64,000 nt of DNA from Nocardioides sp. L-11A (GTDB lineage Bacteria; Actinomycetota; Actinomycetes; Propionibacteriales; Nocardioidaceae), in contig CP124680.1 of the NCBI GenBank assembly GCA_029961745.1, forward strand, positions 806,001-870,000. Reading direction: 5' to 3'. Positions within the stretch are counted from its first letter, which is position 1. Each line of letters begins with the position of its first letter. Below the pieces are notes generated by a model. The model did no database searches. It was not told the DNA's origin and saw only the letters and a list, made by a program, of their open reading frames with translations. Shown in pieces: positions 1 through 64,000 of this stretch. Made by a program: the position numbers and the translations under genes.

Positions 1-520
1 GCGACTGCGCGAGGTGCTCGAGGGTGCCCTTGGAGAGCTTGTAGCCGGAGTACTCGGGCTGGCTGCTGTAGATGACGCAGGAGTTGACCATGATCACCGA
101 GCCGCCGATCTTGTCCTCGCTCTGCGCGAGGGCGTCGGCGAACAGGGCGGACAGCCGCAGCGGCGCGAACACATTGGTCTCGTTGGCGGTGCGCAGGCCG
201 TCGAGGTCGAGCGTGCTGATCGGGTCCATCGGCGGGATGCCGAAGGCGTTGTTGATCAGGCAGTCGACCTTCCCGAACTCGTCGAGCGCCGCCTCGACCA
301 GCGCCTTGCGCTGGTCCTCGTCGGTGATGTCGGTCGGTACGACGAGCGCCCGGCGCCCGTACGACCGGACCACCTCGGCCATCTTCTCCAGCCGCTTCGG
401 GGTCCGGCTCACCAGGACGAGGTCGGCGCCCATCTTGGCCGCCTCCTCGCCGAGGGAGCGTCCGAGGCCCGGCCCGACGCCGGAGAGCACGACGACCTTG
501 TCGGTCAGCAGATCCACCAT
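1..520 (-). CDS. SDR family oxidoreductase (3' end outside window)
   Basis: NAD(P)-dependent short-chain dehydrogenase/reductase; 173 residues are visible and the C-terminus runs off the left edge. The ATG at 520 gives MVDLLTDKVVVLSG, then the Rossmann glycine motif SGVGPGLG, NNAFG in place of the usual NNAG, the catalytic Ser in MVNSCV and the Tyr/Lys pair in GYKLSK (YxxxK). A KstR-type operator lies 12 bases upstream, so a role in steroid side-chain or ring oxidation or reduction is likely by context; the substrate cannot be read from the sequence. The family call is firm, the pathway is inference. Confidence 0.9.
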   Translation of the reverse strand, partial: MVDLLTDKVVVLSGVGPGLGRSLGEEAAKMGADLVLVSRTPKRLEKMAEVVRSYGRRALVVPTDITDEDQRKALVEAALDEFGKVDCLINNAFGIPPMDPISTLDLDGLRTANETNVFAPLRLSALFADALAQSEDKIGGSVIMVNSCVIYSSQPEYSGYKLSKGTLEHLAQS

Positions 521-531
521 GGCGCACAGAG

Positions 532-545
532 TAGAACGTGTTTCA
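532..545. promoter_or_regulatory. KstR-type operator (site 1)
   Basis: TAGAACGTGTTTCA fits the TnnAACnnGTTnnA consensus known for KstR, the TetR-family repressor of cholesterol catabolism in mycobacteria and rhodococci. It sits 12 bases upstream of the SDR start at 520 and 76 bases from the divergent aldo/keto reductase start, so it could control either or both. The right half-site is imperfect (TTTCA rather than TTCTA). Confidence 0.65.
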
Positions 546-621
546 GTTTTCGGGAAGGGGTTCCTGCTGCCGCCGTGGCCGACCGGCGGAATAGTCGCGG
601 ACGGGAGTCGTTGGAACGGAG

Positions 622-1470
622 GTGAGCACTCCGCGGATCGACCTCAACGACCAGACCTCCATCCCCCAGTTCGGCGTCGGCGTGTGGCAGGTGCCGCCGG
701 GGGACGCGGAGCGCGTGGTGTCCGACGCCCTCGAGCTCGGCTACCGCCACGTCGACACCGCCCAGATGTACGGCAACGAGGAGGGTGTCGGCGCCGCCAT
801 CGCACGGTCCGGCCTCGCCCGCGAGGACCTCTACGTCACCACCAAGCTCAACAACAACCGCCACGAGCCGGGCGCGGCCAAGGACTCGCTCCGGGTCTCC
901 CTCGAGAAGCTCGGTCTGGAGAAGGTCGACCTGTTCCTCATCCACTGGCCGCTGCCCACGCGGTACGACGGCGACTTCGTCTCCACCTGGGAGGCGCTGC
1001 TCGAGCTGCGCGAGGCCGGCCTGACCACCTCGGTCGGCGTCTCCAACTTCCAGCCCGGCCACCTCGATCGCATCGTCGAGGCCACCGGCGTCGTCCCGGC
1101 CGTCAACCAGGTCGAGGCGCATCCCTACTTCGCCAACGACGCGGTCCGCGCGGCGACCACGGGCCACGGCGCCCACGTCCAGGCCTGGTCCCCGCTCGGT
1201 CAGGGCGGCGGCGAGCTGAACGACCCGGCGGTGACGGCGCTGGCCGAGCGGTACGCCAAGACGCCCGCCCAGGTGCTGCTGCGCTGGGCGCTGGACCGCG
1301 GCGACATCGTCTTCCCGAAGTCGCTGAGCAGGGCCCGGCTGGCGGAGAACGCCGAGATCTTCGACTTCGCGCTCACCGCCGACGAGGTGGCCGCCCTCGC
1401 CGGGCTCGACAAGGGCGAGGCGGGCCGTCAGGGCCCCAACCCGGACACCTTCGACTGGATCCCCGACTGA
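622..1470 (+). CDS. Aldo/keto reductase
   Basis: NADPH-dependent aldo/keto reductase of 282 residues, a full-length TIM-barrel family member close to 2,5-didehydrogluconate/xylose-type reductases. The catalytic tetrad is visible as Asp45, Tyr50 (HVDTAQMYGNE), Lys75 (TTKLN) and His108 (LIHWP). SVGVSNF and the late FPKS cofactor motif are present. The GTG start lies just behind a GGAACGGAGG stretch. It is divergent from the SDR across a KstR-type box, so a carbonyl (possibly 3-keto or 17-keto steroid) substrate is conceivable; general aldehyde reduction is equally possible. Confidence 0.93.
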   Translation: MSTPRIDLNDQTSIPQFGVGVWQVPPGDAERVVSDALELGYRHVDTAQMYGNEEGVGAAIARSGLAREDLYVTTKLNNNRHEPGAAKDSLRVSLEKLGLEKVDLFLIHWPLPTRYDGDFVSTWEALLELREAGLTTSVGVSNFQPGHLDRIVEATGVVPAVNQVEAHPYFANDAVRAATTGHGAHVQAWSPLGQGGGELNDPAVTALAERYAKTPAQVLLRWALDRGDIVFPKSLSRARLAENAEIFDFALTADEVAALAGLDKGEAGRQGPNPDTFDWIPD

Positions 1471-1507
1471 TCCCCACCTGGGCCCCGCCGGATCCCCCCA
1501 CCGCCCG

Positions 1508-1580
1508 CCGGGCGTCATACCCGGCATTCGAGTCGTCAGAGCCTCCCAATGACGACCCGAATGCCGGGTACGACGCCCGG
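1508..1580. terminator. Bidirectional hairpin between convergent genes
   Basis: A long inverted repeat has arms at 1508-1538 and 1550-1580, beginning CCGGGCGTCATACCCGG and ending CCGGGTACGACGCCCGG, with an 11-base loop and a few mismatches. It lies in the 124-base gap between the ends of two convergent genes, which fits a shared terminator. No U-tract is seen, as is common in high-GC actinobacteria. Confidence 0.7.
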
Positions 1581-1594
1581 TGGGTGCCGCCGCG

Positions 1595-2755
1595 CTACGA
1601 GATCATCCGGCGCGCGACGGCCCGCTGCCGGGCGGTGATCCGGGCGGCGTACTCCTCGACCGACAGTGCGGCCAGGCCGGGCAGGTGCTTCGGGACCTCG
1701 GCCACCGGCACGATCTCGACGCTCGGTCCGTCGGAGGCCGCGAGGGAGCGGGTGAGCTGCTGCCAGCGGAGCATGATCGGGCCGGTGCGATGGCCGGTGG
1801 TCTCCAGCCAGTTGGCGACCGGGGCGCCGTCGGGCCCGGGTGGGCGCTCGGAGATGACGAACCGCATCACGCCGTCGTCGTCGGTGACGGCCTGGGCCTT
1901 GGTCAGCGAGGTCTGGTGCGTCTCGTAGTCGGTCGAGACATACCAGTCCGACCCGATCTGGATCGCCTGGTAGGTGCAGTCGTCGCAGCGGGGGACGGAC
2001 ACGATCATCGCCTCGTCCTCGGCCAGCCCGTAGTGGCCGATCGAGGAGAACTGCGACGACAAGCCGCCCGGCGTCGGAGCGGGGACGGTCAACGTGTTGA
2101 CCGGCTCCTTGTACTGGAAGAAGTGGGGGAAGGCGAACCAGGTCTGGATCGAGCCGATCAGCGAGCGCGCCGCGATCTCGTACTGCCGGCGCAGCAGGTC
2201 CGCGGTCGGCTCCCGGCGCGGCCGGCCGAGGGTGTCGGGGCGCTCGATGGTGAGCGTGCCGCGCTCCTCGGTGTCCCAGTCGTTGAAGACCTCGCGCACG
2301 ATCAGCGTCTTCGCGCCCTGCTCGGCGACGTAGGTGAACTCGAAGGAGCCGTCCGGCCCGATCTCCAGCTCGCGCTCGTCGAAGGCCATCATCGAGGTGG
2401 CGGCCGAGTCGGCGCTGTAGGCGCCGCCCATCACCTGGAAGGACAGGTCGGCCGAGGTCCCCCGCCGGCCGCGCACGACGTACTCGACGCCCTCGCGCAG
2501 GTAGGCGTTGAAGTAGATCGCGTCCGGATTGTCCAGGCCCTGCCGGGAGAACTGGTGGGTCGGGTTGATGAACAGCGGCTGCTCGAGGTCGTAGTCGAAG
2601 GCCGTCTGCATCGCCATCCGGATCCGTCCGGCGAGGTACTCGTAGCCCTCGATCCGGTCGGCCTCGCTGTCGATGAACGGCGCGTTCGCGATCAGCTCCT
2701 CGGCCTCGGCGATCGCGTCCCGCAGCGGCTGGGTCAGGTCGAGGGAGGCGGACAT
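1595..2755 (-). CDS. Conserved protein, DUF1214-like C-terminus
   Basis: 386 residues, no signal peptide or membrane segment. The N-terminal half resembles no enzyme I can name. The C-terminal part (GSDWYVSTDYETHQ, then FVISE and ANWLETTGHRTGPIMLRW) has the look of DUF1214 proteins, which end in an NWL-containing beta-rich stretch. A possible metal site CDDC lies mid-protein. The ATG overlaps the stop of the upstream oxidoreductase by one base (TGATG), so the two are translationally coupled and share the KstR-type promoter. A role in steroid or related lipid metabolism is inferred only from context. Confidence 0.75.
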   Translation of the reverse strand: MSASLDLTQPLRDAIAEAEELIANAPFIDSEADRIEGYEYLAGRIRMAMQTAFDYDLEQPLFINPTHQFSRQGLDNPDAIYFNAYLREGVEYVVRGRRGTSADLSFQVMGGAYSADSAATSMMAFDERELEIGPDGSFEFTYVAEQGAKTLIVREVFNDWDTEERGTLTIERPDTLGRPRREPTADLLRRQYEIAARSLIGSIQTWFAFPHFFQYKEPVNTLTVPAPTPGGLSSQFSSIGHYGLAEDEAMIVSVPRCDDCTYQAIQIGSDWYVSTDYETHQTSLTKAQAVTDDDGVMRFVISERPPGPDGAPVANWLETTGHRTGPIMLRWQQLTRSLAASDGPSVEIVPVAEVPKHLPGLAALSVEEYAARITARQRAVARRMIS

Positions 2756-3645
2756 CAGCCGTTCACCTTCGCGATGACGTTCTCGGCGTACTGCTCGAGG
2801 TGCTTGATCTTCGTCTCCAGCGGCTCGGTGTCGGGCCCCTTGATGTAGGGGACCCGGAAGCCGACGATGCAGTCGGTGACCCCCCTGTCCTCGAGCCGCT
2901 TGACGCCGTCGACGGTGTAGGCGTCGTAGGAGATCACGTGCACCTCGAAGTCGTCGCGGGTGTCGCCCTCCTCGGCTCGGATCTCGGCGAGCCGGGTCAG
3001 CAGCCGGTCGAGCTCCTCGCCGTCGCCGCCGGCGTGCATCCACCCGTCGCCCTTGCGTACGGCGCGCCGCAGCGCCGCGTCGGAGTGCCCGCCGACGAGC
3101 AGCGGGATCCGCTCGGTCGGGGCGGGGCACTGCTGGAGCGGCTCGATGTCGTAGAACTCGCCCTGGTAGCCGAAGAACGTCGGCTCGTCGCCGGGCTGGG
3201 TGAGCCCGCGCAGGATGTCCATGCACTCGTCCATCCGCTTGCCGCGCCTCTCCCACGGCACGCCCATGGCCGCGAAGTCCTCGGGCCACGGGGAGAGCCC
3301 CACGCCGAGGCCGAGCCGGTTGCCGGACAGGAACGCCAGCGACGACGCCTGCTTGGCGACGAGCACGGGCGGCCGGATCGGCAGCTTGAGCACGAACGGC
3401 GTGAGCCGCAGGCTGCTGGTCACGGCGAAGAGGTGGCTGCACAGGATGAACGTCTCGATGAACTGCTTGCCGAGGAGGAACTCGCGGTCACCGGTGTCGG
3501 TGTAGGGGTACTTCGAGTCGGACTCCTGCGGGTAGATCAGGCTGTCCGCGATGGTCATCGACGTGTAGCCAGTCGCCTCGCAGGCCTGGGCGAGCGGGGC
3601 GTAGTAGTCGGCGTGGGTCATGCCCTCGGCGAAGGAGAAGCGCAT
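2755..3645 (-). CDS. LLM-class F420-dependent oxidoreductase
   Basis: 296-residue luciferase-like monooxygenase-fold protein expected to use reduced coenzyme F420. Visible features are the N-terminal MRFSFAEGMTHADYY strand-helix, an LPIRPPVLVAKQASSLAFLS segment, the RLGLGVGLSPWPEDFAAMG loop and PLLVGGHSDAALRRA, all typical of this family. The ATG is 10 bases from a perfect KstR-type palindrome. F420-dependent LLM proteins occur in mycobacterial KstR regulons (Rv3520c is one), which supports a steroid role. It is the first gene of a two-gene operon with the DUF1214-like protein. Confidence 0.9.
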   Translation of the reverse strand: MRFSFAEGMTHADYYAPLAQACEATGYTSMTIADSLIYPQESDSKYPYTDTGDREFLLGKQFIETFILCSHLFAVTSSLRLTPFVLKLPIRPPVLVAKQASSLAFLSGNRLGLGVGLSPWPEDFAAMGVPWERRGKRMDECMDILRGLTQPGDEPTFFGYQGEFYDIEPLQQCPAPTERIPLLVGGHSDAALRRAVRKGDGWMHAGGDGEELDRLLTRLAEIRAEEGDTRDDFEVHVISYDAYTVDGVKRLEDRGVTDCIVGFRVPYIKGPDTEPLETKIKHLEQYAENVIAKVNG

Positions 3646-3655
3646 CCCGCAACAC

Positions 3656-3669
3656 TAGAACCTGTTCTA
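3656..3669. promoter_or_regulatory. KstR-type operator (site 2), perfect palindrome
   Basis: TAGAACCTGTTCTA has perfect TAGAAC/GTTCTA half-sites around a two-base centre and matches TnnAACnnGTTnnA at every fixed position. It lies between divergent starts at 3645 and 3683, 10 and 13 bases away, so one repressor dimer could shut both operons. Confidence 0.8.
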
Positions 3670-3682
3670 CATTTCTGCCAGA

Positions 3683-4177
3683 GTGAGTTCCATGGCAGCG
3701 ACCAAGCCGAAGCCCGACGGCCTCGACAAGCCGATCGTCGCGAAGATCATCAAGTACGGCGCCAAGGCCAATGTGCGGATCTACCGGCTCACCAATGGCC
3801 GCATCGGCGCGAAGTGGCGCATCGGCGCGGGCTGGCGGAAGCCGGTCCCGGTGCTGCTGCTCGACCACGTCGGGCGCAAGAGCGGTGCGCGCTTCACCAC
3901 GCCGCTGCTCTACCTCGCCGACGGGCCGGACCTGGTCGTCGTCGGCTCCCAGGGCGGGCTGCCGAAGAACCCCCAGTGGTTCCACAACCTGGTCGCGAAC
4001 CCGGACGCCACGGTCGCCGTACCGGGGGAGCGGAGCCGGGCGGTCCGGGCCCGGGTCGCCGGTGCCGAGGAGCGCGCCGCCCTGTGGCCGCGCCTGGTCG
4101 ACCTCTACGCCGACTTCGACAACTACCAGGCCTGGACCGACCGGGAGATCCCGGTCGTCGTCCTCGAGCCGCGCTGA
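3683..4177 (+). CDS. Ddn-type F420-binding nitroreductase-family protein
   Basis: 164-residue split-beta-barrel protein of the deazaflavin-dependent nitroreductase (Ddn/FDOR) family. The hallmark run is present: PVLLLDHVGRKSGARFTTPL, then VVVGSQGG, PQWFHNLVANPDATV and a C-terminal FDNYQAWTDREIPVVVLEPR. Such proteins bind F420 and reduce quinones, nitroaromatics or enones. GTG 3683 or ATG 3692 could start it; GTG is kept. Opposite an F420-dependent LLM across one KstR-type operator, it suggests two F420 steps under the same signal. Confidence 0.92.
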   Translation: MSSMAATKPKPDGLDKPIVAKIIKYGAKANVRIYRLTNGRIGAKWRIGAGWRKPVPVLLLDHVGRKSGARFTTPLLYLADGPDLVVVGSQGGLPKNPQWFHNLVANPDATVAVPGERSRAVRARVAGAEERAALWPRLVDLYADFDNYQAWTDREIPVVVLEPR

Positions 4178-4202
4178 CCCCGACCCGACCGAGGAGCCCA
4201 CC

Positions 4203-4634
4203 GTGGACCTGCAGGAGCTGATCGACCGCGCCGAGATCACCGACGCGATCACCCGCTACACCCTCGCCGTCGACGACGGCGACTTCGACGCCCTCGACAC
4301 CGTGTTCACGCCCGACGCCCACATCGACTACACCGAGAGCGGGGGCGTCGTCGACAGCTACCCGGTCGTCAAGGCGTGGCTCGCCGAGGCGCTGCCCGGC
4401 TTCTCGCAGCACCGCGTGCACCTGGTCGGGCAGGTCGCCGTCGACTTCGCCGGCACCCGCGACGAGGCCGACGTGACCGCCTACTTCCACAACCCCATGC
4501 GGATCGCGGACGGCAGGGGCGGGGAGCGGGTCGTCGAGGTCGGTGGCCGCTACCGGCACACGTTCGTGCGTACGACGGACGGCTGGCGCTCGCGCCGGCT
4601 GCACGAGCAGGTGGTCTGGACGCGCGGGTTCTGA
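4203..4634 (+). CDS. SnoaL-like (NTF2-fold) protein
   Basis: 143-residue cone-shaped NTF2-like protein of the SnoaL_4 type: LIDRAEITDAITRYTLAVDDGD and FTPDAHIDYTESGG match the helical start and first strand, with the closing TDGWRSRRLHEQVVW. Members include ketosteroid isomerases, dehydratases and ring hydroxylase small subunits. GTG start behind GAGGAG, 25 bases after the Ddn-type gene, so probably the same KstR-controlled operon. A steroid isomerase, hydratase or non-enzymatic binding role is possible; I cannot choose between them. Confidence 0.85.
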   Translation: MDLQELIDRAEITDAITRYTLAVDDGDFDALDTVFTPDAHIDYTESGGVVDSYPVVKAWLAEALPGFSQHRVHLVGQVAVDFAGTRDEADVTAYFHNPMRIADGRGGERVVEVGGRYRHTFVRTTDGWRSRRLHEQVVWTRGF

Positions 4635-4676
4635 GCGCGGTTTCGGGTTTTTCGGGCCCGTCTGGACAATGGTCGG

Positions 4677-5276
4677 GTGAGCGACCAGCAGCAGCCCCCT
4701 GCCGAACGTCCCGTGCTCAACGGGCTGGTGGCGCTGATCGCGGTCGGGCTCGGTGTCGGCCTGATCCTGGGCGTCGTGGCCCTGGTCGGCACCAAGGTGC
4801 TCGGCATCGGGGCTGACGACGGCGACGCGGCCGGGGAGTCGACGGTCCGTCAGTCGATGTACCTGCCGACCCCGGTGGAGACCGACGAGGCCACCGGGCC
4901 CCTGGTCACGCTGCACACCGAGGACACCGACGAACCGACCGGCGACGCGGAGACCGCCGTCCCCGAGGACGAGCCGACCACCGAGCTCACCAGCGAGAGC
5001 GCCGCCGGCCAGATCTCGCTGCAGGCGCTCGCGACGTCCGTCGCCAGCGGCGAGCGGATCTACTTCAGCGGCGTGTACCCGGGCGGCGAGGGCGCGATCC
5101 TGTGGGTCCAGCGCTTCGAGAACGGCGACTGGGCCGACTTCCCGGCCAGTGTCGGCGTCACCAACGGCACCTTCTCCAGCTACATCTTCACCGGCGTCAG
5201 CGGCGTCAACCGCTTCCGTGTCGTCGACCGCGACAGCGGCACGACGAGCAACGAGATCAGCGTCACCGTCGGCTGA
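4677..5276 (+). CDS. Single-pass membrane-anchored protein, unknown
   Basis: 199 residues. A short cytoplasmic N-terminus (to about residue 13) is followed by one hydrophobic helix (about 14-40), an acidic Thr/Glu-rich linker (about 50-115) and a compact beta-rich extracytoplasmic domain ending DRDSGTTSNEISVTVG, which looks like an Ig-like fold. Not recognised as a named family. The GTG start is chosen because it precedes SDQQQPP and fits the following membrane segment; a clear Shine-Dalgarno is not seen. Confidence 0.75.
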   Translation: MSDQQQPPAERPVLNGLVALIAVGLGVGLILGVVALVGTKVLGIGADDGDAAGESTVRQSMYLPTPVETDEATGPLVTLHTEDTDEPTGDAETAVPEDEPTTELTSESAAGQISLQALATSVASGERIYFSGVYPGGEGAILWVQRFENGDWADFPASVGVTNGTFSSYIFTGVSGVNRFRVVDRDSGTTSNEISVTVG

Positions 5277-5288
5277 GCGGGCCGCGCG

Positions 5289-5984
5289 ATGATCGTCACC
5301 GTCGACCTGTTCAGTGCGGCGACCGACACCCGCACGGGCGCCGGGGCGGTGCTCGGCCGGATCGCCGAGGAGCGGGGGTGGGGCCTCGACGGCACCGTGC
5401 TGTACGACGTCTGGGACCGCCACAACAAGGGGCTGCAGCGGGAGGCGCGTGCTCCGCGGACCTTCACCCAGGTGTCGCGGGAGGCGCTGCGCCGTGCGTA
5501 CGACGAGCTCGGCCTCGACTCGGGGAGCGCCGGCGGCGACCTGGCCCGGCTGCACGACGCCGTCGGCGACTGGCCGCTGTGGCCCGACGTGGCCGAGGGC
5601 CTGCGCCGGCTCGCCGCCGTCGCCCGCGTCGGTCTGCTGTCGAACGTCGACGACCACCTCGCGCGGCGGTCCCGGGCGGCGGCGCTGGTCGACCCCGACC
5701 TGCTGCTGACCTCGCAGCGGCTCGGCGCCTTCAAGCCGTCCCCGGAGATCTACCTGGCCGCCGTACGGGCCGTGGCGCCGGAGCGACTGGTCCACGTCGC
5801 CGCGTCGGCGCGCGACGTGCGCGGCGCGCTGGAGGCCGGGATCGCCGTGGTCCGGCTGGCCCGCCCGGGTCATGCGGTCGACCCGGACGGCCCGGAGCCG
5901 TCGGTCGAGGTGGCGGACGCCGGCGAGCTCGCCGACGTCGTCGGCGCGCTCGGGGCCGGGCGGCCGGCGCCACCGACCGCGTGA
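5289..5984 (+). CDS. HAD-family hydrolase
   Basis: 231-residue haloacid-dehalogenase-like hydrolase. Motif I begins at Asp6 (VDLFSAAT, resembling the D-x-[YF]-G-T form of 2-haloacid dehalogenases rather than DxD), motif II is LLSNVDD (Ser118-Asn119), motif III Lys149 in LGAFKPSPE, and motif IV is reduced to SARDVRGALEAG. The absence of the second motif-I Asp suggests dehalogenase-like or altered chemistry rather than a classic phosphatase. Its stop overlaps the next start by four bases (GTGA). Confidence 0.88.
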   Translation: MIVTVDLFSAATDTRTGAGAVLGRIAEERGWGLDGTVLYDVWDRHNKGLQREARAPRTFTQVSREALRRAYDELGLDSGSAGGDLARLHDAVGDWPLWPDVAEGLRRLAAVARVGLLSNVDDHLARRSRAAALVDPDLLLTSQRLGAFKPSPEIYLAAVRAVAPERLVHVAASARDVRGALEAGIAVVRLARPGHAVDPDGPEPSVEVADAGELADVVGALGAGRPAPPTA

Positions 5985-6754
5985 GCGGCCTCGACCAGCT
6001 CGTCGTCGTCCTGGCCGGACTCGGCGCCGGGGTGCTGAGCACCACGGTCGGCGTCGCGTCGCTGCTGAGCTTCCCGGTGCTGCTCGCGGTCGGACTGCCG
6101 CCCGTGGTCGCGAACGTGAGCAACACGATCGGCCTGGTCCCCTCGGGCGTCGGCGGCGGCCTCGGCTACCGCGAGGAGCTGCGCGTCCAGCCCCGGGTCA
6201 CGGTGGCGGTCATGGTCCTGACCGGCCTCGGGGGCGCCGCCGGCGCGGCGCTGCTGCTGGCCCTGCCGCCCGGTGTCTTCGAGGCGATCGTGCCGTGGCT
6301 GATCCTCGGCACCTGCCTCCTGGTCGGTATCCAGCCGCGCCTCTCCGCCTGGCTGGCCGACCGCCGCGCCCGGGCCGGCGGCGAGCTGCGCCCGCGGCTG
6401 CGGCTCTCGACCCCGGCGACCGGGTTCGTGGTGCTGACCGGGGTCTACGGCGGCTACTTCGGCGCCGGGGCCGGGGTGATGATGCTCGCGACGCTCGCCC
6501 TCGCGCTCGACATCGACCTGCGGGTGCTCGCCGGGATCCGCACCACCGCGCTGCTGGCCTCCAACCTCGTGGCTGCCGCCGTGTTCGTCGTCGTCGCCGA
6601 GGTGGACTGGCGCGCCGTGGCGCTGCTGTCGGTGAGCTCGATCGTCGGCGGCTACGTCGGCGCCCGGGTCGCCCGCCGGCTCCCGGCGGCGGTCCTGCGG
6701 GCCCTCGTGGTGGCGGCCGGCAGCACCGCGTCGGTGGCGATGCTGGTCCGCTGA
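5981..6754 (+). CDS. Sulfite exporter TauE/SafE family permease
   Basis: 257-residue integral membrane protein with about eight helices arranged as two similar halves. The TauE/SafE signature is seen at the start (GLGAGVLSTTVGVASLLSFP) and again in the second half (GVYGGYFGAGAGVMM). Members export or import sulfite, sulfoacetate or other small anions; substrate unknown here. GTG start inside the stop of the HAD hydrolase gene, so the pair is co-translated. Confidence 0.92.
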   Translation: MSGLDQLVVVLAGLGAGVLSTTVGVASLLSFPVLLAVGLPPVVANVSNTIGLVPSGVGGGLGYREELRVQPRVTVAVMVLTGLGGAAGAALLLALPPGVFEAIVPWLILGTCLLVGIQPRLSAWLADRRARAGGELRPRLRLSTPATGFVVLTGVYGGYFGAGAGVMMLATLALALDIDLRVLAGIRTTALLASNLVAAAVFVVVAEVDWRAVALLSVSSIVGGYVGARVARRLPAAVLRALVVAAGSTASVAMLVR

Positions 6755-6825
6755 GGCCGGTCCCCGAGGTTTCTCGCCGGCCCGGGAACAACCCGCCGGA
6801 CCCCGCCGTTGGAGCCTGTGTCAGA

Positions 6826-6846
6826 CTTGAGTCCATCCGGCTCAAC
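6826..6846. promoter_or_regulatory. HspR-associated inverted repeat (HAIR) upstream of dnaK
   Basis: CTTGAGT-N7-GCTCAAC lies 41 bases before the dnaK start, one base off the CTTGAGT-N7-ACTCAAG consensus bound by the HspR repressor. Its cognate repressor is encoded four genes downstream (10699-11148), giving the usual negative feedback with DnaK as co-repressor. Confidence 0.85.
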
Positions 6847-6887
6847 TAACTTGCATCACGATCGTCACGCACGGAGGAGAAACACAC

Positions 6888-8752
<1,865 letters not shown>

Positions 8753-8756
<4 letters not shown>

Positions 8757-9331
8757 CCGACGAGAAGCCGAACCCGGAGGAGGGGGAGCTGCAGGAGACT
8801 GCGGCTCCCTCGCCCGAGGGCCGGGAGCCCGACGCCGAGGTCCCCGCTGCCGAGGCCGGCGAGACCGACGCCGAGGCGACCCCCGAGGCCGACGAGCTCA
8901 CCGTCACCAAGATGGAGCTGGAGGAGCGCACCCTCGACCTGCAGCGGCTGCAGGCGGAGTTCCTCAACTACAAGCGCCGGGTCGAGCGCGATCGCGAGCT
9001 ACTGCGCGAGAACGCGACGTACGCCGCGCTCACGCCGATCATCGACGTCCTCGACGCGATCGACCGGGCCCGCGACCACGAGCCGCTCGAGGGCGGCTTC
9101 AAGGCCGTGGCCGAGCAGCTCGAGCGGGTGGTCGCCGGCCTGGGCCTGACCAAGTTCGGCGAGGTCGGCGACGCCTTCGACCCGACCATCCACGAGGCCC
9201 TCTCGCACATCGGCACCGACGCCGAGGTCGAGGTCACCACGTGCAAGGTGATCGCCAAGGCCGGCTACAAGATGGGCGAGCGGGTGGTCCGCGCCGCGCA
9301 GGTGCTGGTGGTCGACCCGGCCGACGGTTGA
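8753..9331 (+). CDS. grpE: Nucleotide exchange factor GrpE
   Basis: 192 residues. GrpE releases ADP from DnaK. A long acidic, disordered head (about 1-45) leads into the coiled-coil [19 protein letters not shown] and the C-terminal beta domain with [19 protein letters not shown] and [12 protein letters not shown] start overlaps the dnaK stop by four bases, a sign of coupled translation. Confidence 0.97.
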
Positions 9332-9343
9332 GATGCCGGTGCT

Positions 9344-9415
9344 GTTGAGTTTCCGCGAACTCGGGCTTGAGTTGCCTCTCAGGGCAGGTCGAGGGGGAGT
9401 TCGCGGCAACTCAAC
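9344..9415. repeat. 19-bp inverted repeat between grpE and dnaJ
   Basis: GTTGAGTTTCCGCGAACTC (9344-9362) pairs with 9397-9415 at 18 of 19 positions across a 34-base loop. The outer ends, GTTGAGT and ACTCAAC, are the same half-sites found in the HspR repeats before dnaK and clpB, but at much wider spacing. The loop contains another CTTGAGTTGCC. It may form an RNA hairpin inside the dnaK operon mRNA or act as an extra HspR contact region. Confidence 0.75.
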
Positions 9416-9460
9416 GGTGAGTTTGACGCAAGTCAACGGTGAGTTCGAGGAAAGTCAACG
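9411..9460. repeat. 22-bp tandem repeat upstream of dnaJ
   Basis: Two 22-base units (9411-9432 and 9433-9454), both starting TCAACGGTGAGTT and ending AAG, are followed by a third start TCAACGAG that runs into the dnaJ ribosome site AGAGGAGGG. The first unit begins inside the right arm of the neighbouring inverted repeat. Confidence 0.75.
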
Positions 9461-9475
9461 AGAGGAGGGTGGGCG

Positions 9476-10699
9476 ATGAGTGACGACGGGATCCGGTCCG
9501 ACTGGGCGACCAAGGACTTCTACAAGGAGCTCGGGGTCGCGAAGTCGGCGACGCAGGACGAGATCAAGAAGGCCTACCGCAAGCTCGCGCGCGCCAACCA
9601 CCCCGACTCGCACCCCGGCGACTCCGCCAAGCACGACAAGTTCAAGGCGGTGGCCGAGGCGTACGACGTCATCGGCGACGCGGAGAAGCGCAAGAAGTAC
9701 GACCAGGCCCGCGAGATGTTCGGCCGCGGCGGCTTCCCCGCCGGAGCCGGCTTCGGCGGTGCCGGCGGCTTCGGCGGCGGCGTCAACGTCGAGGACCTGC
9801 TCCGCGACCGCGCGGGTGGTGGTGGCGGCGGCTTCGGCGACCTCTTCGGGGACCTCTTCGGCGGGGGCCGGGGTCGGGCGCGCGCTCCGCGCGCCACCCG
9901 CGGTGCCGACCTCGAGACGACCGCGACCATCGGCTTCACCGAGGCGCTCGACGGCGCCACGGTGTCGCTGCGGGTCAGCTCGGACGGCGCCTGCGCGACC
10001 TGTCACGGCACCGGCGGCCGGCCGGGCACCCAGCCGCACGTGTGCCCGACCTGCGACGGCAGCGGGTTCGTCACCGCGTCCGTGGGCGGCGCGTTCTCCA
10101 TGAACGAGACCTGCCCGACCTGCGGTGGTCGCCAGCTCGTCTACGACGACCCGTGCCCGACCTGCCACGGCTCCGGCCTGGGCCGCAACACCCGCACCAT
10201 CCAGGCGAAGATCCCCGCCGGGGTGAAGGACGGGCAGCGGATCCGGCTGCGGGGCAAGGGCGTGCCGGGGGAGAACGGCGGCCCGGCCGGCGATCTCTAC
10301 GTCACGGTGAAGGTCACCGGCCACCGCGTCTTCGGCCGCAAGGGCGAGCATCTCACCGTCGACGTACCGGTGTCGTTCGCCGAGCTCGCCCTCGGTGCCG
10401 AGATCAGGATCCCTACGCTCGGCGGCGCCCCGGTGACCCTCAAGGTCCCCGCCGGCACACCGAACGGCCGTACCTTCCGGGTGCGGGGCAAGGGGGCGGC
10501 CAAGGCCGACGGCACGCGGGGCGACCTGCTGGCCACGGTCGAGGTGCAGGTGCCGAGCAGCCTCGGGGCCGAGGCCAAGGAGGCCCTGGAGGCCTACGCC
10601 GCCGCGACCGCCGACACCCGGCTGCGCTCGGGACTGTTCGCCGACGGTGCTGACGGGGCCGGCGGGGAGCGCAGCGACCGACGTCAGGACGTGAGCTGA
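9476..10699 (+). CDS. dnaJ: Chaperone DnaJ
   Basis: 407 residues, DnaJ1 type. J domain at residues about 9-75 with the HPD motif (ARANHPDSHPGD), then a Gly/Phe-rich stretch and a zinc domain with CATCHGTG, CPTCDGSG, CPTCGGRQ and CPTCHGSG; the third repeat lacks the final Gly. C-terminal substrate-binding domains follow. It stimulates DnaK ATPase. ATG behind AGGAGGG; separated from grpE by an unusual repeat-filled gap; stop overlaps the hspR start by one base. Confidence 0.98.
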   Translation: MSDDGIRSDWATKDFYKELGVAKSATQDEIKKAYRKLARANHPDSHPGDSAKHDKFKAVAEAYDVIGDAEKRKKYDQAREMFGRGGFPAGAGFGGAGGFGGGVNVEDLLRDRAGGGGGGFGDLFGDLFGGGRGRARAPRATRGADLETTATIGFTEALDGATVSLRVSSDGACATCHGTGGRPGTQPHVCPTCDGSGFVTASVGGAFSMNETCPTCGGRQLVYDDPCPTCHGSGLGRNTRTIQAKIPAGVKDGQRIRLRGKGVPGENGGPAGDLYVTVKVTGHRVFGRKGEHLTVDVPVSFAELALGAEIRIPTLGGAPVTLKVPAGTPNGRTFRVRGKGAAKADGTRGDLLATVEVQVPSSLGAEAKEALEAYAAATADTRLRSGLFADGADGAGGERSDRRQDVS

Positions 10700-11148
10700 T
10701 GGTGGGCCGCGACGTGCCCGGACGGCCGGGCTCCCTCGGCCCTCCGGGCGAGGACGACGCGGTCTATGTCATCAGCGTCGCGGCGCAGCTCAGCGGCCTG
10801 CACCCGCAGACCCTGCGGACCTACGAGCGGGTCGGGCTGATCACGCCCGGCCGCACGGGCGGTGGCGGTCGCCGCTACTCCTACCGCGACATCGAGCGAC
10901 TGCGCGAGATCGCGCAGCTCACCGCGTCCGGCATCGGTATCGAGGGTGTCAAGCGGATCCTCGACCTGGAGAACGCCGTCACCGCGCTGCGGGCGCGCAA
11001 CGCCGAGCTGGTCGCCGAGCTGGAAGCCGCCCACGAGGCGCTCCGGCAGGCGGCCGCCGCCCGCCCCGCGATGCCGCGGTCGAACCTTCCCGCGCTGCCG
11101 GGCGCCGCCGTCGGCCAGTCCGTCGTGGTCTGGCGCCGAAACCCCTGA
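10699..11148 (+). CDS. hspR: Heat-shock repressor HspR (MerR family)
   Basis: 149-residue MerR-type DNA-binding protein. The winged helix at residues about 20-85 shows YVISVAAQLSGLHPQTLRTY and RRYSYRDIERLREIAQL, followed by a short coiled segment. HspR represses dnaK and clpB by binding HAIR sites with DnaK. Start ATG overlaps the dnaJ stop (TGATG). Two HAIR sites in this window (6826-6846 and 15539-15559) are its likely targets. Confidence 0.96.
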   Translation: MVGRDVPGRPGSLGPPGEDDAVYVISVAAQLSGLHPQTLRTYERVGLITPGRTGGGGRRYSYRDIERLREIAQLTASGIGIEGVKRILDLENAVTALRARNAELVAELEAAHEALRQAAAARPAMPRSNLPALPGAAVGQSVVVWRRNP

Positions 11149-11293
11149 CCCGGGCATGCCCGTCGCCGGGCGCGCCGGTTGCTGTGACACCGTGACCTGA
11201 GATCTCTAGGGCGGTTGTCCCCACAGGCGTTAACCTCCACCCGTCGGGACCGTCCGTGGGCATGGGGCGCGGCGGGACTCCACGGGACGAGAG

Positions 11294-12631
11294 GTGCGTG
11301 TGGACGCAGTGCTGGACTGGCTCCGGGATTGGGCCGACCACGTCGACTGGTTCGCGTTCGTCTCGATCCCGTTCTTCACCGGGATCATCGGTTGGCTGAT
11401 CAACTGGTCCGGGCTGTGGATGCTCTTCAAGCCGATCAACTTCTACGGCGTCCGGGTCCCCGGTCTGCGGGAGGTGGCCGGCATCCTGCCGCGCAAGGTG
11501 CAGGAGATCCCGGGCTGGATGGAGGGCGGCCTCGGCTGGCAGGGCATCGTGCCCGCCCGGGCCGCGAAGATGGGCAGCATCGCGGTCGACAAGGTGATCG
11601 CCAAGCTCGGTACGCCGGCCGAGTTCTACGCCCAGCTCGAGCCCGACCAGATCGCCGAGCACATCGTCAACGTCTTCCGCCCGGACCTCCCGGCGCTGGT
11701 CGACGAGGTGATGATGCGCGAGCACCCCCGGCTGTGGCGCGACCTGCCCCGTCCCGTGCGCCAGGCGGTCATCGACCGGGTCCAGGCACAGCTGCCGGGT
11801 GTCGTCAAGACGATCACCGACGAGATCGGCGTCCACATCAACCAGCTGCTCGACCCGAAGATCATGGTCATCGACCACTTCCGCAAGAACCCCGAGCTGG
11901 TCGTCCGGGTCTTCAAGGACGTCGGGCAGCGCGAGCTCAACCTGATGGTCGCCTTCGGCTTCATCTTCGGCTTCCTGCTGGGCATCCCGGTGGCGATCGT
12001 CGACCAGACCTGGCACATCTGGTGGCTGCTGCCCCTGCTCGGCATCGTCGTCGGCTGGACCACCAACCTGCTCGGCATGTGGCTGATCTTCGACCCGCCG
12101 GAGGCGAAGCGGATCCTCGGCATCAAGGTGCAGGGCCTGTTCCTGCGGCGCCAGGACGAGTGCGCCGAGGTCTACGCCCGGATCATCGCCGAGGACGTGA
12201 TCACGCTGGAGCGGATCGGCGACTTCCTCATGGACGGCCCGCGGGGCGACCGCACCCGGCAGATGATCGCGACCGCGATGCGACCGGCGATCGACAAGGC
12301 GGCCGGCCCGCTGCGCGGCGCGGTCAACGTCGCGATGGGCGGACGGCGCTACGACAGCATCAAGGACTCCTTCGCCAAGGAGGCGGTCGGCCGCACCATC
12401 ACCCCGTTCCGCGACCCGGGCTTCAGCAAGCAGCAGTCCGAGAAGATCCGGGTCCTCATCGCGCGCCGCACCAAGGAGCTCCCGCCGAAGGACTTCGTGG
12501 AGATGATGCGCGCGGCGATCAAGGAGGACGAGTGGATGCTCTATGCCCACGGCGCGATCATGGGGGCCGCCGGCGGCTTCCTCCATCTCGGCATCTTCAA
12601 TTGGGGTTGGCTCCCCGGGTTCCCGCCGTGA
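11294..12631 (+). CDS. DUF445 family membrane protein
   Basis: 445 residues. Two hydrophobic hairpins are visible (about residues 23-45, FTGIIGWLINWSGLWMLF, and about 217-260, FGFIFGFLLGIPVAIV and on), separated by a long soluble helical section that includes WQGIVPARAAKMGSIAVDKV, a DUF445 hallmark. Function of the family is unknown; membrane organisation or stress roles have been proposed. GTG start after GGGACGAGAGG. Follows hspR with a 145-base gap that holds no clear signal other than a weak GGGCATGCCC palindrome. Confidence 0.9.
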   Translation: MRVDAVLDWLRDWADHVDWFAFVSIPFFTGIIGWLINWSGLWMLFKPINFYGVRVPGLREVAGILPRKVQEIPGWMEGGLGWQGIVPARAAKMGSIAVDKVIAKLGTPAEFYAQLEPDQIAEHIVNVFRPDLPALVDEVMMREHPRLWRDLPRPVRQAVIDRVQAQLPGVVKTITDEIGVHINQLLDPKIMVIDHFRKNPELVVRVFKDVGQRELNLMVAFGFIFGFLLGIPVAIVDQTWHIWWLLPLLGIVVGWTTNLLGMWLIFDPPEAKRILGIKVQGLFLRRQDECAEVYARIIAEDVITLERIGDFLMDGPRGDRTRQMIATAMRPAIDKAAGPLRGAVNVAMGGRRYDSIKDSFAKEAVGRTITPFRDPGFSKQQSEKIRVLIARRTKELPPKDFVEMMRAAIKEDEWMLYAHGAIMGAAGGFLHLGIFNWGWLPGFPP

Positions 12632-12665
12632 CGGAGCCCTACCCCGGCATGAGCGGAAGGCGGAC

Positions 12666-13580
12666 ATGACCGACGACCTCGACAAGGACGGCCTGCCACG
12701 CCTGCCCGCGCTGACCGGACCCGCCGTGGCGGAGTCGCTGCCGGGACTGGCCCGGGTGGCCGGTTCGGCGGCGCTGCACACCGCCGGCTGGGGCCTGCGC
12801 ACGACGACCCGCAACTGGATGCGCGTCGGCCGGGCGGTGACCAGCCGCGACGAGGCCGCCTCGCTGATCCGCGACGTCGGCTCGTACGTCGGTGCGCTCG
12901 GCGAGGTCGCCAAGCAGGTGTCCGACGGGGTGCCCGTCGCGACCGCCCTGCTGCGTGCCGGCGAGTCGCTCGGCGGCAGTGCCGAGCGGCCCCGCGAGGT
13001 GGTCGCCTCCCCGGTGGTCGACGGCCAGGTGCTCGCCTCGCGCCCCCAGTCGCTGCGCGAGCGCGGCAACGACCTGCTCGAGCGCTCCCGCGACGTGTGG
13101 AGCAAGGACGACCGGCATCCGGCGTTCGACCGGATCCTCGACGAGCTCGCGCCCGATGAGGCGCGGATCCTCGTGATGCTGCTGCGCGACGGCCCCCAAC
13201 CCTCGGTCGACGTCCGCACCGGCGGCCCGATCGGCATGGTCAGCAGCCAGCTGATCGCGCCCGGGCTCAACATGGTCGGCCCTCGGGCCGGGCTGCGCTA
13301 CCTGGAGCAGGTGCCGTCGTACCTCAACAACCTGTTCCGGCTCGGCCTGGTGTGGTTCTCCCGCGAGCCGGTGCGCGACCACCTGGAGTACCAGGTGCTC
13401 GAGGCCCAGCCCGACGTGCTGGCCGCGATGCACTCGGTCAAGTTCGCCAAGGTGGTGCGGCGCAGCGTGCACCTCACGCCCTTCGGTGAGGAGTTCTGCA
13501 AGCTGGCGCTGGTCGACGAGGTGACCGCTGCGAGCGAGGACCTTCCCGAGCACGAGGCGCCCCCGGAGCTCGACGGTTGA
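12666..13580 (+). CDS. Abi-alpha (DUF4393)-like protein
   Basis: 304 residues, predicted soluble. The C-terminal two thirds (from about 145: HPAFDRILDELAPDEARIL, then DVRTGGPIGMVSSQLIAPGL, YLNNLFRLGLVWFS and LTPFGEEFCKLAL) match the winged-helix-like pattern of Abi_alpha/DUF4393 proteins, a family named after abortive infection but of uncertain function. ATG follows the DUF445 gene by 34 bases, so they are probably co-transcribed. A phage-defence role is not shown by anything else nearby. Confidence 0.75.
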   Translation: MTDDLDKDGLPRLPALTGPAVAESLPGLARVAGSAALHTAGWGLRTTTRNWMRVGRAVTSRDEAASLIRDVGSYVGALGEVAKQVSDGVPVATALLRAGESLGGSAERPREVVASPVVDGQVLASRPQSLRERGNDLLERSRDVWSKDDRHPAFDRILDELAPDEARILVMLLRDGPQPSVDVRTGGPIGMVSSQLIAPGLNMVGPRAGLRYLEQVPSYLNNLFRLGLVWFSREPVRDHLEYQVLEAQPDVLAAMHSVKFAKVVRRSVHLTPFGEEFCKLALVDEVTAASEDLPEHEAPPELDG

Positions 13581-13660
13581 GCGGTGCCTGGTGGGTCGAG
13601 CCCGTCGCCCGGTCGACGACTGCGGATGCCCGCTCGACCTGACGGGTCCGAGCCTGTCGC

Positions 13661-15172
13661 TCAGCCGACGATGCGCCCGCCCGCGGCGCGCCACCACGAC
13701 GCCGCCGCCCGTACGGCGGGCGGCAGGTGCGTCGCGACCGCCAGCTCGGCCAGCTCCGGCTGCTGGGCCATGCCGGCCGCGAACAGCGCGGCGTACCCGA
13801 TCTGGTCGTCGCGCCGGGTGAGCTCACGGAGCAGGGCGCCGTCGAGCGGGACGCCGGCGAACCCGCAGATGCTCAGGCCCGCGCCGCGCAGGACCTCGTC
13901 GTCGGACGCCAGCCAGGGCGCCGGATCGGCCGTCTCGAACGGGATCATCAGGTTCGCGAAGGCGAAGGCCGCGCCGTGCCGCGTGATCTCGTCCGGTCCC
14001 TCCAGCGCGGAGCGGCAGATCAGCTCGCGGACGTCGTCGGCGAACGGCGAGGCGACGAGCAGGAAGGACGACGTCGTCACATGGGTCGCCCGGAAGTCGT
14101 AGAGCACCTCGAACAGCAGCCGGGCGAGCATCGCCTCGCCGGGGCCGGTCTCCGCGACCTCGGCGGCCAGGCCCGCGGCGTAGCTGAAGTGGCGGTTGCG
14201 GCGGGTCCGGCTCCAGGTCGCCGCGCGCCGCGGCTCGACCAGCGCGGCGGTGAGCCGGTCGCGGACCGCCGAGCGGAACTCGGGCGGGCAGCAGGCCAGG
14301 GTCGCGCTGAGGATCGGCTGTCGCAGCGGGTCGCCGAGCGCCGCGTCGCATGCGGCGGCGAAGACGGGGACCAGCGGTAGCCAGTCGGCCCGGCGCAGCC
14401 CGCCGACACTGCGCATGTTCTGGATGCCCAGGCAGCCCGCCCGCGCGATCACCCAGGACTCGTGGGTGAGCAGTTCCCCGCACCAGGTGACCAGCTCGGG
14501 GGTCGGGTGCTCGGTGACCGCGCTCAGCAGGTCGGCGGGGCGCTGCATGCCGGGCTGCTCGACCGCCTCCCGCACGATCTGCGCGACCAGGTCGGCGTAC
14601 GGACTGCAGCGCAGCTTGCTCAGCGCCTCGTAGCGCAGCTGGTAGCCGAGGCCGGCCGAGCGGCCCACCTCGTCGACCAGGCGGATGAGGAGCGGACGGA
14701 TCGTGTGGGCGGCCATGCCGAAGGGCGTGCGCAGGTGGTACTCCGCGAAGCGCAGCCAGTCGTGGGCGTCCGCCTCGTCCGACTGGACGGCGTCGACGGC
14801 GGCGGTGAAGCCGTCCAGCGTCGGCTCCGGCGCGTAGGGCTCGGTGTCGGCGGGTGCGTAGGCGAAGGTCCGGCACAGCACGTCGACGGGCGCGCGCAGG
14901 TGGCCGTGGGGGAGCCCGAGGGCCTGCTCGTACGCCGCCACGACCACGCCGCTGCGCCGCCCGGTGGTCTCGACGCGGGACAGTGTCGCGGGCGAGAGAC
15001 GGGAGCCGTTCGCGGTGCGGGCGGCGAACTCGCGCAGCGGCACCCCCGCCACCACCCGGCTGGTGCGCAGCAGCCACCCGATCCGGGCCGCGACGTCGAT
15101 CCTCGCCCCGGCGAGGGGGGTCGGGTCGTCGATCTCGTCGGTGTGCCGAGCCACCCGGCCATCGTGCCGCAC
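13661..15172 (-). CDS. XRE-type regulator with long helical-repeat domain
   Basis: 503 residues. A helix-turn-helix at about 28-90 (RIGWLLRTSRVVAGVPLREF, then GSRLSPATLSRVETTGR) is fused to a roughly 400-residue Ala/Leu-rich helical domain with no catalytic motifs, HEAT/TPR-like in texture. Likely a transcription factor sensing a ligand or partner. GTG 15172 is taken; GTG 15154 is an alternative. It is divergent from clpB across 445 bases carrying the palindromic repeats and the clpB HAIR. Confidence 0.8.
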   Translation of the reverse strand: MRHDGRVARHTDEIDDPTPLAGARIDVAARIGWLLRTSRVVAGVPLREFAARTANGSRLSPATLSRVETTGRRSGVVVAAYEQALGLPHGHLRAPVDVLCRTFAYAPADTEPYAPEPTLDGFTAAVDAVQSDEADAHDWLRFAEYHLRTPFGMAAHTIRPLLIRLVDEVGRSAGLGYQLRYEALSKLRCSPYADLVAQIVREAVEQPGMQRPADLLSAVTEHPTPELVTWCGELLTHESWVIARAGCLGIQNMRSVGGLRRADWLPLVPVFAAACDAALGDPLRQPILSATLACCPPEFRSAVRDRLTAALVEPRRAATWSRTRRNRHFSYAAGLAAEVAETGPGEAMLARLLFEVLYDFRATHVTTSSFLLVASPFADDVRELICRSALEGPDEITRHGAAFAFANLMIPFETADPAPWLASDDEVLRGAGLSICGFAGVPLDGALLRELTRRDDQIGYAALFAAGMAQQPELAELAVATHLPPAVRAAASWWRAAGGRIVG

Positions 15173-15424
15173 CGCGCCGGCCCGCGTGCCGTTTCACGTC
15201 CGGGTGCTACCGAAACAATCGGAAGTGAGGGTCCCGGGTGTGCCAGCGTGGTCCGGCGCAGTCGACCCTGTGGCCAGCGCGATGTGGGGTCGCGTCCCGC
15301 TCGGGGAGCGAGGTGGCCCGGGTCGACTGTGATGACGCGGCCCCGGCCGACGGTGGCGCCCGGGTGATCGGCGTCGGCAACACGGCCCCCCGGGCGGGGA
15401 TGCGCCCCGCGGCACGGGTAGGGG
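15173..15424. other. Intergenic stretch, no gene seen
   Basis: No supported reading frame or RNA gene. A 10-base inverted repeat CAGTCGACCC / GGGTCGACTG flanks the middle part (near 15260 and 15321). The stretch should contain the promoter of the divergent XRE-type gene, but I cannot place it with confidence. Confidence 0.5.
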
Positions 15425-15522
15425 GTGCAGGAATCGCCGGTCGACCGGTTGTTCCTGCACTTGTCGGGCGTTGCAACGGCCGTCAAGTGCAGGAATCGCC
15501 GGTCGACCGGCGATTCTCACAC
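15425..15522. repeat. Composite palindromic repeat, copy 1 (A-B-A)
   Basis: Three overlapping palindromes: module A at 15425-15460 (left half GTGCAGGAATCGCCGGTC, imperfect right half), module B at 15456-15491 (TGCACTTGTCGGGCGTTG with a degenerate partner), and a second A at 15487-15522 whose last bases have diverged. Related copies lie at 18223-18305 and 21389-21453. Confidence 0.85.
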
Positions 15523-15538
15523 CCGAAAACTAGCCCGA

Positions 15539-15559
15539 GTTGAGTGGAACAGACTCAAC
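15539..15559. promoter_or_regulatory. HspR-associated inverted repeat (HAIR) upstream of clpB
   Basis: GTTGAGT-N7-ACTCAAC is a perfect inverted repeat with the HAIR spacing, 58 bases before the clpB start. Together with the dnaK site this places clpB in the HspR regulon, as in Streptomyces and Mycobacterium. Confidence 0.9.
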
Positions 15560-15617
15560 TTTCCTGACGTTGTGATAGTAACTCGATCATCCCGACGACA
15601 CAGGAGAGACTCTGCAC

Positions 15618-18215
<2,598 letters not shown>

Positions 18216-18222
18216 TCGCCTG

Positions 18223-18305
18223 GTGCAGGAATCACCGGTCGACCGGTGATTCCTGCACTTGTCGGGCATTGCAACGCCCGACAAGTGCAGGAACCGCCCG
18301 TCCGG
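18223..18305. repeat. Composite palindromic repeat, copy 2 (A-B-partial A)
   Basis: Module A at 18223-18258 is a perfect 36-base palindrome with left half GTGCAGGAATCACCGGTC; module B at 18254-18289 pairs 17 of 18 positions (left half TGCACTTGTCGGGCATTG); a decayed half of A follows. It begins 8 bases after clpB ends, so it may also terminate clpB transcription. Confidence 0.9.
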
Positions 18306-18340
18306 TGTGACCTGTGGGGCGGTCTGGTGGAATGGGACCC

Positions 18341-19447
18341 ATGAGCGACGAGCAGCCCCGACCGGGACAGGCGACGCTGGCGGGTGCGCTGATCATCGGC
18401 GGCTCGGTGTTCGTCGTCCTCGCCGCCTGGCAGCGGGTCTCCACGCTCCACACCCTGGAGGTGCAGGAGGAGCTCGATCGGATCCTGACCGAGCCGATGA
18501 CCGGCGACCTCGGCATCAGCGTCGACACCTTGGCGACGCTGATCCGCGTCCTGTGCCTGATCGGCGCAGGCGCCGCGACCGCCTCGACGATCCTCGGCAT
18601 CCAGGTGTTCAAGCGCTCGGCGAGCGCGCGGATCGCCCTGACCGCGCTCTCGCCGCTGCTGTTCGTCGGGGGCCTGGCCACGGCCGGCTTCCTCGCGCCG
18701 ATGGTGCTCGCCGGCATCGCGCTGCTCTGGCTGCAGCCCACCCGCGACTGGTACGCCGGCCGCCCGTGGATCCAGCGCTACGAGGAGCGCCGCGCCGCCC
18801 GGCTCGCCGGACTCCGCCCGCCGAGCACGCCCGCGCAGCCCCCGACCGGCCCGACCGGCCCGACCGGCCCGACCGGCCCGACCGGCTCACCCGCCCCACC
18901 GGCGTCCGGGTGGCCCTCGCCGCCGGCCGCCGGCGCCCAGCAGCCACCGGCGGCCCCCGTCCTGACCGGACCGGCGCCGCTGCCGCCGGGCGGGCACCGC
19001 GCCGTCCAGCGGGGCATCCGCCCCCGGGCCCTGGTCGCGGCCTGCTCGCTGACCTGGGTGACCTCGGGCCTGGTGCTCGTCGTCCTGGCGGTGCTCGCGG
19101 CCGTCCTGCCCTCGCAGAGCGAGGACCTGTACGCCGAGATGCAGCGCCAGCAGCCCCAGCTGATCGAGGAGTCCCAGCTCGGCGAGCAGGACCTGGTCGC
19201 CATCCTCTATGTGTTCATCGCCGGGCTGATCGTGTGGACCCTCGCGGCCGGCGCGCTCGCCGGCCTGGCGTTCGCCGGCCAGAACTGGGCCCGGATCGCG
19301 CTCGCCATCTCGGCCGCCGCCGCCACCTTCCTGGCCCTCGCGCTGGCGCTCGGCGCCTGGCCGCTGGTGATGCTGGTCGCGGCTACGGCCGGCACGGTCT
19401 GGCTCCTGGTCCGTCCGGAGGTCGGGCGCTGGTACGCCGGGCGGTGA
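18341..19447 (+). CDS. Four-helix membrane protein with TGP-repeat linker
   Basis: 368 residues, function unknown. Hydrophobic helices at about 15-33, 67-90, 97-125 form a first half; a Pro-rich cytoplasmic or exposed linker (about 155-220) with tandem Thr-Gly-Pro triplets follows; further helices lie in the second half (about 230-250, 285-310, 315-355). Each half ends in a similar W-Y-A-G-R string (DWYAGRPW and RWYAGR at the very C-terminus), hinting at an internal duplication. ATG 18341 (MSDEQPRPGQ) is preferred over upstream in-frame ATGs. Confidence 0.8.
   Translation: MSDEQPRPGQATLAGALIIGGSVFVVLAAWQRVSTLHTLEVQEELDRILTEPMTGDLGISVDTLATLIRVLCLIGAGAATASTILGIQVFKRSASARIALTALSPLLFVGGLATAGFLAPMVLAGIALLWLQPTRDWYAGRPWIQRYEERRAARLAGLRPPSTPAQPPTGPTGPTGPTGPTGSPAPPASGWPSPPAAGAQQPPAAPVLTGPAPLPPGGHRAVQRGIRPRALVAACSLTWVTSGLVLVVLAVLAAVLPSQSEDLYAEMQRQQPQLIEESQLGEQDLVAILYVFIAGLIVWTLAAGALAGLAFAGQNWARIALAISAAAATFLALALALGAWPLVMLVAATAGTVWLLVRPEVGRWYAGR
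18844..18888 (+). repeat. Five 9-bp tandem units coding Thr-Gly-Pro
   Basis: GACCGGCCC repeated in tandem (the last unit ends CTC) inside the membrane protein gene. Reading frame is kept, so copy-number change would lengthen or shorten the linker by three residues per unit. Confidence 0.9.
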
Positions 19448-19494
19448 GTCCGTCCGCCGGCTGAGCCGGGCCCGTGGACGGTCCGGGTCCGTGG

Positions 19495-20670
19495 TCAGCG
19501 CGCCAGGTCGGCAGCGCTGAGCCGGCGTACCGCCTCGGCGATCACCTCGGGCCGCTTGCAGAACGCCCAGCGGACCAGGTGACGCCCGCCACCGGGCCCG
19601 TCCGGGGCGTCGTAGAAGACCTCCGACGGGATCGCCACGACGCCGGCCCGCTCGGGCAGTGCCCGGCAGAAGTCGCCGCCGCTGGCCCAGCCCAGCTCGC
19701 GCACGTCGGTGGTCGCGAAGTAGGTGCCCTCGGGGACGTAGGTCGTCAGGCCGGCCGCACGGAGCCCGGAGACGAGCTGGTCGCGCCGCTCCCGGAGGTC
19801 GTGGGCCAGACCGGTCGGGAACGCGTCGCCGGCGTCGAGGGCCGCGGCCACGGCGGGCTGCAGGGGAGCGCCTGAGGTGAAGGTCAGCCACTGCTTGGCG
19901 GCGGTCATCGCCCCGACGAGGGCCGCGGGCCCGGTCGCCCAGCCGACCTTCCAGCCGGTGACCGACCAGGACTTCCCGGCGCTGGACAGGGTCAGCGTCC
20001 GTTCGGCCATCCCGGGCAGCGTGGAGATCGGCACATGCCGCCGGCCGTCGAAGGTGAGGTGCTCGTAGACCTCGTCGGTCACGACGATCAGGTCGTGCTC
20101 GATCGCCACCCGGGCCACGGCGGCCAGCTCGTCGGCGTCGAGCACCCGCCCGGTGGGGTTGTGCGGGGTGTTGAGCAGGATCAGCTTGGTCCGCGCCGAC
20201 ACCGCGGCCTCGAGCTCGGCCGGGTCGAGGCGGAAGTCCGGCGCGCGCAGCGTCACCGGGCGCCGTACGCCGCCGGCGAACTCGATCATCGCCGGGTAGG
20301 AGTCGTAGTACGGCTCGAGCACCACGACCTCGTCGCCCGGGTCGACGAGTCCGAGCAGGGTGCCGGCGATCGCCTCGGTGCAGCCGGTCGTGACCACGAC
20401 CTCCCGGTCGGGGTCGAGCTCGATGTCGTAGTGCCGCTGCTGGTGCCGGGCGATCGCCTGCCGGAGCGCGGGGACGCCGATGCCGGGGGCGTACTGGTTG
20501 GCCCCGCCGTGCAGTGCGGCGACGGCGGCCTCGATCAGCTCGGGAGGGCCGTCGGTGTCGGGGAAGCCCTGACCGAGGTTGACGGCGCCGGTCCGGGCGG
20601 CGAGGGCGGACATCTCGGCGAAGATGGTCGCGCCCATCCCGGCGACGCGCTGGGCAGCAGGACGGTGCAC
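19495..20670 (-). CDS. dapC: Class I aminotransferase, DapC-like
   Basis: 391-residue fold-type I PLP enzyme. VNLGQGFPDTDGPPELIEAA, NQYAPGIGVPALRQAI, LNTPHNPTG, VVTDEVYEHLTFD, the PLP lysine in SSAGKSWSVTGWKVG and a late HLVRWAFCKR arginine are all visible. The pattern is close to M. tuberculosis DapC (Rv0858c), N-succinyldiaminopimelate aminotransferase of lysine/peptidoglycan synthesis, but kynurenine/glutamine transaminases look alike. GTG start 20670 gives VHRPAAQRVAG. Divergent from pyrE across 112 bases. Confidence 0.85.
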   Translation of the reverse strand: MHRPAAQRVAGMGATIFAEMSALAARTGAVNLGQGFPDTDGPPELIEAAVAALHGGANQYAPGIGVPALRQAIARHQQRHYDIELDPDREVVVTTGCTEAIAGTLLGLVDPGDEVVVLEPYYDSYPAMIEFAGGVRRPVTLRAPDFRLDPAELEAAVSARTKLILLNTPHNPTGRVLDADELAAVARVAIEHDLIVVTDEVYEHLTFDGRRHVPISTLPGMAERTLTLSSAGKSWSVTGWKVGWATGPAALVGAMTAAKQWLTFTSGAPLQPAVAAALDAGDAFPTGLAHDLRERRDQLVSGLRAAGLTTYVPEGTYFATTDVRELGWASGGDFCRALPERAGVVAIPSEVFYDAPDGPGGGRHLVRWAFCKRPEVIAEAVRRLSAADLAR

Positions 20671-20782
20671 GAGACCCGACCCTACTGCCGAGGGGTCTCC
20701 CGGAGGTCGGGCTCCGGGCGCCGTCGGTGACCTGCGTGACCTGATCGGGACGCGGAGCCGGGGAGGCAATAGCCTCAGGACC

Positions 20783-21328
20783 GTGACGACCACCGACACC
20801 GACCTCGCCGCCGACATCGACGCCACCTGCCGCCTCACGGGCGAGTTCGTGCTCCGCTCGGGCCAGGTGAGCAACGAGTACTTCGACAAGTACCTCTTCG
20901 AGGCCGACCCGCTGCTGCTCGCCCGGGTCGCGCGTGAGGTCGCGCAACTGCTGCCGGCCGACGCCGAGGTGCTCGGCGGCCTCGAGATGGGCGGTATCCC
21001 GATCGCCACCGCGGTCAGCCAGCTCGTGGGCCTGCCGGTCGTGTTCGTCCGCAAGAAGGCGAAGGAGTACGGCACCGCGAAGCTGGCCGAGGGCCCGGCG
21101 TACGACGGCCGCAAGGTGGTGCTGATCGAGGACGTCATCACCACCGGCGGCGCGGTGCGCGACGCGACCAACGCGCTGCGCTCGGGGGGTGCCGTGGTCG
21201 AGACCGTGGTCTGCGCGATCGATCGCAGTCCCGCCGGGGAGAACCCGCTCGCCGACGTCGAGCTCGAGGTGCGCGCGGTGCTGACCAAGGCCGAACTGGA
21301 CCAGGCCCGGGCCGCCGCCCAGGTCTGA
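20783..21328 (+). CDS. pyrE: Orotate phosphoribosyltransferase
   Basis: 181 residues. Converts orotate and PRPP to orotidine monophosphate in pyrimidine synthesis. The PRPP loop VLIEDVITTGGAV, the FVRKKAKEYGTAK loop and LEMGGIPIATAVS are diagnostic. GTG 20783 (VTTTDTDLAADID) is chosen as it gives the family's usual N-terminus and has AGGACC just before it; longer in-frame extensions upstream are not supported. Confidence 0.95.
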   Translation: MTTTDTDLAADIDATCRLTGEFVLRSGQVSNEYFDKYLFEADPLLLARVAREVAQLLPADAEVLGGLEMGGIPIATAVSQLVGLPVVFVRKKAKEYGTAKLAEGPAYDGRKVVLIEDVITTGGAVRDATNALRSGGAVVETVVCAIDRSPAGENPLADVELEVRAVLTKAELDQARAAAQV

Positions 21329-21388
21329 CGGCCCGGCCACCCGCGGTCACATCCGCATCACGGGGTCGCACTTGACGGGCACTTCTGT

Positions 21389-21453
21389 CACTGGGCGGGC
21401 GTTGCAACGGCCGCCCAGTGCAGGAATCGCCGGTCGACCGGCGATTCCTGCAC
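21389..21453. repeat. Composite palindromic repeat, copy 3 (B-A)
   Basis: Module B at 21389-21420 (left half CACTGGGCGGGCGTTG) pairs with its right half at 15 of 16 positions although its stem sequence differs from copies 1 and 2. Module A at 21418-21453 is a perfect 36-base palindrome with left half GTGCAGGAATCGCCGGTC. It sits between convergent pyrE and a VOC gene and may act as a bidirectional terminator. Confidence 0.9.
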
Positions 21454-21462
21454 CAACCAGAC

Positions 21463-21897
21463 TCAGCTCGCGCCGGGCGCGCCGGCGATGTTGACCAGCC
21501 AGTCGACGCCGTACTTGTCCTGCAGCATGCCGAAGCTGTCGCCCCACGGCGCCTTCTCCAGCGGCTGGTGGATGGTGGCGCCGTCGGCCAGGCCGTCCCA
21601 CCAGGAGCGCAGGGTGGCCTCGTCGTCGCTGGGGCCGCTGATGCTGACCTGCTGGGTCTGCGGCTCGCCGGGCACGTGCGAGGGGTGGTCGGCGCCCATG
21701 AGGAGCACGGTGTCGGAGACCGCCAGCGACGCGTGCATGACCCAGTCGACCTCGGCCTCGGCGACGCCCATCGCGGTGCCGCCCATGTCGGCGAAGGTCA
21801 TCACGGTGAGCTCGCCGCCGAGCACCGACTGGTAGAACTCCATCGCCTCGCGGGCCCGGCCGCGCCAGTTGATGTAGGGGTTGAGGTTGATCGTCAT
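21463..21897 (-). CDS. VOC family (PhnB-like) protein
   Basis: 144-residue vicinal-oxygen-chelate protein of the PhnB/glyoxalase-like type: LNPYINWRGRAREAMEFYQSVLGG at the start, LMGADHP mid-protein, and PWGDSFGMLQDKYGVDWLVN at the end are typical. Biochemical role is unknown for most members; metal-dependent ring or thiol chemistry is possible. ATG start, ends 10 bases from a palindromic repeat. Confidence 0.92.
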   Translation of the reverse strand: MTINLNPYINWRGRAREAMEFYQSVLGGELTVMTFADMGGTAMGVAEAEVDWVMHASLAVSDTVLLMGADHPSHVPGEPQTQQVSISGPSDDEATLRSWWDGLADGATIHQPLEKAPWGDSFGMLQDKYGVDWLVNIAGAPGAS

Positions 21898-21956
21898 CGC
21901 TGCTCCCGGTGTCGTGGTGGACTCGATGCCGGGAAGACTGTCACCTCAGGGTGAAC

Positions 21957-22700
21957 TCATCGCTCCTCGGCGACCGGACTCTCGGTGGAGCCGGCGAGCT
22001 CCTTGCGGCGCTTCGCGGCGGGGCGCTTGTGCCGCCACCACTCCCACGCGAGCGGGACCGCGGAGAAGGCGAGGATGGCGAGAGTGACGTAGTCGATGTT
22101 CTCGCCGAGCGCCGGGATCGCGGCGCCGAGGAAGTAGCCCAGCAGCGTGATCGAGACGACCCACAGGACCGCACCGATCGCGCTCCAGGTGAAGAACCGG
22201 CGGCGCTCCATCATGGTCACGCCGGCGACGACGGTGATGTAGGTGCGCACGAACGGCACGAACCGGCCGATCACGAGTGCCTTGTTGCCGTGCTTGTCGA
22301 AGAAGGCGCTGGTGTTGTCGAAGTACTTCTTCTTGAGGATCCGGCCCTCGCGCTCGTACAGCGGCGGGCCGAGCTTGCGGCCGATCTCGTAGCCCGCGAC
22401 ATTGCCGGCGAAGGCCGCGACGATGAGCAGGGCCATCGCGATGATCAGCTCGATCGGCTCGTTGGAGATCCCGACGACCGAATAGCCGGTCTTGTTGCTG
22501 CCCGCGATGAACAGCCCGAGTGCGAACAGCAGGGTGTCGCCGGGCAGGAACGGGAAGAACAGACCGCACTCGACGAAGACGATGCCGATCGCGATCCAGA
22601 TGAACATGGTGCCGTACTCATGTTGCAACCACTCGGGATCGAGCCACTTGATACCGAGCAGCATCGGCACGACGAGCGGGGTCGCGACCAGCGAGTTCAC
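21957..22700 (-). CDS. DedA family membrane protein
   Basis: 247 residues. DedA/SNARE-associated family with CGLFFPFLPGDTLLFALG, ATG-rich helices, GNVAGYEIGRKLG, and the key FVPFVRTYITVVAGVTMM re-entrant motif; the C-terminus is basic. Family members flip or scramble phospholipids and support membrane homeostasis. GTG start 22700 (VNSLVATPL). Likely monocistronic and divergent from the methyltransferase gene. Confidence 0.95.
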   Translation of the reverse strand: MNSLVATPLVVPMLLGIKWLDPEWLQHEYGTMFIWIAIGIVFVECGLFFPFLPGDTLLFALGLFIAGSNKTGYSVVGISNEPIELIIAMALLIVAAFAGNVAGYEIGRKLGPPLYEREGRILKKKYFDNTSAFFDKHGNKALVIGRFVPFVRTYITVVAGVTMMERRRFFTWSAIGAVLWVVSITLLGYFLGAAIPALGENIDYVTLAILAFSAVPLAWEWWRHKRPAAKRRKELAGSTESPVAEER

Positions 22701-22752
22701 GGCGCCACGCTACCCGCCACCGCCCAACGGGTTGGTCGATAGGGTCGGGTTC

Positions 22753-23433
22753 GTGGTCGAGGAGGAGCGGGCGCCGTACGACCCGATGCCCCACGGGCAG
22801 CCCGAGGTCGGGGTCGGGCCGTGGCCCGGGCCGTGGCCCGAGGGGCCCGGGAGCGAGGTGTACGACGAGGCGCTGCTGCGCGACGGCGACCGGCGCAATG
22901 TCGTCGACCGCTACCGGTACTGGTCCGTCGAGGCGATCGTCGCCGACCTCGACCGGCGCCGCCACGGCTTCCACGTCGCGATCGAGAACTGGCAGCACGA
23001 CTTCAATATCGGCACCATCGTCCGCTCCGCGAACGCCTTCCTCGCCGCCGAGGTGCACATCATCGGCAACCGCCGCTGGAACCGCCGCGGCGCCATGGTC
23101 ACCGACCGCTACCAGCACGTCCGCCACCACTCGAGCGTCGCCGACCTGCACGCCTACCTGGCCGAGACGGCCGTCCCGCTCCTCGGCATCGACAACCTGC
23201 CGGGGTCCGCGCATCTCGAGACGATGGTGCTGCCCGAGCGGGTCTGCTTCCTGTTCGGCCAGGAGGGGCCCGGTCTCTCGGCGGGGGCGCGGGAAGCCTG
23301 CGACGGGACCTTCTCCATCGCCCAGTTCGGCTCGACCCGGTCGATCAACGCGTCGGCGGCCGCGGCCATCGCCATGCACGCATGGGTCCGCCAGCACGCC
23401 GACCTCGGCGGCGACGGGGCCTGGCGAGGCTGA
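22753..23433 (+). CDS. SpoU/TrmH-family RNA methyltransferase
   Basis: About 226 residues. SPOUT knot motifs are clear: motif 1 NIGTIVRSANAF, motif 2 LFGQEGPGLS, motif 3 SINASAAAAIAMHAW. It should transfer a methyl group from S-adenosylmethionine to a ribose in tRNA or rRNA; the target is unknown. A Pro/Gly-rich N-terminal 40 residues precede the domain. GTG 22753 is the likely start but is the least certain part of the model. Confidence 0.87.
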   Translation: MVEEERAPYDPMPHGQPEVGVGPWPGPWPEGPGSEVYDEALLRDGDRRNVVDRYRYWSVEAIVADLDRRRHGFHVAIENWQHDFNIGTIVRSANAFLAAEVHIIGNRRWNRRGAMVTDRYQHVRHHSSVADLHAYLAETAVPLLGIDNLPGSAHLETMVLPERVCFLFGQEGPGLSAGAREACDGTFSIAQFGSTRSINASAAAAIAMHAWVRQHADLGGDGAWRG

Positions 23434-23449
23434 GGAGTGGGCCGGCATG

Positions 23450-23947
23450 TCAGCCGGTCTCGACCTCCGCCAGCCGTCCCCGCAGGGCGGCCAGGCCGCG
23501 CGAGGTGTGGCTCTTCACCGTGCCCTCGGAGATGCCGAGCTCGGCGGCGACCTCGGCGACGGGCAGCCCGAGCCAGTGACGCAGCAGGACCACGGCCCGT
23601 TGCTGGACGGGGAGCTCCTGGAGGGCGGCGACGAGCGAGTCGCGCTCCTCGACGCCGAGGCCGGGAACGGCGGCGAGGTCGGGAAGGGTGTCGGTCGGGA
23701 CCTCGCGGCGTACGGCGCGCCGGGACTCGTCGATGGCGGCGTTGAGCAGGATCCTGCGGACGTAGGCGTCCTCGGTGCCCTGCCGGGAGACCCGGGGCCA
23801 GGCGACGTAGAGGCGGACCAGGGCGGTCTGCACCAGGTCGTCGGCGCGGTGCCAGTCGCCGCACATGCCGTAGGCGATGCGGCGCAGCCGGTCGCGGCGA
23901 GCGGTGGCGAACTCGACGTACGCCGCCTCGCGCTCGGCGCGCCTCAC
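23450..23947 (-). CDS. SigE-family RNA polymerase sigma factor
   Basis: 165-residue ECF-like sigma factor. Region 2 (about 8-75: FATARRDRLRRIAYGMCGDW, ADDLVQTALVRLYVAWPRV) and region 4 (about 105-155: LQELPVQQRAVVLLRHWLGL, ISEGTVKSHTSRGLAALR) are complete. This actinobacterial family (SigE-type) often answers envelope signals. GTG start overlaps the stop of the upstream membrane-protein gene by four bases, so sigma factor and membrane partner are made together. Confidence 0.95.
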   Translation of the reverse strand: MRRAEREAAYVEFATARRDRLRRIAYGMCGDWHRADDLVQTALVRLYVAWPRVSRQGTEDAYVRRILLNAAIDESRRAVRREVPTDTLPDLAAVPGLGVEERDSLVAALQELPVQQRAVVLLRHWLGLPVAEVAAELGISEGTVKSHTSRGLAALRGRLAEVETG

Positions 23948-24798
23948 CGGCTGCTCCGCAGGTGGTCGACGAAGCCGGCCATGGTGCCGCGCTCGTCGGC
24001 CGCCGGGTAGTCATCGGCGACGGTCAGCAGCGTCAGGTCGTCGACCTGGTGGGCCACGCCCCACACCTGCTCCGAGCCGACCCGCAGCCGGACCGGCACG
24101 CCGTCGGCGAGGAAGGTCAGCGGGTCGCCCTGACGGACCAGTCGGACGCCGTACCGGGCCTCGAGCCGGCCGTCGTCGTCGAAGGCGACGAGCTGGTCGG
24201 TGGAGCCGGTGAAGAGCAGGTCGGCCTGGTAGGCGACCCAGCTGTCCAGGTCGGGGAAGACGCCGCTCGCCTCGGGATCGGCGACCCCGCGGCCGCTCTG
24301 GGAGGTGCTGCTGCCGTCGTCCTCGGCCCCGGACCTGTAGAGCAGGGTCCAGACGACCTGGTCGCCGTTGCGGACGGCGAGTGCGATCGACGCGACGACG
24401 CGGGAGTCGTCGTCGAGCTCACTGCCGGTGATCGGCTCGTTGACGCGGTCGACCACGGTCCAGCCGCGCTGCACGAGCAGGTCGCCCGTCGGGGCGTCGT
24501 ACCCGACGGGGAAGTCGGCGGGCAGGTCGCTGGTCGCGTGGAGGTCGTCGGTGCGGACCCCGGCGACCGCCGCGACCTGGACCGTCCGGTCCTGGCCGTC
24601 GTCGCCCGACGAGCCGTTCACTGCCCACACGGTGCCGCCCGCGACGAGCGCGAGGGCCAGGGCCGCCCCGCCCCGGGTCAGCCGACGACGGCGTACGGCG
24701 CGGCGGCCGGCGCCGATCGTCGTACCGATCTCGAAGCCGGAGGGCGGCGTGGGCCGCTCCCCGAGCTCGGCCTGCAGTCGGTCGATGATGTCCTGCAC
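23944..24798 (-). CDS. Membrane-anchored partner of the SigE-type sigma factor, unknown
   Basis: 284 residues: cytoplasmic N-terminus (about 1-42) with a basic stretch RRAVRRRRLTRGG, one helix (about 44-60, AALALALVAGGTVWAV) and a 220-residue extracytoplasmic domain with no recognised family. The topology resembles an anti-sigma factor, but no ZAS zinc motif (HxxxCxxC) is present. It is transcribed before the sigma gene, the reverse of the usual sigma/anti-sigma order. GTG start after GGAGGAC. Confidence 0.75.
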   Translation of the reverse strand: MQDIIDRLQAELGERPTPPSGFEIGTTIGAGRRAVRRRRLTRGGAALALALVAGGTVWAVNGSSGDDGQDRTVQVAAVAGVRTDDLHATSDLPADFPVGYDAPTGDLLVQRGWTVVDRVNEPITGSELDDDSRVVASIALAVRNGDQVVWTLLYRSGAEDDGSSTSQSGRGVADPEASGVFPDLDSWVAYQADLLFTGSTDQLVAFDDDGRLEARYGVRLVRQGDPLTFLADGVPVRLRVGSEQVWGVAHQVDDLTLLTVADDYPAADERGTMAGFVDHLRSSR

Positions 24799-24834
24799 GG
24801 GTCCTCCGAGGGTCGCGACGATTCACTCAACCAC

Positions 24835-24864
24835 GGATACGCACGCCGACGCGGATCGGTTGTC
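24835..24864 (-). promoter_or_regulatory. Candidate ECF-type promoter for the sigma operon
   Basis: Read on the minus strand: GACAACC (24864-24858), 16-base spacer, CGTATCC (24841-24835), then about 36 bases to the GTG at 24798. The spacing and the AAC/CGT cores are ECF-like and would suit autoregulation by the SigE-type factor. This is pattern recognition only. Confidence 0.45.
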
Positions 24865-24914
24865 ACGGTAGGTTGAGACGGACGTAACCGGACCCCGCGC
24901 AGGAGCCAGCCAGC

Positions 24915-25946
24915 ATGCCCATCGCCACCCCTGAGAAGTACGCCGAGATGCTCGACGCCGCGAAGGCCGGCGCGTTCGCCTTCCCGGCCATCAACGTCAC
25001 GTCCTCCCAGACGCTCAACGCAGCGCTCAAGGGATTCGCCGATGCCGGTTCCGACGGCATCGTCCAGGTGTCGACCGGTGGGGCCGAGTACCTCTCCGGC
25101 CCCTCCGTGAAGGACATGGTCACCGGCTCCGTCGCCTTCGCCGCGTACGCCGCCGAGGTGGCGAAGAGCTACCCGGTCAACATCGCGCTGCACACCGACC
25201 ACTGCCCCAAGGACAAGCTCGACGGGTTCGTCCGCCCGCTGCTCGCGATCTCCGCCGAGCGGGTGGCCCGGGGCGAGGCGCCGCTGTTCCAGTCGCACAT
25301 GTGGGACGGCTCCGCCGTACCGCTCGACGAGAACCTGCAGATCGCCGAGGAGCTGCTGGCCAAGGCCGCCGCCGCGCGGATCATCCTCGAGATCGAGGTC
25401 GGCGTCGTCGGCGGTGAGGAGGACGGCATCGTCGGCGCGATCGACGAGAAGCTCTACACCACGGCCGAGGACGCCCTGGCGACGGTGCGCGCGCTCGGCG
25501 TCGGCGAGAAGGGCCGCTACCTGACCGCCCTCACCTTCGGCAACGTCCACGGCGTCTACAAGCCGGGCAACGTCAAGCTGCGCCCGGAGATCCTGCGCGA
25601 CGCGCAGGCGGCCGTCGTCGCCGAGCTCGGGCTCGCGGCCGACGCGAAGCCGTTCGACCTGGTCTTCCACGGCGGCTCCGGGTCGAGCGCCGAGGAGATC
25701 GCCGCGGCGGTCGACTACGGCGTCGTGAAGATGAACGTCGACACCGACACGCAGTACGCCTTCACCCGTCCCGCGGTCGACCACATGCTGCGTAACTACG
25801 ACGGCGTCCTGAAGATCGACGGCGAGGTCGGCGACAAGAAGGCGTACGACCCGCGCGCCTGGGGCAAGGCCGCCGAGGCCGGCATGGCCGCCCGCGTCGT
25901 CGAGGCTGCCGAGAACCTGCGCTCGGCCGGCAAGACCGTCGGGTGA
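24915..25946 (+). CDS. fbaA: Class II fructose-bisphosphate aldolase
   Basis: 343 residues. Cleaves fructose 1,6-bisphosphate in glycolysis and runs in reverse in gluconeogenesis. Zn-binding LHTDHCPKDK, LEIEVGVVGGEEDGI, FGNVHGVYKPGNVKL and FHGGSGSS mark a class II (zinc) enzyme. ATG behind CAGGAGCC. Its stop overlaps the ilvA start by four bases. Confidence 0.98.
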   Translation: MPIATPEKYAEMLDAAKAGAFAFPAINVTSSQTLNAALKGFADAGSDGIVQVSTGGAEYLSGPSVKDMVTGSVAFAAYAAEVAKSYPVNIALHTDHCPKDKLDGFVRPLLAISAERVARGEAPLFQSHMWDGSAVPLDENLQIAEELLAKAAAARIILEIEVGVVGGEEDGIVGAIDEKLYTTAEDALATVRALGVGEKGRYLTALTFGNVHGVYKPGNVKLRPEILRDAQAAVVAELGLAADAKPFDLVFHGGSGSSAEEIAAAVDYGVVKMNVDTDTQYAFTRPAVDHMLRNYDGVLKIDGEVGDKKAYDPRAWGKAAEAGMAARVVEAAENLRSAGKTVG

Positions 25947-27232
25947 CGCAGACGCTCCCCACCGCCGCCGACGTCGACCGGGCGGCCGCCCTGCTCGGGC
26001 CGGTCATCCCGCCCACCCCGCTGCAGCGCGCCGACCGGCTCTCCGCACTCACCGGCCTCGAGGTCTGGCTCAAGCGCGAGGATCTGACCCCGGTCCGCTC
26101 CTACAAGGCGCGCGGCGCCTACACCGTGCTGGCCGGACTCACCGAGGAGGAGCGCTCACGCGGCGTGACCTGCGCGAGTGCCGGCAACCACGCCCAGGGC
26201 GTCGCCTTCGCCTGCGCCCGCGCGGGCGTGCACGCGACGATCTTCCTGCCGCGCACCACCCCACGCCAGAAGCGGGACCGGGTCGCGGCCCTCGGCGGTG
26301 ACCAGGTCGAGGTCGTCATCGCCGGTGAGGCGTACGACGACGCGGCGGTCGCGGCCGCCGATTTCGCCGCGGCCTCCGGGGCCACCGTGGTCCCGGCGTT
26401 CGACCACGCCGGCATCGTCGCCGGCCAGGGCACCGTGGCGGCCGAGATCCTGGCCCAGTCGGCCGAGCTCGGCTGGCAGCCCGACGCGCTGGTGCTCCCC
26501 GTGGGCGGGGCGGGGCTGATCGCAGGCTGCCTCACCGTGCTCGGCGAGCGGCTACCCGGCGTACGCGTCGTCGCGGCCGAGCCGGCCGGCGCCGCCTCGC
26601 TGGCCGCGGCCCTCGACGCCGGGGGCCCGGTCGAGCTCGACACGGTCGATCCGTTCGTCGACGGCGCCGCGGTGCGCCGGGTCGGCGACCTGACCTACCG
26701 GGCCGTCGCCGAGGCGGGCGCTCTGGTCGACCTGTCGATCGCGGCGGTGCCCGAGGGGCTGATCTGCGTGGAGATGCTCGACCTCTACCAGGTCGACGGC
26801 ATCATCGCCGAGCCCGCCGGCGCCCTGGCCCCCGCGGCCCTGCGCCTGCCGGCCGACAGCCCGGCGGGTCTCGCCCCCGGCAGCCGCGTCGTCGTGGTGG
26901 TGTCGGGCGGCAACAACGACGTCTCGCGCTACGCCGACATCGTCGAGCGGGCGCTGGTCCACGAGGGGCTCAAGCACTACTTCCTCGTGGAGTTCCCCCA
27001 GGAGCCGGGCGCGCTGCGCCGGTTCCTCGACGACGTGCTCGGGCCCGACGACGACATCACCCTGTTCGAGTACACCAAGCGCAACAGCCGGGAGACCGGC
27101 CCCGCGCTGGTCGGCATCGAGATGCAGTCGCCCGACGACCTCGCCGGGCTGCTGGCGCGGATGGCGGAGTCGCGGCTGCGGGTCGAGAAGGTGCCGCCGG
27201 ACAGCCCGCTGTTCGGGTTCGTGCTCTCCTGA
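25943..27232 (+). CDS. ilvA: Threonine ammonia-lyase (threonine dehydratase)
   Basis: 429 residues. PLP enzyme making 2-oxobutanoate from threonine, first step of isoleucine synthesis. PLP lysine in VRSYKARGAY, CASAGNHAQGVAFAC, the glycine loop PVGGAGLIAGC and VVVSGGNNDVSRY are present. A single ACT-like C-terminal domain (about 340-429, KHYFLVEFPQEPGALRRFLD) indicates the short biosynthetic form seen in corynebacteria, with likely feedback by isoleucine. GTG start overlaps fbaA. Confidence 0.95.
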   Translation: MTQTLPTAADVDRAAALLGPVIPPTPLQRADRLSALTGLEVWLKREDLTPVRSYKARGAYTVLAGLTEEERSRGVTCASAGNHAQGVAFACARAGVHATIFLPRTTPRQKRDRVAALGGDQVEVVIAGEAYDDAAVAAADFAAASGATVVPAFDHAGIVAGQGTVAAEILAQSAELGWQPDALVLPVGGAGLIAGCLTVLGERLPGVRVVAAEPAGAASLAAALDAGGPVELDTVDPFVDGAAVRRVGDLTYRAVAEAGALVDLSIAAVPEGLICVEMLDLYQVDGIIAEPAGALAPAALRLPADSPAGLAPGSRVVVVVSGGNNDVSRYADIVERALVHEGLKHYFLVEFPQEPGALRRFLDDVLGPDDDITLFEYTKRNSRETGPALVGIEMQSPDDLAGLLARMAESRLRVEKVPPDSPLFGFVLS

Positions 27233-27239
27233 GACGACC

Positions 27240-27259
27240 TGTAGACCTTGTTGTCTACA
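27240..27259. promoter_or_regulatory. Palindromic operator of the toxin-antitoxin operon
   Basis: TGTAGAC-N6-GTCTACA is a perfect 7-base inverted repeat located 18 bases before the antitoxin start. Ribbon-helix-helix antitoxins usually repress their own operon through such sites. It stands out by being AT-richer than its surroundings. Confidence 0.7.
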
Positions 27260-27277
27260 GCGAGCTACCCTGGGAGG

Positions 27278-27475
27278 GTGAGCGACACGACGACGATCCG
27301 GGTCAGCCGCGCCACGCGCGACGCGCTCAACGATCTGGCCGCCCGTCGCGGCGAGACCGTGATCGACTCCGTCTCCCGTGCCGTACGGCTGCTCGAACAA
27401 GAGGTGATCGGCGCCGATCTCGCTGCGCCGCTCCGCGAGGACGAGCTCGCCTGGCTCGATGCTGACGCCGGGTGA
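27278..27475 (+). CDS. Ribbon-helix-helix antitoxin
   Basis: 65-residue protein. N-terminal TTTIRVSRATRDALNDLAAR is a ribbon-helix-helix strand and helix; DSVSRAVRLLEQE is the second helix; the acidic C-terminal tail (REDELAWLDADAG) would bind and neutralise the toxin. GTG 27278 follows GGGAGG. Overlaps the toxin gene by 17 bases, the typical antitoxin-first order. Confidence 0.87.
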   Translation: MSDTTTIRVSRATRDALNDLAARRGETVIDSVSRAVRLLEQEVIGADLAAPLREDELAWLDADAG

Positions 27476-27797
27476 CGTCGTCGAGCTCGATCTCGGCACT
27501 CCGACCGGGGCCGAGGCGGGCCCGCGCAGGCCCGCTGTCGTGGTGACCGCCGAGCGCATCCTCCGGGGCGGGCCGAACGTCATCCAGGTGGTGCCCCTCA
27601 CCCGCACGGTCCGCGACAGCGGTGCCGAGGTCGCCATCGAGCCTGATGAGCACAACGGTCTCATCGCCACGTCCGCTGCGCAGTGCCAGCACATCCGCTC
27701 CGTCGCCACCCCGCGGGTGGGGGCGCGGATCGGCAATGTCGGCCCGGTCGTGCTGCGGCAGATCCGGGGAATCGTCGCGACCATCATCGACGCCTGA
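27459..27797 (+). CDS. MazF/PemK-family toxin
   Basis: 112-residue MazF-like endoribonuclease: PGDVVELDLGTPTGAEAGPRRPAVVV is the first barrel region with the conserved Arg-Pro-Ala-Val, VVPLTRTVR and LIATSAAQCQHIRSV follow, and VGPVVLRQIRGIVATII closes the domain. Expected to cleave mRNA at short motifs when freed from the upstream antitoxin. Complete and apparently functional. Confidence 0.92.
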   Translation: MLTPGDVVELDLGTPTGAEAGPRRPAVVVTAERILRGGPNVIQVVPLTRTVRDSGAEVAIEPDEHNGLIATSAAQCQHIRSVATPRVGARIGNVGPVVLRQIRGIVATIIDA

Positions 27798-27850
27798 GAA
27801 CGTGTCTGAACCACGTCTCTCGCCGCGCGGCCCGCGGACGCTGCGCACGG

Positions 27851-29341
27851 TCAGTGCGTCGCGAAGCCCTCGTGCCGGGGCCTCTCGTAGAACATCACCG
27901 CCACGAGGCCGACGACATAGACCAGGGCGGGCAGCCACAGCGACTGTTGCATCGCCCGGCTGAACAGCTCGGCCACCCGCGGGTCGGCGATCTGGGCGGC
28001 CCCGGCCTCGCCGTGGGCGGCGGCCCCGGGCAGGTAGTGGGCCAGCCGGCTGTCCATGATCACGGCGATCGCGGCGGCGCCGAGCACCGAGCCCACCTGC
28101 CGGGTGGCGTTGTAGACGCCGGCGCCGGCGCCGGCCTGGTGCATCGGCAGGTTGCGGTTGGCGGTGGTCGCGGTCGGGGCCCAGATGAAGGCGTTCCCGA
28201 CGCCGATCAGGGCCATCGGGATGGCGAGCTCCCACACCGGGACGCCGGGCTCGAGGCGCCAGACGAGCGCGAGGAAGCCGACCAGGCTGGCCGCGAACCC
28301 GAAGCCCAGCACCCGGCGCGGGTGCTGGCGGTCCGAGAGCCGGCCGACCAGCCGGGCGAGCAGGATCGACATCACCGCCATGGGCAGCATCAGCAGCGCC
28401 GCCTGGGTGGGGGAGTAGCCGCGCACCGCCTGGGCGTAGAGCATGAGCGGGAAGCCGAAGGACGCGGCGGTGGCCCCCATGCAGGTGATCGCGATCGTCG
28501 ACACCGAGAAGTTGCGGTCGCGGAACAGGTCGAGCGGCACCAACGGCTCGGTGCGGTTGAGCCGCTGCCACACGATGAAGGCGACCAGCAGGACGCCGCC
28601 GCCGGCGATCATCGCGATGATCCAGCTCGCCCAGTCCATCTGGTGGCCCTCCTGGATGCCGAAGCAGAGCAGGAACATCGCCCCGCCGGACAGGGCGACC
28701 CCGATCCAGTCGAACCGGTGTGCGTGGGTGGGCAGCGCGGGGACCAGCCGCCACGCCATCGCGAAGGCGAGCAGGCCGACGGGCAGGTTGATGAAGAAGA
28801 TCCACTCCCAGCCCAGGCCGTCGGTGAGCACGCCGCCGAGCAGCGGGCCGACGACCATCGCGACGCCGGCCGTGGCGCCCCACACCGCCATCGCGCTGCC
28901 GCGCTGGGCCGGCGGGAAGATCCGGGTGATGATCGCCATCGTCTGCGGCGTCATCAGCGAGGCGCCGAGGCCCTGCACGACCCGCGCCACGATGAGCGCC
29001 TCCACGGTCGTGGTCAGGCCGCACCACAGCGAGGCGAGGGTGAAGACGGTGAGACCGATGAGGTAGAGGTACTTCGCGCCGTAGCGGTCGCCGAGGCGGC
29101 CGGTGATGAGCACCGGGACGGCGTAGGCCAGCATGTAGGCGCTCGACACCCACACCACGTCGTTCACGGACGCATCGAGGTCCTCGATGATCGTCGGCGT
29201 CGCCACGGTGACGATCGTGAGGTCGACCAGGATCATGAAGAACCCGATGACCAGCGCCCACAGCGCCGGCCAGGGGTTGGTCGTCGCCTGTCCGGGAGCG
29301 GGCGGGGCGACGGATCCGAGAGAGTCACTGGTCACGAACAC
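27851..29341 (-). CDS. MFS drug exporter, DHA2 (EmrB/QacA) type
   Basis: 496 residues with about 14 membrane helices. Motif A-like GRLGDRYGAKYLYLIG between helices 2 and 3, QGLGASLMTPQTMAII (motif C region GPLLGGVLTDGLGWEWIFFIN) are diagnostic of DHA2 proton antiporters. Likely exports a toxic or signalling compound; substrate unknown. GTG 29341 gives VFVTSDSLGS; GTG 29335 (VTSDSLGS) is equally plausible. A TTGACT stretch lies just upstream. Confidence 0.94.
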   Translation of the reverse strand: MFVTSDSLGSVAPPAPGQATTNPWPALWALVIGFFMILVDLTIVTVATPTIIEDLDASVNDVVWVSSAYMLAYAVPVLITGRLGDRYGAKYLYLIGLTVFTLASLWCGLTTTVEALIVARVVQGLGASLMTPQTMAIITRIFPPAQRGSAMAVWGATAGVAMVVGPLLGGVLTDGLGWEWIFFINLPVGLLAFAMAWRLVPALPTHAHRFDWIGVALSGGAMFLLCFGIQEGHQMDWASWIIAMIAGGGVLLVAFIVWQRLNRTEPLVPLDLFRDRNFSVSTIAITCMGATAASFGFPLMLYAQAVRGYSPTQAALLMLPMAVMSILLARLVGRLSDRQHPRRVLGFGFAASLVGFLALVWRLEPGVPVWELAIPMALIGVGNAFIWAPTATTANRNLPMHQAGAGAGVYNATRQVGSVLGAAAIAVIMDSRLAHYLPGAAAHGEAGAAQIADPRVAELFSRAMQQSLWLPALVYVVGLVAVMFYERPRHEGFATH

Positions 29342-29392
29342 CAGTCAACACCCGAACGCCGACAGGTCTTCCCCGCCGGTCAGAATGGGAGC

Positions 29393-29815
29393 ATGAGCAT
29401 CACACCCGGTGCCGACCTGATGGCCGGCCCGCCCCCCACGCACCTGCCCGTCGACCCGGCCGAGGCGCTCCTCGCCGAGGGCCACCAGCCCGCGGACGTC
29501 GTCCGCCGGCTCCCGTCGTCGCCGCTGGCCTGGGCGACCCTCGCCGAGCAGGCCCGCGACGGTGGTGCCGACGACGTCACGGTCTACGCCTATGCCCGGG
29601 TCGGCTACCACCGCTCGCTCGACCTGCTGCGCCGCAACGGCTGGAAGGGCCACGGTCCGGTGCCGTGGGAGCACGAGCCCAACCGCGGCTTCCTGCGCGC
29701 CCTCGCCCTGCTCGCCCTCACCGCCCGCGCGATCGGCGAGACCGACGAGTGGGAGCGCTGCGCCACCTTCCTGCGCGACTCCAGCCCGACGGCGTACGAC
29801 GCGCTGCTCGGCTGA
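29393..29815 (+). CDS. DUF3151 family protein
   Basis: 140 residues, soluble. LPVDPAEALLAEGHQPADVVRRLPSSPL-like N-terminus, YAYARVGYHRSLDLLRRNGWKG and VPWEHEPNRGFLRALALLA are the conserved stretches of this actinobacterial family of unknown function. ATG 29393 follows GGGAG. Followed 13 bases later by a small helix-turn-helix gene. Confidence 0.92.
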   Translation: MSITPGADLMAGPPPTHLPVDPAEALLAEGHQPADVVRRLPSSPLAWATLAEQARDGGADDVTVYAYARVGYHRSLDLLRRNGWKGHGPVPWEHEPNRGFLRALALLALTARAIGETDEWERCATFLRDSSPTAYDALLG

Positions 29816-29828
29816 GCGAGGCACCTCG

Positions 29829-30221
29829 ATGGCGGGAGACCTGCCGCGCCTGGGGCCCCGGGTGTGGTGGGTCTACCTCGCGGTCGACACGCCCAAGACG
29901 GTCGGTCAGCTCGCCGCGGACGCCGGCATCGCGCCGGGCTCGATCCGCGGCCATCTGCGCAAGCTCGAGCGGGCCGGTCTGGTGCGGATGAGCGCGGAGC
30001 CGGGCGCGGAGCCGATGTGGACACAGGCGCGCGAACTCGACCCGGCGACCCGCTACCGGATCGTCGGCCGGGTCGAGCGCGGCCGGCTGCGGCAGCCCGA
30101 CGATGTCATCGCCACCCGAGCACCCGCGCCGCCGCTGGTGGTGGCCGTGGCGCCGGCGGGGTGCATCCGGCCGGTGAGTCGGCCCTGGTCGCTCCGGGCT
30201 CAGGACCGGACGGCCAGGTAG
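29829..30221 (+). CDS. Small winged-helix protein, unknown
   Basis: 130 residues. A winged helix-turn-helix is visible at about 17-60 (VDTPKTVGQLAADAGIAPGS then IRGHLRKLERAGLV), followed by a basic, Pro-rich tail. Probably a DNA-binding regulator. The gene end overlaps the convergent 30200-30373 gene by 22 bases. No further family recognised. Confidence 0.65.
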   Translation: MAGDLPRLGPRVWWVYLAVDTPKTVGQLAADAGIAPGSIRGHLRKLERAGLVRMSAEPGAEPMWTQARELDPATRYRIVGRVERGRLRQPDDVIATRAPAPPLVVAVAPAGCIRPVSRPWSLRAQDRTAR

Positions 30222-30373
30222 GCGGCCGCGAGCAGCAGGATCAGGCCGAGGGCGGCCGCGATGGGTAGGTCGCTCGCCCGGGAGGCGCGGTGCGCCCGGG
30301 TGGCGGTGGGACGCTCGCCGGCCGGGACGGGCTCGGTCGCGCGGTGCTTGCGGGTCAGCTGGGTGGTCCGCAT
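30200..30373 (-). CDS. Small single-helix membrane protein
   Basis: 57 residues: basic N-terminal half (MRTTQLTRKHRATEPVP) and one C-terminal helix (DLPIAAALGLILLLAAAYLAV). Supported by a strong ribosome site, GGAGAAGGAG, seven bases before the ATG at 30373. A longer in-frame start at 30430 lacks such a site. Tail-anchored topology; function unknown. Confidence 0.65.
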   Translation of the reverse strand: MRTTQLTRKHRATEPVPAGERPTATRAHRASRASDLPIAAALGLILLLAAAYLAVRS

Positions 30374-30460
30374 GGGATCTCCTTCTCCGAGACGTACACC
30401 TACCGGACGGGATCCGGCGGCGTTCATCACGCGGATTTCGAGGATTTCCGCAGACGGGCC

Positions 30461-32173
30461 TCAGAGGACGAGCAGCGAGCGCACCTTGTCGTGGCCGAGG
30501 GCGGCGAACAGCGTGGGCAGCCGGGGGCCGCGCTCGGCGTCGACGAGCAGCTCGTAGAGCAGCTTGAAGAACGCCTTCTGGTCGGCCTTCACCTCGTCGG
30601 TGGGGGCGTCGGCCAGGGTCATCCCCCGCGCGATCTTGGGTACGCCGTAGATCACCGTGGTGAGCATGTCGAGCTGGTCGTCGGCACCGTAGGCGGCGGC
30701 GAGTCGCTTGACCAGGAGCCCGATCCAGAGCGCCTCCTGCTCCGAGAGCGACCCGAGCCGCGCGGCATCGGCGGTCGCGCGGACCGTCGTACGCTCCTCG
30801 GGGTCGACGTACGACTCGATCCAGGTCGCCGCCTTCGACAGCCGCGGCTCCAGGTCGGCCTCGCTCGCGCCGACGGTGCGCGCGGTGATCGCGCGCGAGC
30901 CCGCGGTCACGTCGGCGACCGACGACAGCATCCGGAACGGTACGACGACCGTCGGGGTCGGCAGCGTGCCGGCGGTCGAGGTGGCCGAGGCCCGCTCCCA
31001 GGCGAGGACGGCGGCGTCGCGCTTCTCGGGGACGGCGGCCTTCTTCGTGAGGGCGTCCCACTCGTCGTAGAGCCGCAGCACCTCCTGCCCGAAGTCGACG
31101 TTGAAGGCCTGCTTGGGCTGCCGGCGCGCGTAGAGCCAGCGCAGGATCGGCGCCTCGAGGATCCGCAGTGCCTCGGCCGCGGTGGGGACGCCGCCCTTGG
31201 AGGACGACATCTTCGGCATGCCGGCGACGCCGACGAAGGAGTAGCCGACGAAGGACGGCGCGGAGCCGCCGAAGATCGGGCCGACGATCTCCTTGCCGAC
31301 GGTGTACGACGAGCCGGGGGAGGCGTGGTCGACGCCGCCGGGCTCGAAGTGGACGCCCTCGTAGGTCCAGCGCATCGGCCAGTCGACCTTCCAGACCAGC
31401 TTGCCCTCGTCCTGGGTCGCGACGTTGGTGACATAGGAGTCGCCGCACACGTCGCAGGTGTAGGCGAGGTCGGTGGTCTCGTCGTCGTACGACGTGAGGG
31501 TGACGGTGTCGCGGCCACAGCCGCGGCAGTAGGGCTTGTAGGGGAAGCGGGACAGGTCATCGCTCGAACCCTGTCCGGCGGCGTCTGTGTCATCCGGCTC
31601 GGCCGTCGACTCCTGTGCGCCCTCGACCTTCTTGGTGCGGAACCGGGCCATCACGGTCTCGATCTCGCCGCGCTTGCGGATCGCGGTGAGGATCTGCTCA
31701 CGATAGGTGCCGGAGCGGTACATCGCGGTCTGGTCGACCTCGACCATGTCGCAGCCCATCTCGACGAGCGCGGCCCGCAGCGGCGCCTTGTAGCGCTCGC
31801 CCCAGTTGGCGAACTCCCCGGTCGGGTCGGGGACGGCCGACAGCGGGCGGCCGATGTGCTCGTTCCAGGCGGGGTCGATGCCGGCCGGCACCTTGCGGAA
31901 CCGGTCGTAGTCGTCCCAGCTGTGCAGGTGGCGCACGTTGATCCCGCGCCGGCGGATCTCCTCGGCCACGAAGTGGACGGTGAGGAACTCGCGCAGGTTG
32001 CCGAGGTGGATCGGCCCGGACGGGCTGATCCCGGACGCGCAGGTCACCAGGTCGGGCAGGGAGCCGCCGTTGACCTGCTCGGCGTGACGCAGCGCCAGGT
32101 CGGCGGTCCGGGTCACCCAGTCGCTGGGGTCCTGCTGCCGGCCGTCCTGCTGGTTGCGCTGTCCTCGTGCCAC
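30461..32173 (-). CDS. lysS: Lysyl-tRNA synthetase, class I (archaeal-type)
   Basis: About 570 residues. Charges tRNA-Lys. Class I signatures are seen: HLGN in SGISPSGPIHLGNLREFLTV (HIGH motif) and KMSSSKG (KMSKS motif), with a zinc-finger-like CRGCGRDTVTLTSYDD and CDVCGD. Class I LysRS is the archaeal form and occurs in some actinobacteria in place of class II. GTG 32173 (VARGQRNQQ) is preferred; TTG 32182 is in frame upstream. Confidence 0.93.
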   Translation of the reverse strand: MARGQRNQQDGRQQDPSDWVTRTADLALRHAEQVNGGSLPDLVTCASGISPSGPIHLGNLREFLTVHFVAEEIRRRGINVRHLHSWDDYDRFRKVPAGIDPAWNEHIGRPLSAVPDPTGEFANWGERYKAPLRAALVEMGCDMVEVDQTAMYRSGTYREQILTAIRKRGEIETVMARFRTKKVEGAQESTAEPDDTDAAGQGSSDDLSRFPYKPYCRGCGRDTVTLTSYDDETTDLAYTCDVCGDSYVTNVATQDEGKLVWKVDWPMRWTYEGVHFEPGGVDHASPGSSYTVGKEIVGPIFGGSAPSFVGYSFVGVAGMPKMSSSKGGVPTAAEALRILEAPILRWLYARRQPKQAFNVDFGQEVLRLYDEWDALTKKAAVPEKRDAAVLAWERASATSTAGTLPTPTVVVPFRMLSSVADVTAGSRAITARTVGASEADLEPRLSKAATWIESYVDPEERTTVRATADAARLGSLSEQEALWIGLLVKRLAAAYGADDQLDMLTTVIYGVPKIARGMTLADAPTDEVKADQKAFFKLLYELLVDAERGPRLPTLFAALGHDKVRSLLVL

Positions 32174-32192
32174 GACGCCCAAGCCTATGGCG

Positions 32193-33086
32193 CTACGGCG
32201 CGGGAACCAGCATCGCGTACGCCGCCGGCAGCACCCGCCACGTCCGCGAGCGCACCGGGCCGTCGATCTCCCCGTCGCTGTTGCAGTCGAAGGGCGTGCC
32301 GCTCACCCGGACCGTGCGGCCCCGCAGGATCCGCACGTCGCCGTGCGCCTCGTGCCGGGCGAACGGCAGCCGGACGAGATAGCCGAGCCGTGCCAGCGGG
32401 CCGGTCGGGGTGGCGATCAGCACGTCCACCTGGCCGTCGTGGGGCTCGGCGTCCGGGGTGAGCTCCGTGCCGCCGCCCACGGAGGCGCCGTTGCCGACCG
32501 CGACCATCAGCACCGGCCGGTCCACGTCGACCACGACCGCGTCGTCGACCTCGACCCGGACCCGGAGGCTGGGCGGGTTCAGGGCCGTCTGCAGGGCGCC
32601 GATCGGGTAGCCGATCCGGCCCAGCCGGGCCTTCCACCGGGCGCCGCGCTTCCCGGCCTCGGCGCCCGCGCCGAGATGGACGCTGTTGACGGTGACCTGC
32701 TCCCGGTCGTCGACGACCAGGTCCGTGGCGCGGGTCGCGCCCCCGGCGATCACCCGGGCGGCCGCCACCGGTTCCAGCGGGAGGTCGAGGGTGCGGGCGA
32801 AGTCGTTGCCGGTGCCGAGGGGGATCAGCCCGAGCGTCCGACCGGCCAGCTCGCCCCGCGTGTGCAGCGCCTGGACGACGGCGTGGATGCTGCCGTCGCC
32901 CCCGGCCACCACGATGGTGCGTCGGCCGGCCGAGGCCAGCACGTCGTCGAGCTCCTCGGGGGACGAGGTGCCGCGGACCTCGACCTCGGCGCTCTCACGG
33001 AGCACCGCGAGCGCGGCGTCGACCGCCTCCTGGTCCGCCGTCCCGGCGTCACTGTTGGTGATCAGCAGCAGCGGAGGGGTGGCCAC
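32193..33086 (-). CDS. Diacylglycerol kinase-like lipid kinase
   Basis: 297 residues. DAGK catalytic domain with LLITNSDAGT, VVAGGDGSIHAVV (GGDGS) and LIPLGTGNDFARTL, then a C-terminal beta domain with FDCNSDGEIDG. Phosphorylates diacylglycerol or a sphingoid/lipid alcohol; substrate not determinable. GTG start overlaps the upstream ABC permease gene by 38 bases on the same strand. Confidence 0.93.
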   Translation of the reverse strand: MATPPLLLITNSDAGTADQEAVDAALAVLRESAEVEVRGTSSPEELDDVLASAGRRTIVVAGGDGSIHAVVQALHTRGELAGRTLGLIPLGTGNDFARTLDLPLEPVAAARVIAGGATRATDLVVDDREQVTVNSVHLGAGAEAGKRGARWKARLGRIGYPIGALQTALNPPSLRVRVEVDDAVVVDVDRPVLMVAVGNGASVGGGTELTPDAEPHDGQVDVLIATPTGPLARLGYLVRLPFARHEAHGDVRILRGRTVRVSGTPFDCNSDGEIDGPVRSRTWRVLPAAYAMLVPAP

Positions 33087-34932
33087 GCAGCCACTTTAGG
33101 CCCAGCACGGGCAGCACCGCCGCGACGACGGTGACCGCCGCGCAGGCGCCGGCGATGGCGAGCAGGCTCGCCCACGGCACCGTCAGCGGTACGTCGTCGA
33201 GGCCGGCCGTCATCGGGGCGCGCAGCAGCACGGCGACGGTCACGGTGACCGCCGTACCGAGCAGCAGGGCCGCGGTGGCGACCATGGCGGACTCGGCGAG
33301 CACCATCCGGCGCACCTGGGCGGCCGTGGCGCCGACCAGTCGGGTGACCGAGAACTCCCGGCGTCGCTGCAGGCTGCCCATGAGCAGGGTGTTGGCGATC
33401 GCGATGCCCGCGTAGAGCCCGGTCGGGCCGAGGATCGCGATGAGGCCGACCTGGTTCTGGTCGCGCTGGGCCCGGTCGATGCGGGTGATCCACTGCTCGG
33501 CACTGAGCACGTCCCCGCCGCCGGCCCCGGAGCCGGCCAGCGCGGTGCGCAGTCGGGCTGCGTCGGCGCCGGGCGCCGGCAGCACGAACCAGGTGCCGGT
33601 CGGCTTCGCGCCGTGGGCCCGGGCCAGCCTCCGGGGGAGCAGCAGGTCGTCGTGCAGCGTGGCGGCGTCCTCGACGACGGCGACCACCCGCAGTCGCATC
33701 CGGGCACCGTCGGGGAAGCGCACCCGTACCTGCGAGCCGAGCCCGAACCCCGCGTCGAACACCGCGGACCGGCTGATCGCCATCGTGCGGCCGGTCAGCC
33801 GGGACAGGTCGCCCGCGTGGGTCCGGATGCCGCGGGTGGCGACGGCGGTCGCGGGGTCGATCCCCTCGGCCGTCCAGTCACTCGCCAGCTCGCCGCCGGT
33901 CGCCACGGCGACGGTGTTGCGGCCGTCGACGACGGCGCCGGCCGGTGCCGTGGGCGCCTTCGTCGTGCCGGTCACGACGACCGGGGCGACGAGCTGCTGG
34001 CGGGTGATGCCCTGGTCCCAGTCCGCGGCGAAGCTCAGGCTGAGGATCAGCGAGCCCGCGATCGCGGAGATGGCCAGCACCGGCGCGGCGAGCGAGGTGG
34101 TCCGGCGGGCCTGGTCGCCCACGTTCGCGCGGGCCAGCCCGAGCACGGGGTGCTCGCGGACGGGGACGGTCAGCGCCCGCACGAGCAGGGGGAGCAGGAC
34201 GGGGCCCCAGCAGACCAGGCCGACGACGACCAGCTCCGGCACGAAGATCGAGAGCATCAGCGCCAGCACCGGGTCGCCCGCCCGGATCCCGACCAGCATC
34301 AGCCCGGCCCCGGCCAGGCACAGCGTGCCGACGACCCCGCGGACCACGCCGATCCGGCGGCCGGTGTCGGTCGCCTCGAGCAGCGCCTGCGCGGGCGGCA
34401 CCTTCGCCGCGCGCCGGGCCGCGGTCCAGGCGCCGAGCAGCGCGACGACGACACCACAGCCGGCCGAGATCAGCAGGGGGAGCAGATCCCAGGTGAGGGG
34501 GACCCGGCCGGGCGTGACGCCCTGGGCGGCGAGCAGGACGGCGAGCGCCAGTGCGACCAGGCGGCCCAGGGCCGCGCCGGTGGCCGCTGCCAGGACAGCG
34601 ACCACGAGGGCCTCGACGCGCACCTGGCGCCGTACCTGGCGCGGGGTGGCGCCGATCAGGCGCAGCAGGCCGAGCTCGCGCCGCCGCGCGGTGACGGCGA
34701 AGCCGAAGGTGCTCGCCACGACGAAGATCGCCATGAACCCGGCGAAGCCGGCCATCACCCCGAGCAACGAGAGCGTGTCCTGGACCTCGGGGCCCTGGTC
34801 GCCGATCGAGACGGTCAGTACGACCACACCGGCGATCAGCGCGACCCCGAGCGCGACCGCGACGAACGAGCCGGCGTAGAGCGCCCGGTGCTGGCGCACC
34901 GAGCTGAGCCCGAGGTGGAGCGAGGCGGGCAT
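33049..34932 (-). CDS. ABC transporter permease, FtsX type
   Basis: 627 residues with two FtsX-like modules. Helix at about 20-40, FtsX core helices near residues 65-200 (FGFAVTARRRELGLLRLIGA is the cytoplasmic signature), a large extracytoplasmic section (about 320-480) and a second core at the C-terminus (RRREFSVTRLVGATAAQVRR). Such permeases work with MacB/LolD-like ATPases in lipid, peptide or antibiotic export or sensing. Start coupled to the ATPase gene (TGATG). Confidence 0.93.
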   Translation of the reverse strand: MPASLHLGLSSVRQHRALYAGSFVAVALGVALIAGVVVLTVSIGDQGPEVQDTLSLLGVMAGFAGFMAIFVVASTFGFAVTARRRELGLLRLIGATPRQVRRQVRVEALVVAVLAAATGAALGRLVALALAVLLAAQGVTPGRVPLTWDLLPLLISAGCGVVVALLGAWTAARRAAKVPPAQALLEATDTGRRIGVVRGVVGTLCLAGAGLMLVGIRAGDPVLALMLSIFVPELVVVGLVCWGPVLLPLLVRALTVPVREHPVLGLARANVGDQARRTTSLAAPVLAISAIAGSLILSLSFAADWDQGITRQQLVAPVVVTGTTKAPTAPAGAVVDGRNTVAVATGGELASDWTAEGIDPATAVATRGIRTHAGDLSRLTGRTMAISRSAVFDAGFGLGSQVRVRFPDGARMRLRVVAVVEDAATLHDDLLLPRRLARAHGAKPTGTWFVLPAPGADAARLRTALAGSGAGGGDVLSAEQWITRIDRAQRDQNQVGLIAILGPTGLYAGIAIANTLLMGSLQRRREFSVTRLVGATAAQVRRMVLAESAMVATAALLLGTAVTVTVAVLLRAPMTAGLDDVPLTVPWASLLAIAGACAAVTVVAAVLPVLGLKWLRGHPSAAADHQQ

Positions 34933-35675
34933 CACCGCTCCAGCTCGCTCATCGCCGCGGCGATCTGGGCCGCGGTGCCCCGGGCGAGGTGGCCGACGAC
35001 GAGTCCATCCTCGAGGAAGAGCACGCTGTCGGCGTACGACGCGGCGAGCGGGTCGTGGGTCACCATCACCACGGTCAACCCCTCGGCGTCGACGGTCGAG
35101 CGGAGCAGCTCGAGCACCTGGCGGCCGGTGGTGCGGTCGAGGGCCCCGGTCGGCTCGTCGGCGTACACGACCTGCGGGCGGGTCACCAGGGCCCGGGCGA
35201 TCGCGACCCGCTGCTGCTGGCCGCCCGAGAGCTCCGCGGGACGCCGCCGCTGGTGCGCCTCCAGCCCGACCCGCGCCAGCGCGCCGGCCACCTCGGCGCG
35301 GGCGGGACGGCGGCCCGCGAGCCGGGCGGGCAGCGCCACGTTGTCGTACGACGTGAGTGCAGGCAGCAGGTTGTAGGCCTGGAAGACGAAGCCCATCGCG
35401 CTGCGGCGCAGCCGGGTCAGGGCGGCCTCGTCGAGCCGGCCCAGATCGTGGCCGGCGACGAGGACCCGCCCCGACGTGGGGCGGTCCAGCCCGGCGGCGC
35501 ACTGCAGGAGCGTGGACTTGCCGGAGCCGGACGGGCCCATGATCGCGGTGAAGCTGCCGGGCGCGAAGGCGTGGGTGACGCCGCGCAGCGCGTCCACCCG
35601 GCCGGCGCGGGAGCCGTAGCTGCGGGTGACGCCGTCGAGGACGATCGCGGGCGGGGCGAGGGTCGCGGTGCTCAT
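34932..35675 (-). CDS. ABC transporter ATP-binding protein (LolD/MacB type)
   Basis: 247 residues. Walker A GPSGSGKST, Q-loop FVFQAYNLLPALTSYDNV, signature LSGGQQQRVAIARAL, Walker B VVYADEPTGALD and H-loop VMVTHDPLAAS are intact. Belongs to the family pairing with FtsX-type permeases. ATG 35675 (MSTATLAPP) is chosen; longer in-frame extensions upstream are low-complexity. Divergent from the histidine kinase gene. Confidence 0.97.
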   Translation of the reverse strand: MSTATLAPPAIVLDGVTRSYGSRAGRVDALRGVTHAFAPGSFTAIMGPSGSGKSTLLQCAAGLDRPTSGRVLVAGHDLGRLDEAALTRLRRSAMGFVFQAYNLLPALTSYDNVALPARLAGRRPARAEVAGALARVGLEAHQRRRPAELSGGQQQRVAIARALVTRPQVVYADEPTGALDRTTGRQVLELLRSTVDAEGLTVVMVTHDPLAASYADSVLFLEDGLVVGHLARGTAAQIAAAMSELER

Positions 35676-35806
35676 GACGACGAGCCAACCGCGCGCCGGC
35701 CGGCCGCGCGCTGGCCCGGACGCGAGAGCGGGGGTAGCGCGGACGCCACCCTCGCGCGGGCGCCCGGGCCCCTGCCGGCGTACTCGCGGATCCCTACGCT
35801 GGGCGC

Positions 35807-37087
35807 ATGCCCCGACCGGAGTCCGCCTGGAGTGCACTGCGCGGCAACCCGGTGCGGTTCCTGCTGTCGTCCTGGCCGTGGCGCGCGCTGGCCTACCTGG
35901 CGAGCACGGCCGTCGTCGGCTTCGCCCTCCTGGTCGTCCTCCTCGCCCTGCTCCTGGCCGGTGCTATCACGGCCGTCGTGGTGATCGGCTTCGTCCTCAT
36001 CGGCGCGATCCCGCTGGTCGCGGTCGCGGTGCTGGCCCTGGAGCGGCGCCGGATCCGGCTGGTGCAGCCGCGCGCCGTACCGCTGGGGGAGCCGCGCCCG
36101 CCGGTCGCCGGCGGTCCACGGGCGTGGGTCCGGCAGCGGCGGCGGGAGCCGCCGTCGGGCCGCGAGGCCGGCTACGTGGTGCTGCTGGTCACCCTGCTCT
36201 GGCTGGTCGACGCGGTGGTCGCGTTCAACGCGGTGTTCCTCACCGGCGTCTTCGTGGTGGCGCCCCTGATCGCGGCGGTCGACCAGGTGGTCGTCTTCGC
36301 GTGGGCCCCGGACTCCGCCGGCGAGGCGCTGCCCCTGCTGCTGATCGGGGCGCCCCTCAGCTACGCGCTGAGCGCGTACGTCGTCACCGCGATGGCCGCG
36401 GCCCAGGCCGCCCTCGCCCGGCTGCTGCTCGAGCCGGGCGAGGAGGAGCTGGAGCGCCGGATCCGCCAGCTGCGCCGCTCCCGGCTCGACCTGGTCGACG
36501 CCTTCGAGACCGAGCGCCGGCGGATCGAGCGGCACCTGCACGACGGCGTCCAGCAGCGGCTGGTGGCGCTGAGCATGACCCTGGGCCGCGCCGAGCTGGA
36601 CGTGCCGGAGGGGCCGGGACTCGACCTGGTCCGCCAGGCGCACCGCGAGACGGAGGCGGCGCTGGCGGACCTGCGCGAGGCGGTGCGCGGCATCCATCCG
36701 CGGGTGCTGGTCGACCACGGGATCGCGGCGGCCGTGCGCGAGGTCGCGGACCGGATGCCGGTGCCGGTGACGGTCGGCCTCGACCTGCCGCGGCTGCCCG
36801 CGCCGGTCGAGGCGGCGGCGTACTTCGTCGTGAGCGAGGCGCTGACCAATGTGGCCCGCCACGCGGGCGCGCGCACGGTCGGCGTGGCCGGCTGGCTGGC
36901 CGGCGACGACCTCGTGGTGACGGTGACCGACGACGGCGTCGGCGGTGCCCGGATCGGCGCGGGCACCGGGCTGGCGGGTCTGGTGACCCGGCTCGACGCC
37001 CTCGGTGGCACCCTGGGCGTACGCAGCCCCGAGGGCGGGCCGACCGAGGTGAGGATGGAGTGCCCGTGCCGGACCGAGGCCCCGTGA
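35807..37087 (+). CDS. Sensor histidine kinase (HisKA_3/NarX-like)
   Basis: 426 residues. Two pairs of helices (about 28-75 and 122-200) form a membrane sensor, followed by the HisKA_3 dimerisation helix with ETERRRIERHLHDGVQQRLV (His245) and an ATPase domain with SEALTNVARHA (N box), DDGVGG and GTGLAGLVTRL. Phosphorylates the response regulator encoded next, whose start overlaps this stop by four bases. Divergent from an FtsX-type ABC exporter, its probable target. Confidence 0.95.
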   Translation: MPRPESAWSALRGNPVRFLLSSWPWRALAYLASTAVVGFALLVVLLALLLAGAITAVVVIGFVLIGAIPLVAVAVLALERRRIRLVQPRAVPLGEPRPPVAGGPRAWVRQRRREPPSGREAGYVVLLVTLLWLVDAVVAFNAVFLTGVFVVAPLIAAVDQVVVFAWAPDSAGEALPLLLIGAPLSYALSAYVVTAMAAAQAALARLLLEPGEEELERRIRQLRRSRLDLVDAFETERRRIERHLHDGVQQRLVALSMTLGRAELDVPEGPGLDLVRQAHRETEAALADLREAVRGIHPRVLVDHGIAAAVREVADRMPVPVTVGLDLPRLPAPVEAAAYFVVSEALTNVARHAGARTVGVAGWLAGDDLVVTVTDDGVGGARIGAGTGLAGLVTRLDALGGTLGVRSPEGGPTEVRMECPCRTEAP

Positions 37088-37776
37088 CCGGATCGCTGAC
37101 GGGCTCCCTGACCGGCGGGCGCCGGCTGCGGGTGGTGATCGCGGAGGACCTGGCGCTGCTCCGGGAGGGCCTGGTGGGCATCGTCGAGCGCGCGGGACAC
37201 GAGGTGCTCGCCGCGGTGGAGACCGCCGAGGCACTGCTCGCCTTCGTCCGGCGGGATCCGCCCGACCTCGTCGTCACCGACGTCCGGATGCCGCCCGGTC
37301 ACTCCGACGAGGGCCTGCGCGCCGCGGCCGCGATCCGCGCCGACCACCCGGGCATCGGCATCCTGGTCCTGTCGCAGTACGTCGCCGACGCCTATCTCGA
37401 CGGCCTGCTCCAGACCGACAGCGGCGGCGGCACCGGCGGGATGGGCTACCTGCTCAAGGACCGGGTCGGCCACGTGCGGGAGTTCCTCGACAGCGTCGAC
37501 CGGGTCGCCGCCGGCGGCCTCGTCGTCGATCCCGACGTGGTCCGCCAGCTGCTCTCCCGGCGGCGCGACGACGGCCCCCTCTCCGCGCTGACCGAGCGCG
37601 AGCGCGAGGTGCTCTCGCTGATGGCCGAGGGGCGCACCAACGGCTCGATCGCCGCCGCGCTCGTCGTCAGCGAGGCGGCGGTGCGCAAGCACGTCGGCAA
37701 CATCTTCGCGAAGCTCGACCTCGACCCGGACAGCGACCGCCGGGTCTCCGCTGTCCTGACCTATCTGCGTGGCTGA
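37084..37776 (+). CDS. NarL/LuxR-type response regulator
   Basis: 230 residues. Receiver domain with acidic pair near EDLALLREG, phospho-acceptor Asp66 in LVVTDVRMPP and Lys in YLLKDRV; LuxR helix-turn-helix at the C-terminus (LTEREREVLSLMAEGRTNGS, AVRKHVGNIFAKLDL). A 12-residue Thr-Gly-Ser-rich N-terminal extension is unusual. GTG start is coupled to the kinase gene. Confidence 0.95.
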   Translation: MTGSLTGSLTGGRRLRVVIAEDLALLREGLVGIVERAGHEVLAAVETAEALLAFVRRDPPDLVVTDVRMPPGHSDEGLRAAAAIRADHPGIGILVLSQYVADAYLDGLLQTDSGGGTGGMGYLLKDRVGHVREFLDSVDRVAAGGLVVDPDVVRQLLSRRRDDGPLSALTEREREVLSLMAEGRTNGSIAAALVVSEAAVRKHVGNIFAKLDLDPDSDRRVSAVLTYLRG

Positions 37777-37850
37777 TCGCCACCCAGGGCGCCGGTCTTC
37801 GGCAGAAGTTGCCGACGTACGGTCCGCGGGAGCGTGGTTGGATCCGGTCC

Positions 37851-39311
37851 ATGAGCACGGCCGAGAGCACGCCCCGCCGCTGGACCGCACGTGAGCTGAT
37901 CGACCTGGTGCTCGACGAGGGCTCCTACGAGTCGTGGGACGTCCCGGTCGACATCGGCGGTCACGACGAGGCCTATCAGGCGGAGCTGCGGGCGGCGGCG
38001 GAGAAGGCCGGCACCGACGAGTCGGTGCTCACCGGCCGCGGCACCGTCCGGGGCCGGCCGGTGGCCTTCGTGGTCAACGAGTTCCGCTTCCTGGCCGGCT
38101 CGATCGGCGTCGCCGCCGCGACCCGGATCGCCGCGGCCGTGCGCCGCGCGACCGCCGAGGGCCTGCCGGTGCTCGCGAGCACCTCATCCGGTGGCACCCG
38201 CATGCAGGAGGGCACCCGCGCGTTCGTGAAGATGGTCGAGATCTCGCGGGCGCTGATGGAGCACCGCGCGGCGGGCCTGCCCTATCTCGTGCACCTGCGC
38301 CACCCCACCACCGGTGGTGTCTACGCGTCGTGGGGCTCCCTGGGTCACGTGACCGTCGCCGAGCCGGGCGCACTCGTCGGCTTCCTCGGGCCGAAGGTCT
38401 ACGAGGCGCTCAACGGTCGGCCCTTCCCGCCCGGCGTGCAGGTCGCCGAGAACCTCGCCGCCCACGGCGTGATCGACGCGGTCGTGCCGGCGGAGCATCT
38501 GCCGGCGCTGGTCGACCACGCCCTGGGGGTGCTCGTCGACCCGGCCGGCGAGGCCGGCCTGGAGCGGCGTACCCCGGTCGAGGCGGGGACGATGCTCGAC
38601 CGCCCGGTCTGGGAGGACATCGAGGCCACGCGCGCGGCCGGTCGGGTGGGGGTCCGCGACCTGATCCGGTACGGCGCCGCGAGCACCCTGCGCCTCAAGG
38701 GGACCGACGAGGGGGAGCGCGACGACACCGTCCTCATCGCCCTCACCCGCCTCGACGGCCGCCCGTGCGTGCTGGTCGGCCAGGACCGCTCCCGCCAGAC
38801 GCCCGCGACACCGATGGGCCCCGGCGCGCTGCGCGAGGCCCGGCGCGCGATGGAGCTCGCCGAGGAGCTGCGGCTCCCGCTCGTCACCGTGATCGACACC
38901 CCCGGCGCCGAGCTCTCCCCGTCTGCCGAGGAGGGCGCGATGGCCGGTGAGATCGCCCGTTGCATCGCGGGCCTGGTCACCATGACGGTCCCGACCGTGT
39001 CGGTGATCCTCGGCCAGGGCTGCGGCGGTGGCGCGCTCGCCCTGCTCCCGGCGCGCACCGTCCTCGCCACGTCCCGTGGCTGGCTCTCGCCGCTGCCGCC
39101 GGAGGGGGCCAGTGTCATCGTCCACGGCGACCCGTCCCACGCGGCCGAGATGGCGGCCCATCAGAAGGTCGGCGCGCTCGACCTGCTCGCGGACGGCAAC
39201 GTCCACGGCGTCGTACCGGAGCGGGACGACGACACCCCCGAGACGCTCGCCCGGGCGGTCGTGGCGGAGATTGCCGCCCGCCTCGCCGACCCGGCGCATC
39301 TGAACGTCTGA
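37851..39311 (+). CDS. Fused acyl-CoA carboxylase carboxyltransferase
   Basis: 486 residues containing both carboxyltransferase halves. The N-terminal half is AccD-like without the zinc finger (FLAGSIGVAAATRIAAAVRR, SGGTRMQEGTRAF, HPTTGGVYASWGSLGH); the C-terminal half is AccA-like (VTVIDTPGAELSPSAEEGAM, ILGQGCGGGALALL). It should transfer carboxyl from biotin to acetyl- or another acyl-CoA; no biotin carrier or carboxylase gene is nearby. ATG 37851 (MSTAESTP) is preferred to an upstream ATG. The 3' end is part of a 32-base tandem repeat. Confidence 0.92.
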   Translation: MSTAESTPRRWTARELIDLVLDEGSYESWDVPVDIGGHDEAYQAELRAAAEKAGTDESVLTGRGTVRGRPVAFVVNEFRFLAGSIGVAAATRIAAAVRRATAEGLPVLASTSSGGTRMQEGTRAFVKMVEISRALMEHRAAGLPYLVHLRHPTTGGVYASWGSLGHVTVAEPGALVGFLGPKVYEALNGRPFPPGVQVAENLAAHGVIDAVVPAEHLPALVDHALGVLVDPAGEAGLERRTPVEAGTMLDRPVWEDIEATRAAGRVGVRDLIRYGAASTLRLKGTDEGERDDTVLIALTRLDGRPCVLVGQDRSRQTPATPMGPGALREARRAMELAEELRLPLVTVIDTPGAELSPSAEEGAMAGEIARCIAGLVTMTVPTVSVILGQGCGGGALALLPARTVLATSRGWLSPLPPEGASVIVHGDPSHAAEMAAHQKVGALDLLADGNVHGVVPERDDDTPETLARAVVAEIAARLADPAHLNV

Positions 39312-39370
39312 GAGACGCCGACCCGGCGCGTCTGAACGTCTGAGAGACGCCGACCCGGCGCGTTTGAACG
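39284..39370. repeat. 32-bp tandem repeat spanning the carboxyltransferase stop codon
   Basis: Three units start CGCCGACCCGGCGC at 39284, 39316 and 39348 with a 32-base period; the first two continue TCTGAACGTCTGAGAGA and the third diverges after TTTGAACG. Unit 1 codes the last residues and stop of the carboxyltransferase, so the repeats arose by duplication of the gene end. Confidence 0.9.
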
Positions 39371-39381
39371 CGCCGGGTCGG
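39350..39381. terminator. Perfect hairpin between convergent genes
   Basis: CCGACCCGGCGCGTT and AACGCGCCGGGTCGG form a perfect 15-base stem with a 2-base loop, made from the last copy of the tandem repeat. It lies 5 bases before the end of the convergent isomerase gene and can terminate transcription from both sides. Confidence 0.85.
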
Positions 39382-39385
39382 TGGT

Positions 39386-39760
39386 TCAGCTGACGACCAT
39401 GTCCTCGCCGGCCCAGAACGCCCGCATGCTGGTGATCCGGCCCTCGTCGTCGAAGGTCATCACGTCGATCGGCGCGAGCGTGAAGGTCTGGTCGCCGGCC
39501 TTGGTGACCAGTTCGAAGGAGAACGCCGCCTCGTTGCCGGCGACCCGGGCGCAGAGCAGCCGCCCGGTCTGCTCCAAGCCGTCGAGGGCGGCGTAGAACT
39601 CGGCGATCTGCTCGCGGGTGGTGCGCACCTCCGAGCCGACCGGGTCCTCGACGGTGGCGCCGTCGGCGTAGAGCGCGACGACGTCGGCGGAGGCCCCGGT
39701 GGCGACGAGGTCGACGTAGGTCTGGATGGTCTCGAGGATGGTCTCGCGGCTGGCGCCCAT
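39386..39760 (-). CDS. ksi: Steroid Delta5-3-ketosteroid isomerase
   Basis: 124 residues, NTF2 fold. It closely follows the classic Comamonas/Pseudomonas ketosteroid isomerase pattern: IQTYVDLVATG, LYADGATVEDPVGSEVRT, GNEAAFSFEL, APIDVMTFDDEGRITSMRAF. The catalytic residues fall at Tyr15, Asp39 and Asp99 (Tyr14, Asp38, Asp99 in the Comamonas enzyme). It moves the C5-C6 double bond into conjugation, giving 4-ene-3-ketosteroids. ATG start; a KstR-type box lies 33 bases upstream. Confidence 0.92.
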   Translation of the reverse strand: MGASRETILETIQTYVDLVATGASADVVALYADGATVEDPVGSEVRTTREQIAEFYAALDGLEQTGRLLCARVAGNEAAFSFELVTKAGDQTFTLAPIDVMTFDDEGRITSMRAFWAGEDMVVS

Positions 39761-39793
39761 GACGGCTCCTTGGTTCGGTTCGGTCGGATGAAC

Positions 39794-39807
39794 TAGAACG
39801 TGTTCTC
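39794..39807. promoter_or_regulatory. KstR-type operator (site 3)
   Basis: TAGAACGTGTTCTC, preceded by AAC, fits TnnAACnnGTTnnA except for the final base. It sits 33 bases upstream of the ketosteroid isomerase start, tying that gene to the same regulator as the 0.5-4.6 kb cluster. The divergent purA start is 168 bases away. Confidence 0.75.
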
Positions 39808-39859
39808 GTTGCGCCGAATCTAGCCCCAAGGTCGCGTTTTGGTAACGTGACGCCGCAAG

Positions 39860-39956
39860 AGCCCCGGTCTTGCCGGGGCTTCCTGCTTGTCCGACACCAG
39901 CAAGAGAACCAGTGGTGCGTTGAGCAGCCGTCCTCGCGGACGGAGGGACTCCGTCC
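39860..39956 (+). promoter_or_regulatory. Structured 5' leader of purA
   Basis: Two hairpins precede purA. AGCCCCGG-TCTTG-CCGGGGCT (39860-39880) is an 8-base stem followed by TTCCTGCTTGT, terminator-like. GGACGGAG-GGA-CTCCGTCC (39938-39956) is a second 8-base stem; its first half can instead pair with CGTCC at 39929-39933. The ribosome site GAAGGAG follows at 39961. Mutually exclusive pairings suggest possible attenuation or translational control. Confidence 0.5.
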
Positions 39957-39975
39957 GTGCGAAGGAGCAACCAAG

Positions 39976-41274
39976 ATGCCTGCAATCGTGATCGTCGGAG
40001 CCCAGTGGGGCGACGAGGGCAAGGGCAAGGCCACCGACCACCTCGGCAGCCAGGTCGACTACGTCGTCAAGTTCAACGGCGGCAACAACGCCGGCCACAC
40101 CGTCGTCATTCGCCGAGAATCAGGTGACGTTGAGAAGTACGCCCTCCACCTGCTGCCCAGCGGCATCCTCACCCCCGGCTGCACGCCGGTCATCGGCAAC
40201 GGCGTCGTCGTCGACATCGACGTCCTGTTCCAGGAGATCGACGGCCTCGAGGCCCGCGGCATCGACACCAGCCAGCTGAAGCTGAGCGCCAACGCCCACG
40301 TCATCGCCGACTACAACCGCACCCTCGACAAGGTCACCGAGCGCTTCCTCGGCTCCCGCAAGATCGGTACGACGGGCCGCGGCATCGGCCCGACCTACGC
40401 CGACAAGATGAACCGGATCGGCATCCGGGTCCAGGACCTGTTCGACGAGAAGATCCTCACCCAGAAGGTCGAGGGCGCCCTCGAGCTCAAGGGCCAGATC
40501 CTGACCAAGGTCTACAACCGCCGCGCGCCGTCCGTGGCGCAGACCGTGGAGGAGCTGCGCAGCCACGCCGACCGCCTGGCGCCCTACGTCTGCGACACGG
40601 GGCTGCTGCTCAGCCAGGCGCTCGACCGCGACGACGTGGTGCTGATGGAGGCCGGCCAGGCCACGCTGCTCGACGTCGACCACGGCACCTACCCGTTCGT
40701 GACCTCCAGCAGCGCGATCTCGGCCGGCGCCTGCACCGGCACCGGCATCCCGCCGACCCGCATCGACCAGGTCATCGCGATCGCGAAGGCGTACACCACG
40801 CGCGTCGGCGAGGGCCCTTTCCCGACCGAGCTGCACGACGACAACGGCGAGTTCCTGCGCAAGGCGGGCTGGGAGTACGGCACGACCACCGGCCGCCCGC
40901 GCCGCTGCGGCTGGATGGACACCGTCATCACCCGGTACGCCGCCCGGGTCAACGGCGTCACCGACTTCGTGCTCACCAAGCTCGACACGCTCACCGGCCT
41001 CGCCGAGCTCCCCGTCTGCGTCGCGTACGACGTCGACGGGGTGCGCCACGACGAGATGCCGGTCAACCAGACCGACTTCCACCATGCCGTGCCGATCTAC
41101 GAGAACCTCCCCGGCTGGACCGAGGACATCTCCGGCTGCCGCAGCTTCGAGGAGCTGCCGAGGGCCGCCCAGGAGTACGTCGAGTTCGTCGAGGCGCGCT
41201 CCGGAGCGCGGATCTCGGTCGTCGGCGTGGGCCCCGAGCGCGAGCAGGCGGTCGTCCGGCACCCGCTGCGCTGA
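39976..41274 (+). CDS. purA: Adenylosuccinate synthetase
   Basis: 432 residues. GTP-dependent joining of IMP and aspartate, first committed step to AMP. N-terminus [18 protein letters not shown] holds the P-loop with catalytic Asp13; His41 is in [23 protein letters not shown] and [13 protein letters not shown] are conserved. ATG 39976 gives the exact family start and has GAAGGAG 9 bases upstream; the in-frame extension to 39847 crosses the structured leader and is rejected. Confidence 0.98.
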
Positions 41275-41291
41275 GCCGCCCCGATCCGGGC

Positions 41292-41325
41292 GTCGGGTGG
41301 GCCGGCCGTGGCCGGCCCACCCGAC
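41292..41325. terminator. Perfect hairpin between purA and the kinase gene
   Basis: GTCGGGTGGGCCGGC and GCCGGCCCACCCGAC form a perfect 15-base stem around CGTG. Lies between convergent gene ends, one base before the kinase stop codon, fitting a bidirectional terminator. Confidence 0.85.
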
Positions 41326-41326
41326 C

Positions 41327-43420
41327 TCACCCGACGAGCTCGAACCCGTCGTCGCACTCCGGCGCGCAGGCCAGCGAGCCCCACTGCTGCGGGTCGCCGA
41401 AGGACGAGCCGTCGGAGAGCTGCACGAACAGGTTCAGCCCGTCGTCCTCGGTCCCGTCGTTGGCGGCGTAGCGCAACTGCACCAGGTCGGCGTCGCCGTC
41501 CCCGTCGACGTCGCTGAGCGCCTGGCCGGTGAGGCCGCTGTCGTAGAGGTTCCTGCGCGCGTCGTCGACCGAGATCCGGGTGCGGAACCACCGCGTGCGC
41601 GGCGCGAAGGCGTCGTCGGCGATGTCGTAGACGAAGATCGCCCGGCCGGTCGCGTTCGGGGCGACCAGCTCGTCCGCACCGTCGCCGTCGACGTCGCCGA
41701 CCAGCCACTGGGCCAGCAGCGGGTTGACCGCCTTGCCGCCCAGCACCTTCTCGGCGACGGCCACCAGGGTGCCGTCCTCGGGGCGGAGCAGCCGTAGTAC
41801 GTCATTGCGCTCGGCGTCGGTGCCGAAGTAGACGAGCTCGTCGCGCCCGTCGCCGTCGAAGTCGCCGGCGACGGTGCTGCTGTCGGACAGCTCGGAGGAG
41901 TACCACTGCCGCGGCGCGGCGAACCCGCGGTCCTGGGCCAGGGCGACGTGCAGGCCGTCGAGCTCGTCGGTCTGGTCGCCGTACAGGACCAGGTCGTCCC
42001 TCCCGTCGCCATCGAGGTCGCCGACGCTCGCGCTGTACGGCTTGATGTCGAAGACCGGGTCGAGGTCGAGCTCGGTGGTCCACCGCTCGCCCGCGCCGGG
42101 CACGACCACGACGCTCAGCCGGTCGTCGTCCTCGTCGAGCCAGACCACGTCGGTGCGCCCGTCGCCGTCGACGTCGCCGAACCTCGGCAGGCCGGCCTCG
42201 GCACCGGCCCGCTGCGGCGACCCGAACTGCAGGCCGGACGACGGCACGGTCCAGACGGAGAGCGGGTTGAGGGCCTCGAACCGGGTCTGGTGGACCAGCA
42301 CGTCGCCGTACCGGTCGCCGGTGAGGTCGCCGGCCACGGTCGCGGTCGGCTCCTCCCCGTCGGGGGACGCCGGCGGGGAGTCGTCGTCGCGTACGACGAG
42401 CCAGCCGGTCACGCCGGCCGCGAGGGCGAGCACCACGACGCCCGCCACGACGAGGGACCACCGGGACCGTCCGGATGGGGGAGGAGGCGGAGGCGGGGCC
42501 GCGTCGCGTACGACGGTGCCCGCTCCCGGCGCGGACGCAGGGCCCTCGACGACGCCGGCCGGCGCGGCCGCCGCCAGCCGCTCGAGGTCGGCGCGGAAGG
42601 AGGTGGCGTCGGGGTAGCGGTCGGCCGGGTCCTTCGCGAGCGCCCTGCCGAGCACCGCGTTGAGCTCCGCGGTGAACCCGGCGGTGCCGGGCAGCCGCGG
42701 CACCGGCGCCTGCTGGTGCGCGAGCGCGATCTGCGCGTCGGTGCCCTGGTAGGGCTCGCGCCCGGTCAGGCACGCCCAGAGCACGCAGCCGAGCGCGTAG
42801 ACGTCGCTCGACGGGGTCGCGGGCAGGCCCTCGGTCCGCTCCGGGGAGAGATAGGACCAGGTGCCGGCGACCGTGCCCGCGGCGGTCGGTGCCGGGCCCT
42901 CGGCCCCGTCGGCCCCGTCGGCGCCGTCCGTGCGGGCGATGCCGAAGTCGCAGAGATAGGCGTGCTGGTCGGCGGTGCCGGGGTGCCGGATCAACACGTT
43001 GGAGGGCTTCACGTCGCGGTGGACGACGCCGGCGCGGTGCGCGTCGGCCAGGCCGCGAGCGAGCTGCGCGCAGAGCTCGAGCGCCTGCGGGGCGGGCATC
43101 GCGCCGTGCTCGCGCAGCCAGCTCCACAGATCCCGGCCGTCGACGTACTGGGTGACGATGTACGGCGTCCCGTCGACCTCGTCGTGGTCGTGGATCGCAG
43201 TCACGTGGGGTGAGTCGAGCCGGGCGAGGGCTGCCGCCTCGGCCTGGAACCGGGCCCGGAACTCGGGGGACCGGGCGAGTACGCCGGTGATGACCTTGAG
43301 CGCCACGGTCCGCCGCAGCCGCGGGTCGGTCGCCGCGAAGACGACGCCCATGCCGCCTTGGCCGAGAACCCGGTCCAGCTGGTAGCGGCCGAACTGCTCG
43401 CCGACGCTGGGCACACGCAT
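41327..43420 (-). CDS. Receptor Ser/Thr protein kinase with FG-GAP propeller sensor
   Basis: 697 residues. Cytoplasmic PknB-like kinase (about 10-285): GQGGMGVVF, Lys42 in VALKVI, HRDVKPSN (Asp136), CDFG (Asp158), GTWSYLSPERTEG. An Ala/Pro linker and one helix (about 321-343) lead outside to six or so FG-GAP/VCBS-type repeats (GDVDGDGRTDVVWLD, GDLDGDGRDDLVLYG, GDFDGDGRDELVYFG and others), calcium-binding beta-propeller blades. ATG 43420 (MRVPSVGEQF) after a G-rich site. Likely senses an extracellular ligand and phosphorylates cytoplasmic targets. Confidence 0.95.
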   Translation of the reverse strand: MRVPSVGEQFGRYQLDRVLGQGGMGVVFAATDPRLRRTVALKVITGVLARSPEFRARFQAEAAALARLDSPHVTAIHDHDEVDGTPYIVTQYVDGRDLWSWLREHGAMPAPQALELCAQLARGLADAHRAGVVHRDVKPSNVLIRHPGTADQHAYLCDFGIARTDGADGADGAEGPAPTAAGTVAGTWSYLSPERTEGLPATPSSDVYALGCVLWACLTGREPYQGTDAQIALAHQQAPVPRLPGTAGFTAELNAVLGRALAKDPADRYPDATSFRADLERLAAAAPAGVVEGPASAPGAGTVVRDAAPPPPPPPSGRSRWSLVVAGVVVLALAAGVTGWLVVRDDDSPPASPDGEEPTATVAGDLTGDRYGDVLVHQTRFEALNPLSVWTVPSSGLQFGSPQRAGAEAGLPRFGDVDGDGRTDVVWLDEDDDRLSVVVVPGAGERWTTELDLDPVFDIKPYSASVGDLDGDGRDDLVLYGDQTDELDGLHVALAQDRGFAAPRQWYSSELSDSSTVAGDFDGDGRDELVYFGTDAERNDVLRLLRPEDGTLVAVAEKVLGGKAVNPLLAQWLVGDVDGDGADELVAPNATGRAIFVYDIADDAFAPRTRWFRTRISVDDARRNLYDSGLTGQALSDVDGDGDADLVQLRYAANDGTEDDGLNLFVQLSDGSSFGDPQQWGSLACAPECDDGFELVG

Positions 43421-43530
43421 GAGATTCCCCCCGAGAATCGTGGTCAGACCTGGGTCAGTGTGCCCCAGAGTCCCGGTGACCACGCACGCGACCGTCGGCG
43501 ACCGACGCCGACCGCCTAGGCTGGGCGTCC

Positions 43531-44829
43531 GTGAAGACCCTCGTGATCGGCACCGGCGGCCGCGAGCACGCGCTCGCCCTCGCGCTCTCCCGCGACCCGG
43601 GGGTGAGCGAGGTCCATGTGGCCCCGGGCAACCCGGGGATCGGCGCCTTCGCGACGCTGCACGAGGTCGACCCGATGGACGGCGCGGCCGTCGCCGCCCT
43701 CGCGACCCGGACCGGCGTCGACCTCGTGGTCGTCGGCCCTGAGGCACCGCTCGTCGCGGGGGTCGCCGACGCAGTCCGCGCGGCCGGGGTCGCGGTCTTC
43801 GGCCCGTCGCGGGCCGCCGCGATGCTCGAGGGCTCCAAGGCGTTCTCGAAGGAGGTCATGGCGGCGGCGGGCGTGCCGACCGCGGGCTCGCGGACCTGCA
43901 CCACCCCCGAGGAGGTCGCCGCCGCGCTCGACGAGTTCGGGGCGCCGTACGTCGTCAAGGACGATGCCCTGGCCGCGGGCAAGGGCGTCGTGGTGACCCG
44001 CGACCGGGCCGAGGCGATCGCTCATGCGGCGGGCTGCGGCCGGGTCGTGATCGAGGAGTTCCTCGACGGCCCCGAGGTCTCGCTGTTCGCCCTGTGCGAC
44101 GGCACGACCGCGTACGCGCTGCAGCCGGCGCAGGACTTCAAGCGGATCCACGATGGCGGCCGCGGCCCCAACACGGGCGGCATGGGGTCCTACTCCCCGC
44201 TGCCCTGGGCGCCCACCGACCTCGCGACCACCGTGATCGACACGGTCGTGCAGCCCACGCTCGACGAGATGGCCCGCCGGGGTGCGCCCTTCGTCGGCTG
44301 CCTGTACGTCGGCCTGGCCCTCACCGCGGCCGGCCCGCGGGTGATCGAGTTCAACTGCCGGTTCGGCGATCCCGACGTGCAGCCGGTGCTCGCCCTGCTC
44401 GCCTCCCCGCTCGGCGAGCTGCTGCATGCGGCGGCCGAGGGCCGGCTCGGCGACGTCGCGGCGCCGCGGTTCCGCGACGGTGCGTCGGTCACCGTCGTGC
44501 TCGCCTCCGCCGGCTACCCCGCGTCGTCGTCGAAGGGCGACGTCATCACCGGGGTCGGCCGCGCCGGCGGCGTCAGCGATGTCGACGTCATCCATGCCGG
44601 GACGGCGATCGTCGCCGCGCCCGAGGAGGGCGACCCCGGGCACCGGCACCTGGTCACCGCGGGCGGGCGGGTCCTGGCCGTCCGGGCCGTCGGGTACGAC
44701 ATCGCCGACGCGCGGGCCCGCGCGTACGCCGCCGCCGACCTCATCGCCTTCCCCGGGATGCAGCGGCGCTCCGACATCGCGGCGGAGCCGCTCGGCGTGG
44801 TCGAGGGTGCCTCGCTCACCGATGACTGA
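43531..44829 (+). CDS. purD: Phosphoribosylamine-glycine ligase (GAR synthetase)
   Basis: 432 residues. ATP-dependent ligation of glycine to phosphoribosylamine in purine synthesis. VLVIGTGGREHALA-type start (MKTLVIGTGGREHALAL), FGPSRAAAMLEGSKAFSKEVM, YVVKDDALAAGKGVVV, DGGRGPNTGGMGSYSP and FNCRFGDPDVQ are diagnostic. GTG start 43531. Its last 8 bases overlap the next gene. Confidence 0.98.
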   Translation: MKTLVIGTGGREHALALALSRDPGVSEVHVAPGNPGIGAFATLHEVDPMDGAAVAALATRTGVDLVVVGPEAPLVAGVADAVRAAGVAVFGPSRAAAMLEGSKAFSKEVMAAAGVPTAGSRTCTTPEEVAAALDEFGAPYVVKDDALAAGKGVVVTRDRAEAIAHAAGCGRVVIEEFLDGPEVSLFALCDGTTAYALQPAQDFKRIHDGGRGPNTGGMGSYSPLPWAPTDLATTVIDTVVQPTLDEMARRGAPFVGCLYVGLALTAAGPRVIEFNCRFGDPDVQPVLALLASPLGELLHAAAEGRLGDVAAPRFRDGASVTVVLASAGYPASSSKGDVITGVGRAGGVSDVDVIHAGTAIVAAPEEGDPGHRHLVTAGGRVLAVRAVGYDIADARARAYAAADLIAFPGMQRRSDIAAEPLGVVEGASLTDD

Positions 44830-45325
44830 CCTCCCCGCCGTACGCGAGGCGAGGGACGCCGACCTCGATGCGGTCGCCGCGATCTACGCCCGCGAGGTCC
44901 GGCAGGGTCACGGCACCTTCGACACCACGCCGCCGCCACGGGCCACGTGGGAGCGCAAGCTCGCCTCGGCGCATCCGGGCGACCACTTCCTCGTCGCCGC
45001 CGCCGACGGCGCGGTCCTCGGGTTCGCCTACTCCGGTCCCTTCCGCGACCGCGGCGCCTACGACCGCACCCGCGAGGTGACGGTCTATCTCGACCCGGCC
45101 GCGACCGGGCGGGGCCTCGGACGTGCGCTGTACGGCGAGCTCCTGCCGCGCCTGGAGGCGGCCGGGATGCGCACCGTCCTGGCCTGCATCGCGCTGCCCA
45201 ACGACGCGAGCGAGGGCCTGCATCGGGCGTGCGGGTTCGAGCGGCAGGGCGTGCTGCGCGAGGTCGGTCGCAAGTTCGACCGATGGATCGACATCGCGTG
45301 GTGGCAGCGCCGGCTCGCCGGCTGA
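44822..45325 (+). CDS. GNAT acetyltransferase, phosphinothricin-acetyltransferase-like
   Basis: 167 residues. VREARDADLDAVAAIYAREV, GTFDTTPP and the acetyl-CoA loop LDPAATGRGLGRALYGEL, with GFERQGVLREVGRKFDRWID, match Pat/Bar-like N-acetyltransferases acting on glutamate-analogue amino groups such as methionine sulfoximine. Starts inside the purD end (GATGACTGA, 8-base overlap), so its level is tied to purine synthesis. Confidence 0.92.
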   Translation: MTDLPAVREARDADLDAVAAIYAREVRQGHGTFDTTPPPRATWERKLASAHPGDHFLVAAADGAVLGFAYSGPFRDRGAYDRTREVTVYLDPAATGRGLGRALYGELLPRLEAAGMRTVLACIALPNDASEGLHRACGFERQGVLREVGRKFDRWIDIAWWQRRLAG

Positions 45326-45379
45326 GCGCCTGTGGATCGCGGTGGTCGGTGGTCCGCGCGCGAGTGGCAGAGTGGCGCC

Positions 45380-46000
45380 ATGGCTGAGTCCGCCGAACAG
45401 GTCCATGCCCGCGTGATGGCCGTGGCCGACGAGCACGGCCGGGTGCCGCTGCCGTCCGTCGCCTCCTGGGACGTCTTCCCGTGGGAGGTCGTCGACGGTG
45501 CGCTGGCGGCCAAGCCGCTCGCGGCACCGGGCCCGGAGGAGCCACGCGAGGGTGAGGGCGGGGTCGACTGCACGGCCTGCGCCGACGGGCCGCGCGGGGT
45601 GATCTGGACCAACGACCGGTGGCGCCTGCGGCACCTGTCCGAGCGCAGCGGACTGCCGCTGGTGCTGATCCTGGAACCGTCGGCCCACCTCGACCTCCCG
45701 GACCTCGACGACGCGATGGCCGCCGAGCACGGTGTGCTCGCGGTCCGGATCGCCCGGGTCGTCGAGGGACTGCCGAACATCGCGCGCTGTCACGTGCAGC
45801 GCATCGGCGACGGCGCCGAGCACCTGCACACCTGGTTCATGGCGCGCACCGCCGGGCTGTCGTCGATCCGCGGCTCCTTTGCCGTCGACTGGGACGACAT
45901 CCTGCCGCCGGGGCCAAAGGACGTGTGGCGCGGCGACCTGGCCACGGTCGCCGAGCGGCTGGCGGCGTACGACGGCCGGGCGGTGCCGCTCGATGACTGA
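45380..46000 (+). CDS. HIT-like protein, unknown
   Basis: 206 residues. The segment ARCHVQRIGDGAEHLHTWFMARTAG resembles the histidine-triad core (HxHx) with GAEHLHTW at the active-site strand, preceded by TNDRWRLRHL and VLILEPSAHLDLPDL. A CxxC (CTAC) lies at about residue 63. It may be a nucleotide hydrolase or transferase of the HIT superfamily, but the third histidine is replaced by Trp or Phe and activity is uncertain. Overlaps the next gene by 8 bases. Confidence 0.65.
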   Translation: MAESAEQVHARVMAVADEHGRVPLPSVASWDVFPWEVVDGALAAKPLAAPGPEEPREGEGGVDCTACADGPRGVIWTNDRWRLRHLSERSGLPLVLILEPSAHLDLPDLDDAMAAEHGVLAVRIARVVEGLPNIARCHVQRIGDGAEHLHTWFMARTAGLSSIRGSFAVDWDDILPPGPKDVWRGDLATVAERLAAYDGRAVPLDD

Positions 46001-46487
46001 TGACCGCCCCGCCGGGGTGGGGACCGCGCGCCTCGAGCTGGTCCTCTGGGACGAGCCGACGGTGAGCGCGATCCGTGCCGGCGCGCGGCTGTCGGGCTGG
46101 CACGACGACTTCCCCCGCGAGGACGACCGCGGCGCGGCGACCCTGTGGCGTGACGGCGATCCGTGGGGTCCGCGGTCGATCGTGTCGCGCAAGCAGCGTC
46201 TCGTGATCGGCTCGATCGGCTTCTTCGGACCGCCCGAGCCAGCGGCCGACGACGTGCCCGAGGTCGAGGTCGGCTACGGCCTGGTCGCCGCCGCCCGCGG
46301 CTACGGCCTGGCCACGGAGGCGCTGTCGGCCCTGCTCACCCGCGCCGACGCCGCGGGCGTCCGGGTCCGCGCCTCGATCGCGCCCGACAACGCCGCCAGC
46401 CTCCGGGTCGCCGCCAAGACCGGATTCACCGGCATCCGGGGCAGCACCGAGGACGGCGAGCTGGTCCTGGTGCGTCCGCGGCGCTGA
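45993..46487 (+). CDS. GNAT acetyltransferase, RimJ/RimL-like
   Basis: 164 residues. VGTARLELVLWDEPTVSAI at the start, VEVGYGLVAAARGYGLATEA (acetyl-CoA loop) and RASIAPDNAASLRVAAKTGF are typical of RimJ/RimL-type N-acetyltransferases that modify protein N-termini or small amines. ATG 45993 overlaps the upstream stop by 8 bases with the same GATGACTGA junction as at purD. Confidence 0.92.
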   Translation: MTDDRPAGVGTARLELVLWDEPTVSAIRAGARLSGWHDDFPREDDRGAATLWRDGDPWGPRSIVSRKQRLVIGSIGFFGPPEPAADDVPEVEVGYGLVAAARGYGLATEALSALLTRADAAGVRVRASIAPDNAASLRVAAKTGFTGIRGSTEDGELVLVRPRR

Positions 46488-46583
46488 CCCGCCCGTGGAT
46501 GACGTCGCCGCCGAGTTCCCCGCCTCCGTACCCTGTCCGTGCGCGTCGCCCGCGGGTGGCGACGGCGGCAGAGGAGCGAGCCG

Positions 46584-47345
46584 ATGGGGATCTTCGACAG
46601 GTTCCGCAAGCGCAGGCCGGGCGACGACACGACCGAGACGGCCGGAGACGCGGGGCCGGCGCGGCTGCCGGAGCCCGACCCGCCGGCCCACCCCCTCAAC
46701 CAGCAGCCCGAGGGGTTCCGCCTCCCCGGCGACCTCGGTCTCCCCGCGGACACCGAGACGCGACTGCGCGCCTTCCTCTGGGACGGGGTGCTCACCAGCG
46801 CCGAGCCTGATCTTCTCGACGTCTGGGGCGAGGAGATCGCGGCCGAGGGGATCGGTGACGAGCAGGCCGACCGCGCGTTCGAGGCGGTGCTGGCGGCGCG
46901 CCGCGCCCAGCAGGCGTCCTGGGGTCCGGACGACGTCCTCCCCTTGACGTCGGCGTTCGCCGCCCTCGCCGACGCCGGCATCGTGGCCCGGGAGAACTTC
47001 TCGTGCTGCGGTACCTGCGCCTCGGCGGAGATCGCCGACGAGCGGGACGACTCCCGCACCTGGCGCGGCTACGTCTACTACCACCAACAGGACACCGAGA
47101 GTCTGCTCAGCTCGCGGTCGACGTACGTCGGCTACGGCGCGTTCCTGGACGCGTTCATGACCGAGGAGGAGTGGCTCGCGCTGTCGGACGCCGACAAGGA
47201 GGCGACCTACGAGCGCCTCACCGTCGACCTGATGGTCGGCGATGTCCTCCCGGTCCTGGAGCGGCACGGCGTCCGGGTCGAGTGGAACCGCGAGCTCGGC
47301 ACCCGGATCCTGCTCGACGACGTCGACACGGTGGTCCTCGTCTGA
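46584..47345 (+). CDS. Conserved protein (DUF6891-like), unknown
   Basis: 253 residues, soluble. Charged N-terminal 40 residues (MGIFDRFRKRRPGDD) precede a domain with a conserved ENFSCCGTCASAEI cysteine cluster, GYVYYHQQDTESL and VEWNRELGTRILL. The pattern is that of an actinobacterial family I recall as DUF6891; its function is unknown. ATG 46584 follows GAGGAG. Confidence 0.78.
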   Translation: MGIFDRFRKRRPGDDTTETAGDAGPARLPEPDPPAHPLNQQPEGFRLPGDLGLPADTETRLRAFLWDGVLTSAEPDLLDVWGEEIAAEGIGDEQADRAFEAVLAARRAQQASWGPDDVLPLTSAFAALADAGIVARENFSCCGTCASAEIADERDDSRTWRGYVYYHQQDTESLLSSRSTYVGYGAFLDAFMTEEEWLALSDADKEATYERLTVDLMVGDVLPVLERHGVRVEWNRELGTRILLDDVDTVVLV

Positions 47346-47450
47346 GCCGGTGCGCGCCTCCTTGCGGTGATGTCTGTGGAGGGCGGCAGCAGGCTCCGCT
47401 CATCCGTGCTGGTCTTTCCCCGGGCCCGACGACGGGCCAGAATGGCGGGG

Positions 47451-48017
47451 ATGGATGTGTCAGTGGCAGCCGCGGAGGAGACCGACGGGCTCCGGCGCGT
47501 CCCCATGTCCTACGAGGAGTGGCTCGCGCTCCCGGACAACGTCAAGGTCGAGTGGGTCGACGGCGAGGCCGTGTTCCACATGAGCGGGTCGCCCGACCAC
47601 CAGGACGCCGCGGCCAACCTGCTGATCCTGCTGCGGCACTCCTTGACCGGCGTCAAGGTCTATGCCGAGGTGGCGGTGCGGCTGCCCCGCAACCGTGTCC
47701 GGATCCCGGACCTGCTCGTCACCGAGCGACGGCCCGAGGGCCACCACGTCACCGAGCCGCCGATCCTGGTGGTGGAGGTGCTCTCGCCGAGCACCCGCAA
47801 CGAGGACCTGTTCCGCAAGTCGCTGGAGTACGTCGCCGGCGGTGTCGGGCAGTACTGGATCGTCGACCGCAGGCTGCACAGCATCGACGTGCTGGCCAGC
47901 ACCGATGGCGAGTGGAGCGTCCTGCTGCACCTCGACGAGGAGACAACGACCGGTGAGGTGACCGTCGGCGAGTTCGGCGTCGTCCCGCTCGACCTGGCCG
48001 CGATCCTCGGCGGCTGA
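47451..48017 (+). CDS. Uma2-family (DUF820) putative nuclease
   Basis: 188 residues with the restriction-endonuclease fold: MSYEEWLALPDNVKVEWVDG, then the active-site strands RIPDLLVTERR and ILVVEVLSPSTRNEDL (PD...ExK-like, Asp and Glu retained) and GVGQYWIVDRRLHSIDVL. The family is abundant in cyanobacteria and actinobacteria with unclear function. ATG 47451 or 47442 may start it. No transposase nearby. Confidence 0.88.
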   Translation: MDVSVAAAEETDGLRRVPMSYEEWLALPDNVKVEWVDGEAVFHMSGSPDHQDAAANLLILLRHSLTGVKVYAEVAVRLPRNRVRIPDLLVTERRPEGHHVTEPPILVVEVLSPSTRNEDLFRKSLEYVAGGVGQYWIVDRRLHSIDVLASTDGEWSVLLHLDEETTTGEVTVGEFGVVPLDLAAILGG

Positions 48018-48082
48018 GCCCGCGGCTCCGCCGGATGCATGCGATTCGGACCTGGTCTCCGGGGATGGGAGAATCAACGTCC

Positions 48083-49522
48083 GTGACCGCGTCGAACGTC
48101 GTACCCAATGTCTTGGCCACCCGCTACGCCGCCGCCGACCTGACCGCGATCTGGTCGCCCGAGCACAAGATCGTCCTCGAGCGGCAGCTGTGGATCGCCG
48201 TCCTCAAGGCGCAGAAGGACCTCGGGATCGACGTCCCCGACGGCGTGGTCGAGGCCTACGAGAAGGTCGTCGAGGACGTCGACCTAGCGAGCATCGCCGA
48301 CCGGGAGCGGGTCACCCGCCACGACGTCAAGGCGCGGATCGAGGAGTTCGCGGCGCTCGCGGGCCACGAGCACATCCACAAGGGCATGACCAGCCGCGAC
48401 CTCACCGAGAACGTCGAGCAGATGCAGGTCAAGCAGTCCCTCGCGCTGCTGCGTGACCGCGCGGTCGCCACCCTCGCCCGGCTCGGCCGCCTGGCCGCCG
48501 AGCACGAGGCCACCGTGATGGCCGGTCGCAGCCACAACGTCGCCGCGCAGGCGACCACCCTCGGCAAGCGGTTCGCGACCGTCGCCGACGAGCTGATGAT
48601 CGCCGTGGAGCGGATCGAGGACCTCCTCGGCCGCTACCCGCTGCGCGGGATCAAGGGCCCGATGGGCACCGCGCAGGACATGCTCGACCTGCTCGGCGGC
48701 GACGCGGATGGAATGGTCAAGCTCGCCGAGCTCGAGCGTCGAGTAGGGCAGCACCTCGGCTTCGACCGGGTGCTGACCAGCGTCGGGCAGGTCTACCCGC
48801 GCTCCCTCGACTTCGACGTGCTCTCGGCGCTGGTCCAGCTGACCGCGGCGCCGTCCAACCTCGCCACCACCATCCGGCTGATGGCCGGCAACGAGATCGT
48901 CACGGAGGGGTTCAAGGAGGGCCAGGTCGGCTCGTCGGCGATGCCGCACAAGATGAACACCCGCTCCTGCGAGCGGGTCAACGGCCTCGCCGTCGTCACC
49001 CGCGGCTACCTCTCCATGGTCGGCGAGCTCGCCGGCGACCAGTGGAACGAGGGCGACGTCTCCTGCTCCGTCGTACGACGGGTCGCGCTGCCCGACGCCT
49101 TCTTCGCCGTCGACGGGCTCTTCCAGACGTTCCTGACCGTCCTCGACGAGTTCGGCGCCTTCCCCGCCGTGATCCAGCGCGAGCTCGACCGCTACCTGCC
49201 CTATCTCGCCACCACGAAGGTGCTGATGGCGGCGGTGCGCAACGGTGTCGGCCGCGAGAGCGCGCACGAGGCGATCAAGGAGGCGGCGGTCGGCACCGCG
49301 CTCGCGATGCGCCAGGGCCAGGCCGAGAACGACGTCTTCGCCAAGCTCGCCGCCGACGAGCGCCTCGGCCTCACCGAGGAGCAGCTGCAGTCGCTGGTGG
49401 CGGACCCGATCACCTTCACCGGTGCGGCGGTCGCCCAGACCCAGGCGGTGTGCCGTCAGGTCGAGGCGGTCGTGGCCGCGCACCCCGGTGCCGCCGACTA
49501 CCACCCGGGCGCGATCCTCTGA
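48083..49522 (+). CDS. purB: Adenylosuccinate lyase
   Basis: 479 residues. Acts twice in purine synthesis, on SAICAR and adenylosuccinate. GMTSRDLTENVEQMQ, GRSHNVAAQATTLGKR and the fumarase/lyase signature VGSSAMPHKMNTRSCE are clear. GTG 48083 (VTASNVVPNVLATRY) is preferred over an upstream ATG. Third purine gene within 10 kb together with purA and purD. Confidence 0.98.
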   Translation: MTASNVVPNVLATRYAAADLTAIWSPEHKIVLERQLWIAVLKAQKDLGIDVPDGVVEAYEKVVEDVDLASIADRERVTRHDVKARIEEFAALAGHEHIHKGMTSRDLTENVEQMQVKQSLALLRDRAVATLARLGRLAAEHEATVMAGRSHNVAAQATTLGKRFATVADELMIAVERIEDLLGRYPLRGIKGPMGTAQDMLDLLGGDADGMVKLAELERRVGQHLGFDRVLTSVGQVYPRSLDFDVLSALVQLTAAPSNLATTIRLMAGNEIVTEGFKEGQVGSSAMPHKMNTRSCERVNGLAVVTRGYLSMVGELAGDQWNEGDVSCSVVRRVALPDAFFAVDGLFQTFLTVLDEFGAFPAVIQRELDRYLPYLATTKVLMAAVRNGVGRESAHEAIKEAAVGTALAMRQGQAENDVFAKLAADERLGLTEEQLQSLVADPITFTGAAVAQTQAVCRQVEAVVAAHPGAADYHPGAIL

Positions 49523-49944
49523 CCTTCGATCCTCCGTCGGCGCGGATCGTCGTCCCCTTCCCGGTCCCCGCGGACCGGGCGTTCGACTATCTCGCCGACC
49601 CGCGGCACCGGCCCGCCTGGCAGTCCTCGCTGCGCGCGGTCGCCGACGTCCGGCCGGACGACACCGCCTGGACCGACGTCACCGTGGTGCCCGGCATCCG
49701 GCCGCGGATGCGCACCACCGTGTCCGAGCGCCCGCACCGCTGGGGCGAGGAGGGCCGGTGCGGCCCGTTCCGGGCCCGGCTGGACCTGGTCTTCGCCGCG
49801 GACCCCGCGGCTGCGGGGCGGAGCGTGGTCACCGCCGCGTTCGCCGTACGCGGGCTGGGTCTCGGCCCGGTGCTGACCCGCGCCGCTCGCCGGGCCGTGG
49901 CGGCCGACCTGCGCCGCGCGGCGCGGGCCCTCGGGGGCGACTGA
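49519..49944 (+). CDS. SRPBCC/polyketide cyclase-like protein (probable CTG start)
   Basis: About 141 residues. IVVPFPVPADRAFDYLADPR HRPAWQSSLRAV-type start and the helical C-terminus (LTRAARRAVAADLRRAARAL) match the START/SRPBCC fold that binds hydrophobic ligands. No ATG or GTG precedes the domain in frame; CTG at 49519 forms a CTGA overlap with the purB stop, mirroring the GTGA/ATGA overlaps used throughout this window. Confidence 0.75.
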   Translation: MTFDPPSARIVVPFPVPADRAFDYLADPRHRPAWQSSLRAVADVRPDDTAWTDVTVVPGIRPRMRTTVSERPHRWGEEGRCGPFRARLDLVFAADPAAAGRSVVTAAFAVRGLGLGPVLTRAARRAVAADLRRAARALGGD

Positions 49945-49984
49945 TCCGACCCGCTGCCTGCGACCGTCGGTAACATTCCGGACC

Positions 49985-49996
49985 TACTGGCCGGTA
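49985..49996. promoter_or_regulatory. Candidate TetR-type operator
   Basis: TACTGGCCGGTA is a 12-base near-palindrome (one mismatched pair), in a gap that also carries GTAACATTCC and GTTACATTCC. It could be the operator of a fatty-acid-type TetR regulator for the downstream operon. Weak evidence. Confidence 0.35.
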
Positions 49997-50040
49997 ACCA
50001 CTGTCCAAGCGGCGGCGCTGCCGTTACATTCCTCCGAACT

Positions 50041-50056
50041 TGTGATGTCGGTCACA
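50041..50056. promoter_or_regulatory. CRP/GlxR-type binding site
   Basis: TGTGA-TGTCGG-TCACA matches the TGTGA-N6-TCACA consensus of cAMP-dependent CRP/GlxR regulators perfectly in both half-sites. It ends 16 bases before the first gene of the Liv/acyl-CoA synthetase operon, a position more consistent with repression than activation. Confidence 0.7.
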
Positions 50057-50072
50057 GTCGGAGGGAGCGCGG

Positions 50073-50861
50073 GTGCTCGCTGTCCAGAACCTCGAGGTGG
50101 TGTATGACGACGTCGTGCTCGCCCTGCGTGGGGTGAGCCTCGGGGTCCCGGACGGCCGGATCGTCGCGCTCCTGGGTGCCAACGGCGGCGGCAAGTCCAC
50201 GCTGCTGCGCTCGCTGTCCGGGCTGCTCGACGTCCACGACGGCGAGATCCGCAAGGGCACGGTGACGCTCGACGGCGACCCGGTCGGCCAGCTCGGCCCG
50301 TCGGCGCTCGCCCGGCGGGGGATCAAGCACGTCCTGGAGGGCCGCCGGGTCTTCAAGGAGCTCACCGCCGAGGAGAACCTCCGCGTCGGGGCGTACGCCG
50401 ACCGGCGCAACCTGAAGGCCAACCTGGAGCGGGTCTACGGGCTGTTCCCGGTGCTGCGCGAGCGCCGCGACGGCCAGGCGGGCCTGCTGTCGGGCGGCGA
50501 GCAGCAGATGCTCGCCATCGGACGGGCGCTGATGTCGGACCCCCGCTACCTGCTGCTGGACGAGCCGTCGCTCGGCCTGGCGCCCAAGGTCGTCGAGCAG
50601 ATCCGCGACATCGTCGTCGAGATCAACGGCCAGGGCACCGGGATCCTGCTCGTGGAGCAGAACGCCACGATGGCCCTGGAGATCGCGCACCACGGCTACG
50701 TCCTGGAGAACGGCCGGGTCGTGATGGACCGGCCCGCCGCCGAGCTGCGCGAGGACGCCGACGTCAGGGAGTTCTACCTCGGGCTCGGTGCCGAGGGCGA
50801 GGTGGCGTCGTCGTTCCGCAATGTCAAGCACTACCGACGGCGCAAGCGGTGGGCCTCGTGA
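50073..50861 (+). CDS. Liv-type ABC transporter ATPase (LivF-like)
   Basis: 262 residues. LivF-type ATPase of branched-chain amino acid/carboxylate importers: Walker A GANGGGKST, Q-loop HVLEGRRVFKELTAEENLRV, signature LSGGEQQMLAIGRAL, Walker B LLLDEPSLGLAP, and LLVEQNATMALEIAHHGYVL. A basic C-terminal tail (VKHYRRRKRWAS) extends beyond usual LivF length. GTG start behind GGAGGGAG. First gene of a six-gene operon. Confidence 0.95.
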   Translation: MLAVQNLEVVYDDVVLALRGVSLGVPDGRIVALLGANGGGKSTLLRSLSGLLDVHDGEIRKGTVTLDGDPVGQLGPSALARRGIKHVLEGRRVFKELTAEENLRVGAYADRRNLKANLERVYGLFPVLRERRDGQAGLLSGGEQQMLAIGRALMSDPRYLLLDEPSLGLAPKVVEQIRDIVVEINGQGTGILLVEQNATMALEIAHHGYVLENGRVVMDRPAAELREDADVREFYLGLGAEGEVASSFRNVKHYRRRKRWAS

Positions 50862-51640
50862 GCGGCCCGGGCAGCGCCGTCCTGGAGTTCGAGGACGTCC
50901 ACCTGTCCTTCGGCGCGGTCAAGGCGGTCAACGGCGTCGGCTTCACGGTCGGCGAGGACGAGCTGTTCGCGGTGATCGGTCCCAACGGCGCGGGGAAGAC
51001 GAGCATCTTCAACGTGCTCTCCGGGGTCTACCGGCCGCAGCAGGGCCGGGTCCGGCTGCACGGCACCTCGCTGCTGGGCAAGCGACCGCCGGCCATCGCC
51101 CGGCTCGGCATGGCCCGCACCTTCCAGAACATCGAGCTGTTCGCGAACCTCACCGTCCTCGACAACCTGATGCTCGGGCGCCACCAGCACATCGGCTACG
51201 GCACCTTCGCCGCCCTGGCCTGGATCGGGCGGGCCCGCAACGAGGAGCTGCGGCACCGCCGCCGGGTCGAGGAGATCGTCGACTTCCTCGACCTCGAGCA
51301 GTGGCGCAAGCTCCCGGTCGGGCTGCTGCCGTACGGCGTGCAGAAGCGGGTCGAGCTCGGCCGGGCGCTGGCGATGGAGCCGCGACTGCTGCTGCTCGAC
51401 GAGCCCGTGGCGGGCATGAACCTGGAGGAGACCGAGGACATGGCGCGCTACATCCTCGACATCCGCGACGAGCTGCGGATCCCGATGATCATGGTCGAGC
51501 ACGACATGGGCCTGGTCATGGACATCGCCGACCGGGTCCTGGTCGTCGACTTCGGGACCCCGGTCGCGACGGGCACGCCGGCCGAGGTGCAGCGCGACCC
51601 CGACGTGATCCGGGCCTACCTCGGGGGTGCGTCGGTATGA
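50858..51640 (+). CDS. Liv-type ABC transporter ATPase (LivG-like)
   Basis: 260 residues. Second ATPase of the importer, LivG type: Walker A GPNGAGKTS, ARTFQNIELFANLTVLDN, a degenerate signature LLPYGVQKRVELGRAL (in place of LSGGQ), Walker B LLLLDEPVAGMN and VEHDMGLVMDIADRVLVVDF. The GTG at 50858 overlaps the upstream stop by four bases; GTG 50849 is an alternative. Confidence 0.95.
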   Translation: MSGPGSAVLEFEDVHLSFGAVKAVNGVGFTVGEDELFAVIGPNGAGKTSIFNVLSGVYRPQQGRVRLHGTSLLGKRPPAIARLGMARTFQNIELFANLTVLDNLMLGRHQHIGYGTFAALAWIGRARNEELRHRRRVEEIVDFLDLEQWRKLPVGLLPYGVQKRVELGRALAMEPRLLLLDEPVAGMNLEETEDMARYILDIRDELRIPMIMVEHDMGLVMDIADRVLVVDFGTPVATGTPAEVQRDPDVIRAYLGGASV

Positions 51641-53478
51641 GCACCCGCACCGTCGTGACCCGGATCCGCGACCGCGCGCGGGCGACGCCGAAGGGCGTGG
51701 CGATGCGCGAGAAGCGTCTCGGCATCTGGCACGAGATCACCTGGGCCGACTACTGGGACACCGTCCTCGACGTCGGCCACGCCCTGCTCGCACTCGACGT
51801 GCGTCCGGGCGACCGGGTGTCGGTGCAGAGCGAGAACCGCCCGGAGTGGCTCTTCCTCGACATCGCGACCGTCGCCGTCCGCGCGATCACGGTGGGCCTC
51901 TACCCGACCAACCCGACCGCGGAGACGGCGTACCTGCTCTCCCACAGCGGCGCCTGCCTCCACCTCGCCGAGGACCAGGAGCAGGTCGACAAGGCGCTCG
52001 GGGTCGAGGACGTGCCGCGACTGCGCCGGATCGTGTACGTCGAGCCGCGCGGCCTCTCGCCGTACGACGACCCGCGGCTGATGACCTGGGCCCGGCTGCT
52101 CGAGCTCGGCCGGGAGCACCGGGCCGCCCACCCCGGCGCGGTCGAGGCGCTCGTCGACGCGGCCGAGGCGGACGACGTGATGACCCTCGTCTACACGTCG
52201 GGCACGACCGGGCCGCCGAAGGGCGCGATGCTCACCGTCGGCAATGCGGAGTTCGCCCTCGAGACGGTGCTCGAGCGCAGCCCGTTCGCCGACCCGCCGC
52301 CGGGCCCGCGTGACCTGACCCTGTCGTACCTCCCGCTGTGCCACGTCGCGGAGCGGGTGCTGACGACCTGGTACAACGCCGGGGCGGGCACCCAGGTCAA
52401 CTTCGCCGAGTCGATCGAGACCGTGCCCCAGAACCTGCGCGAGGTGCAGCCCTCGCTGTTCTTCGCGGTGCCGCGGATCTGGGAGAAGCTGCTCGCGACC
52501 ACCCGGATCAAGCTCGACTCCGCGACCTGGGCCAAGCGCCGGTACGCCGCCTTCTGGCTGCGCCGCGCCGACCGGCTCGGCGCGCGGCTGGCCGCCACCG
52601 GCGGGCGGCACACGGTCGGCACCCGGCTGGTGTACGCCGTCGGCTGGGTGCTGTTCTACCGCGCACTGCGCGACCGGCTCGGCCTGCGGCGCGTGCGGCA
52701 CGCGAGCAGCGGCGCGGCCCCGATCGCCCCGGAGGTGCTGCAGTTCTTCATGGGGATCGGGGTGCCGATGCACGAGCTCTACGGCATGACCGAGAACACC
52801 GCGATAGCGACGGCGAACCGGCCGGGACGGGTGCGGCTCGGGACGGTCGGCGAGATCCACGGCGGCACCGAGGTGCGCCTCGACGAAGCCACCGGCGAGA
52901 TCCTCACCCGGCACGCCGCGGTGTTCGCCGGCTACTGGCAGGACCCCGAGGCCACCGAGCGCACCATCAGCGCCGACGGCTGGCTGCACACCGGCGACGT
53001 GGGGGAGTGGGTCGACGGCACCCACCTGCGGATCACCGACCGGATGAAGGACATCATCATCACGGCGGGCGGCAAGAACGTCGCGCCGTCCGAGATCGAG
53101 AACGCCCTCAAGGCATCGCCCTTCGTCAAGGAGGCGGTCGTCGTCGGCGACGGCCGCAAGTACCTCACCGCGCTGATCGGCATCGAGCTCGACACCGTCG
53201 GCGCCTGGGCCCAGCAGCAGCGACTGGCGTTCACGACCTACCGCGACCTCTCGGGGAAGGCGGAGGTCCGGGCCCTGGTGCAGGGCATCGTCGACGACGT
53301 CAACAGCCGCCACAACCCGGTCGAGCAGATCAAGCACTTCCGGATGCTGCCCAAGGAGCTGGACCACGAGGACGGCGAGCTCACCGCGACGCAGAAGGTC
53401 AAGCGCTCGGCGATCGACGCGATGTTCCACGACCTCGTCGAGGAGATGTACGGCGCGGGGCGGGAGGGGGCGGCATGA
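51637..53478 (+). CDS. Long-chain-type acyl-CoA synthetase (AMP-forming)
   Basis: 613 residues. Adenylate-forming ligase: P-loop-like YTSGTTGPPKGAM, LPLCHVAER, HELYGMTENTAIAT, GWLHTGDVGEWVDG and ITAGGKNVAPSEIENALK (hinge and catalytic Lys region). It converts a carboxylic acid, ATP and CoA to acyl-CoA. Lying between the ATPase and permease genes with four-base overlaps on both sides, it is likely coupled to the transporter: substrate is activated on entry. Confidence 0.95.
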   Translation: MSTRTVVTRIRDRARATPKGVAMREKRLGIWHEITWADYWDTVLDVGHALLALDVRPGDRVSVQSENRPEWLFLDIATVAVRAITVGLYPTNPTAETAYLLSHSGACLHLAEDQEQVDKALGVEDVPRLRRIVYVEPRGLSPYDDPRLMTWARLLELGREHRAAHPGAVEALVDAAEADDVMTLVYTSGTTGPPKGAMLTVGNAEFALETVLERSPFADPPPGPRDLTLSYLPLCHVAERVLTTWYNAGAGTQVNFAESIETVPQNLREVQPSLFFAVPRIWEKLLATTRIKLDSATWAKRRYAAFWLRRADRLGARLAATGGRHTVGTRLVYAVGWVLFYRALRDRLGLRRVRHASSGAAPIAPEVLQFFMGIGVPMHELYGMTENTAIATANRPGRVRLGTVGEIHGGTEVRLDEATGEILTRHAAVFAGYWQDPEATERTISADGWLHTGDVGEWVDGTHLRITDRMKDIIITAGGKNVAPSEIENALKASPFVKEAVVVGDGRKYLTALIGIELDTVGAWAQQQRLAFTTYRDLSGKAEVRALVQGIVDDVNSRHNPVEQIKHFRMLPKELDHEDGELTATQKVKRSAIDAMFHDLVEEMYGAGREGAA

Positions 53479-54362
53479 CCCAGTTCCTCGGCGCGGTCGC
53501 GGGCGGCGTCGGCCTCGGCTCCATCTACGCCCTGCTGGCGCTGGGCTTCGTGATCATCTACAAGTCGATGCGGGTGATCAGCTTCGCCCAGCCCGCCTTC
53601 ATGCTGGCCGGAGCGGTCCTGGTGTCCTATCTCTCGCCGTCGATCGGCTTCGTGCCCGCCGTCGTCGTCGGCGCGATCGCGATCGCCGGGGTCGCGCTCG
53701 TGGTGGAGCGGGTAGCGATCCGGCCGATGGTCGGCAAGGCCGTCTTCGTGATCGCCATCATCACCATCGGGATCGACATCGTCGTGCGGGTCGTGGCGGG
53801 CGCCTTCATCGGCCGCGACCCCCGCCAGGTCGGCGATCCGTGGGGCATCGATGCCTGGGAGGTCGGCGGCGTCTACATCGCTCACCGCCACATCGCGGCC
53901 TTCCTCGTCACGACCGTGCTGGTGCTCGCACTGTTCGCCTTCTTCCGCTGGACGCCGATCGGCCTGGCGATGCGCGCCTCGGCGCTGGACCAGGAGGCGG
54001 CGATGGCCCAGGGCGTCAGCGTGGGCGCGGTGTTCGCCGTCTCCTGGGCGCTCGCGGGCGGGCTGGCGGCGGTGGCGGGCGTGTTCGCCGCGAGCGGGCG
54101 GACGATGGACCAGAACCTGTGGCACATCGCCCTCGCCGCGCTCCCGGTGATCATCCTCGGCGGGCTCGACTCGCTCGGCGGTGCGGTGCTCGGCGGGCTG
54201 TTGATCGGCGTGGCGCAACAGGTCGTGGCGTCGTACCACCGCCAGTGGTTCCCCGGTCTCGACACCAACATCGGCTCGATCACGCCCTATCTGGTGATGC
54301 TGGTGGTGCTGCTCGTCCGGCCCTACGGCCTGTTCGGCACCAAGGAGGTCGAACGGGTATGA
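53475..54362 (+). CDS. Liv-type ABC permease (LivH-like)
   Basis: 295 residues, about eight helices. GVGLGSIYALLALGFVIIYKS, GQP-like ISFAQPAFMLAGA and GLAMRASALDQEAAMAQGVS are family hallmarks, with ALPVIILGGLDSLGGAVLGGLL near the end. Forms the channel with the LivM-like protein. Start overlaps the acyl-CoA synthetase stop (ATGA). Confidence 0.96.
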   Translation: MTQFLGAVAGGVGLGSIYALLALGFVIIYKSMRVISFAQPAFMLAGAVLVSYLSPSIGFVPAVVVGAIAIAGVALVVERVAIRPMVGKAVFVIAIITIGIDIVVRVVAGAFIGRDPRQVGDPWGIDAWEVGGVYIAHRHIAAFLVTTVLVLALFAFFRWTPIGLAMRASALDQEAAMAQGVSVGAVFAVSWALAGGLAAVAGVFAASGRTMDQNLWHIALAALPVIILGGLDSLGGAVLGGLLIGVAQQVVASYHRQWFPGLDTNIGSITPYLVMLVVLLVRPYGLFGTKEVERV

Positions 54363-55483
54363 GCATCGGGACTCCGTGGGGACGGCCGGAGCTCTACACC
54401 GACTACCAGCAGGACATGGCGCTGCTCAACACCCGTGCCAAGGCGGTCGGGGTCGCTGCGATCCTGGTCGTCGCGGCCCTGCTGCCGCTGATGGTGGCCG
54501 ACGACCTCCTCGTCATCCTCGGGGGCGGACTGGTCCTCGCGATCGGCGCGCTCGGGTTGAACCTCGTCACCGGGTACGCCGGACAGGTCTCGCTCGGCCA
54601 CGCCTTCTTCGTCGGGGTCGGTGCCTACACCGCCGCGGTGATGGCCGGGGACCCGGACGGGCGCTATCTCGGCCTCGGCATCGACTTCATGCCCCTGTGG
54701 CTGCTCGGCGCCGGTCTGGTCGCCGCGCTCTGCGGCGCCCTCGTCGCTCCGCTGGCGACCCGGCTGCGGGGGCTCTATCTGGCGATCGTCACGCTCGGGC
54801 TGGTCTTCATCGGCCAGTACCTCTTCTTCGAGTGGAACGATCTGAGCGGTGGTCCCCAGGTCGGCCGCGAGGCCGCGAAGCCCGAGCTGTTCGGCATCGA
54901 GTTCACCGTCGACAACGGGTTCAAGGGCGGGTGGACCGAGGAGCAGAAGCTGTTCTGGCTGTTCCTGGCGATCCTGGTGATCGCCGCCGTCGCCGCCCGC
55001 AATGTCGCGCGCTCGCGGATCGGCCGGGCCTTCGCGGCGATCCGCGACCGTGACGTGGCCGCGGGCGTGATGGGCGTGAACCTCACCCACTACAAGATCA
55101 TCGCCTTCACCCTGTCGTCGTTCTACGCCGGCATCGCGGGTGCGCTGATGTACTCCGCCAGCGGGCACTTCACCCCGGAGTCCTTCAGCCTGCTGATGTC
55201 GGTCCAGTTCATCGCGATCGTGCTGATCGGCGGCGTCGCGACCGTGTCCGGGACGATCATGGGCGCGCTGCTCATCGCGCTGCTGCCGCGCATCGCGGGC
55301 GAGCTGCCGGCCTTCGTTCCCTTCCTGTCCAGCTCGGCCAGCGAGCACCCGAACGTCTTCGAGTTCGAGCAGGTGATGTACGGCGTGCTGATCGTCGCCT
55401 TCCTGCTGTTCGAGCCGCGGGGACTCTTCGGCATCTGGCATCGGATCCGCACCTATTGGAAGAGCTTCCCCTTCTCGTACTGA
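54359..55483 (+). CDS. Liv-type ABC permease (LivM-like)
   Basis: 374 residues, about ten helices. LGLNLVTGYAGQVSLGHAFF, LYLAIVTLGLVFIGQYLFF, RIGRAFAAIRDRDVAAGVMG and IVLIGGVATVSGTIMGALL are diagnostic. A 30-residue hydrophilic loop (about 160-195) interrupts the middle. Start overlaps livH by four bases; the binding protein follows after 34 bases. Confidence 0.96.
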   Translation: MSIGTPWGRPELYTDYQQDMALLNTRAKAVGVAAILVVAALLPLMVADDLLVILGGGLVLAIGALGLNLVTGYAGQVSLGHAFFVGVGAYTAAVMAGDPDGRYLGLGIDFMPLWLLGAGLVAALCGALVAPLATRLRGLYLAIVTLGLVFIGQYLFFEWNDLSGGPQVGREAAKPELFGIEFTVDNGFKGGWTEEQKLFWLFLAILVIAAVAARNVARSRIGRAFAAIRDRDVAAGVMGVNLTHYKIIAFTLSSFYAGIAGALMYSASGHFTPESFSLLMSVQFIAIVLIGGVATVSGTIMGALLIALLPRIAGELPAFVPFLSSSASEHPNVFEFEQVMYGVLIVAFLLFEPRGLFGIWHRIRTYWKSFPFSY

Positions 55484-55517
55484 GCCGGGGACCCCACCAG
55501 GAAACCCAGGAGGAACC

Positions 55518-56816
55518 GTGAATCGTAGGTCGAGAAGGCTGGGCGTCCTCGCCAGCGCCCTGACCCTGTCCGTGGCCGTCACGGGTTGCGGTCGTGACGA
55601 CGGCGGTGACGGCGACGGCGGTGGCGGCGCCGCGCCGGGCGTCACGGACGAGGCGTGCCCGGACGCCGTCGACGACAGCAAGGGCTGCATCTACCTGGGG
55701 ACGATCACCGACCTCACCGGCGTCTTCAAGGGCGTCGGAGAGCCGTTCACCGCCGGGCAGAAGGCGTTCTGGGACCAGGTCAACGCGGACGGCGGAGTAG
55801 GCGACTACGAGGTCAACGTGTCCGAGTACGTCAAGGACAGCGGCTACGACCCCGAGAAGCACGCCGAGCTCTTCAACGAGATCAAGGACGACATCCTCGC
55901 GGTGACCCAGTCCCTCGGGACCGCGCACACCAACGCGATCCTCGAGGACGCGACCAACGAGTCGATCCTGCTCGGCCCGGCGTCGCTGGGGTCGAACTGG
56001 ATCTTCGACGACATCTCGATCGAGGTCGGCTCGAGCTACTGCACGGAGGCGATGAATATCGTCGACTATGCCGCGGACGAGGGCGGCAAGTCCGTCGCAG
56101 TCGTCCACTTCCCGGGCGACTACGGCGACGACGCGATGGTCGGCGCGCGGATCGCCGCGGAGGAGCGGGGTCTGGAGTTCACCGACATCACCACCGGAAC
56201 CGTCGACGGTGGCGACGACCAGTCCGCCGCGGTGGCGGCCGTGCTTAAGGCGAAGCCGGACTACGTCGTCATCGCCACCAGCCCGAAGGAGGTCGCCGCC
56301 GTCGTCGGCGGCACCGCGCAGCAGGGCTACCAGGGCCGCTTCATCGGCTCGATCCCCAGCTGGAACGCGGCCATCCTCGCCTCCCCCGCCGGGCCGGCGA
56401 TCGAGGCGATGTACCTGCAGGCGTCGTCGTTCCCCACGTGGGACGCCGACACTCCGGGGATGGAGAAGATGCGGGCGGCGGCCGGCGACACCGCACCCAA
56501 CGACTGGTTCTCGATCGGCTTCAGCAGCGGCTACGTGATGAAGGCGATCCTGGAGCAGGCGATCGAGGACGACAAGCTCGACCGCGAGGGCATGGTCGAT
56601 GTCGCCAACAGCCTCACCGGCATCGACAGCGAGGGCACCCTGCCCGAGGGCACGGCCAACTGGGCGGGCGACCCCAACGAGGACGCCGTCCGGGTCACCC
56701 AGCTCAACAAGGTGGACCAGTCCGCGTCGTCGAAGGTCTCCGTGGCCGTCGACCCGTTCACGGGCGCGACCGCGGAGGGCTATGAGTTCAGCGAGCCCTG
56801 CTACCTGATGAAGTAG
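55518..56816 (+). CDS. Liv-type substrate-binding lipoprotein
   Basis: 432 residues. Lipoprotein signal MNRRSRRLGVLASALTLSVA followed by the lipobox VTGC with Cys24, then an acidic Gly-rich spacer. The type I periplasmic-binding fold shows GTITDLTGVFKGVGEPFTAG and VVHFPGDYGDDAMVGARI. It delivers substrate to the LivH/M permease. Behind AGGAGGAACC; the operon ends at the hairpin 56829-56862. Confidence 0.95.
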   Translation: MNRRSRRLGVLASALTLSVAVTGCGRDDGGDGDGGGGAAPGVTDEACPDAVDDSKGCIYLGTITDLTGVFKGVGEPFTAGQKAFWDQVNADGGVGDYEVNVSEYVKDSGYDPEKHAELFNEIKDDILAVTQSLGTAHTNAILEDATNESILLGPASLGSNWIFDDISIEVGSSYCTEAMNIVDYAADEGGKSVAVVHFPGDYGDDAMVGARIAAEERGLEFTDITTGTVDGGDDQSAAVAAVLKAKPDYVVIATSPKEVAAVVGGTAQQGYQGRFIGSIPSWNAAILASPAGPAIEAMYLQASSFPTWDADTPGMEKMRAAAGDTAPNDWFSIGFSSGYVMKAILEQAIEDDKLDREGMVDVANSLTGIDSEGTLPEGTANWAGDPNEDAVRVTQLNKVDQSASSKVSVAVDPFTGATAEGYEFSEPCYLMK

Positions 56817-56828
56817 CCGGCGAGATCG

Positions 56829-56862
56829 ACGGCCCGCCGTTCCCCCGGGGACGGCGGGCCGT
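56829..56862 (+). terminator. Terminator of the Liv/acyl-CoA synthetase operon
   Basis: ACGGCCCGCCGT and ACGGCGGGCCGT form a perfect 12-base stem around a 10-base loop, 12 bases after the stop codon and followed by TGTACC. It ends 9 bases before the next start codon. Confidence 0.85.
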
Positions 56863-56871
56863 TGTACCTGC

Positions 56872-58731
56872 GTGCGCCCTCTCCGACTCCTCCGCCCGCT
56901 CGTCGCGCTGGCCCTGGTCCTCGGCGGCCTCGGCATGGCCGGGCCGCCCGCGGCCGCGGCCGCCGGTGTCATCACCGGTCACGTGACCGACGGCGAGGGG
57001 GACCCGATCGCCGGGGCGTCGCTCACCCTCTACACACGGACGGGCACGCTCTGGATCCAGGCGGGCACGACGTCGACCGATGCCACGGGCCGCTACGACA
57101 CCTCCGCGCTCTCCCTCGCCGCGACCGGGTATCGGCTCCGGTTCAGTGCGAGCGGCTACGCCACGGAGTGGTACGACGACGCGCGAGCGCCGCGCAAGGC
57201 GACGACCCTCGCGCTGTCCTCGGCGGACGTCGTCATCGACGCGCAGCTCACCAGCGCCGTTCCCGTCGCGGGCGTCGTGAGCGACGATGCGGGGACTCCG
57301 GTCCTCGGCGCGCGTGTCGCGGTGCTGCAGAACGGGGGAGACGGCGTCTGGGACGTGGTCGCCGAGACGACGACCGGCACCGGCGGCTATGCGGTCGCGG
57401 TGGCACCCGGCACCTATCGGGTCAGGGCGGAGGGCAACGCCCTTGCCGTCGGCGGCGGGCAGGAGACCTACGGCTACGGCACGCGGTCGTACGACGGCGG
57501 AGCGGATCTCGTCGTACCCGCCGGAGGTGCCAGCGGTGTCGACATCCGGTTCGCTCCGCTCGCCCACGTCTCCGGCGTGGTGCGCGACCTCGACGGTCAC
57601 CCGATCGGCGGCATCACCGTGTCCGCCTCCGGCACGTGTGGCGAGGGCTGCGGCCTGACCCCCGTGGCCAGCACGAGGACCGCCGCCGACGGGACCTACA
57701 CCCTCCGGGCGGTCCCGGGGAGCTATGCGATCCGCTTCGACGACCAGGACGGCGCGGCCTGGTTCGAGGAGCGGTGGGCCGACGGGGCACCGATCACGGT
57801 CGGTGCCGCCGGTGTGGACGGGATCAGCCCGCGTCTCGTGGCCGCGCGCACCATCACCGGGCGGGTCAGCGTCGACGGTGTGGCGCGGGGCTTCGCACGG
57901 GTGTCGTGGCGGGACGCGTCGGTCGTCCCGTCCGAGCCGTGGACCGAGGACGACTGGACGTTCAGCAAACCGGACGGCAGCTACTCCCTCACCGTTCCCG
58001 AGGGCTCCTATCTGGTCCGGTTCCGCGACCCGACGATCCACCGGTGCGAGTTCTACGCGGGCGCCGGGATGCTGCAGGACGCGACGACCATCGAGGTCGG
58101 GAGCCAGGACCGCGCCGGCATCGACGCCAACCTCACCTCCGCGGACGCGGGGGACTGCACCGGTGCCGACCCGGGACGCAGCATCGCGAACGTCCAGCGA
58201 CCGGTGATCACCGGCCCGCCTGAGGTCGGCCGGACCCTGACCGTCACCCCGGGCGTGTGGGAGCCCGGCGACGTCGAGGTCCAGTCCTACGTGTGGTCGG
58301 CCGGCGACGTGATCGTGGCGACCGGCCCCTCCCCGACGTACGTCGTGCGGCCGGGTGACGCGGGCCGGAGCATCGTCGTCCAGGAGATCGTCACGGCCGC
58401 GGGCTTCACCGAGCCGGGATTCGCCGAGTCCGACGCCCGGGGGCCGGTGATCGACCCGGCGGCGTGCGCGGCGGCCGCCGGCGCGATCGCCGGGGCGAGC
58501 ACGGCGGCGACGGCCGCGGCGACGGGAGCCGATGCGGCGAGCACCAAGGCGGCCAAGGCGGCGAAGAAGCTGAAGAAGTTGAGGAAGGCGGGGGCCGCGA
58601 AGCCCAAGGTCGCCAAGGCGAGGAAGCGGGCCAAGGCCACCCGGAAGGCCCTCGCGGCCGCGCGGTCCGACCAGGTGGCGGCGAACGCAGCGGTCACTGC
58701 TGCCCAGGCCGCGGTGCCCGCCGGCTGTTGA
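56872..58731 (+). CDS. Secreted repeat protein with carboxypeptidase-regulatory-like domains
   Basis: 619 residues. Sec signal about 1-30 (LLRPLVALALVLGGLGMAG). Four or five beta-sandwich repeats of CarboxypepD_reg type follow (GVITGHVTDGEGDPIAGASL, VAGVVSDDAGTPVLGARV, VSGVVRDLDGHPIGGITV, ITGRVSVDGVARG), then an Ig-like domain (VITGPPEVGRTLTVTPGVWE) and an odd C-terminal tail (about 535-619) rich in Ala and Lys (KAAKAAKKLKKLRKAG). No anchor motif; extracellular, role unknown. Confidence 0.85.
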   Translation: MRPLRLLRPLVALALVLGGLGMAGPPAAAAAGVITGHVTDGEGDPIAGASLTLYTRTGTLWIQAGTTSTDATGRYDTSALSLAATGYRLRFSASGYATEWYDDARAPRKATTLALSSADVVIDAQLTSAVPVAGVVSDDAGTPVLGARVAVLQNGGDGVWDVVAETTTGTGGYAVAVAPGTYRVRAEGNALAVGGGQETYGYGTRSYDGGADLVVPAGGASGVDIRFAPLAHVSGVVRDLDGHPIGGITVSASGTCGEGCGLTPVASTRTAADGTYTLRAVPGSYAIRFDDQDGAAWFEERWADGAPITVGAAGVDGISPRLVAARTITGRVSVDGVARGFARVSWRDASVVPSEPWTEDDWTFSKPDGSYSLTVPEGSYLVRFRDPTIHRCEFYAGAGMLQDATTIEVGSQDRAGIDANLTSADAGDCTGADPGRSIANVQRPVITGPPEVGRTLTVTPGVWEPGDVEVQSYVWSAGDVIVATGPSPTYVVRPGDAGRSIVVQEIVTAAGFTEPGFAESDARGPVIDPAACAAAAGAIAGASTAATAAATGADAASTKAAKAAKKLKKLRKAGAAKPKVAKARKRAKATRKALAAARSDQVAANAAVTAAQAAVPAGC

Positions 58732-58745
58732 CCCGGATCGGGCTC

Positions 58746-58782
58746 AGACGCTTCTATGGGTTGACAACCCATAGAAGCGTCT
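58746..58782. terminator. Perfect 37-base AT-richer palindrome between convergent genes
   Basis: Two 18-base arms (AGACGCTTCTATGGGTTG and its exact complement) flank a single A. It fills the gap between two convergent genes and touches the stop codon of the heme oxygenase gene, so a bidirectional terminator role is likely. The sequence is AT-richer than anything nearby and could also be a dispersed repeat or protein site. Confidence 0.75.
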
Positions 58783-59099
58783 CAGGCCGGCTTGACGTCC
58801 AGCACGACCTCGAACTCCAGCAGGTCGGCACCCGTCGCGACCGGCTTGCGCGGGGCCTCGCCCGCAGGCGCGGCGTGGGCCGCACGGGCGTCGCCGTCCC
58901 GCCAGGCGGCGAAGGAGGCCTCGTCGGCCCACTGGGTGACGACGAAGTAGCGCTGCTCGCCGGCCGTCGGCCGGAGCAGCTGGAAGCCGAGGAAGCCGGG
59001 GGCGCCCTCGACCGCCCCGGCCCGGGCGGCGAACCGCTTCTCCAGCTCGGGTCCGGCGTTCGGAGGGACCTGGATGGCGTTGATCTTCACGACGGACAT
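58782..59099 (-). CDS. mhuD: MhuD-type heme-degrading monooxygenase
   Basis: 105-residue ABM-fold protein closely matching mycobacterial MhuD (Rv3592): VVKINAIQVP, GPELEKRFAARAGAV, PGFLGFQLLRP, RYFVVTQWADE, ATGADLLEFEVVLDV. The MhuD heme-pocket residues are retained: Asn7, Trp66 and the heme ligand His75. It should open heme to release iron (as mycobilin in mycobacteria). No IdeR/DtxR-like box recognised upstream. ATG 59099. Confidence 0.92.
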   Translation of the reverse strand: MSVVKINAIQVPPNAGPELEKRFAARAGAVEGAPGFLGFQLLRPTAGEQRYFVVTQWADEASFAAWRDGDARAAHAAPAGEAPRKPVATGADLLEFEVVLDVKPA

Positions 59100-59242
59100 G
59101 GATTTCCTTCGGGTCGGTGGGCTTCCGCGCAGGGCACGCCCGTACGCGATCTGGCCCTCGCGGCGGCGATCCCGGTGGAGTACCGCGAACGCCCACCGTC
59201 GATTCGGCTCTGTGAGCCTATCCAGTCACGACACCTGTCGGC

Positions 59243-60553
59243 CTATGTGCGTCGGTGGAAGCGGAGGTCGCCGTTGGGGAGGCGGTCGTGGATGAACGCG
59301 TGGTCGTGGATGCGGTGATGGTGGTGGTTGCAGAGGCTGATCGCGTTGGTGAGGTCGGTGGGCCCACCTTCGGACCAGGGGTGGAGGTGGTGGGCTTCGG
59401 TCCAGGCGGCGGGGATCGAACAGCCTTCGGCGCGGCAGTGTCGGTCGCGGAGGCGGAGGGCGCGGCGTTGGGCTCGGGTGAAGAGCCGGGTCCGGCGGCC
59501 GAGGTCGAGGATCTCGCCCTGGCCGCCGAGCACGACGGGGATGATCGTGGCTTGGCAGGCCAGACGGCGGGCGTCGGTGGCGGAGATGGTCTCCTCGCCG
59601 TCGCCGGCGATCACCCCGGCGGTGGCGAGGTCGGTGAGGAGCTGCGCCAGGGACAGCGTGACGAGGACGGTGGTCGCGTCGCCGCCGTGTTCGGGCAGCC
59701 GGTCGGGGTCGAGGGTCTCGAGCAGGGCTGCGAAGGCGTGGGCGTAGGCCCGGTGTTGCGGCACCCGCTCCCCGGTGCTGGTCCCAGTCCCAGCCCCGGT
59801 CCCAGTGCCGGTCTCCCCGGTGCTGGTCCCGGTGTCGGTCGTGGGTGTGCTCTGGCCTTGTCGGGGTGAGGTGTAGGCCTGGAGGTAGGTCCGGAGTCGT
59901 TGGGCGACGGTGGTGGGCAGCCGGCCCCAGATCCGGGTGGTCCCGTCGCCGAGGTCGCGGAAGCGGAGGGACGCCTTCTCGCGGGCGCGTCGTTCTTCGT
60001 CCTCGAGCCGCTTGCCGTCTTCGGCCTCGGCGACCTCGGGCGCGATCACGTCGAGGATCCGGCGGCCCAGCCGTTGCAGGTCGCGGGGTGGGTGGTGGGC
60101 GGCGTAGGCGATCAGGGTCTCTTCGGCCGACGCGGCGACCGCGGGGCCGAGGTCGGTGGGGAGGTCGTCGATGGCCGTGGTGATGACGCGGGCCTGGGCC
60201 GCGGACACGGCGCCGGTCCGCATGCCGGCCGCGACAGCGGGGTGCCGGTCCAAGGCCGTGGCGAGGTGTAGGTCGGCGCGGGTGGTGCGGGGGTCGGCCT
60301 GGGTGGCGTGGGCGAGCCAGGCAGCCACATCGTGGGCGCCGTGCGCGGTCGCGATGTCATCGCTCGCGGCGAGGATCCGGGCCTTGAGTTCAGCGACCTG
60401 GGCTTCGGCCCGGGTGAGCTCGACCAGGGCGGACTCCTTGTCCGCGGTCGTCATGAACACCGGCTGCACGTGCGCCACGCCCGTCAACGCGGCCCGCACC
60501 CCGGCAAGGCACCCCACGATCGGGTGCGGTGGTGCGAGAGCGGCGGTGGACAT
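59243..60553 (-). CDS. DUF222 and HNH-endonuclease domain protein (13E12 type)
   Basis: 436 residues. N-terminal DUF222 helical domain (to about 230: ADLHLATALDRHPAVAAGMR, VSAAQARVITTAIDDLP), a Gly-Thr-Ser low-complexity linker (about 235-265), and a C-terminal HNH nuclease with RDRHCRAEGCSIPAAWTEAH, HHLHPWSEGGPTDLTNAI and CNHHHHRIH. Related to mycobacterial REP13E12 proteins, several of which are LexA-controlled. A LexA box lies upstream at 60734-60749. Confidence 0.95.
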   Translation of the reverse strand: MSTAALAPPHPIVGCLAGVRAALTGVAHVQPVFMTTADKESALVELTRAEAQVAELKARILAASDDIATAHGAHDVAAWLAHATQADPRTTRADLHLATALDRHPAVAAGMRTGAVSAAQARVITTAIDDLPTDLGPAVAASAEETLIAYAAHHPPRDLQRLGRRILDVIAPEVAEAEDGKRLEDEERRAREKASLRFRDLGDGTTRIWGRLPTTVAQRLRTYLQAYTSPRQGQSTPTTDTGTSTGETGTGTGAGTGTSTGERVPQHRAYAHAFAALLETLDPDRLPEHGGDATTVLVTLSLAQLLTDLATAGVIAGDGEETISATDARRLACQATIIPVVLGGQGEILDLGRRTRLFTRAQRRALRLRDRHCRAEGCSIPAAWTEAHHLHPWSEGGPTDLTNAISLCNHHHHRIHDHAFIHDRLPNGDLRFHRRT

Positions 60554-60733
60554 CGGCTGCCTCCTTCCGGTGGGCGCGACAACAAGGTCTCGCCTTCCAG
60601 GAGGAGCCTCGGCGGCTCAGCGGTCGTAACGCACCTGGCAGGTGCGCGCCCTGTCCTGCAACGCTGGGCCTCAGGTCCCCGGGACCACTCTGAGCATCCC
60701 GCCGTACGGCCTGCTACCACCCTACCACAGATC

Positions 60734-60749
60734 TCGAACATATGTTCGA
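60734..60749. promoter_or_regulatory. LexA (SOS) box
   Basis: TCGAACATATGTTCGA is a perfect 16-base palindrome and matches the actinobacterial SOS box TCGAAC-N4-GTTCGA. It lies 181 bases upstream of the DUF222-HNH gene, in the only promoter position between that gene and the end of the co-directional LPxTG gene. Confidence 0.85.
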
Positions 60750-60779
60750 AGGCTGTGGAAACGGCCACCTTCGCGCGGC

Positions 60780-63647
60780 TCAGGGGGTGCGTCGCCGCCG
60801 GCCGGGGGCACCGACGACCGTGAGGCCGCCCCCGAGCAGGAGTGCGCCGACCAGCAGGTGCCACCACTCCAGCCCGGACCCGGTGGCGGGCAGGGCGCCG
60901 GCCTCCCCGGCGTCGGCGCTCTGCCCACCGGCTCCGGGGCCGTTCCCGCCGGCACCGCCCTTGCCGCCCGTGCCCTTCCCGCCGCCTGGTGCGGCGCCTG
61001 CGCCGGGGGCGCTGCCGCCCGGTGCCCCGGCGCCCGGGTCGCTCGTGCCGGGACCGGGCGTGCTCGCAGCGGTGACGGTGAGCACGGCTGTGCCGGTCAC
61101 GGTGTCGCCGGGGGCGGCGAACACCGCGCCGAGGCCGCCGGTAGCGAGCCGCTGCAGCAGGGGCGGTGCGGGCACGACGTACGAACCGGTGACGGTCAGC
61201 TCGCCGGCCCGGGCGGACCCGCATGCGTTCTCCGTGCACGTCCCGGGCTCGGTCACGGTGAAGGTCGTGGCGTCGGTGAGGTCACCGACCGGGTTGTCGT
61301 AGGCGTCGAATCCGTCGGTACGGAACACCTGCGTCTGGCCGGCCGTGATGGTCGCGGTGCCCGGGGTCACGGTGACGCGGTCGACCGGGCCGGGGACGAC
61401 GGTGAACTGTGCGTCCGCGGTCATGCCGTCGTGGGTGCCCGTGATCGGGTACGACGCGGCGACGGTGCTGGAGCAGCGGGTGGCCTCGCACGTGGCGCCG
61501 GGCGCGGTGGTGAAGGTCGTCTCGTCGGTGACGTCGCCGATCACGTTGTCGTACTCGTCGTAGGCGGTCGCGGTCAGCTCGACGGCCGTGCCGGCCGGAA
61601 CCGTGGTGTTCGGCGGGTCGAGGGAGAGGTGGTGCGCCGCCTCGGGGATCACCGTCAGGAAGCCGCTGAAGATCCAGCCCGCCTCCTCGTCGACCTCGAC
61701 CCCGTTGACCGACGTGACCCCGATCAGGTAGATGCCCGTCTTGGTCGCCCCGCAGACCAGACCCGTGCAGGTCGCGCCGGCGCTGGCGCGCAACTGGACG
61801 CGACCCGGCATGTCGGAGGCCTCGACCAGGTTGCCGTAGCGATCCATGATCCCGGCGTAGAAGGCCTGCGTGCCGCCGGCGCGGATCACGGCGTTGCCCG
61901 GCGCGAGGCCACTGAACGCCCGGATGCCATCGCTGACGACCGTCATCGTGGTGGTCGCGCTGAGGGCGCCGAGGCGGGCGGTGACGACGTGGTCGCCGGC
62001 GACCGTCGACGTGCAGGTGTCGGCGCTGCAACCGAGATGGCGCTTGCCGTAGGGGCTCTGCCAGGTGCCCGCCCCCTCGATGGCAAGGGTGGCGTCGTCG
62101 GTGACGGTGCCGAGCGGCTCGCCGCCGGGGCCGTAGGCGCGCACGACGAAGGTTCCCGGTTGGCCCGCCAGGACGCTGGGCGTCGTCGGCGCGACGTCGA
62201 TCCGGGCGACGCCGGCGGTGGGGCGGGTGTCGGCGTGCACGTGCAGGGTCGCCGTCGCCGTCCGGCCCTCGTGGTGCGCGGTGACGAGATAGTTGCCCGG
62301 GACGGCCGCGGTGCACGAACCCGCGGTGCACGTGCCCGGCGCTTCGATCGTGTAGGTCGCTCCGTCCGCCGGCATGCGGTTGCCGTGCGCGTCGACGAGC
62401 GCCGCCTGGAAGTCGTGGGTCGCGCCGACGGTCACGGCGGCCTGGACAGGAGCCACCGCGAGCCCCACGGGCGCGGCGGGCGACACCTCGATCCGCGCAT
62501 CCGCGCTCAGTGCGGAGCCGGCGACACTCACCAGGATGCGATACGTGCCCGCCGTGGTGAGGGTGCAGAGACCGCCCAGGCAATCCTGCTCGGCGGCGAA
62601 GTCCGGTACGCCGTTCGCGTTCACCGGCCGGGCCACGACCGTGGCCCGTTCGGTGACGTCGATGTAGTGGCCGCTGGTGGTCAGCCCCCGGACGGTCAGC
62701 GGCACCGGGGTCCCGGCCGGGACGGTCGCCCGGTCCGGCTCCACAGAGAGGCCGGCGAGGACGTCGTCCCCCGGCTCGCCCACCAGGGTGGAGGTGGCCG
62801 TCTGCGTCGGGTCACTGCGCAGGCTCGCCGCGATGGTGAACGTGCCCGGCTCGGTCGGCCAGCATCGGACGCTGGCGGGTTCGGGCGTGCAGTGAAGTCC
62901 GGCGCTGGGCGCGAACTCGACGTCGTCGGCGTCGTCGACACGGTTGCCGTACTGGTCGGCGAGCTTCGCCTCGAAGACCCGGTTGCCGCCCACCCCGACC
63001 GTCGCGGTCGCGGGCCGCAGGATGATGCCGGTGGGCTCGTCGGGAGCGATATGCAGTGCGGTGAAGGCGGTGAAGCCGCCCCAGGTCGCCTTGAGCGGGA
63101 AGCGGCCGCTGGTCGTCGACATGCACGAGCCCGCGGCACACGATCCGGCGTCGCCCACGAACTCCACGACGGCCTCGTCGGTCACGTCGGTCAGCGCCGC
63201 ACCCCCGACGCCGATGGTCCACACCTCGTACGTCACCGCGACACCCGCCCGCGTGGTGCCCGAGTGCGGATCCAGTACGAGCCCGGTCGGAGTCGGCGCC
63301 GGGTCGGCCTGCTCGGCCGGGTCGGCCGGTTCGGCCGGTTCGGCCTGCTCGGCCGGTTCGTCGCGCTGGGGCGGCGAGCTCGGCGTCGGGTCGCTCTCCG
63401 GCGACGGCGACGGCTCCGGCTCGGGTTCCGGCTCCGGCTCCGGCTCCGGCTCTGGCACGGGCTCGGGCACGGGCTCCGGCTCCGCAGTGGTCTCGGCGCC
63501 GGCGGCACCGGAGTCGGCTGTCGTCGCGGCCGTGGAGGGAGCCGGGGACGCGGGGTCGTCGGCCGCGGCGGGCGCGTTGCCCGTCAGCAGGAGCAGGGTG
63601 GCTGCGCCGAGAGCGAGGGCCACGGCCGGGCGACGGCGTGCGCGCAT
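60780..63647 (-). CDS. LPxTG-anchored Ig-like repeat surface protein
   Basis: 955 residues. Signal peptide about 1-28 (MRARRRPAVALALGAATLLL), a Pro-Glu then Ala-Glu-Pro-rich stalk (about 45-120), about eight invasin-like Ig repeats of roughly 90-100 residues, most with a CxxxxC loop (CTAGSCTAAVPGNYLV, CTGLVCGATKTGIYLI), a Gly-rich spacer, and a sortase motif LPATG (919-923) followed by a 17-residue helix and RRRR. Covalently cell-wall-attached; adhesion or structural role likely. ATG 63647 after GGAGTCC. Confidence 0.92.
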   Translation of the reverse strand: MRARRRPAVALALGAATLLLLTGNAPAAADDPASPAPSTAATTADSGAAGAETTAEPEPVPEPVPEPEPEPEPEPEPEPSPSPESDPTPSSPPQRDEPAEQAEPAEPADPAEQADPAPTPTGLVLDPHSGTTRAGVAVTYEVWTIGVGGAALTDVTDEAVVEFVGDAGSCAAGSCMSTTSGRFPLKATWGGFTAFTALHIAPDEPTGIILRPATATVGVGGNRVFEAKLADQYGNRVDDADDVEFAPSAGLHCTPEPASVRCWPTEPGTFTIAASLRSDPTQTATSTLVGEPGDDVLAGLSVEPDRATVPAGTPVPLTVRGLTTSGHYIDVTERATVVARPVNANGVPDFAAEQDCLGGLCTLTTAGTYRILVSVAGSALSADARIEVSPAAPVGLAVAPVQAAVTVGATHDFQAALVDAHGNRMPADGATYTIEAPGTCTAGSCTAAVPGNYLVTAHHEGRTATATLHVHADTRPTAGVARIDVAPTTPSVLAGQPGTFVVRAYGPGGEPLGTVTDDATLAIEGAGTWQSPYGKRHLGCSADTCTSTVAGDHVVTARLGALSATTTMTVVSDGIRAFSGLAPGNAVIRAGGTQAFYAGIMDRYGNLVEASDMPGRVQLRASAGATCTGLVCGATKTGIYLIGVTSVNGVEVDEEAGWIFSGFLTVIPEAAHHLSLDPPNTTVPAGTAVELTATAYDEYDNVIGDVTDETTFTTAPGATCEATRCSSTVAASYPITGTHDGMTADAQFTVVPGPVDRVTVTPGTATITAGQTQVFRTDGFDAYDNPVGDLTDATTFTVTEPGTCTENACGSARAGELTVTGSYVVPAPPLLQRLATGGLGAVFAAPGDTVTGTAVLTVTAASTPGPGTSDPGAGAPGGSAPGAGAAPGGGKGTGGKGGAGGNGPGAGGQSADAGEAGALPATGSGLEWWHLLVGALLLGGGLTVVGAPGRRRRTP

Positions 63648-63791
63648 GGGGAGGACTCCGATCGGGGGACCCCGCAGGCCGGTCACGCTGCGGGCGACTC
63701 CACCGAACGCCCCCGACCCGGTCCCCGGCAACACATCTCGCCATGAAGTCGCCCCGAATGTCACCCCAATGCCGGCGGCCGGCCGGTCGCT

Positions 63792-63928
63792 GGTCTCCGT
63801 ATGCGACACGCTCGACCCGAAGTCTGGTCGGCAGCGTGGCGCACGGCCGCGGAGCGGCACGGAGGCCGGCCATGGGCCCGGAGGGTCCGTGCGTCGGTCT
63901 CCGTATGCGACACGCTCGACCCGAAGTC
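63792..63928. repeat. Pair of identical 33-bp direct repeats
   Basis: The 33-base unit starting GGTCTCCGTATGCGACACG and ending CGACCCGAAGTC occurs at 63792-63824 and 63896-63928, start to start 104 bases. Flanks differ. The second copy includes the last two stop-codon bases of the LuxR-type gene. Both lie upstream of the LPxTG gene. Confidence 0.9.
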
Positions 63929-64000
63929 AGAGCAGGTCCAGCTCGATCGCCCGCTCGAGGACGGCCTTGCGGGAGCTCACGCCGAGCTTGCGGTAGATCC
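63927..64000 (-). CDS. LuxR-type helix-turn-helix regulator (3' end only)
   Basis: Only the last 24 codons are inside the window: IYRKLGVSSRKAVLERAIEL then DLL and stop. This is the end of a LuxR helix-turn-helix as found in NarL-type response regulators and LuxR ATPase regulators. Which of these it is cannot be told. It is co-directional with the LPxTG gene 279 bases downstream. Confidence 0.7.
   Translation of the reverse strand, partial: IYRKLGVSSRKAVLERAIELDLL

What the first reader, a model, noticed from the sequence alone, without database searches (positions are those of the whole stretch)
1..4634. Compact KstR-controlled F420/steroid module
Seen: two KstR-type operators (532-545 and 3656-3669), the second a perfect palindrome shared by divergent operons. 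They flank an SDR, an aldo/keto reductase, a DUF1214-like protein coupled to an F420-dependent LLM enzyme, a Ddn-type F420 protein and a SnoaL-like protein. Known: KstR controls cholesterol catabolism, and its mycobacterial regulon includes an F420-dependent LLM enzyme. Inference: a small steroid redox module in which two different F420 enzyme families answer one repressor. I know of no described pathway with this gene set.
Basis: partly seen in the sequence, partly recalled or inferred. Interest (0 to 1): 0.75.

Follow-up and report, generated by a model that had tools for sequence, protein, structure and literature searches.

The report
KstR-controlled steroid operon with sulfotransferase
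A soil bacterium related to Pimelobacter simplex carries, under the switch that controls sterol breakdown, a small gene set that joins a predicted F420 enzyme, a protein of unknown function, a dehydrogenase and (just outside the window) a sulfotransferase related to tuberculosis Stf1, which hints that sterol-eating bacteria add sulfate to a steroid or other lipid.

Summary
In detail: both KstR-type operators are exact, none of 100 shuffles gives two, and the six genes are as described. KstR control is well supported: a kstR gene, 44 exact sites against 7 for the control pattern, and an operator upstream of the LLM gene in 76 of 80 relatives. But the window edge cuts the module. The SDR is followed by a sulfotransferase whose best solved relative is M. 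tuberculosis Stf1. DUF1214-like, SDR and sulfotransferase form an operon in 18 of 18 loci read outside the genus, 15 with an exact KstR site, in the order of Rv3531c-Rv3530c-Rv3529c, whose promoter binds KstR (PMC1995591). Nocardioides adds the LLM in front and SnoaL/Ddn divergently; the aldo/keto reductase is an insertion. New here: in some other actinobacteria cysD-cysNC (PAPS synthesis) lies beside this operon (7 of 66 cysD matches within 5 kb), and in 5 of 8 such loci cysD has a KstR-like site. Best reading: a KstR-switched module that tailors and sulfonates a steroid. Substrate, F420 use and sulfonation are untested.

The parts
532..545 (.). KstR-type operator 1, TAGAACGTGTTTCA, between the SDR (minus, start 520) and the AKR (plus, start 622)
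   Evidence: exact match; an exact site precedes the SDR in 26 of 26 relatives in which SDR is more than 250 bp from the 386-aa gene, against 6 of 42 in which it is close
3656..3669 (.). KstR-type operator 2, TAGAACCTGTTCTA, shared by LLM (minus) and Ddn-SnoaL (plus)
   Evidence: exact match; exact site within 80 bp upstream of the LLM start in 76 of 80 relatives, 39 of them at -24; the reversed pattern within 200 bp in 0 of 80
2..520 (-). SDR, first 173 residues; the complete 264-aa gene runs left of the window (G000:C1:805726-806520). It overlaps the sulfotransferase gene G000:C1:804576-805733, which lies outside the window
   Evidence: NF005909 364.6 bits, above cut-off; sulfotransferase PF13469 1.2e-54
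1595..2755 (-). 386-aa DUF1214-like protein
   Evidence: Pfam DUF1214 sub-threshold 0.0068; 6ans 2.6e-37 by sequence and TM 0.75 by predicted fold
2755..3645 (-). LLM-class oxidoreductase, TIGR03619 subfamily (predicted F420-dependent); first gene of the operon, overlapping the 386-aa gene by one base
   Evidence: 174.7 bits, cut-off 166.9; PF00296 1.1e-38
3692..4177 (+). Ddn-type F420H2-dependent reductase, PF04075
   Evidence: PDB Ddn 3r5l 8e-28; within 1200 bp, divergent from LLM, in 50 of 80 relatives
4203..4634 (+). SnoaL_4 protein (possible dehydratase or isomerase)
   Evidence: PF13577 6.1e-28; within 1200 bp, divergent from LLM, in 77 of 80 relatives
622..1470 (+). Aldo/keto reductase, DkgA-like; neighbour, not part of the conserved module
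   Evidence: between the 386-aa gene and SDR in 15 of 68 relatives
1502..1586 (.). Long stem-loop between the convergent AKR and 386-aa genes; terminator-like
   Evidence: fold of 1495-1592: -72.7 kcal/mol, z -10.45, 0 of 200 shuffles
39386..39760 (-). Ketosteroid isomerase-type protein elsewhere in the window, with a one-mismatch KstR-like site at 39794-39807 upstream
   Evidence: best PDB match 6p3l, SnoaL-like, 5.8e-24; first named one steroid delta-isomerase 1ocv 1.3e-17; no NCBIfam match at 1e-10; site

Best explanation
This is the Nocardioides form of a KstR-repressed operon of sterol-degrading actinobacteria. KstR sits on both operators; when sterols are eaten, a sterol acid or its CoA ester releases it (known for KstR in other bacteria, from papers cited below). 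The unit LLM, DUF1214-like protein, SDR and Stf1-type sulfotransferase is then made, together with Ddn and SnoaL from the other strand. Shown here: the operators, the kstR gene, the gene families, the conserved order, the PAPS-site motifs in the sulfotransferase, and the repeated linkage of PAPS-synthesis genes (cysD-cysNC), often with KstR-like sites of their own, to the same operon in other genera. Inferred: binding by KstR; the LLM (and Ddn) reduce a steroid enone or ketone with F420H2, the SDR sets an alcohol, and the sulfotransferase puts sulfate on it, to make the intermediate soluble or safe or to turn a hydroxyl into a leaving group; SnoaL would dehydrate or isomerise. The role of the DUF1214-like protein is open.
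For: KstR: TetR gene at G000:C1:3148476-3149087 with its own site; best PDB match M. tuberculosis KstR 2.1e-56, next different protein 2.6e-21; NF033703 263.7 bits. Regulon: 44 exact sites in the genome, control pattern 7, in front of a steroid thiolase (NF005889), EchA19, HsaA and a TIGR03559 (Rv3520c-type) LLM, all above cut-off.

Operator at LLM: 76 of 80 relatives; 12 of 17 LLM loci outside the family have an exact site. Split test: 26 of 26 against 6 of 42, Fisher 2e-13.

Operon: sulfotransferase follows SDR in 61 of 61 with room; 386-aa gene + SDR + sulfotransferase in 18 of 18 loci read outside the genus, 15 of 18 with an exact site.

Stf1: 2zq5 1.4e-132 for the own protein; top by fold for a 93.8% identical relative, title STF1 of M. 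tuberculosis, 52% identity; PAPS-motif residues invariant in 57 of 57.

Co-occurrence in 394 genomes: 48 with the 386-aa gene, 49 with a strong KstR, 44 with both. PAPS genes: 7 of 66 cysD matches within 5 kb, 0.15 expected; KstR-like site within about 60 bp of cysD in 5 of 8. F420 synthesis: two cofH/fbiC-type genes.
Against: No substrate, product, binding or expression datum. F420 use rests on family models only. KstR of this genome is below the NCBIfam cut-off (263.7 against 280). Some loci lack an exact operator: 4 of 80 and 5 of 17 at the LLM, 3 of 18 at the 386-aa gene. cysD linkage is the exception: 42 of the 48 genomes show none within 5 kb. In the own genome cysD lies 0.2 Mb away without a KstR site; it is also absent beside the operon in the two genus-g10 regions, three f18 regions, one f46 region and one g83 region read. 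Two linked loci, L191 and L192, have cysD-cysNC and the 386-aa gene but no KstR site, so the cassette can serve another substrate. In print, Rv3529c is discussed as acting on host signalling (passage in PMC8882603), not on steroids. Orthology to Rv3531c and Rv3530c was inferred from order and promoter, not from sequence.
Confidence: 0.55

Rival explanations
1. One reading: a small F420-dependent steroid redox module (LLM plus Ddn), with the other genes as helpers and no sulfonation step.
For: LLM and Ddn-type families share one operator; the SnoaL-LLM pair occurs without the 386-aa gene, SDR or sulfotransferase within the 5 kb held in 3 Aeromicrobium relatives (L053, L058, L072), and LLM homologues with an exact site (12 of 17) occur away from them in other families.
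Against: Ddn is not beside the LLM in 30 of 80 loci (some loci end early). The LLM is tied to a Stf1-type sulfotransferase operon in Nocardioides, and a paralogous cassette in L192 holds LLM, sulfotransferase, SDR, 386-aa gene and cysD-cysNC together.
Confidence: 0.2
2. KstR-controlled but not for the steroid itself: the sulfotransferase sulfonates a cell lipid or quinone made during sterol growth, and SDR, LLM and the DUF1214-like protein prepare that lipid.
For: Kendall et al. argue that the regulon may serve diverse lipids (PMC1995591, abstract and passages). Copies of the cassette without KstR sites exist.
Against: Strong co-occurrence with KstR in 394 genomes; [quoted passage not shown]
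Confidence: 0.2
3. The sites belong to another TetR-type repressor with a KstR-like motif, and the genes are unrelated to sterols.
For: The own KstR is below the NCBIfam cut-off; other TetR genes are present, for example beside the site at G000:C1:4291886.
Against: The same motif precedes kstR itself, HsaA, EchA19 and a steroid thiolase; KstR binds the Rv3531c/Rv3532 promoter in vitro (PMC1995591, Table 3).
Confidence: 0.05

Closest known systems
KstR regulon operon Rv3531c-Rv3530c-Rv3529c (Stf1) of M. tuberculosis
   Same: 386-aa gene, SDR and Stf1-type sulfotransferase in the same order, KstR site upstream; best solved relative of the sulfotransferase is STF1; KstR binding at Rv3531c/Rv3532 is published (PMC1995591)
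   Different: Here an LLM gene is the first gene, SnoaL and Ddn lie divergently, and in this clade an AKR has split off SDR-sulfotransferase, which has its own operator. Rv3531c and Rv3530c were not compared by sequence
F420-type LLM genes of the mycobacterial KstR regulon (Rv3520c; Rv0940c and Rv0953c recalled as LLM)
   Same: LLM enzymes at KstR sites; in the own genome 3 LLM genes have exact sites upstream, among 34 of the 35 PF00296 matches (one short match was left out)
   Different: The window LLM is TIGR03619, not the TIGR03559 of Rv3520c; that type sits separately at G000:C1:2774665
Ddn (Rv3547), deazaflavin-dependent nitroreductase
   Same: PF04075, best PDB matches are Ddn (8e-28)
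   Different: Two of three PF04075 genes of the genome have no exact KstR site near; substrate unknown
VPA0735, VPA0106 and 6ans (DUF1214-type folds, recalled for the first two)
   Same: predicted fold of the 386-aa protein
   Different: 9-13% identity to the Vibrio proteins, 28-29% to 6ans; no known reaction to transfer
Predicted KstR regulon of Nocardioides simplex VKM Ac-2033D (71 operons)
   Same: near relative, same motif and pathway genes (PMC7807495, sections read)
   Different: The main texts of both N. simplex papers hold no word F420, luciferase, LLM, SnoaL or sulfotransferase; the supplementary tables could not be opened, so these operons may be listed there

Membership tests
KstR regulon | TNNAACNNGTTNNA operator near the gene start, above chance | tested here: met
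   44 genome sites against 7 for the control pattern
KstR regulon | kstR orthologue in the genome | tested here: met
   note 263.7 bits is below the NCBIfam cut-off of 280, as are the other KstR hits of its genus
KstR regulon | KstR binding and derepression on sterol | not testable with these tools
Rv3531c-Rv3530c-Rv3529c (Stf1) operon | order DUF1214-like, SDR, sulfotransferase behind a KstR site | tested here: met
   in this clade split by the AKR, SDR-sulfotransferase having its own site
Rv3531c-Rv3530c-Rv3529c (Stf1) operon | sulfotransferase orthologous to Stf1 | tested here: met
   2zq5 is the best PDB hit by sequence and, for a 93.8% identical relative, by fold, far ahead of STF9; reciprocal test not done
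Rv3531c-Rv3530c-Rv3529c (Stf1) operon | 386-aa protein and SDR orthologous to Rv3531c and Rv3530c | not tested
   those sequences were not at hand; inferred from order and promoter
F420-dependent LLM (TIGR03619) | model score above cut-off | tested here: met
   174.7 against 166.9 bits
F420-dependent LLM (TIGR03619) | uses F420 and not FMN | not testable with these tools
   F420 synthesis present (two cofH/fbiC-type genes), but binding unknown
Ddn / F420H2_quin_red | PF04075 above cut-off | tested here: met
   124.5 against 22 bits; closest to Ddn
DUF1214 | Pfam PF06742 above gathering score | tested here: not met
   17.3 against 25 bits
DUF1214 | DUF1214-type fold | tested here: met
   VPA0106 and VPA0735 follow 6ans, probability 1.00, TM about 0.42; that these are DUF1214 folds is recalled
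PAPS-dependent sulfotransferase | 5'-phosphosulfate loop and 3'-phosphate motif residues kept | tested here: met
   positions 100-107 invariant except 104, R258 and S266 invariant in 57 of 57; the roles of these motifs are recalled
Steroid sulfotransferase | steroid as acceptor | not testable with these tools
   no substrate data

The most novel reading that the evidence does not exclude
Sterol-degrading actinobacteria have a dedicated steroid sulfonation route switched by KstR, with its own PAPS supply in some genera: an F420H2-dependent LLM and an SDR convert a steroid enone or ketone into an alcohol, and the Stf1-type enzyme sulfonates it. In its boldest form the sulfate is not a tag but a leaving group, so that sulfonation followed by elimination (helped by SnoaL) removes a hydroxyl during sterol breakdown. 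M. tuberculosis Stf1 would then be a cholesterol-pathway enzyme.
Probability: 0.35. Interest if true: 0.75.

Novelty: new variant of a known kind. Interest (0 to 1): 0.5.

Why it matters
The operon Rv3531c-Rv3529c is an unexplained part of a well-studied regulon: bound by KstR in vitro (PMC1995591), with Rv3531c listed as predicted to be needed for growth on cholesterol (PMC6429209), but given no reaction in the papers read. The Nocardioides version and the cysD-cysNC linkage turn it into a testable claim, PAPS-dependent sulfonation of a steroid or related lipid, which can be asked in soil bacteria. If true it adds a conjugation step to a pathway usually drawn as oxidation, and offers enzymes for making steroid sulfates.

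Tried and rejected
AKR as a member of the module: rejected. It lies between the 386-aa gene and the SDR in only 15 of 68 relatives, is convergent to the 386-aa gene and has a strong stem-loop between. Other AKR hits (56-65% identity, other side of the LLM) look like paralogues and were not counted as synteny.

LLM as the Rv3520c orthologue: rejected. Rv3520c-type is TIGR03559; that gene is elsewhere in the genome with its own KstR site. Whether Rv0940c or Rv0953c is the true counterpart could not be decided (no sequence at hand).

SnoaL as BaiE-type 7-alpha-dehydratase: not supported. PDB matches are weak and unnamed (best 3b8l, 1.7e-6).

KstR site at cysD of the own genome: none among the 44.

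Thresholds (about 240 bits for the 386-aa gene, 255 for KstR, 400 for LLM) were chosen after seeing the score gaps. assumes uniform gene placement and a site rate taken from the same loci; its 52 genes of the 386-aa family are my count.

The relatives are the 80 best of 145 found. The counts include weak hits, for example SDR in L075 at 29% on the other strand, which one search left out by an identity limit of 60%.

The gene caller was crude: several long ORFs it lists are wrong-strand artefacts, and the ORF L004:4807-5538 behind a perfect site had no Pfam match. The IclR label of the gene beside cysD is by eye.

Expression: of the N. simplex transcriptome papers, PMC7807495 was read in part (section 5 part 1, section 12 parts 1 and 2, section 15, passages) and PMC7593942 in passages only; supplements were not open. 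Paper searches with sulfotransferase terms (some listings capped, for example 15 of 78 and 10 of 58) listed no paper whose title or shown abstract ties a sulfotransferase to KstR or bacterial cholesterol breakdown; most listed papers were not opened.
Full report
What is there. The window is G000:C1:806001-870000 of a single-contig 5,684,321-base genome. Its closest named relatives by the LLM protein are Pimelobacter simplex and Nocardioides strains (97-98% identical). The two operators are exact matches to TNNAACNNGTTNNA; two are found where 0.02 are expected. A one-mismatch site at 39794 stands upstream of a ketosteroid isomerase-type gene. The six proteins are SDR, aldo/keto reductase, a 386-aa protein, an LLM enzyme of TIGR03619, a Ddn-type protein and a SnoaL_4 protein. 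The 386-aa protein has only a sub-threshold DUF1214 hit. A model of mean pLDDT 84 built on 30 sequences matches 6ans (TM 0.75) and then VPA0106 and VPA0735, so DUF1214-like is fair.

Is it KstR? The genome holds a TetR gene at 3148476-3149087, with its own site at 3148382, that matches M. tuberculosis KstR at 2.1e-56; the next different protein is at 2.6e-21. It scores 263.7 bits against the NCBIfam KstR model, a little below its cut-off of 280; the 13 strongest KstR hits of its genus lie between 258 and 279 bits. The genome has 44 exact sites against 7 for the reversed control pattern. Genes right behind sites include a steroid 3-ketoacyl-CoA thiolase, EchA19, HsaA and a TIGR03559 LLM, all above the curated cut-offs. 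In the 80 best relatives of 145, an exact site lies within 80 bp upstream of the LLM start in 76; 39 of them begin exactly 24 nt before the start codon; the reversed pattern gives 0 within 200 bp. The four misses carry, by eye, a one-mismatch version (sequences printed).

The real unit. Reading past the window edge shows that the SDR gene overlaps a sulfotransferase gene (PF13469). Among 68 relatives with the 386-aa gene and SDR in order, a sulfotransferase follows the SDR in 61 of the 61 loci with enough sequence left. The relatives also provide a natural test. Where SDR is more than 250 bp away from the 386-aa gene, 26 of 26 have an exact KstR site in front of SDR; where it is close, 6 of 42 do (Fisher 2e-13). 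In 15 of the 26 an aldo/keto reductase like the one here lies between. So SDR-sulfotransferase has kept a KstR site of its own when parted from the LLM operon; the aldo/keto reductase is an insertion, and a stem-loop of -72.7 kcal/mol (z -10.45) stands between it and the 386-aa gene. SnoaL lies divergently within 1200 bp of the LLM in 77 of 80, Ddn in 50 of 80.

Beyond Nocardioides. In 394 genomes of the class, 386-aa homologues were found in 68, of which I count 48 as strong. Of the 18 loci read outside the genus (L120-L137), all 18 have SDR and sulfotransferase in order behind the 386-aa gene, none shows the LLM within the flank held (at most 1.5 kb), and 15 have an exact KstR site; of the other three, one has a one-mismatch site (L133) and two have none. 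Close LLM homologues (66-71% identical) sit elsewhere in those families; of 17 such loci (L152-L168), 12 have an exact site; of the 5 without, 4 have a one-mismatch site near the LLM start and 1 (L161) has none there. The 386-aa gene and a strong KstR coincide in 44 genomes, against 4 and 5 with only one of them and 341 with neither; for the LLM the numbers are 43, 5, 6 and 340.

What it matches. The sulfotransferase is closest in the PDB to 2zq5 by sequence (1.4e-132). The model of a 93.8% identical relative (L022) also has 2zq5 on top, 52% identical, titled sulfotransferase STF1 from M. tuberculosis; Rv3529c is Stf1 (passage in PMC8882603). Kendall et al. 2007 (PMC1995591; outline, sections 10 and 16, and passages read) report KstR binding at the Rv3531c/Rv3532 promoter and at Rv3520c/Rv3521, Rv0940c and Rv0953c/Rv0954. 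[quoted passage not shown] The window module is therefore best seen as this operon with an LLM gene in front. That Rv0940c and Rv0953c are LLM genes and that Rv3547 is Ddn is from memory.

The new lead. In a Tsukamurella plasmid the operon lies beside cysD and an adenylyl-sulfate kinase gene, the makers of PAPS. Of 12 further regions fetched, five show the same (L177, L181, L182, L183, L185). A search of the 48 genomes with the 386-aa gene found 66 cysD matches; 7 lie within 5 kb of a 386-aa gene, in 6 genomes, where 0.15 would be expected by uniform placement; the other 42 genomes show no such link. Of the 8 linked loci read (these 7 and the plasmid), 5 also carry a KstR-like site within about 60 bp of the cysD start, one exact and four with one mismatch; in L185, the exact case, two exact sites lie in the short region shared by cysD and the 386-aa gene. 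L182 has cysD-cysNC-386-SDR-sulfotransferase all on one strand without a site, and L191 and L192 have none near these genes. L192 holds a second cassette with LLM (38% identical), sulfotransferase, SDR, 386-aa gene and cysD-cysNC. PAPS supply next to the sulfotransferase argues that the latter really works as one, and its PAPS-motif residues are invariant in 57 of 57 sequences, the own one and 56 relatives.

How it probably works. KstR represses both operators; a sterol acid or its derivative lifts it (PMC7807495, section 12; PMC4881515, passage). The enzymes then act on a steroid: predicted F420H2-dependent reduction by LLM and perhaps Ddn, an SDR step at a keto or hydroxyl group, and sulfate transfer. 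The order and the substrate are inference. Sulfonation could protect or solubilise, or activate a hydroxyl for elimination. Some of the weaker structural neighbours are sulfotransferases that work by elimination (retinol dehydratase, olefin synthase and curacin domains; that they do so is recalled), but these matches are to the fold as a whole and are no evidence for that mechanism.

Limits. No expression data could be read for this strain or for N. simplex beyond main texts (supplements closed); those main texts hold no word F420, luciferase, LLM, SnoaL or sulfotransferase. F420 use is by family model; two cofH/fbiC-type genes show that the genome can probably make F420.

Noticed in passing
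window 39386-39807: Ketosteroid isomerase-type gene with a one-mismatch KstR-like site (TAGAACGTGTTCTC) upstream; a second sterol-type gene in the window, not in the finding.
   Followed up: partly
window 532-545 and 3656-3669: The operators end 10-11 bp before the start codons, and 39 of 80 relatives have the LLM site exactly at -24. As the KstR motif is said to overlap a putative -10 region in mycobacteria (PMC1995591), these mRNAs may be leaderless.
   Followed up: no
G000:C1:225205 (L002:9205): A second TIGR03619-type LLM gene has an exact KstR-type site that begins 36 bp before its called start; with the TIGR03559 LLM at 2774665 the genome has three LLM genes at exact KstR sites.
   Followed up: partly
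L191 (G303) and L192 (G107): Second copies of the cassette (386-aa gene, sulfotransferase, cysD-cysNC and an SDR, in L191 the SDR before cysD; in L192 also an LLM) without KstR sites near, possibly serving another substrate under another regulator.
   Followed up: partly
L177, L181, L183, L138 between cysD and the 386-aa gene; L176:3956-4903: An IclR-looking regulator gene (by eye) lies beside the operon in two families.
   Followed up: no
G000:C1:386380 and 4276844: Two FbiC/CofH-type genes above cut-off, in open frames of 896 and 880 residues, in one genome.
   Followed up: no
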